Assembly: GCA_016779995.1 (NCBI GenBank)
Contig: JADHMO010000013.1
Location: forward strand, 1 to 48,363
Source: Flavobacteriales bacterium
GTDB lineage: Bacteria; Bacteroidota; Bacteroidia; Flavobacteriales; UBA7312
Reading direction: 5' to 3'
Length of the DNA: 48,363 nucleotides
Shown here piece by piece: positions 1 to 48,363 of this stretch. Each line of letters opens with the position of its first letter. The stretch's first letter is position 1. The notes under the pieces were generated by a model. The model saw nothing but the letters and a program-made list of their open reading frames with translations, was not told the origin of the DNA and made no database searches. The position numbers and the translations under genes are program-made.

Positions 1-10
1 AAATCAATAA

Positions 11-39
11 ATTAAAAAGGGATTTGTGATCAAATCCCT
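11..39 (-). terminator. Intrinsic terminator of tRNA-Pro
   Basis: An 8-bp perfect inverted repeat (AGGGATTT, loop GTGATC, AAATCCCT at 18-39) is followed, reading the minus strand, by a T-rich tract (14-17 and beyond). It lies about 20 bases downstream of the encoded CCA of the tRNA, so it probably ends that transcript. Confidence 0.75.
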
Positions 40-58
40 AGAAAATGGAGTAAAAATG

Positions 59-136
59 TGGTCGGGATGAGAGGATTCGAACCTCCGATCTCGCGCCCCC
101 CAGACGCGCACTTTAACCGGACTAAGCTACATCCCG
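59..136 (-). tRNA. tRNA-Pro (anticodon GGG)
   Basis: Reading the minus strand from 136, a 7-bp acceptor stem (CGGGATG pairing with CATCCCG) encloses a D arm, an anticodon arm, and a T arm with TTCGAAT in its loop. The anticodon stem is CGCGT/GCGCG, with one wobble pair, and closes the loop CTGGGGG, so the anticodon is GGG at 99-101 and decodes CCC proline codons. The discriminator is A62 and the CCA end is encoded at 59-61. A hairpin terminator follows. Confidence 0.93.
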
Positions 137-190
137 AAATTAAAACTCAATTGTTATCGAATATCAAAACGAACGAATACCAAATTGTTT

Positions 191-198
191 TAACTTTG
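191..198 (+). promoter_or_regulatory. -7 box TAACTTTG for the receptor/DUF4249 operon
   Basis: This is a perfect match to the Bacteroidota -7 consensus TAnnTTTG, 29 bases before the receptor ATG at 228. A minus-strand box, TATTTTTG (199-206), abuts it back to back and could serve the tRNA. No clear TTG -33 element is visible at the usual distance. Confidence 0.6.
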
Positions 199-227
199 CA
201 AAAATAAAATTCCATTCATTATCCACA

Positions 228-2570
228 ATGAAAAAGTATCTTTTATCACTTGCCTTATGTTTGTTTGCATTGACCAATTTTGCTCAGAAAAAATACACGC
301 TTAGCGGTTACGTAAAAGACAACGAAACAGGAGAATACCTTATTGGAGCTACCATTTACCTCAAGGAAAATTTAAAAGGCGTGTCAACTAACCAATACGG
401 CTTTTATTCGCTTACTGTTGATGAAGGAAAATACACTGTAGATTATTCATTTTTGGGCTTAACTAGCCAACAAAAGCAAATCAAGCTAGATAAAGATATT
501 AGAATTAATGTTGCTCTTGAACCCAATGCCATCGTCACTTCAGAAGTAGTAATAGAATCCGAAGGTGCAGACAAAAACGTGCAGTCAACTAATATGAGTC
601 AGGTAAAAATAGACGTTAAAAACATCAAAAAATTACCTGCTTTTATGGGAGAGGTAGATGTCCTCAAAACCATTCAACTGCTACCTGGGGTACAATCTTC
701 AGGGGAAGGTAGTTCTGGCTTTTATGTTCGTGGTGGTGGTCCTGACCAAAATCTAATTTTATTGGATGAAGCCACTGTTTATAACGCCTCTCACCTGTTT
801 GGTTTTTTCTCGGTATTCAATGCAGATGCTATTAAGGATATCAACCTCATTAAAGGTGGTATGCCTGCCCAATATGGTGGGCGTTTAGCATCAGTACTAG
901 ACATCTCTATGAAAGAAGGAAACAGCAAAAAGTTTGAAGTAGATGGCGGTATAGGTCTTATATCATCAAAACTTACCTTACAAGGACCTATCAAAAAAGA
1001 TACCAGTTCGTTTATCCTTTCTGGTCGAAGAACTTATATAGATGTATTGGTTAATCCTCTTATTAATGATACTTCAGCATTCAAAGGAACGGGCTATTAC
1101 TTTTTTGACTTAACCTCTAAAGTAAATTATAGAATTTCTGATAAGGATAGACTCTTTTTGAGTGGTTACTTTGGTAGAGATGTATTTACTTTCAGAAATG
1201 CTGACCGAGGCTTTAAATTCGATATCCCTTGGGGAAATGCCACAGCATCTATGCGTTGGAATCATTTATTTAACGATAGGCTATTTGTCAATACATCGGT
1301 TATATTTAGTGATTATCAGTTCTCTTTCGGAGCAGAACAAAATGACTTTGAATTTAAACTCAATTCGAGTATTACCGATTGGAATACAAAAATTGATTTT
1401 TCCTATCTACCCAACTACAAACACAACATAAAATTCGGTTCTCACTTTACCTACCATACTTTTATTCCAGGTAGTGTAACAGGACGTTCTGGAGAAGTCG
1501 TTTTCGAACCTGAATCCATTTTCAAGCAATATTCCAACGAAGGAGCACTTTATGTATCTGATGATATTGAAGTTACAGAGGATTTAAAAATTCAAGCTGG
1601 GCTTCGATACAGCAGTTTTCAGTTTGGTGGCCCAGTAACTGTACGAAACTACTTCAAGAACGAATTGACTGGTGATACTGCCAATCATCACAGACATTTG
1701 GAGCCTCGCCTTTCCATGAGGTATAAATTGAATAAAAGCAGTTCGGTTAAAGCTTCATACACTCAAAATTACCAATACATTCATCTAGCATCATTGTCTA
1801 GTGTTTCTTTACCTACTGATTTATGGGTACCTAGCACCAAAATTGTAAAACCACAATATGGAAGACAATTTGCAGTCGGTTTATTCAAAAATTGGAAGGA
1901 CAACAAATGGGAAACTTCCATTGAAGCCTACCATAAAAAAATGGATAACCTCATAGAATACAAAGAAGGGGCATTACCTGAAGATAATACTAATACAGCC
2001 TCTGACGAATCCTTTACATTTGGTGATGGTGAGTCTTACGGCTTGGAGTTTTTTATCAAAAGAAGATTAGGGAAAACCACTGGCTGGCTAGGTTATACCA
2101 TTTCAAAAACAACACGTTACTTTGAAGAATTAAATAATGGTATTGGCTTCCCTGCCAAATACGACCGAACGCACGATTTATCCTTAACAGCTACTCACGA
2201 ACTGAATGAAAACTGGGTACTATCGGCTGTCTTTGTTTATGCTACTGGAAATACATTAACTCCAGCTCTTGACAGATACATCATTGATGGGGATATTTAT
2301 ACCGAATTTGCCGATAGAAACAGCTATAGAATGCCAGCCTATCACCGCATGGATTTGTCAGCAACGTACACTAAAAATAAAGCTAACAAACGTTTTAACT
2401 CCTCGTGGAATTTTTCCATTTACAATGTTTATAATAGAGCCAACCCCTACTTCATTTATTTCGATGTGGAAGGTGATGGAAATTTAACAGATGGTGGTTT
2501 AGAACCTAAGGCTTTTCAGATATCCATATTCCCAATTATACCATCTGTAGCTTGGAATTTTAATTTTTAA
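228..2570 (+). CDS. TonB-dependent receptor with carboxypeptidase-regulatory-like domain
   Basis: This is a 780-residue outer-membrane receptor. Residues 1-19 are a signal peptide (cleavage after TNFAQ). Residues 24-110 form the carboxypeptidase-regulatory-like (CarboxypepD_reg) fold common in Bacteroidota receptors. A plug domain follows, recognisable from LPAFMGEVDVLKTIQLLPGV and FYVRGGGPDQNLILLDE, and then the beta-barrel, which ends in aromatic and hydrophobic residues (AWNFNF). Such receptors bind a ligand outside and import it using TonB/ExbB/ExbD energy. The next gene starts 6 bases later and encodes a DUF4249 lipoprotein, a pairing seen repeatedly in Bacteroidota and likely to form one complex, loosely like SusC/SusD. 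The substrate cannot be told from sequence. The start is supported by the -7 box at 191 and by the signal peptide. Confidence 0.92.
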   Translation: MKKYLLSLALCLFALTNFAQKKYTLSGYVKDNETGEYLIGATIYLKENLKGVSTNQYGFYSLTVDEGKYTVDYSFLGLTSQQKQIKLDKDIRINVALEPNAIVTSEVVIESEGADKNVQSTNMSQVKIDVKNIKKLPAFMGEVDVLKTIQLLPGVQSSGEGSSGFYVRGGGPDQNLILLDEATVYNASHLFGFFSVFNADAIKDINLIKGGMPAQYGGRLASVLDISMKEGNSKKFEVDGGIGLISSKLTLQGPIKKDTSSFILSGRRTYIDVLVNPLINDTSAFKGTGYYFFDLTSKVNYRISDKDRLFLSGYFGRDVFTFRNADRGFKFDIPWGNATASMRWNHLFNDRLFVNTSVIFSDYQFSFGAEQNDFEFKLNSSITDWNTKIDFSYLPNYKHNIKFGSHFTYHTFIPGSVTGRSGEVVFEPESIFKQYSNEGALYVSDDIEVTEDLKIQAGLRYSSFQFGGPVTVRNYFKNELTGDTANHHRHLEPRLSMRYKLNKSSSVKASYTQNYQYIHLASLSSVSLPTDLWVPSTKIVKPQYGRQFAVGLFKNWKDNKWETSIEAYHKKMDNLIEYKEGALPEDNTNTASDESFTFGDGESYGLEFFIKRRLGKTTGWLGYTISKTTRYFEELNNGIGFPAKYDRTHDLSLTATHELNENWVLSAVFVYATGNTLTPALDRYIIDGDIYTEFADRNSYRMPAYHRMDLSATYTKNKANKRFNSSWNFSIYNVYNRANPYFIYFDVEGDGNLTDGGLEPKAFQISIFPIIPSVAWNFNF

Positions 2571-2576
2571 TTCAAT

Positions 2577-3722
2577 ATGAAAAAGTTAATCTATTACATA
2601 TTACCTCTTTTACTACTTAGCAGTTGTGAAAAGTTTTTTGAATTTGAACAAGAAGTTGGTTTTTCTCAAGAAAGTACAGAAACTAAAATTGTTGTTCAGT
2701 CCGTCATTCAAACGGGCTATCCAGCTTATGCTATCGTAACAAAAACTCAACCATATTTCTCGGCAGTAACTGACGAAACTATAAACGAACTATTCGTAAC
2801 TGATGCTAACATACAAGTATCCAATGCTGAAGGACAAACTGTTGAACTTGTTAATATAAACGATATTCCTGCGTTTGGCATTGAAGAAATTGACGCAACC
2901 TTAGACTCTATAGCAGCTTTGTTTCCGGGTTTTTACATTGAATGGCCATTCGATATCATCTTATCCCCCCCCTACAATACTATAGCCAAGTCAGGAGAGC
3001 GTTTTAATATGACCGTTGTCGTTGATGGTGATTCTCTTTTTGCCACAACTACTATTCCTAATGAACATCTTATGGATAGCTTATGGTTTGAAATTGACGA
3101 GTTAGCACCACGACCCAATCTAGGTAATTTTTGGTTTCACTATTCAGACCCCGATACTTTGGGCAATACCATAATGATAGAACATAAACGTCTAGCTCAC
3201 ACTAAAGAAGTTTTTTGGGGGGACAATCCACCACAAGGAACAATGCCTAATTCTTTTACCGTCAAGCAAACTAACGACCCTCTTTTTGCAAAGGCACTTT
3301 GGGGTTTTGTTAGAAATGATTTTGAAGGTCTTAACGGCACTTCTTTCGACACTTATTTTCAAAGAGGTAATTTAAGTTCTACTCTCTCAGCAACTTTTGA
3401 TGAGGTAATTTTCGAACAAGACGAGGAAGGCTATTTCAAAGCTGGACAAACTCTGCTAGAACACGATAAAACTGTTTACCCCGACACCGTATTGGTGAGA
3501 ATGAGTCAAATAGATAATAACTCCTATTTGTTTTGGCGTTCTGTAGATTATCAAGCTAGTAGTAATGGCAATCCTTTTGCAGAACCCATCAACTTGCAAT
3601 CGAATGTATCTAACGGATATGGTGTATTCTATGGACAGGCTGCCGTTTACTACAAACTTATTGCCAAAGAAGACACTACATATATTGAAAGATACTACCC
3701 ACTTATCACAGAAATATTATAA
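2577..3722 (+). CDS. DUF4249-family outer-membrane lipoprotein
   Basis: This 381-residue lipoprotein has a lipobox (LLLLSSC, lipidated Cys17) followed by acidic and aromatic residues. The mature part, with IVVQSVIQTGYPAYAIVTKT near residues 38-57, resembles DUF4249 proteins, which occur next to TonB receptors of the preceding gene's type and are thought to be surface lipoprotein partners. It starts 6 bases after the receptor stop, so the two are co-transcribed. An uninterrupted run of eight C residues lies inside the gene at 2965-2972, unusual in such AT-rich DNA and a possible slippage site. The ligand is unknown. The family call rests on resemblance plus gene pairing. Confidence 0.8.
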   Translation: MKKLIYYILPLLLLSSCEKFFEFEQEVGFSQESTETKIVVQSVIQTGYPAYAIVTKTQPYFSAVTDETINELFVTDANIQVSNAEGQTVELVNINDIPAFGIEEIDATLDSIAALFPGFYIEWPFDIILSPPYNTIAKSGERFNMTVVVDGDSLFATTTIPNEHLMDSLWFEIDELAPRPNLGNFWFHYSDPDTLGNTIMIEHKRLAHTKEVFWGDNPPQGTMPNSFTVKQTNDPLFAKALWGFVRNDFEGLNGTSFDTYFQRGNLSSTLSATFDEVIFEQDEEGYFKAGQTLLEHDKTVYPDTVLVRMSQIDNNSYLFWRSVDYQASSNGNPFAEPINLQSNVSNGYGVFYGQAAVYYKLIAKEDTTYIERYYPLITEIL

Positions 3723-3727
3723 ATTTG
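3720..3727 (+). promoter_or_regulatory. -7 box TAAATTTG for trxB
   Basis: A perfect TAnnTTTG match overlaps the last base of the preceding stop codon and lies 34 bases before the trxB ATG. It suggests trxB has its own promoter although it lies on the same strand just after the receptor operon. No -33 TTG is evident. Confidence 0.5.
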
Positions 3728-3761
3728 CAGGCTAAATATTGACCATTAAAAAAACCTCTTT

Positions 3762-4700
3762 ATGTCGGAAGAAATAGAAAACATTGAAGTCTTAATTATC
3801 GGCTCTGGACCTGCAGGATATACTGCTGCTATATATGCCGCTCGTGCTGATTTAAAACCTGTTGTAATACAAGGATTGCAACCTGGCGGACAGCTAACAA
3901 CCACCACAGAAGTTGATAACTATCCTGGTTATCCAAACGGTGTAGATGGCACTAAAATGATGGAAGACTTCAAAGCTCAGGCTGAGCGTTTTGATACCGA
4001 TACTCGATGGGGAATGGTTACTAAAGTGGATTTTTCTGAAAGACCATTTAAAGTGGAGATTGATGGCAACAAAAATGTGTTAGCACAAACTGTAATTATT
4101 GCAACAGGAGCTTCTGCCAAATGGCTTGGCATTCCTGATGAAGAAAGACTAAATGGTTTTGGTGTTTCTGCCTGTGCCGTTTGCGATGGTTTTTTCTATA
4201 AAGGTCAAGAAGTTGTAGTAGTTGGTGCTGGTGATACAGCAGCTGAAGAAGCTACCTACTTAGCTAAGTTATGTACTAAGGTAACTATGTTAGTTCGAAG
4301 AGACGAAATGAGAGCCTCTAAAGCCATGCAGAAAAGAGTATTTAAAACGGATAACATTACGGTACTTTTCAACCACGAAACTAAAAGCATTAATGGTGAA
4401 AAAGGTGTTGAAAGTGTAACTGCTTATAACAACCAAACTAAAGAAGAAACGGTGATTCCTGCAACTGGCTTTTTTGTAGCCATCGGACACAAACCAAATA
4501 CCGACTTATTCAAAGGTCAATTGGATATGGACGATAATGGTTATTTGATAGTGGAAGCTGGAACATCTAAAACTAAGATAGATGGTGTTTTTGCTGCTGG
4601 TGACGTAGCAGACCATGTGTATCGTCAAGCCGTAACTTCTGCCGGAACTGGCTGTATGGCAGCACTAGATGCAGAGCGTTTTTTAGCTGCTCAAGATTAA
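3762..4700 (+). CDS. trxB: Thioredoxin-disulfide reductase
   Basis: This cytoplasmic flavoprotein reduces thioredoxin using NADPH. The 312-residue length is typical. An N-terminal FAD dinucleotide motif (GSGPAGYTAA, residues 14-23) is followed by GGQLTTTTEVDNYPG, the redox-active CAVC pair (Cys138 and Cys141, followed by DG), and an NADPH-binding GAGDTAAEEA segment. The C-terminal FAD motif (GVFAAGDVADHVYRQAVTSAG) is also present. All residues expected for a low-molecular-weight TrxB are seen. It converges with a minus-strand secreted protein only 4 bases downstream. Confidence 0.97.
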   Translation: MSEEIENIEVLIIGSGPAGYTAAIYAARADLKPVVIQGLQPGGQLTTTTEVDNYPGYPNGVDGTKMMEDFKAQAERFDTDTRWGMVTKVDFSERPFKVEIDGNKNVLAQTVIIATGASAKWLGIPDEERLNGFGVSACAVCDGFFYKGQEVVVVGAGDTAAEEATYLAKLCTKVTMLVRRDEMRASKAMQKRVFKTDNITVLFNHETKSINGEKGVESVTAYNNQTKEETVIPATGFFVAIGHKPNTDLFKGQLDMDDNGYLIVEAGTSKTKIDGVFAAGDVADHVYRQAVTSAGTGCMAALDAERFLAAQD

Positions 4701-4704
4701 ACTT

Positions 4705-5637
4705 CTAGTCGGTAATTATAAAATCTGAATTCCAGAGTTTAAATTCAGCAATCTCAGGCTTATTAAAAGGTATATCCCAATATCCTTTGTAATTGATATA
4801 GCTCGGAATAAGTTTGTCCTGAACATAGCCCATCTCGACATCTACCGTCACGTTCAAATCAATTAGCCAATAATCGTATTGCATAATATACTTTCTATAC
4901 ACTACATTAAAGGTGCTTCTATCAAAATACGATACTAACTCTCGAATAAGAACTTCTTCTTGCTCGTCTTCGCTAAGGTCACTTTTCATACGACACACAA
5001 ACTCATAACACTCCAAAGTATCTTTATAAGTCTTTTTAGAAATGATGTAGTCGTAGTATTTTTGCATAGACTCGTCAAAAACAGCAAGTTTTTCTTTTTT
5101 ACTACCAGATTTCTCTACTTCTACAGAACCTGGATTAAAAATGATGACTTTAGCATCTCTTTCATTTCTTTCGTTTTGGCTATCACCATCTTTTGACTCC
5201 TCTTTTGAGCTGTATTTACTTACCTCCAAAGTGTCTTTTGGAAAAAAAATGTAGTCAAAAAATTCTGGTGTATAGTATCGGTATTTACCTCGTCTATTGT
5301 AAATTCTTCCATCATTAAACGAAGAATCTACTTTAACTACAAGCTTATTATCTGCCACCTCATAATGCCCTTGACGATACAAAAATCCAACCGAATTATT
5401 ATTGACGTCAAAAACCTCCAATTCACTAGAGTATTGATGAGGATAATAGCGCAAGTTTTTAAACCCTTGATAAAAGCTAGTATCAGATTTAACGTAGTCA
5501 ACAAAATCTTCAACACTAAAACCAGCACTAACCGCCGACACCATTACAGAATCCAACATCACGGACTTGACTATACCATCTTGTGCCGAAAGAACTGAGC
5601 TACACAGTGCAAAAAGAATACAAAACCACTTTCTCAT
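4705..5637 (-). CDS. Secreted protein of unknown function
   Basis: A 310-residue protein with a clear signal peptide (residues 1-18, ending SSVLSAQ) and no further membrane segment, so probably periplasmic or outer-membrane associated. The central part (about 150-190) is highly charged, rich in Lys, Glu, Asp and Ser, and looks like a linker. The flanking parts are rich in Tyr and beta-prone, with many aromatic residues near the C-terminus. I do not recognise a family. The promoter box TAGTTTTG (5642-5649) ends 4 bases before the ATG, so the mRNA is probably leaderless, and it sits directly behind the rnpB terminator. It converges with trxB. Confidence 0.8.
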   Translation of the reverse strand: MRKWFCILFALCSSVLSAQDGIVKSVMLDSVMVSAVSAGFSVEDFVDYVKSDTSFYQGFKNLRYYPHQYSSELEVFDVNNNSVGFLYRQGHYEVADNKLVVKVDSSFNDGRIYNRRGKYRYYTPEFFDYIFFPKDTLEVSKYSSKEESKDGDSQNERNERDAKVIIFNPGSVEVEKSGSKKEKLAVFDESMQKYYDYIISKKTYKDTLECYEFVCRMKSDLSEDEQEEVLIRELVSYFDRSTFNVVYRKYIMQYDYWLIDLNVTVDVEMGYVQDKLIPSYINYKGYWDIPFNKPEIAEFKLWNSDFIITD

Positions 5638-5641
5638 ACAA

Positions 5642-5649
5642 CAAAACTA
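5642..5649 (-). promoter_or_regulatory. -7 box TAGTTTTG, 4 bases from the ATG (leaderless)
   Basis: On the minus strand this perfect TAnnTTTG match is followed by four bases (TTGT) and the ATG of the secreted unknown protein at 5637. By the spacing deduced from the rnpB promoter, transcription would begin at the A of the start codon. Confidence 0.6.
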
Positions 5650-5650
5650 T

Positions 5651-5679
5651 ATAAAAAAAAGCTGCCCACGAGGGGCAGC
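5651..5679 (-). terminator. Intrinsic terminator of rnpB
   Basis: On the minus strand a 7-bp GC-rich stem (GCTGCCC/GGGCAGC, 5661-5679) is followed directly by eight T residues (5653-5660). It lies just after the 3' strand of the RNase P P1 helix. Confidence 0.9.
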
Positions 5680-5974
5680 AGGTAGTAATTCATAAGCCGG
5701 ATTCTGTTCTCTTTCGAGCTTCATCATTTATCTACGCTAGCTATTACTAACTAGCTTGAGCTGCCTACCCCCCGAGATTGAACGAGCAGTCCCTGTTCTC
5801 GGTATACACGACATTGCACCGCATAGAGTTTACCTGGTTTCACTACAGCCGAACTGTACTTGCTTTCTGTTGCACTGGTCCTCACCTTACGGTGGACGGA
5901 TGTTATCCGCTATGCTGCTCTATGGTGTCCGGACTTTCCTCTTAAAGTTATAAGCGATGAAGTCCATTACTACT
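5680..5974 (-). ncRNA. rnpB: RNase P RNA (compact, P3 reduced, P12 apparently absent)
   Basis: This is the catalytic RNA that removes 5' leaders from tRNA precursors. The universally conserved P4 strands are present: GAGGAAAGTCCGGAC near the 5' end (complement at about 5930-5944) and ACAGAATCCGGCTTAT near the 3' end (complement at 5692-5707). Helices can be paired by eye: P1 GTAGTAAT (5966-5973) with ATTACTAC (5682-5689), P2 CTTCATC with GATGAAG, and P3 only CTTA/TAAG. The conserved ACCAGTGCAACAGA segment is present. Against the E. coli RNA recalled from memory, the region carrying P12 is replaced by a direct join (GTGAAACC to AGGTAAACTC), giving about 295 nt instead of 377. The 5' end is set by P1 and by the promoter box at 5979-5986. 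Confidence 0.95.
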
Positions 5975-5978
5975 ATGG

Positions 5979-5986
5979 CAAAAGTA
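5979..5986 (-). promoter_or_regulatory. rnpB promoter: TACTTTTG with TTG 18 bases upstream
   Basis: On the minus strand a TTG (complement of 6005-6007) is followed by 18 bases and then a perfect TACTTTTG box. Four bases later, at 5974, comes the A just before the first P1 base of RNase P RNA. Both elements match the Bacteroidota housekeeping promoter, and the RNA 5' end calibrates the distance from box to +1 used elsewhere in this annotation. Confidence 0.75.
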
Positions 5987-6006
5987 AAAAATACTATCTT
6001 AGTACA

Positions 6007-6387
6007 ATGAAAAAAGTGATTTATACAAAAAATGCACCTGAGGCTATAGGTCCATATAGTCAAGCTATACTATCTAACAACACCTTATACACCTCAGGTC
6101 AAATTGCTATAAATCCTATTAATGGCGATTTGATAATGGATTCTATTACAAATGAAACCCACCAAGTCATGAAAAATCTACAAGCAGTTTTAGAAGCCGC
6201 TGAAATGAATTTTTCCCATGTTTTGAAATGCACTATCTTTTTAAAAGATATGAATCAATATGCAGACATCAATTCAGTATATGCAGAGTACTTCGATGAA
6301 GCCCCTCCAGCACGAGAGGCCGTTCAAGTTAGTGTATTACCCAAAAATGTAAATGTGGAAATATCTCTAATAGCTCATAAATTATGA
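6007..6387 (+). CDS. ridA: RidA family enamine/imine deaminase
   Basis: A 126-residue RidA/YjgF-type protein. These trimeric cytoplasmic enzymes hydrolyse reactive enamines and imines such as 2-aminoacrylate. Family marks are NAPEAIGPYSQAI (residues 9-21), LYTSGQIAI, the PPAREAVQV segment with the conserved substrate-binding Arg, and VEISLIAHK at the end. An in-frame ATG exists upstream at 5860, but it lies inside the rnpB gene and would add residues unlike the family. ATG 6007 gives the usual length and sits 4 bases after a weak box (TATCTTAG, 5995-6002). The stop codon overlaps the next start by 4 bases (ATGA), so translation is probably coupled to the dioxygenase. Confidence 0.95.
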   Translation: MKKVIYTKNAPEAIGPYSQAILSNNTLYTSGQIAINPINGDLIMDSITNETHQVMKNLQAVLEAAEMNFSHVLKCTIFLKDMNQYADINSVYAEYFDEAPPAREAVQVSVLPKNVNVEISLIAHKL

Positions 6388-7259
6388 AAAGAAGACAAGC
6401 CTTAAAATCGTTCATTAGTGCCTCTATCCTACCCTTTTTACCCTTCAAACAGTTGTTTGCTCAAGACGAATGCATTACTACAGATGATATACTAGGCCCT
6501 TACTTTATAGAAGGAGCACCAAACATTAGCAATATAGCTCCTGCTGTTAGTGAAGTACCACGATTATACATTACTGGCACTGTTTACGCTAAAGATTGTG
6601 TAACGCCTATTCCAAATGCTCTAATAGATGTATGGCAAGCCAATAATGATGGTGCATATGAAGATATAGACTACAGAGGTAAAATCTATACCGACGATGC
6701 TGGAAATTACGCTTTTGAAAGTATTCAACCCGGTAAATACTTAAACGGAAGTTATTACCGACCAAGTCACATACATTATAAGGTAGTCTATAAAAACAAT
6801 CCTGAGTTTGTCACCCAATTATACTTTGAAGGTGATACCTCCCTAGACATTGACCCCTGGGCTTCTGACCCCTCAGCAGTAGATAGAATCATACCTTTGA
6901 CTGTTGATGACAATTCAAATTTAAATGGTGTTTTTGATATTTATCTTGACGTTGATATAGCAACAGTAAATACCATAGACTACAATAGAAACGATATTGC
7001 TAGTAAGATACTATCCATTGCCCCTAATCCCATTTTAGAAAATTTTGAACTTAGTTTTTACTGCAACAATAAGTCGGAAGTTAGTATTGATATATGTGAT
7101 GTTATGGGACGTAAGGCAACAACATTGTATCAAAGTAGCTGCAACAAACAATTGCATCAAATACAATTAAAAAAGCCCAATCTAAAAGCTGGGCTTTATG
7201 TTGTTCGTTTGGCTGTTGACGGTAGAAAAGTAGATGCTAAGCGAGTGCTTATTCCTTAA
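6384..7259 (+). CDS. Intradiol dioxygenase-like protein with twin-arginine-like leader and T9SS type A sorting domain
   Basis: A 291-residue exported protein. Residues 1-27 are a leader with a twin-arginine-like start (KRRQALK) ending at FAQ. Residues 35-190 match the intradiol ring-cleavage dioxygenase fold: GPYF, then Tyr92, Tyr119 and the RPSHIH motif with His129 and His131. These fit the two Tyr and two His that bind non-haem Fe(III) in protocatechuate and catechol dioxygenases. Residues about 210-291 are a T9SS type A C-terminal domain (SIAPNPI, then DVMGRKATTL, then LKAGLYVVRL), which directs export through the outer membrane. The substrate is unknown and no other aromatic-degradation gene is nearby. 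The coding region for the sorting domain also contains the pgpH-like gene's terminator on the other strand. Confidence 0.88.
   Translation: MKRRQALKSFISASILPFLPFKQLFAQDECITTDDILGPYFIEGAPNISNIAPAVSEVPRLYITGTVYAKDCVTPIPNALIDVWQANNDGAYEDIDYRGKIYTDDAGNYAFESIQPGKYLNGSYYRPSHIHYKVVYKNNPEFVTQLYFEGDTSLDIDPWASDPSAVDRIIPLTVDDNSNLNGVFDIYLDVDIATVNTIDYNRNDIASKILSIAPNPILENFELSFYCNNKSEVSIDICDVMGRKATTLYQSSCNKQLHQIQLKKPNLKAGLYVVRLAVDGRKVDAKRVLIP
7167..7198 (-). terminator. Terminator of the 7TM-HD gene, inside the convergent coding sequence
   Basis: Reading the minus strand, an 8-bp perfect stem (AAAGCCCA with TGGGCTTT, 7072 replaced here by 7172-7179 and 7190-7197) with a 10-base loop runs into six T residues (complement of 7169-7174). 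It lies about 65 bases past the stop of the minus-strand HD gene and within the part of the dioxygenase gene encoding its T9SS domain. Confidence 0.65.
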
Positions 7260-7260
7260 A

Positions 7261-9396
7261 TCAGTACTCCACCCTCACGTGGTGTATGCTCTGTAATTTC
7301 TTTTTAAACAATTTCTTTATCTCCGTAATGGATTTCATAGTAATATCGGCATTCACAAATTGTTCGTTGTCTATTTGAGTATTGATGATACTCTCCACTA
7401 ACTTATCGATATTTTCTAAAGTTGGTGACTTTAAACTCCTGGCAGCAGCTTCCACTGAGTCGGCCATCATCAGAACGGCAGTTTCTTTGGAGAAAGGTTT
7501 AGGGCCAGGGTAAGTAAATTTTTCCGCAGCCTCAATCTCATCAGGAAAACTCGCTACATACTGCTTATAAAAATAGCCCACCATAGTAGTACCATGATGT
7601 GTCCGTATAAAGTCTATCAGTTCATCAGGTAAGTTATTTTCTTTAGCTAAACTAATGCCATTTTTTACGTGCTTAATAATAACGTCAGCACTTTCCTCAA
7701 AACTCAAATCATCGTGGGGGTTTATTCCAGAAATTTGATTTTCTATAAAAAATTGAGGATTCTTCATTTTACCAATATCGTGATATAAAGCACCAGCTCG
7801 TACCAACAAAGCATTACCTCCAATTTCAAGAATTCCTTCTTCGGCTAGATTAGCCACTTGTATAGAGTGTTGAAACGTACCGGGTGCTTTTTGAGCCAAT
7901 TCTCTCAATAATGGGCTATTGGTGTCTGACAACTCTAACAGTGACATATCAGATACCAAAGAGAACGTTTTTTCAAAAGCAAATATCAAAGGATAAGCAA
8001 ATAAGGTCAGGGCACCATTTCCAGCAAACCAAACAAAATTCATCCAATCGATATTATCAACACTACCCTCTTGAGTGAGTGCCATAGCGAAATAAGCAAC
8101 AAAATAAATAGCGATGATTTTAGCAGCAGAAACAAAGAGCTGAGCTCGTTTATACATCTGTAAAACAGATAAAATGGATACAATTCCAGCCATTAACTGC
8201 AAATAGATAAACTCAAAGCTATTAGGCACAATAAAGCCAATAATGATGATAGCTATTAAATGAGTAAACAAAGCTAAACGTGTATCAAAAAAGGCTTTCA
8301 TAATGATGGGTAACAAGCAGAAAGGCATTAAAAAGATGAGCTTGTTACTTGCCATTAAAGAAAGAGAACCCATCAAAACCATTAAAACGATAAGAGTAAG
8401 AATAAAAGTGATTTTCTTATTATCGTTGAATACATCAATCCTAAATTGTTTGAGAAATAAGAATAAAATCAAAAAAGCCACTAATACTAATAAGGACTGT
8501 CCTAAACTCAGCCAGTTTTCTGAACCATCTTGCCAATTTTCACCTTCATATCGCTGACGATAAGATTCTAATTCTTGAAAATTACTTTCAGTAACTAATT
8601 CACCTTGTGAGATAATTACCTCGCCACGTTGAACCATGCCTAAGCCCTTAGAAATAGCTTTCAGTTCACTATTCAACATTTTAGATGTAGCATCTTCGTC
8701 ATAAAAGACATTTTGCTTGAGCATTTCTAATATCAAAGGTGCTAAGAAATTGGATTCTTCCTCGGAAATATTTTTTAGTTCATAAGCCTTTTTGGAAGCT
8801 GTTTCTATGGTGTACAACTCTCCTAAAGGAACGAGCTTACCAACATTATCTTTCATTACAATAAGTTCATAATCGGCTTCCTTAAATTCAATATCATCAA
8901 CCATTTGAATGATACCAGTTGTGTACAAGTCTTTAAGAACCTTCAAACCATAATCGGCTAATTTTTCCTTCTTTGTTTTATTCTTCTTCTTTTTATTGAG
9001 GTTAAAAAAAGTAAAACGAGCATCTTTAGACACCTTTTTATCAGTAGACCATTTTTGCTCAAAATTGGATATAAATTCTTCGGCTTTGATATCATACACC
9101 GATTCATCCAATACAAAAGTTAGCTTGATGTTGTTACGCAATTGCTCCTGCTCATCAACCAACTGTTCGTTAGATTTGTAAACAGGGAAATCATAAGGAG
9201 CGATTAAGGTTTCGTGCATCCAAGGCTTGCCCTTTTGAAACTCAAACTTAAAAGATGCTTTGTTAGGAAACATCCATACAATAAGAATGGTTGCCAGAAG
9301 GAAAACAACAACTTTTTGAATTTTAAAGTAATTATTCCTTATTTCAGAAGGGAAGTTAAATCGCATATCGCCGACTAAAATACCAATAAATAACAA
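7261..9396 (-). CDS. 7TM-HD (PgpH-like) HDIG phosphodiesterase
   Basis: A 711-residue membrane protein with one N-terminal membrane segment, a large extracytoplasmic 7TMR-HDED region (to about residue 300), seven membrane segments (about 300-470) and a cytoplasmic HD domain. The HD domain holds RAGALYHDIGKMKNP, HDDLSFEES, IRTHHGT and ADSVEAAAR. Proteins of this plan (PgpH) hydrolyse cyclic di-AMP in other bacteria, so a role in c-di-AMP turnover is likely but inferred. The extra residues before Met11 (MRFNFPSE) are unremarkable and translation may begin at 9366 instead. It is divergent from the thiolase and converges with the dioxygenase, where its terminator lies. Confidence 0.9.
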   Translation of the reverse strand: MLFIGILVGDMRFNFPSEIRNNYFKIQKVVVFLLATILIVWMFPNKASFKFEFQKGKPWMHETLIAPYDFPVYKSNEQLVDEQEQLRNNIKLTFVLDESVYDIKAEEFISNFEQKWSTDKKVSKDARFTFFNLNKKKKNKTKKEKLADYGLKVLKDLYTTGIIQMVDDIEFKEADYELIVMKDNVGKLVPLGELYTIETASKKAYELKNISEEESNFLAPLILEMLKQNVFYDEDATSKMLNSELKAISKGLGMVQRGEVIISQGELVTESNFQELESYRQRYEGENWQDGSENWLSLGQSLLVLVAFLILFLFLKQFRIDVFNDNKKITFILTLIVLMVLMGSLSLMASNKLIFLMPFCLLPIIMKAFFDTRLALFTHLIAIIIIGFIVPNSFEFIYLQLMAGIVSILSVLQMYKRAQLFVSAAKIIAIYFVAYFAMALTQEGSVDNIDWMNFVWFAGNGALTLFAYPLIFAFEKTFSLVSDMSLLELSDTNSPLLRELAQKAPGTFQHSIQVANLAEEGILEIGGNALLVRAGALYHDIGKMKNPQFFIENQISGINPHDDLSFEESADVIIKHVKNGISLAKENNLPDELIDFIRTHHGTTMVGYFYKQYVASFPDEIEAAEKFTYPGPKPFSKETAVLMMADSVEAAARSLKSPTLENIDKLVESIINTQIDNEQFVNADITMKSITEIKKLFKKKLQSIHHVRVEY

Positions 9397-9429
9397 GTTT
9401 ACAAACCTACTTTACTACATCATTTTATT

Positions 9430-9437
9430 TAACTTCG
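9430..9437 (+). promoter_or_regulatory. Probable -7 box TAACTTCG for the thiolase gene
   Basis: One mismatch from TAnnTTTG, 30 bases before the thiolase ATG. The same variant, TAACTTCG followed by CAG, occurs before smpB at 31342. Confidence 0.4.
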
Positions 9438-9467
9438 CAGCTTAGTATCCAAAAATTAAAAATAATT

Positions 9468-10646
9468 ATGAAAGAAGTAGTTATCGTATCGGCCGTAAGA
9501 ACTCCAATGGGAAGTTTTGGAGGTAGTTTATCAAGTGTTTCTGCTACAACATTAGGTGGCGTTGCTATAAAAGGTGCATTAGAAAAAGTCAGCCTATCAG
9601 CAGATAAGGTAGATGAAGTTTATATGGGTAATGTACTCCAAGCCAACTTAGGTCAAGCTCCAGCACGACAAGCCGCTATGGCCGCTGGTCTCTCTCAAGA
9701 AGTACCTTGCACGACGATTAATAAAGTATGTTCTTCAGGTATGAAATCCATCATGTTAGCCACACAAAGTATAATGTGTGGTGATAACGATATCGTCATA
9801 GCTGGTGGTATGGAAAATATGTCTAGCGTACCTCATTACTTCGCTAAAGGAAGAGATGGTCAGAAGCTAGGAGATATGAAGTTAATAGATGGCTTAGTAA
9901 AAGACGGACTAACGGACGTTTACAATAAAGTACACATGGGAAATTGTGCCGAATTGTGTGCTAAAGAGATGAACTTTAGTAGAGAACAACAAGATGCCTT
10001 TGCTATTGAATCATACAACAGAAGTGCTAGTGCATGGGAAAATGGCAAGTTTAAAGACGAAGTTGTTCCAGTAACAGTACCTCAAAGACGAGGAGATGAC
10101 CTCATCGTATCTGAAGATGAAGAATACAAAAATGTAAAGATGGATAAAATTCCTAATCTACGCCCTGTATTCGATAAAGATGGTACAGTAACTGCGGCCA
10201 ATGCATCGACCCTAAATGATGGTGCCGCTGCTCTATTACTTATGAGTGCCGAAAAGGCTAAGGAATTAGATCTAAAACCTTTAGCTAAAATACGTAGCTA
10301 TGCCGATGCAGCCCATCAACCAGAATGGTTCACTACTGCTCCTGCTAAAGCCTTACCCATTGCCTTGGATAAGGCCAATCTATCTACTAGCGATGTAGAT
10401 TACTTCGAATTAAACGAAGCGTTTTCTGTAGTAGGACTAGCCAACATAGAAAAATTAGGGCTTGACGCTGCTAAGGTAAACGTCAATGGTGGTGCAGTAT
10501 CTTTGGGACACCCACTAGGTTGCTCAGGAGCACGAATTATCGTTACTCTATTGCATGTTCTTCAGCAAAACCATGCTAAAATCGGAGCAGCAGGAATTTG
10601 CAACGGTGGTGGCGGTGCATCTGCTATGGTTGTAGAAATGATTTAA
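9468..10646 (+). CDS. Acetyl-CoA C-acetyltransferase (thiolase)
   Basis: A 392-residue cytoplasmic thiolase that joins or splits acetyl-CoA and acetoacetyl-CoA (or longer 3-ketoacyl-CoA). The acyl-accepting Cys88 lies in NKVCSSGMKS. His348 lies in GGAVSLGHPLGCSGAR and the proton-transfer Cys378 in GICNGGGGAS, exactly the classical thiolase positions. NEAF is also present. The length fits the biosynthetic AtoB/PhaA-like branch. It appears to be a single-gene transcript, with a likely promoter box at 9430 and an intrinsic terminator at 10669. No neighbour defines whether it acts in synthesis or degradation. Confidence 0.94.
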   Translation: MKEVVIVSAVRTPMGSFGGSLSSVSATTLGGVAIKGALEKVSLSADKVDEVYMGNVLQANLGQAPARQAAMAAGLSQEVPCTTINKVCSSGMKSIMLATQSIMCGDNDIVIAGGMENMSSVPHYFAKGRDGQKLGDMKLIDGLVKDGLTDVYNKVHMGNCAELCAKEMNFSREQQDAFAIESYNRSASAWENGKFKDEVVPVTVPQRRGDDLIVSEDEEYKNVKMDKIPNLRPVFDKDGTVTAANASTLNDGAAALLLMSAEKAKELDLKPLAKIRSYADAAHQPEWFTTAPAKALPIALDKANLSTSDVDYFELNEAFSVVGLANIEKLGLDAAKVNVNGGAVSLGHPLGCSGARIIVTLLHVLQQNHAKIGAAGICNGGGGASAMVVEMI

Positions 10647-10668
10647 ACGCCAAAGAATTAATACTAAA

Positions 10669-10698
10669 AGCTCACTTTAATAAGTGGGCTTTTTTTTT
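10669..10698 (+). terminator. Intrinsic terminator of the thiolase gene
   Basis: A 9-bp stem (AGCTCACTT with AAGTGGGCT, loop TAAT) is followed by a run of T residues to 10698. The last T is also the first base of the next gene's promoter box. Confidence 0.88.
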
Positions 10699-10705
10699 AC
10701 TTTTG
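10698..10705 (+). promoter_or_regulatory. -7 box TACTTTTG for the NlpC/P60 gene
   Basis: A perfect TAnnTTTG match begins in the T-run of the thiolase terminator and ends 6 bases before the ATG at 10712, leaving at most a two-base leader. Confidence 0.6.
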
Positions 10706-10711
10706 TCTTAG

Positions 10712-11476
10712 ATGAAATACGGAATTTCAGAATTAGCAATAGTACCTATACGTGCCGAAGCATCCGACAAAGCAGAGATGGTCAATCAAGTTCTCTTTGG
10801 CGAACATTTCAAAGTATTAGAATCTCGAGTAAAATGGAGCAAAATACGTTTAGCACACGACAAATACGAAGGTTGGATTTGCAACAAACAGTGGTCAGAA
10901 ATAGACAAAAACACCTACGAGGAACTTGAACGTCATGACCCTACCCTAACTACCGAATTGTTAGATATGGTAGTTAAAGACACCCATCAAACTGTACCTT
11001 TGGGTAGTACACTCCCGTTTTACCAAGAACATCAGTTTCAAATAAACGATAATGTCTACAGTCATCAAGGAGAAAGCACAACAGGCTATAAGGACAAAGC
11101 TATGATGGTGGATAATGCTATGCTATACCTCAACACACCTTATCTGTGGGGAGGCAGAACACCTTTTGGAATTGATTGCTCTGGTTTTACGCAGATGATT
11201 TACCGTTTGCACGGAAAAGAAATTCCTAGAGACGCCTACCAACAAGCAGAAATTGGAACAACACTTAGTTTCATAGAAGAATCAGAAGCTGGTGATTTAG
11301 CCTTTTTCGATAACAACGAAGGCAAAATTATTCACGTTGGCATCATCTTGGAGAATAACTTCATTATTCACGCCTCTGGAAAAGTGCGTATAGACCGACT
11401 CGACCAACAGGGCATCTTCAACGCCGAAGAACGCAAACATACCCACAAACTCAGGCTCATTAAAAGCATTCTATAA
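10712..11476 (+). CDS. NlpC/P60 family (C40) peptidase with N-terminal SH3-like domain
   Basis: A 254-residue protein. Residues 1-62 form an SH3b-like domain (LFGEHFKVLE, WSKIRL, YEGWICNKQW). Residues about 130-254 are the NlpC/P60 cysteine peptidase domain: the nucleophile Cys156 in FGIDCSGFTQ, His208 in IIHVGIIL and a third polar residue near IIHASG (His220). Family members cut peptide stems of peptidoglycan or muropeptides, and this arrangement resembles the gamma-D-glutamyl-L-diamino acid endopeptidase type. No signal peptide is visible, which favours a cytoplasmic muropeptide-recycling role, although that is inference. Its promoter overlaps the thiolase terminator. Confidence 0.92.
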   Translation: MKYGISELAIVPIRAEASDKAEMVNQVLFGEHFKVLESRVKWSKIRLAHDKYEGWICNKQWSEIDKNTYEELERHDPTLTTELLDMVVKDTHQTVPLGSTLPFYQEHQFQINDNVYSHQGESTTGYKDKAMMVDNAMLYLNTPYLWGGRTPFGIDCSGFTQMIYRLHGKEIPRDAYQQAEIGTTLSFIEESEAGDLAFFDNNEGKIIHVGIILENNFIIHASGKVRIDRLDQQGIFNAEERKHTHKLRLIKSIL

Positions 11477-11538
11477 TTTCTTGGGTTTTTATACAATAAA
11501 TTGAACACTCAATTTGTTTATATCAAAAATCAATAATT

Positions 11539-12630
11539 ATGAAGAAATTAACCATTTTTGCTTATCTGGTTTTAGGAGGCGTTCTCTTTCAGATAACACA
11601 AGCATTTATAGATAACAAGGTATTCGCAAACACATCATTTTTTGTAACTACTAAAAACAAATCCAATACACAAACAGATTTCACTTATGCCGCCGAAAAA
11701 TCTCTTGAGGCAGTCGTACACATCAAATCCAAAATTATGGAAGATGAATACTATCGATATTATCACCCTTTTTTTGGTCAAGGCTATTACAACCAACCAA
11801 CCGAGAAAGTAGCTAGTGGTTCTGGAGTCATCATTTCAAAAGATGGATACGTAGTAACAAATAAGCACGTTATTAATGAAGCTGAAGAAATAGAAGTCGT
11901 GCTCAACGATAAACGCAGTTATACAGCAGAATTATTAGGCACAGATCCTAATACCGATTTGGCATTACTAAAAATTAATGCTCAAACTTTGGAACACCTT
12001 ACTTTTAGTGATTCGGATTCCATCAAAGTAGGCGAATGGGTTTTAGCAGTAGGTAATCCATTTAACCTTAACTCTACTGTAACAGCTGGCATTGTCAGTG
12101 CCAAAGCAAGAAGTATCAATATATTGAACAGAAGAAATGGCATAGAATCCTTTATACAAACCGATGCTGCTATAAATCCTGGCAATTCGGGAGGAGCTTT
12201 AGTTAATACCAATGGTGATTTAGTCGGCATTAATACAGCCATACAATCCAATACAGGTTCTTATACAGGATATGGATTTGCTATACCTGCCAATATGGTT
12301 CAGAAAGTGGTCTCTGACCTCAAAAATTATGGTGAAGTCAGACGTGCCTACATCGGCATTCATATTGCTGACATTAACCAAGAAATGGCTAAAAAACTAG
12401 CTTTAAACGGCGTGGAAGGTGTTCTTATAACTGATGTACTAAAAGATGGTGCTGCCAAAAAAGCTGGAATTGAAAGCTACGATGTTTTGATTAGCATCAA
12501 TGATGTCGAGGTAAATAGTGTCAGTCAATTACATGAACAAATTATTAAATTTAGTCCTGGTGACGAAATAATTTGCCAAATTAAACGCAATGGAAATTTA
12601 CAGACTATTGAGATTGAGTTAGAGAGTTGA
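11539..12630 (+). CDS. HtrA/Deg-family serine protease with one PDZ domain
   Basis: A 363-residue envelope protease. Residues 5-22 form a signal or membrane anchor. The trypsin-like domain has the triad His110 (VVTNKHVI), Asp140 (NTDLALLKI) and Ser217 (NPGNSGGALV). One PDZ domain follows (about 265-360; GVLITDVLKDGAAKKAGI, DVLISINDVEV). It acts in periplasmic protein quality control. At 363 residues with a single PDZ it resembles DegS in layout, shorter than two-PDZ DegP. There is no RseA-like partner in the window, so a DegS-type signalling role is not supported. Confidence 0.94.
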   Translation: MKKLTIFAYLVLGGVLFQITQAFIDNKVFANTSFFVTTKNKSNTQTDFTYAAEKSLEAVVHIKSKIMEDEYYRYYHPFFGQGYYNQPTEKVASGSGVIISKDGYVVTNKHVINEAEEIEVVLNDKRSYTAELLGTDPNTDLALLKINAQTLEHLTFSDSDSIKVGEWVLAVGNPFNLNSTVTAGIVSAKARSINILNRRNGIESFIQTDAAINPGNSGGALVNTNGDLVGINTAIQSNTGSYTGYGFAIPANMVQKVVSDLKNYGEVRRAYIGIHIADINQEMAKKLALNGVEGVLITDVLKDGAAKKAGIESYDVLISINDVEVNSVSQLHEQIIKFSPGDEIICQIKRNGNLQTIEIELES

Positions 12631-12705
12631 AAAGGTGTTCATAAGTTTATAGAGATTAATATTTAAAAAAAATATATTTTCACAATAACAAATACATTTT
12701 AACCT

Positions 12706-13371
12706 ATGAACAAATTCATCTGTTTATTTCTATTTGCTCTACCATTAATAGGCAAAGCTCAAAACACACATACCATTTACGCATCAGACTACAATATTTT
12801 TTCACCTAGCGAACTCACAATCCAAGTGAACGATACTGTGTATTTTGAAAATTTATCTTCTCATAACGCCGTTGAAGTGAATGAGGAAACCTATAATAAC
12901 AATGGAACTACATCAAATGGTGGCTTTTCACTAGAAGATGATGGCTACGTCGTATTTAATGAAGCTGGCACTTATTTTTATGCTTGTACACCCCATGTAA
13001 TGATGGGAATGAAAGCTTACATCATTGTCGAAGGAGAAAGTAATCCACTGACCCATACAATTGATGACTACACCATAGAGTTATCCGATATTTCGTCAGT
13101 TTCTGACTTTTATCAAAACACCTATTACAACGCTTTAGAAGCATGTGATATTAGTTGGCAAATTGTGGAAGCCGAAATGCCGAATGAATGGGAATTTTCT
13201 ATTTGCTTTCCTAGTTGTTATGATCCAGGAGTTATAAGTGGAACCGCCAACTTTTCAGCAAGTACTAATCAGTATTTAAATTGCCATTTTTACCCCAATA
13301 ATACAGCTGGTCAAGGTGTAGTAAAAATGGAAATAACCACTAATTCAACTACCATAGATACAGTGGTATAG
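12706..13371 (+). CDS. Secreted cupredoxin (plastocyanin-like) protein, C-terminally truncated
   Basis: An open frame of 221 residues with a signal peptide (1-19, ending IGKAQ). Residues 20-110 form a blue-copper domain: His in SSHNAVEV, then YACTPHVMMGM, supplying the usual type 1 copper ligands His, Cys, His and Met. The domain after it (about 113-221) contains Cys residues and a DPGVISGTANF segment, a pattern I associate with T9SS-exported proteins. It ends at a TAG at 13369. The same frame then continues for 24 sense codons, and the expected T9SS tail follows in another frame, so the gene looks interrupted. The copper domain itself is intact and could still be made and exported to the periplasm. 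Confidence 0.8.
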   Translation: MNKFICLFLFALPLIGKAQNTHTIYASDYNIFSPSELTIQVNDTVYFENLSSHNAVEVNEETYNNNGTTSNGGFSLEDDGYVVFNEAGTYFYACTPHVMMGMKAYIIVEGESNPLTHTIDDYTIELSDISSVSDFYQNTYYNALEACDISWQIVEAEMPNEWEFSICFPSCYDPGVISGTANFSASTNQYLNCHFYPNNTAGQGVVKMEITTNSTTIDTVV

Positions 13372-13543
13372 ATAGGAACTGCTGTTGAATCAACAAATCT
13401 AGGAACTTACCATCTTTTAAATACTGATGAAATTGAAGTTATTTAGCTTAGATGGAAGAAAAGTCGATCAAATTTTAACTAATTCATCCGTATTTATTCG
13501 CTATAAATCGGGCTTAGTCAGGAAATATCACAGAATAGACTAA
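13372..13543 (+). pseudogene. Decayed T9SS sorting-domain tail of the cupredoxin gene
   Basis: Directly after the TAG, the same frame reads IGTAVESTNLGTYHLL and then stops at 13444. One frame over (from 13436) the sequence reads KLFSLDGRKVDQIL and VFIRYKSGL before TAA at 13541. This is the conserved middle of a T9SS type A domain, but the usual GLY and following residues are altered, and the NP motif normally preceding it is missing. The remains imply an in-frame stop, a frameshift and a deletion. Confidence 0.75.
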
Positions 13544-13570
13544 AAATGTTGAGTTTAGAATTTTATCAAA

Positions 13571-15676
13571 TTATTTCTTAAACTCATCAACCCCCATATT
13601 GTAAAGGGTAAATGCCATTATATCCGCCGATTGCTCTATTTGCTTAGAAACGGGTGTTCCTGCACCGTGTCCGGAATTGGTTTCTATGCGTATAAACACA
13701 GGATTATCTCCTTGGTGTTTGTCTTGCAATTCTGCAATAAACTTAAAAGAATGTGCTGGTACTACCCTATCGTCGTGGTCGGCTGTAATAACTAAAGTAG
13801 CTGGATAATTAAACCCTTGCTTAACGTTATGTACTGGCGAATAGCCTTTCAAATACTCAAACATTGCTTTAGAATCGTCTGAAGTACCATAATCGTATGC
13901 CCAACCTGCACCTGCCGTAAATTTATGGTAACGCAACATATCTAAAACTCCTACTGCTGGTAAGGCTACTTTCATAAGGTCTGGGCGTTGTGTTATAGTA
14001 GCCCCTACCAATAATCCACCATTAGAACGACCATCGACAGCTAAATAATCACTAGATGTAATATTTTCTGAAATCAAATATTCAGCTGCTGCTATAAAGT
14101 CATCAAAAACATTTTGCTTATTCATTTTAGTTCCAGCATTATGCCATTCTTTACCATATTCGCCACCACCTCTAAGATTGGCAACTGCATATACTCCTCC
14201 TTGCTCTAACCATACAGCTCTACTGATACTGAATGAAGGTGATAAACTCACATTAAAACCTCCGTAGCCGTACAAGATGGTCGGATTAGCGCCATCATAG
14301 TTGATTCCTTTTTTGTGAGTTATAATCATAGGTACTTCCGTACCATCTTTAGAAGTATAAAAGATTTGTTTAGATACAAAATCGGAAGAAACAAAATCTA
14401 TACTAGGCTCCCAATACAATTCTGACTGACGGCTTTCTACATCGTATTTATAAATAACACTTGGCGTATGATAGTTTGTAAAACGATAATACAGTTCTTT
14501 TTCTTCTTTTCTAGAAGAAAAGCCACCGCTACTTCCTACACCTGGCAATTGAATCTCTCCCAAATTATGACCTTCAGTATCAAACTGATAAACTTTAGAA
14601 ATGGCATCAATCATGTAATGTGCAAAGAAAAAACCTCCACCAAAGCTAGGGCTAAGAACATGTTTTGTCTCAGCAATAAAGTCTTGCCAATGCTCGACTT
14701 GGGGGTTTTGAAATGATACAGTTACTACTTTCTTATTAGGTGCATTTCTGTTGGTAACAATATAGAGTAAATCGCCCTCGTTGTGCAAAACATAACTATC
14801 GCTATCGTAATCATTGACTATGTTTATGATAGGCGAATTCTCTTGGTTCAAATCTTTAATAAAAAGTTTGTTGCCACTAGTAGATGTTGAAGCAGAGATA
14901 GTCAAAAAACGACCGTCCTCACTAACTCCTCCCCATACATAACGGTATTTTTCTGTAGCACCAAAGACAACTTTATCATCTCTTTGAGGAGTCCCTAGCT
15001 GATGGAAATACAGTTTGTGTTGGTCTGTCATAGCGGATAACTCACTTCCCTCTGGCTTATCGTAACTGGCATAATAAAACCCTTCATTGCCTTTCCAACT
15101 GACACCACTAAATTTGATATCGACCAAAGTATCTTCGATGATTTCCTTAGTTAGTGCGTCAATAACGATAACACTTCGCCAATCGCTACCACCTTCAGAA
15201 ATGGCATAAGCTGCCAAGCTACCGTCAGGGGAAAAACTTAATGAACTTAAAGAAACTGTACCATCATCAGAAAAAGAGTTTGGATCTAAAAAGACTTCTT
15301 CCTCATTATCCTTTTCTCTATAAACAACGTATTGATTCTGTAAACCGTCATTTTTATAAAAATAAGTGTAATCACCTCTTTTGAATGGGGCAGATAATTT
15401 TTCATAATTCCATATTTCTGTCAGTCTTTCCGTCAAAGCATTTTTGATAGGTATCTGATTGAGAAAATCGAATGTCACTTCATTTTGCTGCTTTACCCAT
15501 TGGGCTGTTTCTTCACTTAAATCGTCTTCTAACCAACGGTAATTGTCTACTACCTCAACACCAAAGTAGGTATCAATAACTTCTTTTTTTTCAGTCATAG
15601 GATATTCTTTCATTGAGATTTTAGATTGACAAGAGGCAAAAACTAAGAGTATTGCTAAAAAATAAGTTGTTTTCAT
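13571..15676 (-). CDS. Prolyl oligopeptidase family (S9A) lipoprotein
   Basis: A 701-residue secreted serine peptidase. I start it at ATG 15676, because this gives a perfect lipoprotein leader ([16 protein letters not shown]). The in-frame GTG at 15697 upstream overlaps the promoter box TATATTTG. The N-terminal part after the lipid anchor is the seven-bladed propeller. The catalytic alpha/beta-hydrolase domain holds Ser in DGRSNGGLL, Asp in DHDDRVVP and His in NSGHGAG. Such enzymes cut short peptides after proline and likely act at the periplasmic side or surface. A related S9 lipoprotein lies at 26939-29086. Confidence 0.95.
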
Positions 15677-15696
15677 GTGTGTAAATTCTGTTTTCA

Positions 15697-15704
15697 CAAA
15701 TATA
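15697..15704 (-). promoter_or_regulatory. -7 box TATATTTG for the S9 peptidase gene
   Basis: A perfect TAnnTTTG match on the minus strand, 20 bases before ATG 15676. The alternative GTG start at 15697 would begin inside this box, which argues for the shorter protein. Confidence 0.55.
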
Positions 15705-15719
15705 TAAATTCCGATTTTT

Positions 15720-16298
15720 TTAAATCTTCTTTTTTAAGAAAGCTATAAGCTCTTTGACAGCTAACCCCCTGTGGCTAATTTCATTTTTTTGTTGGATAGA
15801 CATTTGTGCAAAACTTTCATCAAAACCATCGGCTAAAAATATAGGGTCATATCCAAAGCCTTTATCGCCCCATTTTTCAGGAATAATCTGACCTTCTACC
15901 ATTCCCTCGAATTGAAACTCTTTACCATCAATTACTAGAGAAATTATGGTACGGAAACAGGCATCTCTGTTCTCTTGCCCTTTCATTTCGGCCAATACCT
16001 TTTGCATATTATCTTCAGCAATACATTGTTCACCAGCATAACGTGCCGAATACACCCCGGGACGACCATCTAAGGCATCTATTTCTAATCCAGTATCATC
16101 AGCAAAGCAATTGTAACCGTAGTTGTCAAAAACATAAAAGGCTTTTTGAGCGGCATTATCTTCCAAAGTATCCGATGTTTCAGGCAGTTCTTCATGACAA
16201 TTGATATCTTTCAAACTAAGAATTTCAATGGAAGAGGGTACTAGCATACGTATTTCAGCAAGCTTATTGGGATTGTTGGTTGCAAATACTAATTTCAT
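15720..16298 (-). CDS. rdgB: XTP/dITP diphosphatase (RdgB/HAM1 family)
   Basis: A 192-residue house-cleaning nucleotide pyrophosphatase that converts dITP and XTP to monophosphates so that deaminated purines do not enter DNA. Diagnostic segments are [12 protein letters not shown] (5-16), [11 protein letters not shown] (66-76), [13 protein letters not shown] (77-89), GFGYDPIF and SHRGLAV near the end. The length is typical. It begins immediately after the stop of rlmH (adjacent at 16298/16299), so the two form an operon. Confidence 0.96.
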
Positions 16299-16772
16299 TT
16301 ATTGATGATGATAGGGTTCGTTATTCAGAATACTAAATGCTCGGTAAACTTGTTCGGCAAAAAATGGGCGTATCATCTGATGTGAAAAAGTCATCTTGGA
16401 TAAAGCAATTTTAGAAGTCGCTTTGTTATAAATCTCAGCACTAAAACCATAAGGACCACCAATAACAAACACCAAGCGTTTTATACCTGTATTCATTTTC
16501 TGTTGCAAAAAATTAGAAAAAGATGTAGAATTAAACTCCTTGCCTATTTCATCTAACAAAATAAGTGTGTCGGTATTGTGCACTTGCTTTAGGATTAACT
16601 TACCCTCTTGTTCTTTTTGCTGACTTTCAGATAAGTTTTTACGGTTTTTTAAGTCAGGAATAATCACAAATTCAAAAGAGATATAGTGCTTCAAACGGTT
16701 AGAATATTTGTCTATTCCCTCTTGCACCCAACTTTCATCGGTCTTTCCTATTGCTATTACTACTATTTTCAC
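16299..16772 (-). CDS. rlmH: 23S rRNA (pseudouridine1915-N3)-methyltransferase
   Basis: A SPOUT-class methyltransferase that modifies pseudouridine 1915 in helix 69 of 23S rRNA. Starting at GTG 16772 gives 157 residues, beginning KIVVIAIGKT after the initiator, the normal start and length for RlmH. The reading frame extends further upstream to 16859, but that part overlaps nadC and is not family-like. Marks are LDEIGKEFNS, FVIGGPYGFS (AdoMet-binding knot) and the C-terminal HQMIRPFFAEQVYRAF segment. It is divergent from nadC and followed directly by rdgB. Confidence 0.95.
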   Translation of the reverse strand: MKIVVIAIGKTDESWVQEGIDKYSNRLKHYISFEFVIIPDLKNRKNLSESQQKEQEGKLILKQVHNTDTLILLDEIGKEFNSTSFSNFLQQKMNTGIKRLVFVIGGPYGFSAEIYNKATSKIALSKMTFSHQMIRPFFAEQVYRAFSILNNEPYHHQ

Positions 16773-16833
16773 CAAAAAAGTTTTGTAATTTGCCACAATA
16801 TTAGTCATTTTGTTGGATAGAAAAACACCCTCA

Positions 16834-17673
16834 ATGAAAGAAGAATTAAATGCCTTCATAGAATTCGCCTTAAAAGAAGATGTCCGTGATGGCGATCATA
16901 CTTCTTTGGCATGCATTCCTTCTACGGCTTGCGGCAAAGCCCAACTACTTGTCAAAGAAAATGGAATACTTGCTGGTATGGAGGTTGCTCAGGCTATCTT
17001 TGAAAAAGTCAATCCAGATATTCAATTTTTTCCCTTAATGCAAGATGGTGAAAGTATGACTATTGGCGATGTGGCCTTTATTGTGGAAGGGCCTTCTTCT
17101 TCCATTCTAACTGCCGAAAGACTCGTTCTCAATTGTATGCAACGCATGAGTGGCATTGCCACCAAAACACAGCATATTGTAAAATTGTTAGAAGGGACTA
17201 AAGCACAAGTACTAGATACTAGAAAGACAACACCGGGTATTCGTTTGCTCGAAAAATGGGCGGTTAAAATTGGCGGTGGTGTCAATCACCGTTTTGGATT
17301 ATACGATAAGATGATGATAAAAGACAATCACATTGACTTTGCAGGTGGTATTGAATCAGCCATAGAAAAAGCCATAAACTACCAAAAAGACAAGGGAATA
17401 AAAATACCTATTGAGGTAGAAGCCAGAAACTTAGAAGAAGTCAATGAAATTTTAAGAGTTGGTAATATACAACGCATCATGCTGGATAACTTTAGTTATG
17501 ACGATACACGTATTGCTGTAGAACAAATTGGAGGACGTTTTGAAACTGAAGCCTCTGGAGGAATAACCGAAGAAACTATAAGAGAACATGCCCTCTGTGG
17601 AGTAGATTTTATTTCTGTTGGTGCATTAACACATTCTGTCAATAGCTTAGATTTAAGTCTAAAAGCCTTTTAA
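16834..17673 (+). CDS. nadC: Nicotinate-nucleotide diphosphorylase (carboxylating)
   Basis: This enzyme makes nicotinate mononucleotide from quinolinate and PRPP in NAD synthesis. With the start at ATG 16834 it has 279 residues, a usual length. A TTG 24 bases upstream (16810) is less likely. Motifs include DVRDGDHTS (16-24), ERLVLNCMQRMSGIAT (95-110), DTRKTTPGIR (128-137), NHRFGLYDKMMIKDNH (151-166) and EASGGITEE near the C-terminus. The stop is directly followed by the yihY ATG, so the two are co-transcribed. No nadA or nadB is in the window. Confidence 0.96.
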   Translation: MKEELNAFIEFALKEDVRDGDHTSLACIPSTACGKAQLLVKENGILAGMEVAQAIFEKVNPDIQFFPLMQDGESMTIGDVAFIVEGPSSSILTAERLVLNCMQRMSGIATKTQHIVKLLEGTKAQVLDTRKTTPGIRLLEKWAVKIGGGVNHRFGLYDKMMIKDNHIDFAGGIESAIEKAINYQKDKGIKIPIEVEARNLEEVNEILRVGNIQRIMLDNFSYDDTRIAVEQIGGRFETEASGGITEETIREHALCGVDFISVGALTHSVNSLDLSLKAF

Positions 17674-18609
17674 ATGAAACTTAAAGAACATCTGTCATTT
17701 CTAGTAGATTGGAGCAAGCACATTGTTTTGCCTGGCTTTAGTGGTATGAATCTTTATGATGTGACACATTTTTTTATTGAAGGACTTGAAAAAGGTGCTA
17801 TCACTACCCGAGCGTCTTCAATAGCTTTTAACTTCTTCTTGGCTTTATTTCCAGCCTTGATATTTTTCTTCACTCTAATTCCCTACATTCCTGTAGACAA
17901 CTTTCAAGAAATACTATTAGGACTTTTAGGAGAAGTATTACCACCAAGCACTAACGAATCGGCATTCACCACTATAACTGATATAATTAATCACCCAAGA
18001 GGCGGTCTACTGTCCTTTGGTTTTTTAATGGCTCTGTATTTTTCCACAAATAGTATCAACTCACTTATGGAAGCCTTTAATAGTTCCTATCATATTTCTG
18101 AAAATAGAGGTATGTGGAAGCAACGCCTCATAGCACTAGGTCTAACATTGATGTTATCATTCATGCTTATTGTAGCCGTTGCTCTCATTGTTTTTACACA
18201 ATTTGCTAGTAACTACTTTGTAGACTTAGGGATTCTTGAACAAAGTGCTGTTACTCTTATGGTTATCGGAAAATGGATTATACTATTGGCTTTTTTATTC
18301 GGTGGATTATCGGTATTATTTCAGTACGGTCCGTCTAAAAAAACACATTGGAGTTTAATCTCACCTGGCTCTATTATAGCTACACTTTTTATTGTTTTAA
18401 CGTCAACTGGCTTTGGCTTATATATCGATCATTTTGGTCAATACAACAAACTCTATGGCTCAATTGGTACGCTAATTGTCATTCTGTTATGGATGTACTT
18501 TAATGCTATTGTAATGCTCATTGGCTTTGAACTCAACGCTAGTATTTATAGTGCCAAAGAACACATTAAATCATCGTCTTTTATCAATTTTTTCCAAAAA
18601 AATCAATAA
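17674..18609 (+). CDS. YihY/UPF0761 family inner-membrane protein
   Basis: A 311-residue integral membrane protein with about six hydrophobic helices. The family signature is in the first helix (ITTRASSIAFNFFLALFPALIF split around residues 47-68) and in the last (LYGSIGTLIVILLWMYFNAIVMLIGFELNA). These proteins were once called BrkB or ribonuclease BN, a misassignment; their function is unknown. The start follows the nadC stop with no gap. The 3' end overlaps the possible small minus-strand peptide gene at 18571-18663. Confidence 0.92.
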   Translation: MKLKEHLSFLVDWSKHIVLPGFSGMNLYDVTHFFIEGLEKGAITTRASSIAFNFFLALFPALIFFFTLIPYIPVDNFQEILLGLLGEVLPPSTNESAFTTITDIINHPRGGLLSFGFLMALYFSTNSINSLMEAFNSSYHISENRGMWKQRLIALGLTLMLSFMLIVAVALIVFTQFASNYFVDLGILEQSAVTLMVIGKWIILLAFLFGGLSVLFQYGPSKKTHWSLISPGSIIATLFIVLTSTGFGLYIDHFGQYNKLYGSIGTLIVILLWMYFNAIVMLIGFELNASIYSAKEHIKSSSFINFFQKNQ

Positions 18610-18663
18610 GGATATCAATAGCACAATAGCTACTATACCCATCATTATTTTGGCAAACAACAT
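18571..18663 (-). CDS. Possible small single-span membrane peptide (30 residues)
   Basis: Directly after the DsrE-like gene stop (TAG followed at once by ATG), the minus strand encodes a 30-residue peptide. It has a short start (MLFAK), about 19 hydrophobic residues (IMMGIVAIVLLISLLIFL) and a charged end (EKIDKRR). This is the layout of bacterial single-span membrane peptides with the positive tail inside. Its last 39 bases overlap the yihY 3' end on the other strand. I know no family. TAG-ATG coupling and the clean hydrophobic segment favour a real gene; the small size makes chance possible. Confidence 0.45.
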   Translation of the reverse strand: MLFAKIMMGIVAIVLLISLLIFLEKIDKRR

Positions 18664-18984
18664 CTAGAAGGTAACGGTTTTGTCGCAATCTCTTATTAAT
18701 TCATATAAATCTTTCATAGTAGATAATGGGCATAATTCCGAACTATCTTGTTGTCTGAGATTAAGGCAAGTACCACAAGCCAAAATCTGACCGCCATTAT
18801 CTACAAAAGATTGGGCTAAGTCAATAATCGGAAACTTTTCCGAATGAAGGGATTCATACTCTACCCCACTCGCTAAAAGAAAAAGACGAACCTCGTCTTT
18901 TTCTTTTAATGAGAAGTTAGCCAAACGAAAAGCGTTAAAAACAAGCTCTGCATCCGTACTATATATTATTAATCCTAGTTTCAT
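18664..18984 (-). CDS. DsrE-like small protein with CGTC motif
   Basis: A 106-residue cytoplasmic protein starting at ATG 18984. The in-frame extension to 19041 lies within the receptor coding region and is not family-like. The opening MKLGLIIYST and FLLASGVEY segments and the late GGQILACGTCL (Cys70 and Cys73, with Cys85) match the DsrE/DsrF/YchN fold, whose members bind or relay sulfur through a cysteine in this position. The start codon shares one base with the receptor stop (TGATG), so translation is coupled. Its location in a cassette with a cysteine-rich protein and a TonB receptor hints at thiol or metal chemistry. Confidence 0.85.
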   Translation of the reverse strand: MKLGLIIYSTDAELVFNAFRLANFSLKEKDEVRLFLLASGVEYESLHSEKFPIIDLAQSFVDNGGQILACGTCLNLRQQDSSELCPLSTMKDLYELIRDCDKTVTF

Positions 18985-21143
18985 CAATTGATTTTTAAAC
19001 GAATACCTGTATAAATTAAACGACCCATAACAGGTGCCCATATAATAGACGCGTCAAAATTACTGCCAAATGGATCATCGCCCCCAAGTATAGGATTTTC
19101 TTGCTTATAATTCAACAGATTTTCACCACCTAAGTATATGTCCAAAGTTTTAAACTTTTTAGTGACTTGACTATTTATCACATAGAATGGATCTGAAACC
19201 GTTTTATTGTCTTTAATAAGTGGGTGGTATGGAATTCTACTTTCTCCGATATAATTCCAAGTAGCATCAAACATCCATTTATTGATATGATCTGTAGCAT
19301 ATGCAAAATTAATTAAGGCTCTATTTTCTGGCACTAAAGGAGTTTTCATCTTTTCGCCATCATAAGTAGAATAGACTTGGTTAATTTTATAAGCGAGTTT
19401 AACATCAAAACGATCAAATAATTCATAATTAAAATCGAATTGAATACTGTTTGAATAAGATTCACCATCTAAATTATAAAATCGTAGTTTAGTAGGGTCT
19501 TCTATATCTACTATCACTTGATTTTCAAAATCTGTTCGGTATGCATCTGCATTGAATGATGCTTCTCTTTCAAAAAGTTTAAAACAATGCGTGAAGTTAA
19601 CACCATAATTCCAAGCCACTTCAACACCCAAACTATCTTGTATTTCAAACTCTCTAGAGGATGCAAAATAAGAGGTATTTTCAGCAATAGGATTAGCTAC
19701 TCGCATAGCCTTTCCTGCAGATAGCCTAACGACTGTTTGTTCTGAAGGATTATATTTTAAATTTAAGCGTGGTAAAAATTCAAAACCGTGTGTATTGTGA
19801 TAATCTCCACGAATACCTGCAACAATTGTCAATTCAGAAGGTGAAGTATAACTGTACTCTGTAAAAATACCGGTTGTCAAGTCAACTCTATCAAAATTAG
19901 TAGATTCATAATTTTCGGTGTATCTATCGGCATAATAGCTTATCCCATATTTTAGCGAATGATCTGTTGTAGAAATATAAGTTTGACCTATTAGATTTAA
20001 AAATGCACTTTCTTGTAAGGCATTGTAATCGGTCAACCCAAACTTTATAGCTTGGTCGTGTCTTCTAAAAGCCGTTTGCAATCCGACACTCTTTCCTATT
20101 TTATCAGGCATTTTCAAACCTGTTTTACTATTAAACTCCAAAAGTGTGTTATCTATAAGTACTTTATAAGGATTACTAATTGAACGAATTTGCCCACCTT
20201 CTCGTTCATCAACAAGTACACGACCAACTAGATTAATTCTATAACTTTCCGTTTCTGTAAGCCAACGGTTCAGAACATTGACAGATTTAATATGGGGCAT
20301 GTCCAAAAATCCATTTTCATTTTCGTCAACTTCTTTACTGTGATAGTTTATACTAGTAAAGAGATTAGAAGTCCATTTACCTGTTTTTTTAGCAAACTGC
20401 AGGTTATTTTCAAATTTATTCTCTGAATTGGTATAAAAATTCCAATAAATCTTATCGGCATTTTCAGGTTTAAAATATTCTAAGTTGATTTGACCAGCAA
20501 AAGACTCAAAACCATTTATTACTGAACCAGCACCTTTTATAATCTGTATAGACTCTATCCATGTACCTGGCACGTATGTTAAACCATAAGCAGAAGAAAG
20601 CCCTCTTATCAATGGAACATTTTCTTGGGTTATTTGTGTGTAAATACCATCCAATCCTAACATTTGAATTTGCTTGGCACCAGAAACAGCGTCAGTAAAA
20701 GAAACATCAACAGTAGCATTAGTTTCGAAACTTTCCGAAAGATTACAACAAGCCGCTTTTTGAAGCTCCTTACTAGAAATTTTTTGCACTTGTAATGGAT
20801 TAACCATAGACAATTCTGTGGTATTGACTTTTGACTCAACAGTCACTTCCTTTATATCTACTGACTCGCTAAGCGATACCGTTAGAAAAGATTGGTTTTT
20901 TACCTGAATAGTTTTTGGTTGAAAACCAATATAAGTTACCTTAATATTAACTGGCAACTTATCAACTTGTAGTTTAAACTTACCGTTTACATCGGTAGTT
21001 GTCCCTATTGTTGTGTTTTCTACAACTATGTTAGCTCCTATAAGAGGTAATCCATTTTGATCGTTTATTTTTCCATTGATATTGCCCTGTGCATAAATAA
21101 ACAAAGCACTAATTTGAAAGGCTATTAAAACTATATATTTCAT
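18984..21143 (-). CDS. TonB-dependent receptor, probably metal-related type
   Basis: A 719-residue outer-membrane receptor. Signal peptide 1-19 (ending FIYAQ); carboxypeptidase-regulatory-like domain 20-105; plug about 115-230; then the barrel ending RLIYTGIRLKIN. The plug opens with an unusual AACCNLSESF (Cys132, Cys133) and continues DAVSGAKQIQMLGLDGIYTQ. I associate this form with receptors found beside cysteine-rich HYC_CC_PP-type proteins and heavy-metal genes. The upstream gene here is such a protein and the downstream gene is DsrE-like, coupled by TGATG. Copper or another thiophilic metal is the most natural ligand guess, but it is inferred from neighbours only. Confidence 0.9.
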   Translation of the reverse strand: MKYIVLIAFQISALFIYAQGNINGKINDQNGLPLIGANIVVENTTIGTTTDVNGKFKLQVDKLPVNIKVTYIGFQPKTIQVKNQSFLTVSLSESVDIKEVTVESKVNTTELSMVNPLQVQKISSKELQKAACCNLSESFETNATVDVSFTDAVSGAKQIQMLGLDGIYTQITQENVPLIRGLSSAYGLTYVPGTWIESIQIIKGAGSVINGFESFAGQINLEYFKPENADKIYWNFYTNSENKFENNLQFAKKTGKWTSNLFTSINYHSKEVDENENGFLDMPHIKSVNVLNRWLTETESYRINLVGRVLVDEREGGQIRSISNPYKVLIDNTLLEFNSKTGLKMPDKIGKSVGLQTAFRRHDQAIKFGLTDYNALQESAFLNLIGQTYISTTDHSLKYGISYYADRYTENYESTNFDRVDLTTGIFTEYSYTSPSELTIVAGIRGDYHNTHGFEFLPRLNLKYNPSEQTVVRLSAGKAMRVANPIAENTSYFASSREFEIQDSLGVEVAWNYGVNFTHCFKLFEREASFNADAYRTDFENQVIVDIEDPTKLRFYNLDGESYSNSIQFDFNYELFDRFDVKLAYKINQVYSTYDGEKMKTPLVPENRALINFAYATDHINKWMFDATWNYIGESRIPYHPLIKDNKTVSDPFYVINSQVTKKFKTLDIYLGGENLLNYKQENPILGGDDPFGSNFDASIIWAPVMGRLIYTGIRLKIN

Positions 21144-21204
21144 AATTTAATTATTGATATTAATACTATAACTTAAGCTGTTAAGATTTTAGCTCAGTCA
21201 ATAA

Positions 21205-21690
21205 TCAAATTCTAAATACTTGAAAAAGTGCTAACTGTTGAGAATAGGTTTTGGGAGGTGGTAAATCAAAATTATACCAAGATAAATGTGAGTAGTAGCT
21301 TAGAAGTTCTTTAATGCCTATATCTCTAACAAAAGCTTGCACAAATGATGGAATAGATACAGGTTCATTAACAGGAGTATCAAACACAAATGATACTAAA
21401 CGAACATCTAAAAAACAACAGCAACAAGAGGCAAGAATATTACATTTACAAGATGAAATTCTCTCTACCTCATTTACAGGTTCTGTCGAACAACAAACCA
21501 CTTTTTCTTGTTCTACTGGCTCTGTCTCGCAACAAGACATTGCTTCTTGACAAATATTATCAGACTGATTTATTACTGATATAATATCTGATTTATGAGA
21601 ATGATTAAAGATTACTGGAATACCAATAGCACCAACCAGCATAAACAGGCATAAAAGGTGGCTAATGATATGTTTTGCGATCTTATTCAC
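21205..21690 (-). CDS. Cysteine-rich exported protein resembling the HYC_CC_PP family
   Basis: A 161-residue protein with a hydrophobic leader (about 8-28), then His30 and His32 (NHSH) and paired cysteines at 53-54, 66-67 and 81/83, and a run of four at 89-92. CCxTEPV occurs twice (53 and 66). Near the C-terminus stands DLPPPKTYSQQL. A leader, a His motif, CC pairs and a proline-proline end are the features of HYC_CC_PP proteins, small Bacteroidota proteins found with TonB receptors, though the HYC itself is NHSH here. A periplasmic thiol/His protein binding soft metals is plausible. The start is GTG 21690, 4 bases after a TAACTTTA box. The receptor starts 61 bases after its stop. Confidence 0.75.
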   Translation of the reverse strand: MNKIAKHIISHLLCLFMLVGAIGIPVIFNHSHKSDIISVINQSDNICQEAMSCCETEPVEQEKVVCCSTEPVNEVERISSCKCNILASCCCCFLDVRLVSFVFDTPVNEPVSIPSFVQAFVRDIGIKELLSYYSHLSWYNFDLPPPKTYSQQLALFQVFRI

Positions 21691-21694
21691 TTTG

Positions 21695-21702
21695 TAAAGT
21701 TA
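21695..21702 (-). promoter_or_regulatory. -7-like box TAACTTTA, 4 bases from the GTG
   Basis: One mismatch from TAnnTTTG at the last base. It is separated by four bases (CAAA) from the GTG at 21690 of the cysteine-rich protein, the same spacing as other probable leaderless starts in the window. It likely drives the whole cassette. Confidence 0.4.
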
Positions 21703-21708
21703 CAAAAT

Positions 21709-22935
21709 TTATTTTTCAAAAGATTTTATAGTGTTTTCTATGATATTGACACACTCTAAAAGCTGTTCTTTAGTAATGACCAATGGTGGAGCAAAACGAA
21801 TGATATTTCCATGCGTAGGCTTTGCTAAAAGTCCATTATCCCTTAATGACATACACATATCCCAAGCTGTTGAACTATCTTCTGTATCGTTGATTACTAT
21901 GGCATTTAACAGCCCTTTTCCTCTAATTTTTGAAACGATATTCAAATGACCTAAACGTTGCTGTAATTCATCTCTGAAAATATGACCCAATTCCTCAGCT
22001 TTTTGGGCTAAATTTTCATCAATTACAACTTCAAGAGCTGCTTGAGCTACTTTACATGCCAAAGGATTTCCCCCAAAAGTAGAACCGTGTTCGCCAGGCT
22101 TAATGCATAACATCACATCATCGTCAGCTAAAACAGCAGAAACAGGTAATACACCTCCTGACAAGGCTTTTCCTAGAATTAAAATATCAGGTCTTGCGTC
22201 TTCAAAATCACAAGCTAACATTTTACCTGTTCTAGCAATACCCGTTTGAACTTCATCAGCTATAAACAAAACGTTATACTTTGTACACAAAGCACGAACA
22301 CCTGCTAAATACCCTTGGTCAGGGACAACAACACCTGCTTCACCTTGAATAGGTTCTACCATAAAAGCACAAACGTTAGGGTCTTTTAATTCCCTTTCTA
22401 AAGCATCTAAGTTGTTGTATGGTATTAAATCATAACCCGGCATGTAAGGACCAAAACCTTTGTAAGATGTAGGGTCATCAGAACTAGAAATAGCGGCTAA
22501 TGTTCTCCCCCAAAAATTGCCTTTTGCAAAAATAATACGTGCTTTATTTTCAGCAATTCCTTTTTTCATATAACCCCACTTACGAGCTAATTTATTAGCT
22601 GTTTCTCCACCTTCAACTCCTGTATTCATAGGCAGAACCTTATCATAGCCGAACAAATGGGTAATGAATTTTTCATATTGACCAAGAATATCATTGTGAA
22701 AAGCTCTAGAAGTAAGCGTCAAAGTTGAGGCTTGGTCCGTAAGTGCTTTTATAATTTTAGGGTGGCAATGGCCTTGATTGACAGCCGAATAGGCAGACAG
22801 AAAATCAAAATATTGTTTTCCTTCAACATCCCAAACATACACACCTTTACCTTTTGATAAAACAACAGGTAGTGGGTGGTAGTTGTGAGCACCATATTTT
22901 TCTTCTATTTCAATGAGTTCTTGTGATGAGTACAT
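21709..22935 (-). CDS. rocD: Ornithine--oxo-acid aminotransferase
   Basis: A 408-residue PLP enzyme that transfers the delta-amino group of ornithine to 2-oxoglutarate, giving glutamate semialdehyde for proline or glutamate synthesis. The opening segment [13 protein letters not shown] is characteristic of ornithine aminotransferase rather than acetylornithine aminotransferase. Other marks are [42 protein letters not shown] and the PLP-binding Lys in ILGKALSGG. The length is normal. It is divergent from rlmD, with its own perfect promoter box at 22955-22962. Confidence 0.96.
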
Positions 22936-22954
22936 ATCTTGTAATTTTGAAAGA

Positions 22955-22962
22955 CAAAGTTA
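22955..22962 (-). promoter_or_regulatory. -7 box TAACTTTG for rocD
   Basis: A perfect TAnnTTTG match on the minus strand, 19 bases before the rocD ATG. Together with the plus-strand box at 23007 it forms a divergent promoter region. Confidence 0.55.
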
Positions 22963-23006
22963 GAAAAATCAATGATTTTAAAATCAAAATGCAGTGCTTA
23001 AAATTC

Positions 23007-23014
23007 TATATTTG
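23007..23014 (+). promoter_or_regulatory. -7 box TATATTTG, 4 bases from the rlmD ATG (leaderless)
   Basis: A perfect TAnnTTTG match followed by CGCC and the ATG at 23019. It also lies inside the longer reading frame that opens at 22923, so it marks the shorter start as the real one. Confidence 0.65.
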
Positions 23015-23018
23015 CGCC

Positions 23019-24428
23019 ATGGGAAGAAAGCGTAAAAAGATAGTTTTAGAAAATGTTCATATTTCTGATGCAGGAGCTAAAGGAAAAGCAATTACTCGTC
23101 TAGAAAATGGATTAGTTCTTTTTGTTGAAGGAGCCGTTCCTGGTGATGTATGTGATGTATTAGTTCATAAAAAAAGACGTTCTTTTTTGGAAGGTAAGCC
23201 TGTTAAATTTCATTCTTTTTCTGAAAGAAGACGAGAAGCTAAATGCGAGCATTTTGGTCTGTGCGGTGGTTGTAAATGGCAATTTATGGGCTATGAGCAT
23301 CAACTAGAATTCAAACAAAAAGAGGTAATGGATTCTTTGAATAGAATTGGTGGTTTAGACTTACCTGAAGTCAATCCTATTATGGGTTGTGAGAATGAGT
23401 TCCGCTATAGAAACAAAATGGACTTTGCCTTTACAAATAGACGTTGGATAACTGAAGAAGAAAGTGCGGAAGGCAAAGAAATATACAACCGAAATGGTGC
23501 TGGTTTTAGAGTTTCTGGATTTTGGGACAAAGTCATTAACCTTAATGAATGTCATCTTCAAGCAGAACCATCTAACGCCATACGCAAAGCAGCTCGAGAC
23601 TATGCTATTGAAAATGAACTCGATTTTTTTGATATTGCTGAAAAAGAAGGTTTTTTAAGAGCGCTTACCATTCGAATGAGCAGTACAGGAGAAATTATGG
23701 TTCTTTTCCAATTCTTTTATGAAGATGAATCGAAAAGGTTAGGATTACTCAACTACATTGAAGAACAATTTCCTGAAATCACATCTTTATTATATACCAT
23801 TAACGATAAGGGCAATGAAACGATATTCGATTTAGATATTATCACTTTTAGTGGTGCTGACTGTATCTATGAAGAAATGGAAGGTTTAAAATTTAAAATT
23901 GGACCCAAGTCATTTTATCAAACCAATTCCAAACAAGCTTACGAACTGTATAAAATAACTAGAGAATTTGCCCAAATAGAGAAAAATGATATTGTTTACG
24001 ATTTGTATACCGGAACAGGTACTATTGCTCAATTCGTTGGTAAAAATGCTCTTAAAGTGATTGGTGTAGAGTCTGTACCTGAAGCTATTGAAGCGGCTAA
24101 AGAAAATGCTAAAAATAATGGTATAGACAATTGTAAATTCTACGTGGGTGATATGAAAGAAATATTCACCGAAGATTTTATACGCAAGAACGGAAAGCCA
24201 GATGTGATAATTACTGACCCTCCTAGAGATGGAATGCATAAAAAAGTAGTTGGTCAATTATTAGATGTAAACCCTAAACGTATTGTTTATGTAAGTTGTA
24301 ACCCTGCAACACAAGCTAGAGATTTGGCATTAATGAACGAACACTACAAAGTGACTAAAGTTCAGCCCGTTGATATGTTTCCTCAAACTTTCCACGTTGA
24401 AAATGTAGTGCTGCTTGAAAAAAGGTAA
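23019..24428 (+). CDS. rlmD: 23S rRNA (uracil1939-C5)-methyltransferase
   Basis: A 469-residue AdoMet-dependent RNA methyltransferase of the RumA/TrmA group. ATG 23019 (MGRKRKK) is chosen because the frame upstream encodes nothing family-like and carries the promoter. Residues 1-62 are a TRAM RNA-binding domain. Cys76, Cys82 and Cys85 (CEHFGLCGGC), with a later Cys, bind the 4Fe-4S cluster. The catalytic domain has DLYTGTGTIAQFV for AdoMet, TDPPRDGMH, and the nucleophile Cys in VYVSCNPATQARDL. The paralogues RlmC and TrmA are possible alternatives; the TRAM domain and cluster favour RlmD-like enzymes. Confidence 0.93.
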   Translation: MGRKRKKIVLENVHISDAGAKGKAITRLENGLVLFVEGAVPGDVCDVLVHKKRRSFLEGKPVKFHSFSERRREAKCEHFGLCGGCKWQFMGYEHQLEFKQKEVMDSLNRIGGLDLPEVNPIMGCENEFRYRNKMDFAFTNRRWITEEESAEGKEIYNRNGAGFRVSGFWDKVINLNECHLQAEPSNAIRKAARDYAIENELDFFDIAEKEGFLRALTIRMSSTGEIMVLFQFFYEDESKRLGLLNYIEEQFPEITSLLYTINDKGNETIFDLDIITFSGADCIYEEMEGLKFKIGPKSFYQTNSKQAYELYKITREFAQIEKNDIVYDLYTGTGTIAQFVGKNALKVIGVESVPEAIEAAKENAKNNGIDNCKFYVGDMKEIFTEDFIRKNGKPDVIITDPPRDGMHKKVVGQLLDVNPKRIVYVSCNPATQARDLALMNEHYKVTKVQPVDMFPQTFHVENVVLLEKR

Positions 24429-24429
24429 G

Positions 24430-25020
24430 ATGTTAGATAAAGAATTTTGGAATAATCGTTATAGGACAGCACAAACTGGTTGGGATATTGGCTATCCTTC
24501 CACCCCTCTAAAGACCTTCATTGATAGTGTAGAAGATAAAGACATAAACATCCTAATACCTGGCTGTGGAAGAGCTTATGAGGCTGAATACCTACACCAA
24601 ATAGGTTTTAAAAAGGTAACTATCCTTGACTTCTCCCCATTAGCTTTAGGTGAATTTTCAAAGCGAGTCCCTAGTTTTCCAAAAGCTCAATTAATAGAAG
24701 TTGACTTCTTTGAACATCAAGGACAATATGACCTCATTTTAGAACAAACCTTTTTCTGCGCCATAAGCCCTAATTTAAGAAAGGATTATGTGAAGCATAC
24801 TTCAGATTTACTGAATAAAAATGGAAAAATTGTTGGCTTATTGTTTGCTGAAGAATTTGGAAACGACCACCCACCATTTGGAGGAAGCAAAGAAGAATAT
24901 CAAAAACTCTTTTCTTCTCATTACGACATAGAATACATGCAAATCGCTGACAATTCCATAGAAGCTAGAAAAGGTAGAGAGTTATTTATTTCTTTAAAAA
25001 AACAAGATTGCTTAACTTAG
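24430..25020 (+). CDS. TPMT-family AdoMet-dependent methyltransferase
   Basis: A 196-residue methyltransferase. ATG 24430, two bases after the rlmD stop, is preferred; a TTG at 24415 would overlap rlmD. Marks are FWNNRYRTAQTGWDIGYP, typical of the thiopurine S-methyltransferase family, motif I LIPGCGRAYEAEYL, and LEQTFFCAISPNLRKDYV. Bacterial members methylate sulfur, selenium or tellurium compounds or other small thiols or halides; which one applies here cannot be told. It is probably co-transcribed with rlmD and the phosphoribosyltransferase, the next start being 4 bases after its stop. Confidence 0.88.
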   Translation: MLDKEFWNNRYRTAQTGWDIGYPSTPLKTFIDSVEDKDINILIPGCGRAYEAEYLHQIGFKKVTILDFSPLALGEFSKRVPSFPKAQLIEVDFFEHQGQYDLILEQTFFCAISPNLRKDYVKHTSDLLNKNGKIVGLLFAEEFGNDHPPFGGSKEEYQKLFSSHYDIEYMQIADNSIEARKGRELFISLKKQDCLT

Positions 25021-25024
25021 CGCT

Positions 25025-25531
25025 ATGAAAATCAATTCATCAACAACTGTAGTACTTAACGCTCAACAGATGGAGCAAAAGCTATGTCGCATGGCATGGG
25101 AAGTATTAGAAAAAAATCATCAAGAATCCCATATTGTTATTGCAGGCATAAGTCCTAAAGGGAGTATTTTAGCTCAGCGTTTGAGCAAACATTTAAGCGA
25201 TATTTCTTCCATTATGGTTGAAGTCATAGAAGTAAAACTAGATAAACTCAATCCCCTATCGTCACCTGTTCAAGTGAGCGCGCATAGCGAATTGAATGAT
25301 AAAGTGGTCGTATTAGTCGATGATGTACTTAAGTCTGGTAAAACATTGATGTATGGTGCTCAATACTTCTTAAATCAACCTATCAAAAAATTAATGACAG
25401 CTATACTCATTGATAGAAATTATAAAACTTACCCCATAAAAGCTGATGTGGTAGGCTTATCACTAGCGACAACATTACAAGAACACGTTACTGTAGAATT
25501 AGGCACAAAAGAAGCTGTATATTTAAACTAA
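25025..25531 (+). CDS. Phosphoribosyltransferase-family protein (PyrR-like)
   Basis: A 168-residue type I phosphoribosyltransferase. The PRPP-binding motif is VVLVDDVLKSGKTLMYG (95-111), with the preceding GISPKG loop (41-46). The length and fold resemble PyrR, the uracil phosphoribosyltransferase and regulator of pyrimidine genes, or a hypoxanthine-type enzyme. No pyrimidine gene is nearby, so the substrate is open. It starts 4 bases after the methyltransferase stop and its own stop overlaps the hemN stop on the other strand by 4 bases. Confidence 0.85.
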   Translation: MKINSSTTVVLNAQQMEQKLCRMAWEVLEKNHQESHIVIAGISPKGSILAQRLSKHLSDISSIMVEVIEVKLDKLNPLSSPVQVSAHSELNDKVVVLVDDVLKSGKTLMYGAQYFLNQPIKKLMTAILIDRNYKTYPIKADVVGLSLATTLQEHVTVELGTKEAVYLN

Positions 25532-26892
25532 ATCGTTTTTGAAAAGATGGCTTTTTCTGGCTGATTTCTCGTCAAGTATTTATCAAAAGCCATACAGACG
25601 TTTCTAATAAATGGTATCGCCTCTTTAGCTACAACTAAAGATTTTCCTTCAATTGTAAGTAAACCGTCTGACTTCATCTCTTCCAACAATTCTAAGGTAT
25701 GTCCAATTCCTTCAAATTGCATGGACTCATCTTGCCAAGATGTTTCTTGATAACACATTAAATTAAGTATATGCTTTCTGATTATTTTATCTTCAGAACT
25801 AAGGATATGCCCTCTATAAAAAGGTAAATGACCACCTTTGACCATTTCTTGATAATCTTTTACATGTTTTACATTTTGAGCAAACCCACCCCAACTATCA
25901 CCAATAGCTGACATACCCAAACCTATCATGAGCTTTGTTTTATTGGTAGTATAACCCATAAAATTTCTGTGCAGCTTTTTATTTTTAAATGACTGAAATA
26001 GGTTGTCCGTTTTTAAGGAAAAATGATCCATACCAATCTCGTGATAGCCATAGTATTCAAAGGCAGATTTAGCGACTTCATACAATTGTCTTTTTTCTTT
26101 TGCTTTTGGCAAATCTTTTTCATCAAAACCTCTCTGTCCAACTCCTTTAATCCAAGGCACATGGGCATAGCTATACAAAGATATTCTATCAGGCAATAGG
26201 CTAACTGTCTTGCTAATACTATCCTTCATATTATCTAGGATTTGAAAAGGTAATCCAAAAACTAAATCATGACTAATAGAAGTGTAACCGATTTCCTTGG
26301 ACCACTTGCTTACTTTTTTTACTTGTTCAAAGGATTGTATGCGATTTATTGCTTTTTGAACCTTTTTATCATAATCCTGAATTCCTAAACTCAACCTCCT
26401 AAAGCCTAAATCATACAAAACTTGAAGTTGTTCTCTAGTAGTATTGTTGGGGTGGGCTTCAAAACTAAAATCGTAATCTTCTCTTAAAATAGACTTTTGT
26501 AAAATACCTTCTATGAGTTTAGATAGATTTTTAGCCGAAAAAAAAGTAGGAGTGCCACCTCCTAAATGGATTTCACTAATCTGTGGCTTCTGTTCTAAAA
26601 AATTGACATAAAGTGCCCATTCCATTAATAAAGTTTCTATGTATTCTTCTTCGACTTCATGCCGTTTAGTTATGTGCTTATGACAAGCACAAAACGTACA
26701 CAGACTTTCGCAAAAAGGAAGATGTATATAAAGGCTAATTCCTTGCGAATTACTACTTTCAAATGTATTTTTTAAAGTATGCAAGTAGAGTTCGCTGGTA
26801 AAGTTTGAATCGTCCCAATAAGGCACTGTAGGATAAGAGGTATAACGAGGACCAGAAACATTGTATTTGTTAATCAACGAAGACTTATTCAT
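25528..26892 (-). CDS. hemN: Oxygen-independent coproporphyrinogen III oxidase
   Basis: A radical-SAM enzyme that converts coproporphyrinogen III to protoporphyrinogen IX in haem synthesis without oxygen. From ATG 26892 it has 454 residues. The cluster-binding motif is CESLCTFCAC (Cys61, Cys65, Cys68), followed by HLGGGTPTFFS and the HemN hallmark YNVSGPRYTSYPT at residues 10-22, which separates true HemN from HemW-like proteins. The ATG three codons upstream is possible, but 26892 lies 6 bases after a -7-like box (GACCTTTG). It converges with the phosphoribosyltransferase gene. Confidence 0.95.
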   Translation of the reverse strand: MNKSSLINKYNVSGPRYTSYPTVPYWDDSNFTSELYLHTLKNTFESSNSQGISLYIHLPFCESLCTFCACHKHITKRHEVEEEYIETLLMEWALYVNFLEQKPQISEIHLGGGTPTFFSAKNLSKLIEGILQKSILREDYDFSFEAHPNNTTREQLQVLYDLGFRRLSLGIQDYDKKVQKAINRIQSFEQVKKVSKWSKEIGYTSISHDLVFGLPFQILDNMKDSISKTVSLLPDRISLYSYAHVPWIKGVGQRGFDEKDLPKAKEKRQLYEVAKSAFEYYGYHEIGMDHFSLKTDNLFQSFKNKKLHRNFMGYTTNKTKLMIGLGMSAIGDSWGGFAQNVKHVKDYQEMVKGGHLPFYRGHILSSEDKIIRKHILNLMCYQETSWQDESMQFEGIGHTLELLEEMKSDGLLTIEGKSLVVAKEAIPFIRNVCMAFDKYLTRNQPEKAIFSKTI

Positions 26893-26938
26893 AGTAGGCA
26901 AAGGTCAGAAAGTAAGTTTTAGGAAAATATGATAACTA

Positions 26939-29086
26939 TCACTCTTTTATCCCCTCTAACTTGAGTAGAAAGGCAACTTTTAATGCTTCCTCTTTCAGAC
27001 TTTTAAAACGTCCTGATGCTCCACCATGACCTACATCCATATTGCAATACATCATTAATAAATTATCATCCGTTTTGTACTCTCTTAGCTTGGCTATCCA
27101 CTTCGCTGGTTCCCAATATTGTACTTGGCTATCCCAATAACCAGTAGTAATTAACATATTGGGATAAGCAACCGCTTTAACATTATCGTAAGGAGAATAT
27201 GATTTTATGTAATCGTAATATTTCTTATCCTTAGGATTTCCCCATTCATCGAATTCACCAGTAGTTAGTGGTATTGATTCGTCCCACATGGTATTAATAA
27301 CATCAACAAAAGGTACTTCAGCAATTACGCCATTCCACAAATCTGGAGCCATATTAATGACTGCCCCCATCAATAAACCACCTGCACTTCCGCCATTGGC
27401 ATATAAATGATTTGAGGAGGTGTATTTTTCATCAATAAGGTAGTTTGCACAATCGATAAAATCATAAAATGTATTCATCTTTTTTAGAAGCTTACCATCC
27501 TCATACCACTGACGCCCCATTTCCTGTCCTCCTCTAATGTGCGCTATGGCAAAAGCAAAACCTCTATCTAATAAACTTAATCTTGATGAACTAAAATAAG
27601 GTGGCGTACTATATCCATAAGAACCATACGCATACAGTAAAAGTGGCTGTTCTCCGTTTTTCTCGAAACCCTTTTTATAAACTAGTGAAATAGGAATTTG
27701 AGTTTTTCCATCTCTACTTGTGGCAAATAAGCGTTCTGAAGTATAATTATCCGATTCAAACCCTCCTCCCAATACTTCGTCTCGCTTCAACAAAGTACGC
27801 TCTTGGGTTAAAAGATTGAAGCCATATACCGTAGAAGGAATGGTCAAAGAAGTATAAACAAATCGGAATGTATCAGTGTCAAACTCTAGGTTAGAACTAG
27901 AAAACAAAGAATATGTAGGGTCTTTAAAATCAATGTAGTAATCCGTATCATCATACCAACTTTTTACTCTCAAATGGTCTAATCCATTTTTACGCTCTTT
28001 TATAACTAAATAATTTTTAAAAATTTCAATATCGTTTATCAATACATCTTCTCGGTGTGAAATAAGCTCTTTCCAATTTTCTTTTGAAGTGGCATCAACA
28101 GATGTTTTCATTAGTCTAAAGTTCTTAGCATCCCAATTGGTAAGTACATAAAAATGATCTTCAAAATGACTAATGCTATACTCTAAATTTCGTTCTCTTG
28201 CTTGAAAAACCTGCCATTCACCATCTGGATTATCTGCATCTAAAAAACGATACTCAGTGGATAATGTTTGACTGGAGCCAATCAGCAGATATTTTCTTGA
28301 TTTGGTTTTATAAATATAGCAACTGAAAGTTTCGTCTTTTTCTTCATACACAAGTTCATCTTGTGAAGTTTCAGTTCCTAGGGTGTGCTTAAAGATTTTA
28401 TTTGAACGCAAGGTCACTTCATCTTGTTTGGTATAATAAATAGTTTTATTATCATTTGCCCAACATATACTACCAGTGGTATTTTCAATTTTATCTTCTA
28501 ATATTTCGCCCGTTTTCAAATCTTTTATATGAATGGTGTATTGTCTTCGAGATACCAAATCAATGCTATAAGCCATATAACGATTATTTTCACTGATGGA
28601 TTTGTCTCCTAAATCAAAATAATTTTCACCTTTTGCCATCTTTGGAATGTCCAATAATAATTCTTCTTGGGCGTCATCATTATTAGCTTTTCTATAATGG
28701 CATTCGTAATCTTGCCCCTCTTCAAACTTAATGTAGTATGTATATCCATTATAACTTACAGGTAGACTTTCATCATCTTGCTTAATGCGTGATACAAATT
28801 CTTCGTATAATTTTTTTTGAAAAGATTCTGTTTCAGCCATTTGAGACTCTAAATAATCATTTTCCAAATTAAGGTAGTCAATGACATTTTGAGTTTGTTC
28901 GTCTAATTCTTCAGCTTCTTTTTGTTCATCCGAGAGACGCATCCAAAAATAGTCGTCAATAATGGTATCATTATGATAGTTTAAAGCTGTAGGAATTTTT
29001 TTTGCCATTGGTGGAGTAGAGTTTTTTTTAAAATTACAATTAGAAAATAAAAATAGGGATAGTGATAGAGTTAGTAAATATTTCAT
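26939..29086 (-). CDS. Oligopeptidase B-like S9A peptidase, lipoprotein
   Basis: A 715-residue serine peptidase with a lipobox (LFLFSNC, lipidated Cys17). The propeller domain comes first and the catalytic domain last: Ser in NGGSAGGLLMGA, Asp in the YWDSQVQYWEPAKW segment, and His in NMDVGHGGASGR. These segments and the YDFIDCANYLI stretch are closer to oligopeptidase B (protease II), which cuts after Arg and Lys, than to prolyl oligopeptidase. The lipid anchor puts it in the envelope. A TATATTTG box at 29155-29162 may be its promoter, with a roughly 65-base leader. Confidence 0.94.
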   Translation of the reverse strand: MKYLLTLSLSLFLFSNCNFKKNSTPPMAKKIPTALNYHNDTIIDDYFWMRLSDEQKEAEELDEQTQNVIDYLNLENDYLESQMAETESFQKKLYEEFVSRIKQDDESLPVSYNGYTYYIKFEEGQDYECHYRKANNDDAQEELLLDIPKMAKGENYFDLGDKSISENNRYMAYSIDLVSRRQYTIHIKDLKTGEILEDKIENTTGSICWANDNKTIYYTKQDEVTLRSNKIFKHTLGTETSQDELVYEEKDETFSCYIYKTKSRKYLLIGSSQTLSTEYRFLDADNPDGEWQVFQARERNLEYSISHFEDHFYVLTNWDAKNFRLMKTSVDATSKENWKELISHREDVLINDIEIFKNYLVIKERKNGLDHLRVKSWYDDTDYYIDFKDPTYSLFSSSNLEFDTDTFRFVYTSLTIPSTVYGFNLLTQERTLLKRDEVLGGGFESDNYTSERLFATSRDGKTQIPISLVYKKGFEKNGEQPLLLYAYGSYGYSTPPYFSSSRLSLLDRGFAFAIAHIRGGQEMGRQWYEDGKLLKKMNTFYDFIDCANYLIDEKYTSSNHLYANGGSAGGLLMGAVINMAPDLWNGVIAEVPFVDVINTMWDESIPLTTGEFDEWGNPKDKKYYDYIKSYSPYDNVKAVAYPNMLITTGYWDSQVQYWEPAKWIAKLREYKTDDNLLMMYCNMDVGHGGASGRFKSLKEEALKVAFLLKLEGIKE

Positions 29087-29163
29087 AGCATTAATATAAT
29101 TTATGTAGTTTTCAATTATGCCAACGATAAATAATTAGTAAAATTATAGGTACTCAAATATAT

Positions 29164-29610
29164 TTATTTTTTTATCATCTCAGTGTGAGGAATGTCATCT
29201 TCTAAGTACTCTTTTCCAGTAGATTCAAAGCCAAATTTTTGATAAAATGGCAATAAATGCGATTGAGCAGAAATACGGTTTTTAGATGTGCCATAAAGTG
29301 TAATGGATTGCTTTATACCTTCTCTCATAAGTGCTATTCCTAAGCCTGTTCCTCTATGACTTGGAGCAGTAACTATCCTTCCAAAAGACATTTCCTCATA
29401 ACTTATCCCTGGTTTAACTAAACGTAAATAAGCTACCAAAACACCCTTGATATAGCCCAATAAATGATGTGAATCTTTATCTTTTTCATCGGCATCTTGA
29501 TAGGGACAATCTTGTTCGACTACGAACACTTTCTGACGTAAAATCATCAAATCGTGTAATTCCGATTTTGTCAAATCCTCAAACGACTTAAATCTCCACT
29601 CAATATCCAT
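29164..29610 (-). CDS. ElaA-like GNAT family N-acetyltransferase
   Basis: A 148-residue acetyltransferase of the ElaA branch. Marks are LRQKVFVVEQDCPYQDADEKD (about 25-45), SFGRIVTAPSHRGTGLG for acetyl-CoA binding and the YQKFGFESTGKEYLEDDIPH segment near the end. The substrate is unknown. The ATG is 4 bases after TAAATTTA (29615-29622), a near-consensus box, so the mRNA is probably leaderless. Confidence 0.92.
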   Translation of the reverse strand: MDIEWRFKSFEDLTKSELHDLMILRQKVFVVEQDCPYQDADEKDKDSHHLLGYIKGVLVAYLRLVKPGISYEEMSFGRIVTAPSHRGTGLGIALMREGIKQSITLYGTSKNRISAQSHLLPFYQKFGFESTGKEYLEDDIPHTEMIKK

Positions 29611-29614
29611 AGGG

Positions 29615-29622
29615 TAAATTTA
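29615..29622 (-). promoter_or_regulatory. -7-like box TAAATTTA, 4 bases from the elaA-like ATG
   Basis: One mismatch from TAnnTTTG on the minus strand, followed by CCCT and the ATG at 29610. AT-richness makes a chance match possible; the N4 spacing supports it. Confidence 0.35.
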
Positions 29623-29629
29623 AAAAAAA

Positions 29630-29795
29630 TTAAAGCCTAACACTAAGCTCAAGTAAAAAACGTCTGCTTTGTAAAAAACCATCAGCGTATGAGGTAACAA
29701 AATCATCAACAAAAAGAATGTTGCAAATCCATTAAAGGGGATTCTTGTGTAAAATTGAATACATTTTTTACTTCATAAAAGCAGCTAAATTTAGG
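29630..29795 (-). pseudogene. Relic of an outer-membrane receptor C-terminus
   Basis: The gap between the acetyltransferase and the DtxR-type regulator is not empty. Reading the minus strand from about 29795, one frame gives FYEVKNVFNFTQESPLMD then QHSF and stops. Removing one T from a run of five near 29713 lets it continue VDDFVTSYADGFL then QSRRFLLELSVRL and a TAA at 29630-29632. KNVFNFTQ and a final RRFLLELSVRL are typical of the last strands of a TonB-dependent receptor. About 50 residues remain; the rest of the gene is gone, replaced by the regulator promoter. Confidence 0.6.
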
Positions 29796-29805
29796 TAAGA
29801 CTAAA
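29790..29805 (+). promoter_or_regulatory. Probable DtxR/MntR-type operator
   Basis: TTTAGGTAAGACTAAA is an imperfect palindrome with TTTAG and CTAAA arms, like the TTTAGG/CCTAAA sites bound by Fe/Mn-dependent DtxR-family repressors. It lies 25 bases upstream of the -7 box of the regulator gene, over the -33 region, where binding would block transcription of the regulator and ZIP operon. Confidence 0.5.
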
Positions 29806-29830
29806 AATTAAATTAGACGTATAAAATTAT

Positions 29831-29838
29831 TATATTTG
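29831..29838 (+). promoter_or_regulatory. -7 box TATATTTG, 4 bases from the regulator ATG (leaderless)
   Basis: A perfect TAnnTTTG match followed by CATC and the ATG at 29843, the same box and spacing as before rlmD. Confidence 0.65.
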
Positions 29839-29842
29839 CATC

Positions 29843-30499
29843 ATGATTACGTTGGCTGAAGAAAATTACTTGAAAGCGATACTCAAACTTTCCAAAAATT
29901 CCGAAGATTCAGTATCTACTAATTCTATTGCTGATGAGCTAGAGACCAAAGCATCATCTGTTACAGATATGATTAAAAAGTTAACAGATAAACAATTGGT
30001 TGATTATGTGCCCTATCGTGGAGTAAGTCTTAGTAAATCTGGTCTTAAGAAAGCCGTAGAAATTGTTAGAAAACATCGTCTTTGGGAAGTTTTTTTAGTC
30101 ACTAAACTTCAATTCAAATGGGACGAGGTTCACGATGTTGCTGAGCAATTAGAACACATCAAATCACAAAAATTAGTAGATGGTTTAGATGCTTACTTGG
30201 GCTATCCACAACACGACCCACATGGAGAACCTATTCCCAATAAAGACGGACTATTTCCTAAATCATTTTCAAAACGACTTAGCGAATTAGAAAAAGGAAG
30301 CAGTGGACAAGTTGTAGGAGTTTCTCAAGACAATCAATCCTTTTTACAATACCTCAATTCCTTAAACATTACACTGGGAACATCTATCAGCGTTCTTAAA
30401 AAAATAGACTTTGACAATTCACTAGAAATAACAATAAACAACAAATTAGCACACATTAGCAATGATGTAGCAAGAAACTTATTAATTAAACAAAAATGA
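29843..30499 (+). CDS. DtxR/MntR-family metal-dependent transcriptional regulator
   Basis: A 218-residue repressor. Residues 1-70 are a winged helix-turn-helix (NSIADELETKASSVTDMIKKL). Residues 75-145 are the metal-binding and dimerisation domain (KHRLWEVFLV, EVHDVAEQLEHI, DPHGEPIP). The C-terminus is an SH3-like FeoA-type domain (about 150-218). Family members sense Fe2+ or Mn2+ and repress uptake genes. Its stop overlaps the start of the ZIP transporter by 4 bases, so it probably controls that transporter and itself; a matching operator lies upstream. Mn rather than Fe is suggested by similarity to MntR, but not proven. Confidence 0.93.
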   Translation: MITLAEENYLKAILKLSKNSEDSVSTNSIADELETKASSVTDMIKKLTDKQLVDYVPYRGVSLSKSGLKKAVEIVRKHRLWEVFLVTKLQFKWDEVHDVAEQLEHIKSQKLVDGLDAYLGYPQHDPHGEPIPNKDGLFPKSFSKRLSELEKGSSGQVVGVSQDNQSFLQYLNSLNITLGTSISVLKKIDFDNSLEITINNKLAHISNDVARNLLIKQK

Positions 30500-31335
30500 C
30501 AGATTTATACACTTGGTTTATCGAACAACACCCTGTATTACAAGCTTTATTAGCTGGACTATTTACTTGGGGCTTGACTGCATCAGGTGCAGCATTGGTC
30601 GTATTCTTTAACAATACTAATCGAAAAATTTTAGATACATCTTTAGGCTTTACTGGTGGTGTTATGATAGCAGCTAGTTTTTGGTCTCTACTCTCCCCCG
30701 CTATCAGCTATGTAGAAATGCAAAATGAAATAGGCAACACTAATTTACCTTCATGGTTTCCTCCTGCTATTGGGTTTTTCTTGGGAGCTTTATTTCTTTT
30801 TGGGTTAGATAAAATAATACCTCACTTACATTTATTCAAAAAAGTTGAAGAAGCAGAAGGCTATCCAACCAAGTGGAAAAAAACTATTTTACTAGTATTA
30901 GCTATTGCTCTCCATAATATTCCTGAAGGTTTAGCTGTAGGTGTCGCTTTTGGAGCCATATCACATGGCATTCCAGGTTTTGAAATAGGAGCAGCTATTG
31001 CTTTAGCTATTGGCATTGGCATACAGAATTTCCCTGAGGGCTTTGCTGTTTCTATGCCGCTCAGGAGACAAGGAGTGAGTAAATGGAAAAGTTGGAAATG
31101 GGGGCAATTATCAGCTATTGTAGAACCTATTTTTGCTATGATTGGTGCTGCCACTGTAATTTATGCATTGCCAATACTGCCCTATGCCCTAGCCTTTGCT
31201 GCAGGAGCAATGATATTCATTGTAGTAGAAGAAGTAATCCCTGAAAGTCAAAGTGGTGGACATACCGACTTAGCTACAATGGGGCTTATTGCAGGATTTA
31301 TCGTAATGATGATACTTGATGTTGCACTAGGATAA
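30496..31335 (+). CDS. ZIP family divalent metal transporter
   Basis: A 279-residue inner-membrane transporter with about eight helices. The paired metal-binding motifs of ZIP proteins are HNIPEGLAVG (His140, Asn141, Glu144) in helix 4 and QNFPEGFAVS (Asn178, Glu181) in helix 5. A later EEVIPESQSGGH segment is also typical of the ZupT/GufA branch. It imports Zn, Mn or Fe into the cytoplasm. The start overlaps the stop of the DtxR-type regulator by 4 bases, so metal supply and regulation form one operon. The smpB promoter lies in its 3' end. Confidence 0.94.
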   Translation: MTDLYTWFIEQHPVLQALLAGLFTWGLTASGAALVVFFNNTNRKILDTSLGFTGGVMIAASFWSLLSPAISYVEMQNEIGNTNLPSWFPPAIGFFLGALFLFGLDKIIPHLHLFKKVEEAEGYPTKWKKTILLVLAIALHNIPEGLAVGVAFGAISHGIPGFEIGAAIALAIGIGIQNFPEGFAVSMPLRRQGVSKWKSWKWGQLSAIVEPIFAMIGAATVIYALPILPYALAFAAGAMIFIVVEEVIPESQSGGHTDLATMGLIAGFIVMMILDVALG

Positions 31336-31341
31336 AATCCT

Positions 31342-31349
31342 TAACTTCG
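31342..31349 (+). promoter_or_regulatory. smpB promoter: TTG, 17 bases, TAACTTCG
   Basis: TTG at 31322-31324, inside the ZIP gene, stands 17 bases before TAACTTCG, one mismatch from TAnnTTTG. The ATG follows 7 bases after the box, so only a few bases of leader are possible. Confidence 0.45.
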
Positions 31350-31356
31350 CAGCCTG

Positions 31357-31800
31357 ATGAAAGCGGTAAATATCCAAAATAAACGGGCTAGATTTGAATA
31401 CACCCTACTTGATAAGTATGTGGCTGGTTTGCAGCTTAGCGGTACAGAAATCAAATCTATACGCAATGGCAAGGCAAACTTGAGCGATTCCTTTTGTTCA
31501 TTTAAAGGAAATGAGCTTTTTATCGTAGGTATGCATGTTGATGAATACGAATTTGGCAATTATGCTAACCATCAACCTAAACGTGATCGAAAACTATTGC
31601 TAAATAGACAAGAGTTAGATAAAATTAGAAAAAAATTAAACGACATAGGACTAACTATTGTACCGCTACGCTTATTCATTAACGATAAAGGTTGGGCTAA
31701 ATTAGAAATCGCTGTAGCTAAGGGTAAGAAACTTCATGACAAAAGAAATACGATAAAAGACAGAGATATCCAAAGAGATATTGATAGAGTAAGTAAATAA
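31357..31800 (+). CDS. smpB: SsrA-binding protein SmpB
   Basis: A 147-residue partner of tmRNA in rescue of stalled ribosomes. Marks are NKRARFEYTLLDKYVAGLQLSGTEIKS (split across residues 6-32), the FCSFKGNELFIVGMHV stretch, KRDRKLLLNRQEL, and a basic C-terminal tail (KGKKLHDKRNTIKDRDIQRD), the part that reaches the decoding centre. The length is typical. The ssrA gene is not in the window. A bidirectional terminator follows at once. Confidence 0.97.
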   Translation: MKAVNIQNKRARFEYTLLDKYVAGLQLSGTEIKSIRNGKANLSDSFCSFKGNELFIVGMHVDEYEFGNYANHQPKRDRKLLLNRQELDKIRKKLNDIGLTIVPLRLFINDKGWAKLEIAVAKGKKLHDKRNTIKDRDIQRDIDRVSK

Positions 31801-31802
31801 TT

Positions 31803-31836
31803 AAAAAAAAGCCCCACCATTTGGTAGGGCTTTTTT
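31803..31836. terminator. Bidirectional terminator between smpB and the hydrolase gene
   Basis: A-run, stem GCCCCACC (31811-31818), loop ATTT, stem GGTAGGGC (31823-31830), T-run. It has one internal mismatch and U-tracts on both strands, so it can stop both convergent genes. It is nearly identical to the hairpin at 33665-33700. Confidence 0.9.
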
Positions 31837-31848
31837 AATAGTAGTCAT

Positions 31849-32943
31849 CTAATTATTATCAATAAACTCACTAACATCTTTTACAAAACGATCAGGGTCT
31901 GAAGCCATTGGGACATGTCCTGAATGCTCATAAATTTTAAGAGATTTTTCTGATGCGCCAATATTTTGCAAGGCAACTTCACCCAATTTTGGAGGAACCG
32001 TAAAATCGTATTTACCCCAAATTAATAAGGTAGGTTTTTTGATTTTATACAATTCATCAGCCATAGATAACTCCAGTACTTTTTCCATTAAGCCCCCTTT
32101 GCCATAATTGACCTTAATAATGGCCCAAACGTTAGCTAATGCACCAAACATATCATAAGCTTTTGGATAAACCGGAACATCAACGTCTTTAGGTTCCTCT
32201 GCAAACTTTATTGCAGAAGGTATATCAAAAATTTCGTCAGTGAGCATTTTTTCTTGCCATATATCATTTGCATAAGAGCCGAGTTTTAATATTTCATCCG
32301 AAGTTAAACCATCTTCATTTGTTTTATTAATGTCTGTTATCATTTTTTGCCACTTTGCAACATCTTTTCCTTGATTAATCTGCTCGTTTCCAATTTCATT
32401 TACCATCTCAACAACACTTTTACCAAGCAGTGGCAAATCGTAAGCACCAGCCACTTGAATGTAACCCTCTACCTCTTGTTGATAGCTTTCATTTATCATA
32501 AAACCTGTTCCTAAAGTTCCACCCCAACTATGACCTAGTATGTATATTCGAGAATCTTCACCATAACGCTTTTTCAAAACTTGTGTCAAAAGAAAGACAT
32601 CTTCTGTAAAATTATCGAAACTAATATCTTTAAGCTTAGTTTTGCCATGTGCATTACCCTGTTGTCTTTGATCTAAAAAAGCTATTTTATACTTTTCTTG
32701 AAGCTGCAAAAAAGCATTAGTATATATTGAAGAGGTACTTTCACCACCAGGCCCTCCGTGAAGATATAAAATAATGGTTTTAGACTCGGGGTTTCCTCTC
32801 ATAAAAACAGGCATATCTGCATCCCCATTTCTGAGATAAAACTCTTCTTTCATTTGTCCTTGTCTAATATTTTCCTTGGTACATGATAACATTAAAGTAC
32901 TGATGACAAATAATGAGATTATGATTAAATTATATTTTTTCAT
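31849..32943 (-). CDS. Alpha/beta hydrolase (S33 proline iminopeptidase-like) lipoprotein
   Basis: A 364-residue lipoprotein (lipobox STLMLSC). The hydrolase fold shows the oxyanion HGGPGGES, the nucleophile Ser in GHSWGGTLG, Asp in GKYDFTVPP and His in EHSGHVPMA. HGGPGG is typical of S33 peptidases that remove N-terminal proline or of related esterases; the substrate is not clear. It follows the small unknown exported gene by 7 bases and both are bracketed by two near-identical terminators. No convincing promoter box was found. Confidence 0.88.
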   Translation of the reverse strand: MKKYNLIIISLFVISTLMLSCTKENIRQGQMKEEFYLRNGDADMPVFMRGNPESKTIILYLHGGPGGESTSSIYTNAFLQLQEKYKIAFLDQRQQGNAHGKTKLKDISFDNFTEDVFLLTQVLKKRYGEDSRIYILGHSWGGTLGTGFMINESYQQEVEGYIQVAGAYDLPLLGKSVVEMVNEIGNEQINQGKDVAKWQKMITDINKTNEDGLTSDEILKLGSYANDIWQEKMLTDEIFDIPSAIKFAEEPKDVDVPVYPKAYDMFGALANVWAIIKVNYGKGGLMEKVLELSMADELYKIKKPTLLIWGKYDFTVPPKLGEVALQNIGASEKSLKIYEHSGHVPMASDPDRFVKDVSEFIDNN

Positions 32944-32950
32944 GACTAGT

Positions 32951-33589
32951 TTAGTTTAGTTTAATTTTTGTTCCTATTACAATTAATGATGTGGGTGCTA
33001 TCCAAGCGTTATAAGGGGTCTTAACGCCTAAGCCCAATTTGGCGAATACACTTTTCATAGCATCTAATTGACGCTCTAAAGTGTAACTTATTGATGGATT
33101 AAAATATGTTCTTCTTGCATTTTTTTCCTCCGAAATTTCTTTATTTTCTTTCAATACATAGGTTGTTCCTGTATTAAATTGCGTTATCAGTCCTAATCCT
33201 AAAGACCAATTGTGTGAAAATTGACTCTCTGATATTTTTCTCATTGCTGTAAAATCCACCTTAGTTATTAATCCTGTGTGATTATCTACATGATTATATA
33301 ATCCAAATTGAGGATTTATGATGTATGCTCTTTCTTTAGTAATATTTCTATCACTATTACCGAGCTTACTTGCATTCCATTCTTTTTGTGTCCATTCTGT
33401 TCCTACAATAATACCAGACCGAAAGATAGTTTCATTCAGATAACCAACAGAATAGTTTTCAATTTTAGGAATTTGTGAATAAGAATTGTTAGACAGAATT
33501 AAAAAGAAGAGCAGGATTACTAAAACACTTCTTTTGTTCTTATTCGTAGCTGATACACTTCCAAATAAGATAATGGGGTTTGTTTTCAT
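32951..33589 (-). CDS. Exported protein of unknown function, beta-rich
   Basis: A 212-residue protein. After a basic start (NKNKR) residues 21-38 are a hydrophobic signal ending SYSQ. The remainder alternates polar and hydrophobic residues, with FAKLGLGV and a terminal SLIVIGTKIKLN, which resembles a small outer-membrane beta-barrel. No family recognised. It lies 7 bases upstream of the hydrolase lipoprotein and is probably co-transcribed with it; together they may form a surface module. The only Met available is the first. Confidence 0.65.
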   Translation of the reverse strand: MKTNPIILFGSVSATNKNKRSVLVILLFFLILSNNSYSQIPKIENYSVGYLNETIFRSGIIVGTEWTQKEWNASKLGNSDRNITKERAYIINPQFGLYNHVDNHTGLITKVDFTAMRKISESQFSHNWSLGLGLITQFNTGTTYVLKENKEISEEKNARRTYFNPSISYTLERQLDAMKSVFAKLGLGVKTPYNAWIAPTSLIVIGTKIKLN

Positions 33590-33664
33590 AGTTTAAGTTT
33601 TAGGTAAAATAAGTATTAAAATTAGTAAGATAACATACTTAAGTTTTATTTATTGTATAAATTC

Positions 33665-33700
33665 AAAAAAAAAGCCCTACCATCTGGTAGGGCTTTTTTT
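33665..33700. terminator. Terminator after dnaK
   Basis: A perfect 8-bp stem GCCCTACC (33674-33681), loop ATCT, GGTAGGGC (33686-33693), with A-run before and T-run after, so it works on both strands. It lies 28 bases past the dnaK stop and should end dnaK transcription. Confidence 0.92.
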
Positions 33701-33727
33701 ACTAACTAAAATTAAGTAAGTTATTAT

Positions 33728-35632
33728 TTACTTATCTTCTTTTACTTCTTCAAAATCTACATCAGTAACATCATCGGCTCCACCACCCTCAGCGTTAGGC
33801 TGAGCGGCACCTTCAGCACCTTGTTGCTCTTGTGTAGCTTTGTACATTTCTTCAGAAGCAGCAGTCCAAGCTGTATTGATAGTTTCCATTGCAGAATCTA
33901 TAGCAGCAAGGTCTTTACTCTCGTGTGCTTTTTTCAAACCTTCTAGAGCATCTTCAATAGGTTTTTTCTTGTCATCAGACAATTTATCACCATAATCTTT
34001 TAACTGCTTTTCAGTTTGGAAAATCATAGCATCGGCAGCATTAACTTTCTCTACTTCTTCTTTAGCTTTTTTATCTGCATCGGCATTCGCTTCAGCTTCT
34101 TTTTTCATTCTTTCAATTTCTTCATCTGAAAGACCCGAAGAAGCTTCAATTTTAATGTTTTGCTCTTTGCCTGTTGCTTTGTCTTTAGCAGAAACATTCA
34201 AAATACCATTAGCATCAATATCAAAGGTAACTTCAATTTGAGGCACTCCTCTTGGTGCAGGTGGTATATCTGACAATTGGAATCTTCCAATAGTCTTGTT
34301 ATCTGCAGACATCGGTCTTTCGCCTTGTAGTACGTGAATATCTACGGCAGGTTGATTATCAGCAGCTGTAGAAAAGACTTCTGACTTTTTGGTAGGAATA
34401 GTTGTGTTCGATTCTATCAACTTAGTCATTACTCCTCCCATAGTTTCTATACCTAAAGAAAGTGGCGTTACGTCTAATAAAAGAACGTCTTTTACATCGC
34501 CAGTAAGTACACCACCTTGAATAGCAGCTCCAATAGCGACTACTTCATCAGGGTTTACACCTTTTGACGGTTCTTTGCCAAAAAATTCCTTAACAATATT
34601 CTGAATAGCTGGTATTCGAGTAGAACCACCTACTAAAATAACTTCGTCAATTTCACTGGCAGAAATTCCAGCGTCTTTGATGGCTTGTTTACAAGGAGTA
34701 ATAGTCGCTTGAATAAGTTTATCGGCAAGTTTTTCAAATTGTGCCTTAGTTAAGGTTCTCACTAAGTGCTTAGGTCCTGAAGCTGTTGCTGTAATATAAG
34801 GCAAATTAATTTCAGTTTGAGCACTTGAAGAAAGCTCTACTTTAGCTTTTTCAGCCGCTTCTTTAAGACGTTGTAAAGCCATTGGATCTTGACGCAAGTC
34901 AATATTTTCTTCTGACTTAAACTCTTCAGCCATCCAGTCAATTAATACTTGGTCAAAGTCATCACCACCTAAATGGGTATCACCATTAGTAGATTTAACT
35001 TCAAAAACACCATCTCCTAATTCAAGGATAGATATATCAAAAGTACCTCCACCCAAATCAAATACAGCAATTGTTTTGTCTTGGTCGGCTTTGTCTAAGC
35101 CATAAGCTAAGGCTGCAGCAGTAGGTTCGTTGATAATTCTACTTACTTTCAAACCAGCGATTTCACCAGCTTCTTTGGTAGCTTGGCGTTGTGCATCATT
35201 AAAATAAGCTGGTACTGTTACTACAGCTTCTTTAACTTCTTGACCTAAGTAATCTTCAGCCGTTTTCTTCATTTTTTGAAGAATCATTGCCGAAATTTCT
35301 TGAGGCGTATATTTTCTATCGTCAATAAGTACTCTTGGCGTATCGTTGTCCCCTTTAACAACTTTGTAAGGCACACGCTCAGCCTCTTTTTGAAGCTTAG
35401 AGAAAGACTCTCCCATAAAACGCTTAATTGACGCTATGGTTTTTTCTGGGTTAGTAATAGCTTGTCTTTTGGCAGGGTCACCTACTTTTCGTTCTCCTCC
35501 CTCAACAAAAGCTACAATTGAAGGTGTTGTTCTTTTACCTTCACTATTAGGAATTACAACTGGCTCGTTACCTTCCATTACAGAAACACAAGAGTTGGTA
35601 GTTCCTAAATCAATTCCAATAATTTTGCTCAT
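33728..35632 (-). CDS. dnaK: Hsp70 chaperone DnaK
   Basis: A 634-residue cytoplasmic chaperone. The N-terminal ATPase domain carries [15 protein letters not shown] (4-18), [14 protein letters not shown] and [11 protein letters not shown]. The substrate domain begins near residue 390 ([14 protein letters not shown]), and the C-terminus ends with a disordered, acidic tail ([14 protein letters not shown]). It is the only gene of its transcript here; grpE and dnaJ are not adjacent. The upstream region has a strong sigma-54 type -24/-12 element (35675-35691) rather than a CIRCE operator. Confidence 0.99.
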
Positions 35633-35674
35633 GGTATATAATTTTAATTTGTTGCATTGTTTGCCTAAGTATGA

Positions 35675-35691
35675 AGCAAAGGCTGTGCCAA
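35675..35691 (-). promoter_or_regulatory. Sigma-54-type -24/-12 promoter for dnaK
   Basis: On the minus strand TTGGCACAGCCTTTGCT matches the RpoN consensus YTGGCACgnnnnTTGCw at all strongly conserved positions, with exactly 12 bases from GG to GC. It lies 43 bases before the dnaK ATG, giving a predicted leader of about 30 bases. No TAnnTTTG box or CIRCE repeat is seen in this interval. Confidence 0.7.
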
Positions 35692-35749
35692 AAGAAAATT
35701 ATTTAATGAAATGACATAAATTCAGAAAAAAGGGACAAAATGACAGACT

Positions 35750-36805
35750 TTATGGCTCTATAAAATTAAGCTCATTTGTTACATCTCCATTAGCTAACTC
35801 AATAAGGGTGGGGATATCAAGAAATTTACCTAAGGATTCGGCATTTAATCTAGAAGAAAAGACACCTCTACCATTTTCAATATTAGTATAAGTTGGGGGG
35901 TCTTGGAATATTACCGATGGTAAATTGTTAATTTCAATATATTGAGCAATGGCCTCTCCACCTATTAAGAAATAAAAATCAATCCCTCCTTGCCAATAGT
36001 CGTATTCTGGAAAACCATCTTCTAAACTTTTAGCGTTTATTCTCAAAATATTGATGTTTTCTTCAATACTATTTTTAACAAAATAAAAGAAATTTTCTCC
36101 AGTAATAGCTAACTCCATATTCTGATTGCCACTAATAGACTGAGAAAACATTTGAGGAAAACTTAAGTCTTTATATTTACGAACAACTTCGTTGGTTGTA
36201 ACGTTTTTTTCATAATAGTAAAAACGCATAAAGGGCTTATAAATCTTGCCAAAGGTTGAAGACGTCCATCTCAACCTATGTATTCTGTACTCATTATTTT
36301 TAAAGAATGTGATTTCATCTGTAAAGCCTGGGTTTATATCAAGAGGTTCGATGAGGTTTGTTGAGGAACGAGCTACGTAGTCTGAAACTACATTATGGAC
36401 GTATAAATGATAGGTCAAAGACTGATTGAGTGGTTCTGCTGTAATATATTCCACAGAATATTCGGTAGAAAATATGGTATCAAAACCCGTATTGAATCTG
36501 TTATTAGTAAGCTGATATTCAAGTTCTATTTCCTGTAGAGTGTCCCCATCGTTATCCAAACCGAAAAGAAAAACCTCTAAATCATCTTTAGCATAATAAA
36601 ATGAATCCGCTTCCTGAGCCATTGTGTAAGCGCTTTCTTGTCCTAAGAAAGCTTTATATATAACTATTCGTTGAGTATCGACGGTCTGATCTAGTAATCC
36701 GTAGATTACAGCCGTTTCTTTCCAAGGTGCATTGACCTCAAAATCTGTCTCACATGCCAATAATGTAGTTAATGCTAACAAACACAAATAGTAACTTTTT
36801 TTCAT
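35750..36805 (-). CDS. Lipoprotein of unknown function
   Basis: A 351-residue lipoprotein (lipobox TTLLAC, Cys18), then ETDFEVNAPWKETAVIYGLLD. The mature region is beta-rich with Tyr and Phe, and lacks cysteines. It may be distantly like the DUF4249 lipoprotein at 2577, but there is no receptor neighbour and I would not name a family. It is divergent from the coiled-coil gene. The -7 box TAAATTTG (36811-36818) ends 5 bases before its ATG, so its mRNA is probably leaderless. Confidence 0.8.
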   Translation of the reverse strand: MKKSYYLCLLALTTLLACETDFEVNAPWKETAVIYGLLDQTVDTQRIVIYKAFLGQESAYTMAQEADSFYYAKDDLEVFLFGLDNDGDTLQEIELEYQLTNNRFNTGFDTIFSTEYSVEYITAEPLNQSLTYHLYVHNVVSDYVARSSTNLIEPLDINPGFTDEITFFKNNEYRIHRLRWTSSTFGKIYKPFMRFYYYEKNVTTNEVVRKYKDLSFPQMFSQSISGNQNMELAITGENFFYFVKNSIEENINILRINAKSLEDGFPEYDYWQGGIDFYFLIGGEAIAQYIEINNLPSVIFQDPPTYTNIENGRGVFSSRLNAESLGKFLDIPTLIELANGDVTNELNFIEP

Positions 36806-36810
36806 AATGG

Positions 36811-36818
36811 CAAATTTA
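36811..36818 (-). promoter_or_regulatory. -7 box TAAATTTG, 5 bases from the lipoprotein ATG
   Basis: A perfect TAnnTTTG match on the minus strand with five bases before the ATG at 36805. The divergent gene's box begins 26 bases away at 36845. Confidence 0.55.
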
Positions 36819-36844
36819 TACTTTTAATTCTGATTAACACTTAG

Positions 36845-36852
36845 TACATTTG
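36845..36852 (+). promoter_or_regulatory. -7 box TACATTTG for the coiled-coil/panB operon
   Basis: A perfect TAnnTTTG match 18 bases before ATG 36871. The TTG in the box is in frame with the gene and could be mistaken for a start codon. Confidence 0.55.
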
Positions 36853-36870
36853 TGGCAAATTCTTAAAACA

Positions 36871-39150
36871 ATGAAAAAAATTATAAGCTTACTAATCGGG
36901 CTATCTGTATGCCTAAATCTATATACTCAAACATTACAAACAGAACAGTTCCAAAAAGAAATTTTCAAAGAAAATTTTAATTCTAGCAATTCAACTTTTT
37001 CTAGCTTGGTCGATAGTGAAAATTATATCATTATAGATAATGGCGACTTATTCTTGAATAGAACAAATCCGTTAGTACATCATATTATTTTTTCGAAAAA
37101 TATAATAAAATCGGAAGAATACAGAATTAAAACCGCTATCAAGAACGGTCCATCTACCAAAAGAAATAGTTATGCTGGTATTGTGATGAATACTCCTGTT
37201 GATGGCAGTGAAACAGTAGGGGTAGAAATCAATGGTAAACAAGAGTATCGCATCAGAAAAATAACAACATCTTCTAAATTTTTAAGTGGTACAGAATCTA
37301 ATGATGGCTGGGTAAAAAGTGAAAACATCAACAAGAACGAAGTCTATAATTACATCGACATCATTTCAAATCGTGGTAAATACGATTTATTCATAAACAA
37401 CAAACACATCAGTACTTTTGAAGCACCAGAACACACAAGTGGTGGGTTCGGCTTTATAATAGGTCCTAATTCTCAAGCTAGAATAGATTACATTACAATT
37501 TACGAGCAAGAAAAAGAGTCAACAAAGGAAGATTTGGTAAAAATTAAAACCCAATTGAATAATCTTTCTACATCAGCTAAAAAGTATGAAGTATTAGAAA
37601 AAGAAAACAATAACCTCAAGCAACAATTAACAAAAATTGAAAGTCTAAAAAAAGAAAATGAAATGTTAATTGAAAAAAACAATAAGCTTACAGCACTAAA
37701 AACAGATAATCAAATTTTAACTGAAAAATTGAAAAAAACCAGTTTAATAGAAAGTGAAAACTTAGTTCTAAAAGAAAAACTTAACGATTACTCTGATTTG
37801 CAAAAGGAAAATAAAGCCTTAAATCAAAAGATTGGACTATTGACAAAAGTAAATGAAGAAAATACACGCCTCAAAAATGATATAAAGAAAAATACGCAAT
37901 CTGTTATATCTTCAAAAAACGAGGTTATCAGCGCTACAAAATCTTTGGCTGATGTTAAAGAGCAACTAGAGAATGTAAAACAGGAGAACGCAGGGCTAAA
38001 AACAAAAGTCAATCAACTCAATAAGGAATTAACAACTATCAAAAATACTGAGAAGAGTTTAAATCAAGAGGTAAGTGCATTGAAAACTGCTCAAAAAAAC
38101 TCAACTTCTAAACTAAGCGCATCTCAAGGTCAAATGGAAAGCCTAAACACTCAAAAAAATAAATTAAGTGATGACCTTAAAAATACTCAAAAAGAGTTGT
38201 TATCCGCTAAAAATTTGATTGTGAAATTAGAGGGCGAGAAGAAATCTTTAGACTCAAAAATACAAAGCTTAAACAATGAGAGAATAGAGGTTGCTAAAAT
38301 GAAAAGTGAGAACGAAGATTTTAAAAACGGTTTTATTGAAATGGAAAGTGTTAACACTAAGCTTAGTCAAGAAGTCAAAACACTAAAAGCTGAAAACACA
38401 GACTATCAAAGAATCAAAAAAGAATATGAAACAACTCAGCTTTTATTGGAAAAAACCAATGCTCAACTTAAAAGTAAAACCGATGAAATAGTCAGTATGA
38501 AGAAAAAATCTTCATCTCTTCTAGAACTTCAAAGAGAACTTGCAGAATTAAAAAGTAAAAACTCTAAGCTTAATAGTCAAGTCACTACTTTAAATTCTAA
38601 AAACGAACAATTGGAAAAAAATGAGGCTAGTATTCGTAACTCACTAGAAAAATATTCCACTATGAATACAAAACTTAGCAAGTCATTAAATACAGCTCAA
38701 TTGACGAATGAATCCTTAAAATTGAAATACGACAAATTACAAGAACTAGAGTCTAAGTATGCAAGTATAGAAAAACGAAATAAGTTTTTAGAAGAACAAT
38801 ATGACATTGTTAATAAACAAAATGAAGAACAAAAACGCATTGCTGTTCAATTTGCAGAATCCTTTCAGCTAGAAAAACAAAAGAGTAAACAACTTCAAAA
38901 TGAGATTTTGAGCTTATATTCTGAAGAAGAAGCATCAGAAAATTCAAAAGATGTGGTTTATAGAGTACAATTGGGTATATTTGACGAATTGATTGATGTT
39001 GAAGGTATTGAAAACTTAACCACTATTCATACTCAAGCACAACAAGTCATTTATATTGCTGGTAAGTTTGATAATTTTAGTTCAGCTAGAGGTTACTTGT
39101 TGGAAATGAGCAAGAAAGGTTTCAAAGATGCCTTCATTGTAAAATTTTAA
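36871..39150 (+). CDS. Large exported coiled-coil protein with SPOR-like C-terminus
   Basis: A 759-residue protein. I start at ATG 36871 ([10 protein letters not shown]) since the frame's earlier TTG lies in the promoter box. Signal peptide 1-20. Residues about 25-195 look like a jelly-roll, concanavalin-type domain ([42 protein letters not shown]). Residues about 200-685 are one long coiled coil, rich in Lys, Glu, Asn and Ser with regular Leu. The last 66 residues (694-759; [12 protein letters not shown], then [18 protein letters not shown]) resemble a SPOR domain, which in other proteins binds peptidoglycan. A periplasmic spacer or scaffold is the simplest reading. I know no named family with this order. 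panB begins 2 bases after its stop. Confidence 0.82.
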
Positions 39151-39152
39151 CA

Positions 39153-39971
39153 ATGTCTGTTCATAAAAAGGTTTATAAAAAAATAACCACCCACTCGCTT
39201 CTAGAAATGAAGCAAAATAAAGAGAAGATATCTATGCTTACAGCATACGATTATACCTTGGCAAAAATTGTTGATTCTGGTGGTGTTGACGTTATATTAG
39301 TTGGAGATTCTGCCTCAAACGTAATGGCTGGTCATGAGACTACACTTCCTATTACTTTAGACCAAATGATATATCATACCGCCTCAGTAGTCAGAGCTGT
39401 TGACAGAGCACTAATCGTTGCTGATTTGCCTTTTGGTGCCTACCAAGGCAATTCAAAGGAAGCTCTCAATTCAGCAATTCGTATTATGAAAGAATCTGGT
39501 GCACACTCTGTAAAAATGGAAGGTGGGAGTGAAATATTAGAATCTATAAAGCGAATCCTCACTGCTGGTATTCCTGTAATGGGTCATCTAGGGCTTACAC
39601 CACAGTCTATTTATAAATTCGGCACATATACCGTAAGAGCCAAAGAAGAAGCCGAATCTAAAAAACTCATTGAAGATGCTTTACATCTTGAAAATGCAGG
39701 TTGTTTTGCTATTGTATTAGAAAAAATACCTGCAAAATTAGCGACTAAGGTTGCTGAAAAGTTAAGTATTCCTGTCATTGGCATTGGTGCTGGAGGTGGA
39801 GTTGATGGGCAAGTATTAGTACTTCATGATATGATAGGTATGACACACGAATTTAGTCCTCGTTTTTTAAGACGATATCTCAATTTATACGAAGATATAA
39901 AAGGTGCTGTTGGTCAATATGTATCTGATGTGAAAACTACCGATTTTCCTAACGAAAAAGAACAATACTAA
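39153..39971 (+). CDS. panB: 3-methyl-2-oxobutanoate hydroxymethyltransferase
   Basis: First enzyme of pantothenate synthesis: adds a hydroxymethyl group from methylene-tetrahydrofolate to 2-oxoisovalerate. 272 residues. Marks are [41 protein letters not shown] (split near residues 45-70), [18 protein letters not shown] and [19 protein letters not shown]. The start is 2 bases after the coiled-coil stop and its own stop abuts the pseudouridine synthase start, so three genes share a transcript. panC is not in the window. Confidence 0.97.
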
Positions 39972-40646
39972 ATGCTAGAAGTCCTTTATGAGGATAATCA
40001 CATCATTGCAGTCAATAAAAAAGCGTCTGACATTGTGCAAGGCGACAAGACTGGAGATAGACCCCTACCCGAATACGTTAAAGATTATATCAAGAAAAAA
40101 TACAATAAACCAGGGGAAGTATTTTTGGGTGTAGTACACCGATTAGATAGACCCGTTAGCGGAGTTGTACTTTTTGCAAGAACAAGCAAAGCACTAAGCA
40201 GGTTAAATGAAATGTTTAGAGAAAAGAAAGTGCAAAAAACGTATTGGGCCATTGTTAAAAACAAACCTCAAAATACTAAAGATACTTTAGTGCACTATCT
40301 TTTAAAAAATCAGTCTAAAAATAAATCTCAAGCATTTAATAGAGAGGCTAATAATGCTTTACGTTCAGAACTAAGTTATGAACTTATTCATTCATTAGAT
40401 AACTATCACTTATTGGAAGTCAGTCCAAAAACTGGCAGACACCATCAAATAAGAGTTCAACTTGCTAAAATTGGTTGCCCAATTAAAGGTGATATAAAAT
40501 ACGGTTTTGACAGAACTAATAAGGATAAAAGCATACACCTACACGCTAGGAAAATAGATTTTATACATCCTGTTAAAAATGAACCTATAAGCATAACTGC
40601 CCCAACACCAAACGAAGCGTTATGGAAAAGCTGTAAAAACTATTGA
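39972..40646 (+). CDS. RluA-family pseudouridine synthase
   Basis: A 224-residue RNA pseudouridine synthase without an S4 domain. The catalytic Asp lies in VVHRLDRPVSGVVLFART. Other marks are KTYWAIVKN and the PKTGRHHQIRVQLA segment. It isomerises uridine in rRNA or tRNA; the target cannot be told (RluA, RluC, RluD or TruC-like). It is adjacent to the panB stop. Its 3' end overlaps the priA stop region on the other strand by 7 bases. Confidence 0.94.
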   Translation: MLEVLYEDNHIIAVNKKASDIVQGDKTGDRPLPEYVKDYIKKKYNKPGEVFLGVVHRLDRPVSGVVLFARTSKALSRLNEMFREKKVQKTYWAIVKNKPQNTKDTLVHYLLKNQSKNKSQAFNREANNALRSELSYELIHSLDNYHLLEVSPKTGRHHQIRVQLAKIGCPIKGDIKYGFDRTNKDKSIHLHARKIDFIHPVKNEPISITAPTPNEALWKSCKNY

Positions 40647-43060
40647 GGGTCGACATCTATTGTGAAGCGTACCGATTTGTATTGCGGCATCTTATGTACT
40701 GAATCTATCACTTTTAAAATATGCCTTTTTGACTGATTTAAAGATAAATCAGCTCCTATTTTCACTAATATATTTTTTAGGTAACGGTTTTTTATTCTTG
40801 ATACGGCTGGATATTCTGGACCAAGAACATTATGACTAAACGATTGACGTAAAACTAAGGCTAATTCTCTAGCAGCTTGATTGGTTAAATTATAATCTCT
40901 ATGCGAAACTATAATTGAAAGCAATTTGCAAAAAGGAGGGTAATAAAAGGTCTTTCGCTCTAGTAATTCGGAATGATACATGCTGAGATAATCGTTCCCT
41001 TGAACCGCATGAATTATATCATGATTGGCAGAATAGGTTTGAATAAGGACTTTACCTTGTTTATTTTTTCTACCTGCTCTACCTGCTACCTGAGCCATTA
41101 ACTGATAGGAACGTTCATACGAGCGAAAATCAGGAAAATTCAATAAGGCATCAGCATTTATAATACCAACAAGAGAAACGTGATCAAAATCAAGTCCTTT
41201 GGTTAGCATTTGAGTACCTATTAGTATGTCGATATTTCTATTTTCAAAATCATTAATAATGGTCTGATAGGCATTTTTTCTTCTAGTAGTGTCTAAATCT
41301 AAACGCTTGATAATAGCATCGGGAAAAAAAGGCTGCAATTCTTCTTCGACTTTTTCTGTACCATAACCTTTGATTTGAACCTCACTTGCACAAGCCTTAC
41401 ATTTTTTGACTAGATGTTCTGAATATCCACAATAATGGCACTTTAACAACTCTTGTTGCTTATGATAAGTTAGGCTTACATCACAGCTTTGACAGTTAGC
41501 AGTCCAACCGCAAGATTTACAACTACATACCGGTGCAAAACCTCTTCTATTTTGAAATAAAATGACTTGTTGTTTATTAAGTAAAGACTTTTCAATCTCT
41601 TCTAGCAAACGAGGTGAAAAAGCACCTTTCATTTGTTTTCTATGTGTAACATACTTGATGTCCTCAATATCTATCTCAGGCATGTTTACTCCTCCATATC
41701 TAGTTGATAGAGTTACCAATCCATATTTTTGAGACAAAGCGTTATGATAAGTTTCTAATGAGGGAGTTGCAGAAGCTAACAGTACTTTTGCTCCAAGTAA
41801 ATTGGCGTACATTATAGCGGTATCTCTAGCGTTATATCGTGGTGAACTCTGTTTCTGTTTAAAAGAACTTTCGTGTTCCTCATCAACAACTATTAAACCT
41901 AAGTTTTGGTAAGGTAAAAATATAGAAGAACGAGTACCTAAGACAATAGGAAAACGATTACCATTTAACACCTCAGACCATATCTCTCCCCTTTCATTAT
42001 TATTGAATTTTGAATGATAAACACCGACCTTATCTCCAAAATGTTTTCGTAAACGATTAATAATTTGTGTAGTCAATGCTATTTCTGGCAACAAATAAAG
42101 TACCTGTTCTCCTCTAGCAATTACCTCTTGTATGAGTTTGATGAAAATTTCTGTTTTACCACTAGAAGTTACACCGTGAAGTAATACGACCTCTTTACTT
42201 TCAAAGGATTTATTAATTTGATTTAAAGCAATTTGTTGCTCATCACTTAAATCAAAAGAAATTAAATCTTCATTTTCGTAAACTTCTATTCTTGAAATTT
42301 CTTTTTCTTCAATAGAAAATATACCTTTTTTTACCAAAGCATTAAGCGTTTGATGAGAAGATGACGAGACCTCTAACAATTCTTTAACAGTAATTGAAGG
42401 TGTTTTGTTTTCTTTAGTTAAATCAATGAATGAACGAAAGACTTGTTCTTGCTTTTTAGCATTCTTAAAAATTTTAAAATTGATATCCTTCTTTAAACAA
42501 GATACAAGACGGACGGATTTAGGTTTGTACTGCTCGTTTAACTCTTCTAATAATAAAACAACTTTTCTAGAGAGTAATGACTTTATGGTTGGAAAGATGG
42601 TTTTTTGATTTAATATTTTAGAAACCTCATTTAAAGTCAATTCCTTTTGTATTTCTAAAGCCTCAACAACTAAAAATTCCTTATCATTTAAGCTGCTTTT
42701 ATCAACTTCATTTTCTGCGATTTTCAACTTTGTTTCACTAGAAAGTTTCAATACTGAGGGTAATGCAGAATGCATCACATCACCTAAGCTACAACAATAA
42801 TAATTAGCTATCCATTCCCACAACCTAAATTGTTGATTTGAAATGATTGGCTGATGGTCTAAAACATTAATTATCGGCTTTGCTCTATAATTTTTTGGAG
42901 TTTCATTATGTATTTTAAAAACAATAGCTGTATAGAATTTTTTTTGACCAAACTGTACGACTACACGCATACCTTCTTGAATAGCTTCAAATTCAGAAGG
43001 CACTTCATAAGTAAAGCTATTTTGAAGAGGTAAAGGTAATATGACATCAACATAAATCAC
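40640..43060 (-). CDS. priA: Primosomal replication restart helicase PriA
   Basis: An 806-residue helicase that reloads the replisome at stalled forks. The N-terminal 3'-binding domain (about 1-105) begins YVDVILPLPLQNSFTYEVP. Walker A is HGVTSSGKTEIF, Walker B is VVDEEHESS, and the zinc-binding cysteine cluster comes in CSCKSCGWTANCQSC and CHYCGY, followed by KKCKAC. A later helicase motif is LIGTQMLTKGLDF, then QVAGRAGR. All parts are present. It converges with the pseudouridine synthase with a 7-base overlap. Confidence 0.97.
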   Translation of the reverse strand: MIYVDVILPLPLQNSFTYEVPSEFEAIQEGMRVVVQFGQKKFYTAIVFKIHNETPKNYRAKPIINVLDHQPIISNQQFRLWEWIANYYCCSLGDVMHSALPSVLKLSSETKLKIAENEVDKSSLNDKEFLVVEALEIQKELTLNEVSKILNQKTIFPTIKSLLSRKVVLLLEELNEQYKPKSVRLVSCLKKDINFKIFKNAKKQEQVFRSFIDLTKENKTPSITVKELLEVSSSSHQTLNALVKKGIFSIEEKEISRIEVYENEDLISFDLSDEQQIALNQINKSFESKEVVLLHGVTSSGKTEIFIKLIQEVIARGEQVLYLLPEIALTTQIINRLRKHFGDKVGVYHSKFNNNERGEIWSEVLNGNRFPIVLGTRSSIFLPYQNLGLIVVDEEHESSFKQKQSSPRYNARDTAIMYANLLGAKVLLASATPSLETYHNALSQKYGLVTLSTRYGGVNMPEIDIEDIKYVTHRKQMKGAFSPRLLEEIEKSLLNKQQVILFQNRRGFAPVCSCKSCGWTANCQSCDVSLTYHKQQELLKCHYCGYSEHLVKKCKACASEVQIKGYGTEKVEEELQPFFPDAIIKRLDLDTTRRKNAYQTIINDFENRNIDILIGTQMLTKGLDFDHVSLVGIINADALLNFPDFRSYERSYQLMAQVAGRAGRKNKQGKVLIQTYSANHDIIHAVQGNDYLSMYHSELLERKTFYYPPFCKLLSIIVSHRDYNLTNQAARELALVLRQSFSHNVLGPEYPAVSRIKNRYLKNILVKIGADLSLNQSKRHILKVIDSVHKMPQYKSVRFTIDVDPQ

Positions 43061-43120
43061 TACCTACAAAGATGTGAAATTGATTAGAATAATCCACAAG
43101 AAATGACAATAAGTTATTGG

Positions 43121-45466
43121 CTAACGAACTAGATTAACGTAACCGTTTTGCTTGAAAATTTCAGCGTCTTTACCATAAATTGTAACAGCGTAAGTATAAA
43201 CACCTGTTGGTAATGTTTTATTCTTATATGTGCCGTCCCATTGATGTTCTATTCTATTAGAATAAAATACTTTTTGTCCCCATCTAGAGTAAACTGAGAT
43301 TTCAAATTCTAAAATATTATCTCCTCTTAACTCAAAAAAATCATTGATTTGATCATTGTTAGGGGTAAAGGTATTCGGAATGTATAAATGAACCTCACAA
43401 TCTATTAGTATATAAGTAGAATCTGTTTCGTTACAATTATTAGGAAAACTATAGTAAACCCAACTTTTTCCTTCAAAGGCATTTATAGGGTGAAAATACC
43501 CCTCAAAATCTACTCCCTTGCCACTAAACACTCCTCCTGTAGGCATGGCCTCTAATAAAATTGGAGGGTCAACAGGACATAAAATAGAATCAACTGATGT
43601 GATGAATTTTGGAAAAATCGGTTCTTTAAACCGAACACTAGCCAAACCTTCATTAGTAAGCGATTTACAATCGTATTTATCTATCAATTTACTTATAGTA
43701 TAATTAGCAGAATCTTTGACATATACTTCAAATTTAGATTCGGTTAAATCATCAAATACTCTATTGTAAGAACCATTGAATAAATATAAACTATAGGGCG
43801 GAGCATCTACCTTTGAATGGATAGTGAGCAAGGCACTATCCCCTTCACATATTACACTCCCATTTTCTATATATGATGATGAGGTTGAATAAGTAACTTC
43901 TACAGAATTTGATGGCAGACCTTCACAATTTACGTCTTTAAGTTGAGTAACTTTATAGTTTCCTTTATTTCTTGCCTCAAAGGAGTAATTCATAGTAGTT
44001 GATGTATCATGAATTGAAGTAATTCCATTTCCAAAAGTAAAATAGAATGGACTTTGCCCAGAAAAGTTTATATCTATAATTGGGAAATCAGAAGTCTGAC
44101 CTTCACAAATATTTCCTCCACCATGTGTCCTCGCTTGTGGAAGATTATATCCATGAACAATAATAGTGTCAATTTCTTCACAACCATTAGCATCAATTAT
44201 TTTCACCCAATATGTACCATCTAAGACGTTTATACTTTCTGTAGTTTGCCCAGTACTCCATTGATAAGAATACGGAGGTGTAGCCTGATCAATTGATTTC
44301 ACATTTATGTTTATATTCTCATTTTTACATGTATAAACATCCTCACCCAAATCTACCAATATTGGTGTTTCTGTTATTATAATTGTGTCAGAATTAATTA
44401 CACAACCTTCATTAGACGCTTGTACATAATAACTACCTGCCCCAACACTTATTGATTGTGTTGTATCATTTGTATTCCATATAAAAGAATAATCATCTTC
44501 AGATTCTAACTGAGCTGACAATTCAATTTTTGAACCACAAGGTATTTGTATTTGATTGCCTTGAATACCCAATGAGTTACTTAAATAAAGTGAGGATGAT
44601 GAAAAACTATTTTCTTCAATAAAAATAAAAGATGACATACCAGCATCCGAACCATCTGCAATGGCTAGACGAATATGGTAAGTTTCTCCACATTGAACCA
44701 CTACTTTTGCAGTCATAACATCTGTAAAACCTCTTATTCCACCCACTGATTCCAAGGATTGATTGTTTACAAATAAATGAGAATTATAGACGGCATTATT
44801 TGTCTCAAAATTACAAATAGATGAAATGGTAATGGGTAACATTTGTCCAAGCGAATTTTCTTCAACACTTTCAAAAGTTGCAATATTAATACTACCATCT
44901 GTAAAAGCCGTTGGACTAGCGTACTGACCAGAAATACCAGGACCTGAAATAAAAAAACCAAAAACATCATTATAAGGAGAGTTTTCATAAAAAAGATATT
45001 CTTGTGAACCAAAAACATAGTTAAATGAAACTGTATCACTATTAGGCACAAAATCAAATTCTAAGACTGCTACATCATTTATGGCAGAAACATTAAAATC
45101 TTGACCTATTAAGTCAGGAACAGCATTAGCAACATCTAAAAGATCTGGATCTGTAACGATTGGATTTACATTTACAAATTCACCAATACCATTGAAACTA
45201 GTGTCTAGTATAGCAATATCACCCGTTCCCATTACTATTCCTCCGTTTAGTCCTAAATTTGAATTTGTTCCTTTAAAATATCCTATTTGAATGGAGTCGC
45301 CATTATAATTTAGATTTGAAATAGGTAAATCGTCTGACAAAAGAACGTCGTTAATCAAAAAACTCACATTATCATACGGAGGTGTTCTGTCTACTGTGAG
45401 TTGACCATAGGTAGAATAACTATATAAAAGAATAGAAATTATAAGGATTACTTTTTTCAATGGCAT
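43121..45466 (-). CDS. T9SS type B surface protein with choice-of-anchor L domain
   Basis: A 781-residue secreted protein from ATG 45466. The longer frame opens with a TTG at 45496 that overlaps the promoter box. Signal peptide 1-22 (ending TYGQ). Residues about 23-270 match choice-of-anchor L domains (LGLNGGIVMGTGDIAILD; FNYVFGSQEYLFYE; VFGFFISGPG). Then come Ig/SprB-like repeats (PPYSYQWSTGQTTES, DANGCEEID). The last 90 residues are the gliding-motility-type C-terminal domain (IPNTFTPNNDQINDFF; YSRWGQKVFYS; WDGTYKNKTLPTGVYTY), a T9SS type B signal. Probably a cell-surface adhesin. It is paralogous to the next gene upstream. Confidence 0.92.
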   Translation of the reverse strand: MPLKKVILIISILLYSYSTYGQLTVDRTPPYDNVSFLINDVLLSDDLPISNLNYNGDSIQIGYFKGTNSNLGLNGGIVMGTGDIAILDTSFNGIGEFVNVNPIVTDPDLLDVANAVPDLIGQDFNVSAINDVAVLEFDFVPNSDTVSFNYVFGSQEYLFYENSPYNDVFGFFISGPGISGQYASPTAFTDGSINIATFESVEENSLGQMLPITISSICNFETNNAVYNSHLFVNNQSLESVGGIRGFTDVMTAKVVVQCGETYHIRLAIADGSDAGMSSFIFIEENSFSSSSLYLSNSLGIQGNQIQIPCGSKIELSAQLESEDDYSFIWNTNDTTQSISVGAGSYYVQASNEGCVINSDTIIITETPILVDLGEDVYTCKNENININVKSIDQATPPYSYQWSTGQTTESINVLDGTYWVKIIDANGCEEIDTIIVHGYNLPQARTHGGGNICEGQTSDFPIIDINFSGQSPFYFTFGNGITSIHDTSTTMNYSFEARNKGNYKVTQLKDVNCEGLPSNSVEVTYSTSSSYIENGSVICEGDSALLTIHSKVDAPPYSLYLFNGSYNRVFDDLTESKFEVYVKDSANYTISKLIDKYDCKSLTNEGLASVRFKEPIFPKFITSVDSILCPVDPPILLEAMPTGGVFSGKGVDFEGYFHPINAFEGKSWVYYSFPNNCNETDSTYILIDCEVHLYIPNTFTPNNDQINDFFELRGDNILEFEISVYSRWGQKVFYSNRIEHQWDGTYKNKTLPTGVYTYAVTIYGKDAEIFKQNGYVNLVR

Positions 45467-45493
45467 GGAATTATTTAAAATGCTGAAGAACAG

Positions 45494-45501
45494 CAAATGT
45501 A
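45494..45501 (-). promoter_or_regulatory. -7 box TACATTTG for the second T9SS surface protein
   Basis: A perfect TAnnTTTG match on the minus strand, 27 bases before ATG 45466. It lies after the stop of the upstream paralog (reading minus), so the second gene can be expressed alone. Confidence 0.45.
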
Positions 45502-45523
45502 TCCTTACAAATTTAGGAAAAAT

Positions 45524-47833
45524 TTAGTGTAAAACATTTACTACACCCATTTTTGTGATGTATTGAGCGTCTTTTCCATAGGCACTGAAAGAGTAAGAGT
45601 ACGCGCCTTCTGGAACAATTTTATTTTTGTACTTCCCATCCCAAAACGAATTAATGTTATCTGTAAAATACATTAACTCCCCCCATCTATTATAAATCGA
45701 CATCTCAAAAGTAAGCACATTATTACCTCTTACAACGAGTAATTCATTTTCATCATCACCATTAGGAGTAAATGAATTGGGTATAAAAATATGAAGATTA
45801 CAACCTAATTCAATTAAAATAGAATCGGTTTCATTACAATTTTCTGGAAAGCTATAATATATCCAATTATCTCCTATGTTGGCATTGATAGGATAAAAAT
45901 AATTATTTAATCCCATACCTTTACCTGTCCAAAGTCCGTTTGGTTCCATAGTTGTTAACTGAAAAGCACTGTCAACAGGACAAACAACCGTATCAAAATG
46001 AGACGTGATTTCAGGATTTTTAAAATCCTTGAAAGCAACAATAGCAATACCTTCATTTTCAATAGATTGGCAACCGTTAGCATCAATAACTTTACTAACT
46101 ATATATGAAGCTGGCTCTTTGACATAAGTTGTCATATAGCTATCCATAAGTGAACTAAAGTTAATTGAATAATTACCATTACTTAACAATACATTGTAAG
46201 GTAAAGCATCGGCTTCAACATCAATTCTAATTAGTGTACTATCACCATCACACATGGTTTCTCCTCCAGTAATTAAAGATTTTGGCAAGGTGTTGTAAGT
46301 AATTAAGGCAGAACCACTCGCTGAACCTAAACAATTTTTATCTGTCAAAGAGGTAATTGAATAATTACCTGTATAGGTAGCATTTATAGAGTAATTAGAG
46401 AACATAGCAGTATCAACAAATTGCTGGTCTCCATTGGTATAACTGATATAATAAGGAGCTTGACCTGTCAAATTTACGTTGAGAGGTAATACAAAAGGTT
46501 GTCCTTCACAGATAGCACCTCCTCCATCCAAAACAGCAGTAGGTCTATCTAATGAAAATACGGTTATATCATCTTGTCCTATACAACCATTAGCATCGGT
46601 AATAGTCAAAGCGTAAACGCCTGCAGGAACTGTTATTTGATCTGTATTCTGCCCACTACTCCAAGTGTAACTTATTGGCGCAATAGCATTCAGAGTTTCT
46701 ATTTCAATAGTTGCATCTTCTCCTTCACAAACCGAAATATCTTCTCCCAAATCGATTTCAACTGTATTTAATTCATCTACATAAAATGTGTCAGAAAGTG
46801 TAACACAATTTATATTACTAGTAACCTCTACAGTATAAGACCCCTCTCCAACCGTAACATTTTGCTGAGTAGAACCATTACTCCAAAGGTATTGATAAAC
46901 TCCAGGTACAGACATCTGTGCGGATAAAGTTACATCGGTTCCACAAGGAATTACAATATGACTAGAGTCTTGACCAATATTGTTAGTTACCTCCAAAAAG
47001 GGAGATGAAAAACTATTTTCTTCTAAAAAGACATAAGAAGATAATCCGCCATCTGAACCATCTGCTATAGCTAAACGAATATGATAGGTCTCACCACACT
47101 GAACAGCAGCTACAGCTGTCAGAGGAATAGTGAATCCATCAGCATCATCAACAGTTTCTAAACCTTGATTATTAATAAAATAATCGGGATTAACTGTTGC
47201 ATTAACAGAAGATATAGTAACTGGCATAACTACTCCGTTATCATCTTCTATAGTCGCAATATTTATACTCCCATTTGGAAAAGCCGCAGGACTTGCATAT
47301 GGCCCTACAATGCCAGGTCCTGAGATAAAGAAACCAAACACATCGTTATACTGAGAGTTTTCAAAAGCAAAATATTCTTGGGAAGCAAAAACATATTGGA
47401 ATGTCACCGTATCACTACTTGGTATAAAATCAAATTCTAAAACTGCCACATCGTTTATATCTTGTACCACAAAATTCTGTCCAATCAAAGCAGGAACACT
47501 ATTTGCCACATCTAGCAAATCAGGATCTGTAACTGGTGGGTTAACATCAATAAAACCACCAAAACCAGTAAAATTAGGGTCAAGAATAGAAATATCACCT
47601 GTACTCATCACAATGCCACTATTCAAGCCTAAATTAGATGCTGTACCGTCAAAAAAACCTATTTGAATAGAATCGCCTTGATAAGTATGATTAGAGGCTA
47701 CCACACCATCTCCCAATAAAATATCGTTAACTAAATAAACTGGACTATCATTAGGAGGGGCGTTATCAACGGTCAATTGTGCTTGAACGGATAAGAATGA
47801 AAAAAAGAAAATAATTAAAAAATTAGTTTTCAT
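45524..47833 (-). CDS. T9SS type B surface protein with choice-of-anchor L domain (paralog)
   Basis: A 769-residue secreted protein with signal peptide 1-18 (ending SVQAQ). The order of parts matches the downstream gene: choice-of-anchor L (LGLNSGIVMSTGDISILD; FQYVFASQEYFAFE; VFGFFISGPG), Ig/SprB-like repeats (PISYTWSSGQNTDQ, DANGCIGQDD), then the type B C-terminal domain (IPNSFTPNGDDENEL; YNRWGELMYF; FWDGKYKNKIVPEGAYSY). The two are clearly tandem duplicates. Such proteins are exported by T9SS and attached at the surface, but the binding partner is unknown. It starts 43 bases after the stop of the upstream T9SS type A gene, so they may share a transcript. Confidence 0.92.
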   Translation of the reverse strand: MKTNFLIIFFFSFLSVQAQLTVDNAPPNDSPVYLVNDILLGDGVVASNHTYQGDSIQIGFFDGTASNLGLNSGIVMSTGDISILDPNFTGFGGFIDVNPPVTDPDLLDVANSVPALIGQNFVVQDINDVAVLEFDFIPSSDTVTFQYVFASQEYFAFENSQYNDVFGFFISGPGIVGPYASPAAFPNGSINIATIEDDNGVVMPVTISSVNATVNPDYFINNQGLETVDDADGFTIPLTAVAAVQCGETYHIRLAIADGSDGGLSSYVFLEENSFSSPFLEVTNNIGQDSSHIVIPCGTDVTLSAQMSVPGVYQYLWSNGSTQQNVTVGEGSYTVEVTSNINCVTLSDTFYVDELNTVEIDLGEDISVCEGEDATIEIETLNAIAPISYTWSSGQNTDQITVPAGVYALTITDANGCIGQDDITVFSLDRPTAVLDGGGAICEGQPFVLPLNVNLTGQAPYYISYTNGDQQFVDTAMFSNYSINATYTGNYSITSLTDKNCLGSASGSALITYNTLPKSLITGGETMCDGDSTLIRIDVEADALPYNVLLSNGNYSINFSSLMDSYMTTYVKEPASYIVSKVIDANGCQSIENEGIAIVAFKDFKNPEITSHFDTVVCPVDSAFQLTTMEPNGLWTGKGMGLNNYFYPINANIGDNWIYYSFPENCNETDSILIELGCNLHIFIPNSFTPNGDDENELLVVRGNNVLTFEMSIYNRWGELMYFTDNINSFWDGKYKNKIVPEGAYSYSFSAYGKDAQYITKMGVVNVLH

Positions 47834-47875
47834 ATTTAAACTTTGTTTGGTTAAGGTTAAATAATCTTAGAATTA

Positions 47876-48363
47876 TTATTCAAAGAATATCTTTTCCTGA
47901 TAACTTATATCTTGTGATGAAATGACTATTACATAAAAACCTGGAGCAATAGAATTTCTATTAATCTTAGTTTGTCTTTGAAATGTATCTTCTTTGACAA
48001 CTCTCCCTCTGTAATCTAAGATTTTGATATTATAATCTTCATCTAAGTTTGACTGTTTTGTCACTTCTACAATTAAACTCTCTTTAACTGGATTAGGATA
48101 AATCAATACTTCTAAATCTTCAAATTCTGAAACATCAACAGTATTACTGTAGGTATTGAGTTTACGACCCTCACAATCGTTAGCATCAGTAACAACTAAA
48201 GTATATTCACCACTTTCAGAAGGACTAAAAGTCGTTCCACTAGACTGATAATTACCAAAATACAACCATTCGTATGTATAAGGTGGCGTACCTCCACTTG
48301 CTGAAGCTGTAAATGGTGTTTGACTAGCATTAAACGTAGCCACTACTGCAGTCGGTTGGGTTA
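47876..48363 (-). CDS. T9SS type A sorting-domain protein, 3' part only
   Basis: The frame is open to the right edge of the window, so the N-terminus is outside. The 162 residues seen start with TQPTAVVATF, then an SprB-type repeat (GGTPPYTYEW, then GEYTLVVTDANDCEGR), and end in a T9SS type A domain (VLIYPNPVKESLIVEV; ILDYRGRVVKE; SIAPGFYVIVI). An internal GTG at 48343 is not the real start. The protein is a surface or secreted repeat protein and may head an operon with the two T9SS type B genes. Confidence 0.88.
   Translation of the reverse strand, partial: TQPTAVVATFNASQTPFTASASGGTPPYTYEWLYFGNYQSSGTTFSPSESGEYTLVVTDANDCEGRKLNTYSNTVDVSEFEDLEVLIYPNPVKESLIVEVTKQSNLDEDYNIKILDYRGRVVKEDTFQRQTKINRNSIAPGFYVIVISSQDISYQEKIFFE

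Follow-up and report, generated by a model that had tools for sequence, protein, structure and literature searches.

We propose, with rather more confidence than doubt, that a four-gene cassette on the minus strand of a Flavobacteriales genome is a copper-acquisition operon whose first gene serves as a regulatory leader. The stretch of DNA analysed (the window, 48,363 nt) comes from a 1.96-Mb draft genome, whose near relatives bearing names are uncultured Flavobacteriales. Gene order and its conservation, an RNA hairpin between the first two genes, a fixed C-terminal tail on the first protein and a linkage to copper genes are read directly from the sequences and form the ground on which the proposal is built.

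Layout and conservation of the cassette

The features on which the argument turns are as follows.

21690 down to 18571, minus strand: four-gene cassette in the order Cys-rich protein, TonB-dependent receptor, DsrE-like protein, 30-residue open reading frame (ORF)
21694..21707, minus strand: Bacteroidota-type promoter-like motif TTTTGTAACTTTAC, just 5' of the first gene and kept in family members
21205..21690, minus strand: Cys-rich exported-type protein, 161 aa, 12 Cys, GTG start, NHSH; proposed nascent copper sensor (CutF/CruR-like), divergent HYC_CC_PP relative
21208..21261, minus strand: conserved 18-residue C-terminal tail PPPKTYSQQLALFQVFRI, beginning PPP; proposed arrest segment, from PP-to-stop distance and tail conservation
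21144..21211, minus strand: RNA hairpin from the Cys-rich gene's stop codon to the last bases ahead of the receptor ATG, with a 14-bp outer stem (21198-21211 with 21144-21157)
18984..21143, minus strand: TonB-dependent receptor with an N-terminal CarboxypepD_reg-like domain; probable copper uptake (Pfam, order-wide orthologue, AlphaFold2, Foldseek)
20745..20750, minus strand: codons for Cys132-Cys133, where the plug begins; both residues invariant in all 47 receptors compared and in all 32 rows of alignment A5
18664..18984, minus strand: DsrE-like protein of the cytoplasm (106 aa, with ACGTC), a lineage-specific accessory whose start lies within TGATG
18571..18663, minus strand: 30-residue membrane peptide MLFAKIMMGIVAIVLLISLLIFLEKIDKRR, ATG directly after TAG; under purifying selection, kept without the DsrE-like gene in genome G008
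G000:C4:56000-66500, in the window's genome: second copper-linked locus, L190, grouping MbnP and MbnH with an HMA protein, a TRX-like protein that is secreted and bears a T9SS sorting tail, and a protein starting CCSGG

All four minus-strand genes described in the original prediction were confirmed in the sequence, together with the CGTC and Cys-Cys motifs, the TGATG and TAG-ATG junctions and, in the 161-aa first ORF, the 12 Cys and the NHSH motif. The start of the DsrE-like gene is 18984, which corrects the ORF listing from 19041. The promoter-like motif, known from its sequence alone and presumably matching the -7 consensus TAnnTTTG, takes the form TTTTGTAANTTTAC in family members and TTTTGTAACTTTG in G005.

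The proposed grouping of the four genes is kept in eight of the ten genomes of the window's family, and the receptor is likewise present in eight of ten, in a comparison made mostly of draft genomes, with gene starts assigned by rule and loci related to one another. It is a recurrent arrangement rather than a fixed unit: G007 lacks the cassette, G008 is without the DsrE-like gene, the peptide is frameshifted in G006 and its ATG is lost in G009. Genera g1 and g2 have the window's order, and genus g4 has receptor, HMA, DsrE, peptide, the additional gene encoding an HMA-domain protein (PF00403, GNCEMC).

Elsewhere in the window, a gene for what by eye looks like a DtxR/MntR-type regulator precedes a ZIP-family-like metal transporter (29843-31335). 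Two adjoining large secreted proteins with repeat-like domains (43121-47833) are near duplicates of each other, and an exported protein (12706-13371) has an N-terminal region that by eye is plastocyanin-like.

The first gene and the hairpin that follows it

The N-terminus of the Cys-rich protein is visibly hydrophobic, and the protein is presumably exported. It contains CC clusters, and its counterparts are 150 aa long in G002 and 149 aa in G008. The last CC lies 51-62 residues before the PP run in nearly all loci, and the PP run lies 17-18 residues from the stop in most of them and 14 in one clade. In all five groups the last 20 residues are conserved above the rest of the mature protein, tail conservation being 0.94 versus 0.61 in the window's own family and 0.90 versus 0.64 in the sister family f11; Cys positions are highly conserved in most groups and the middle of the protein poorly so. 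Since the changes in the tail codons are synonymous, selection acts at the amino-acid level, and such selection extends over the protein.

Between the stop codon of this gene and the receptor ATG lie 61 nt, across which a hairpin that had not featured in the original prediction can be folded (-15.5 kcal/mol, z -2.28); its 5' arm spans the stop codon and its 3' arm ends at the receptor ATG. An intrinsic terminator was considered and rejected, because the 3' arm stops at the ATG with no U-tract behind it. Across 37 de-duplicated loci z averages -3.80, compared with a mean of -0.85 for 86 control same-strand intergenic regions taken from the same loci (Mann-Whitney p 2.5e-12), and a stop-to-start stem occurs in 35 of 37 loci versus 34 of 86 controls (40%). 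Individual loci may be weak, with z about 0 in L151 and about -1 in L024 and L163. Six f11 sequences show two-sided compensatory change at 7 of 22 pairs, with 87.9% of cells paired as against at most 54.2% when slid; covariation in the window's own family is weak, because two-sided change is found there at two pairs only.

The surroundings of related proteins bear on what the first gene does. In all HYC_CC_PP loci parsed, members of this family (NCBIfam NF047658) stand 60-121 nt before receptors, HMA proteins and CusA-type RND genes, the last named from a recognisable N-terminus rather than by Pfam assignment, and in five genomes (G115, G016, G063, G070, G040) they lie directly 5' of MbnP. Hairpins are present after the leader whichever gene comes next; those before the CusA-type RND genes (L045-L064) are strong, with mean z about -4.6 to -4.8. 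These neighbourhoods support the earlier classing of the first two genes with the HYC_CC_PP/receptor pairs of Bacteroidota. The accompanying expectation that the Cys-rich protein would keep to receptor neighbours is partly contradicted by them, since widespread relatives have no receptor beside them and head CusA-type RND, HMA and MbnP genes. With relatives standing at the head of receptor, HMA, MbnP and CusA-type efflux genes alike, the Cys-rich protein makes most sense as a copper-responsive regulator, a nascent sensor like CutF or CruR, rather than as a part of the receptor. The leader and hairpin arrangement appears to recur 5' of genes for copper import as well as export throughout the order Flavobacteriales.

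CutF of Rhodobacter capsulatus (cutFOG) depends on its export, on a Cys and a PP motif and on a stem-loop that covers the start of the following gene (PMC9973294). CruR of Bordetella pertussis heads the copper-receptor operon bp2923-bfrG-bp2921 (PMC9426467, PMC12914433). With CutF the window protein shares the outline of a small Cys protein, presumably exported, with a C-terminal PP, placed first in a probable copper operon, with a stem-loop behind it that covers the start of the next gene; it differs in its CC clusters in place of CxxxC and in having a receptor as the next gene, and the two have no recognisable sequence relation. The published rules for CutF-like proteins (fewer than 150 aa, PP within the last 15 residues, a Sec signal peptide, a same-strand next gene within 1000 nt; PMC9973294) agree with the window in the next gene, 61 nt away to its ATG, and the start-covering stem-loop is also there, but the protein is longer, at 161 aa, and its PPP begins 18 residues from the end. 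The survey behind these rules lists many Bacteroidota proteins, and its filter would leave this one out (PMC9973294). CruR likewise is a Cys leader, itself exported, of a TonB-dependent copper-receptor operon, and its homologues also precede MbnPH; however, it is a DUF2946 protein with CXXC and with RAPP 3 residues from the end, its gap measures 162 nt and its control is Rho-dependent, whereas the window has a 61-nt gap and a start-occluding hairpin, and its protein matches no Pfam family, DUF2946 (PF11162) included, and lacks RAPP. The resemblance to CutF and CruR is thus one of anatomy, and by their published rules the protein is not a member.

The HYC_CC_PP family is similar in position, in probable export and in its CC motif and PP tail, both of which the window protein has, with NHSH standing where the family has HYC. 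The NF047658 model gives no match to the window protein and reaches one of eight own-family members at E 0.041; a sister-family protein (L130) just attains the cut-off (28.1 versus 28 bits). Membership by profile-profile comparison (hhalign) was rejected, as only the signal peptides align. The literature searched yielded no published function for this family. In 4 of 47 receptor loci (L158, L161, L165, L153) the first gene is instead a short Cys protein ending in DPPQLS, WQPPKI or WQPPQF, so that PP stands 5 residues before the end; in three of the four a hairpin with z < -3 follows. Pfam and NCBIfam searches with three of these four proteins gave no family name; the usual first gene looks to have been replaced there by a more typical CutF-like leader.

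Linkage to copper genes and the downstream products

The receptor carries plug (PF07715) and barrel (PF00593) domains above the Pfam cut-off, and its orthologue is present as a single copy in 118 of 196 Flavobacteriales genomes. Its AlphaFold2 model (pLDDT 87) has an ordinary receptor fold, for which the top Foldseek matches include OprC (PMC8610252); because BtuB, Cir and PhuR score similarly, these matches do not single out a substrate. The CxxxM-HxM motifs of OprC were sought in the window receptor and in five representatives and found in none, so an OprC-type binding site was rejected for the window receptor; unlike OprC, this protein has the invariant plug Cys-Cys and an N-terminal CarboxypepD_reg domain.

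Copper is suggested by gene linkage. An HMA protein adjoins the receptor in 30 of 40 outside loci, and the f11 operon consists of the Cys protein, the receptor, HMA, a TRX-like protein and the CCSGG protein, in that order. The genome of the window has its HMA-TRX-CCSGG block elsewhere, at L190, directly after MbnP (PF20243, E 2e-23) and its neighbour MbnH, an MbnH/MauG-type di-haem enzyme; these two do not adjoin the receptor itself. The position of the HMA protein beside MbnP and MbnH points to copper. The substrate is therefore probably a thiophilic metal, most likely copper, and the receptor probably takes it up. Of the two alternatives first put forward, a thiophilic metal or a sulfur compound, the former is thus upheld in this probable form and uptake of the latter is not supported.

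The DsrE-like protein matches PF02635 (E 2e-8; 34.9 bits versus a cut-off of 22.7), and its model (pLDDT 93.5) finds DsrE folds in Foldseek, namely 3mc3 (E 5.8e-7), 3pnx and 2fb6; a sequence search of solved structures gave no match. In domain, predicted fold and conserved CGTC it is like the DsrE/YchN-like sulfur carriers, from which it differs in lying inside a probable copper operon, in being confined there to one family and in being dispensable. That it is dispensable follows from G008, in which it has been cleanly deleted, leaving a scar of its first codons and last bases, an intact peptide and the rest of the cassette. Of its relatives in other Bacteroidota, none lies near a receptor. 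By these comparisons the gene is a lineage-specific, dispensable insertion, and its former casting as an essential part of the system finds no support. Its haloarchaeal relatives (41-44%) lie among sulfur genes, and we would guess that it serves copper handling from the cytosol, as a thiol or persulfide partner. Sulfur uptake as the core function was rejected, because other families have this operon without the gene and G008 has lost it.

For the 30-residue ORF, codons 1-18, the part free of overlap with an opposite YihY/BrkB gene, show substitutions mainly at third positions (e.g. 4/2/12) and dN far below dS; this bias indicates that the peptide is translated and selected, and on these substitution patterns the ORF is a real protein-coding gene. 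When 386 genomes were searched with a profile, full-length relatives of 30 residues turned up in G098 and G208, two of the 52 genomes of a second family, each starting at the first base after an HMA stop codon; the G208 copy has the receptor of its cassette upstream of it. A CcmD-like identity was rejected, as the search with PF20077 gave nothing convincing in the family, and a DUF2633 match below the cut-off was taken as chance.

A proposed switch and the readings that compete with it

It is tempting to combine these elements into a copper-dependent switch. The Cys-rich leader would be exported while being made, its CC clusters would bind copper, and its conserved C-terminal tail would slow or arrest the ribosome near the leader stop codon, which the hairpin links to the start of the receptor gene. 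As long as a ribosome stayed at the leader's end, it would cover the 5' arm and so free the receptor start; once it finished and left, the hairpin would be able to close. From the likely logic for an uptake receptor we infer the sign: low copper would lead to arrest and receptor synthesis, and bound copper would relieve the arrest and turn the receptor off. The arrest site would have to lie nearer the stop than the PP run, because PP is 18 codons away from the stop and a pause there would leave the hairpin arm uncovered; a tail held inside the exit tunnel, with the ribosome at the last codons, would fit better. Once made, the receptor would carry copper or a complex of it across the outer membrane, Cys132-Cys133 probably acting as relay ligands, and the metal would pass to the periplasmic HMA chaperone encoded beside MbnP/MbnH in the window's genome. 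The DsrE-like protein and the peptide would be co-translated accessories, the one perhaps a thiol/sulfur partner in the cytosol, the other perhaps a partner in the inner membrane.

The presumed export of the Cys-rich protein, its wealth of Cys at highly conserved positions in most groups and the amino-acid-level selection over it would equally suit a structural role, that of a periplasmic copper chaperone or store fed by the receptor, with the hairpin merely tuning or protecting the mRNA. We regard this as possible, though distinctly less probable than regulation: the same family heads both receptor-type uptake and CusA-type efflux operons, the middle of the protein is poorly conserved and the tail next to the stop best, the PP-to-stop distance is fixed, and hairpins follow the leader whatever the next gene.

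As to the metal, import of silver, zinc, nickel or a metal-chelator complex in place of copper seems unlikely. HMA proteins and Cys ligands are not copper-specific, the HMA matches here include both MerP and CopZ models, and published CutF-like proteins are not all copper-specific (PMC9973294). Against this, the linkage to MbnP/MbnH and to CusA-type efflux points to Cu(I). We also know of no zinc or nickel receptors with such Cys-only leaders, which counts further against another metal. Combined uptake of metal and sulfur (thiosulfate or a thiol), with DsrE as the sulfur carrier, as the original prediction had it, is very improbable: the CGTC-bearing DsrE is co-translated with the receptor or comes later in the same cassette in seven genomes, and its archaeal relatives sit in sulfur gene neighbourhoods, yet it has been deleted in G008 with the rest of the cassette kept, every other family examined has the same operon without it, and no other sulfur genes occur at the locus.

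The regulatory-leader proposal may be extended from this operon to the HYC_CC_PP-like proteins of Flavobacteriales as a class of copper-sensing arrest peptides, a generalization to which we give even chances. Such proteins would arrest at their own stop codon or close to it by means of a fixed PP tail of 14-18 residues, switch a start-codon hairpin and control both copper import (receptors with a Cys-Cys plug) and copper export (CusA), and the operon of the window's lineage would add a new 30-residue inner-membrane peptide. This offers a testable function for the widespread HYC_CC_PP family and a candidate copper receptor for a major phylum in which copper import has barely been studied, and the peptide would be an added membrane microprotein of a kind likely missed by gene callers. 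If the proposal is true, metal-sensing control by nascent peptides reaches deep into Bacteroidota, with a tail chemistry of its own.
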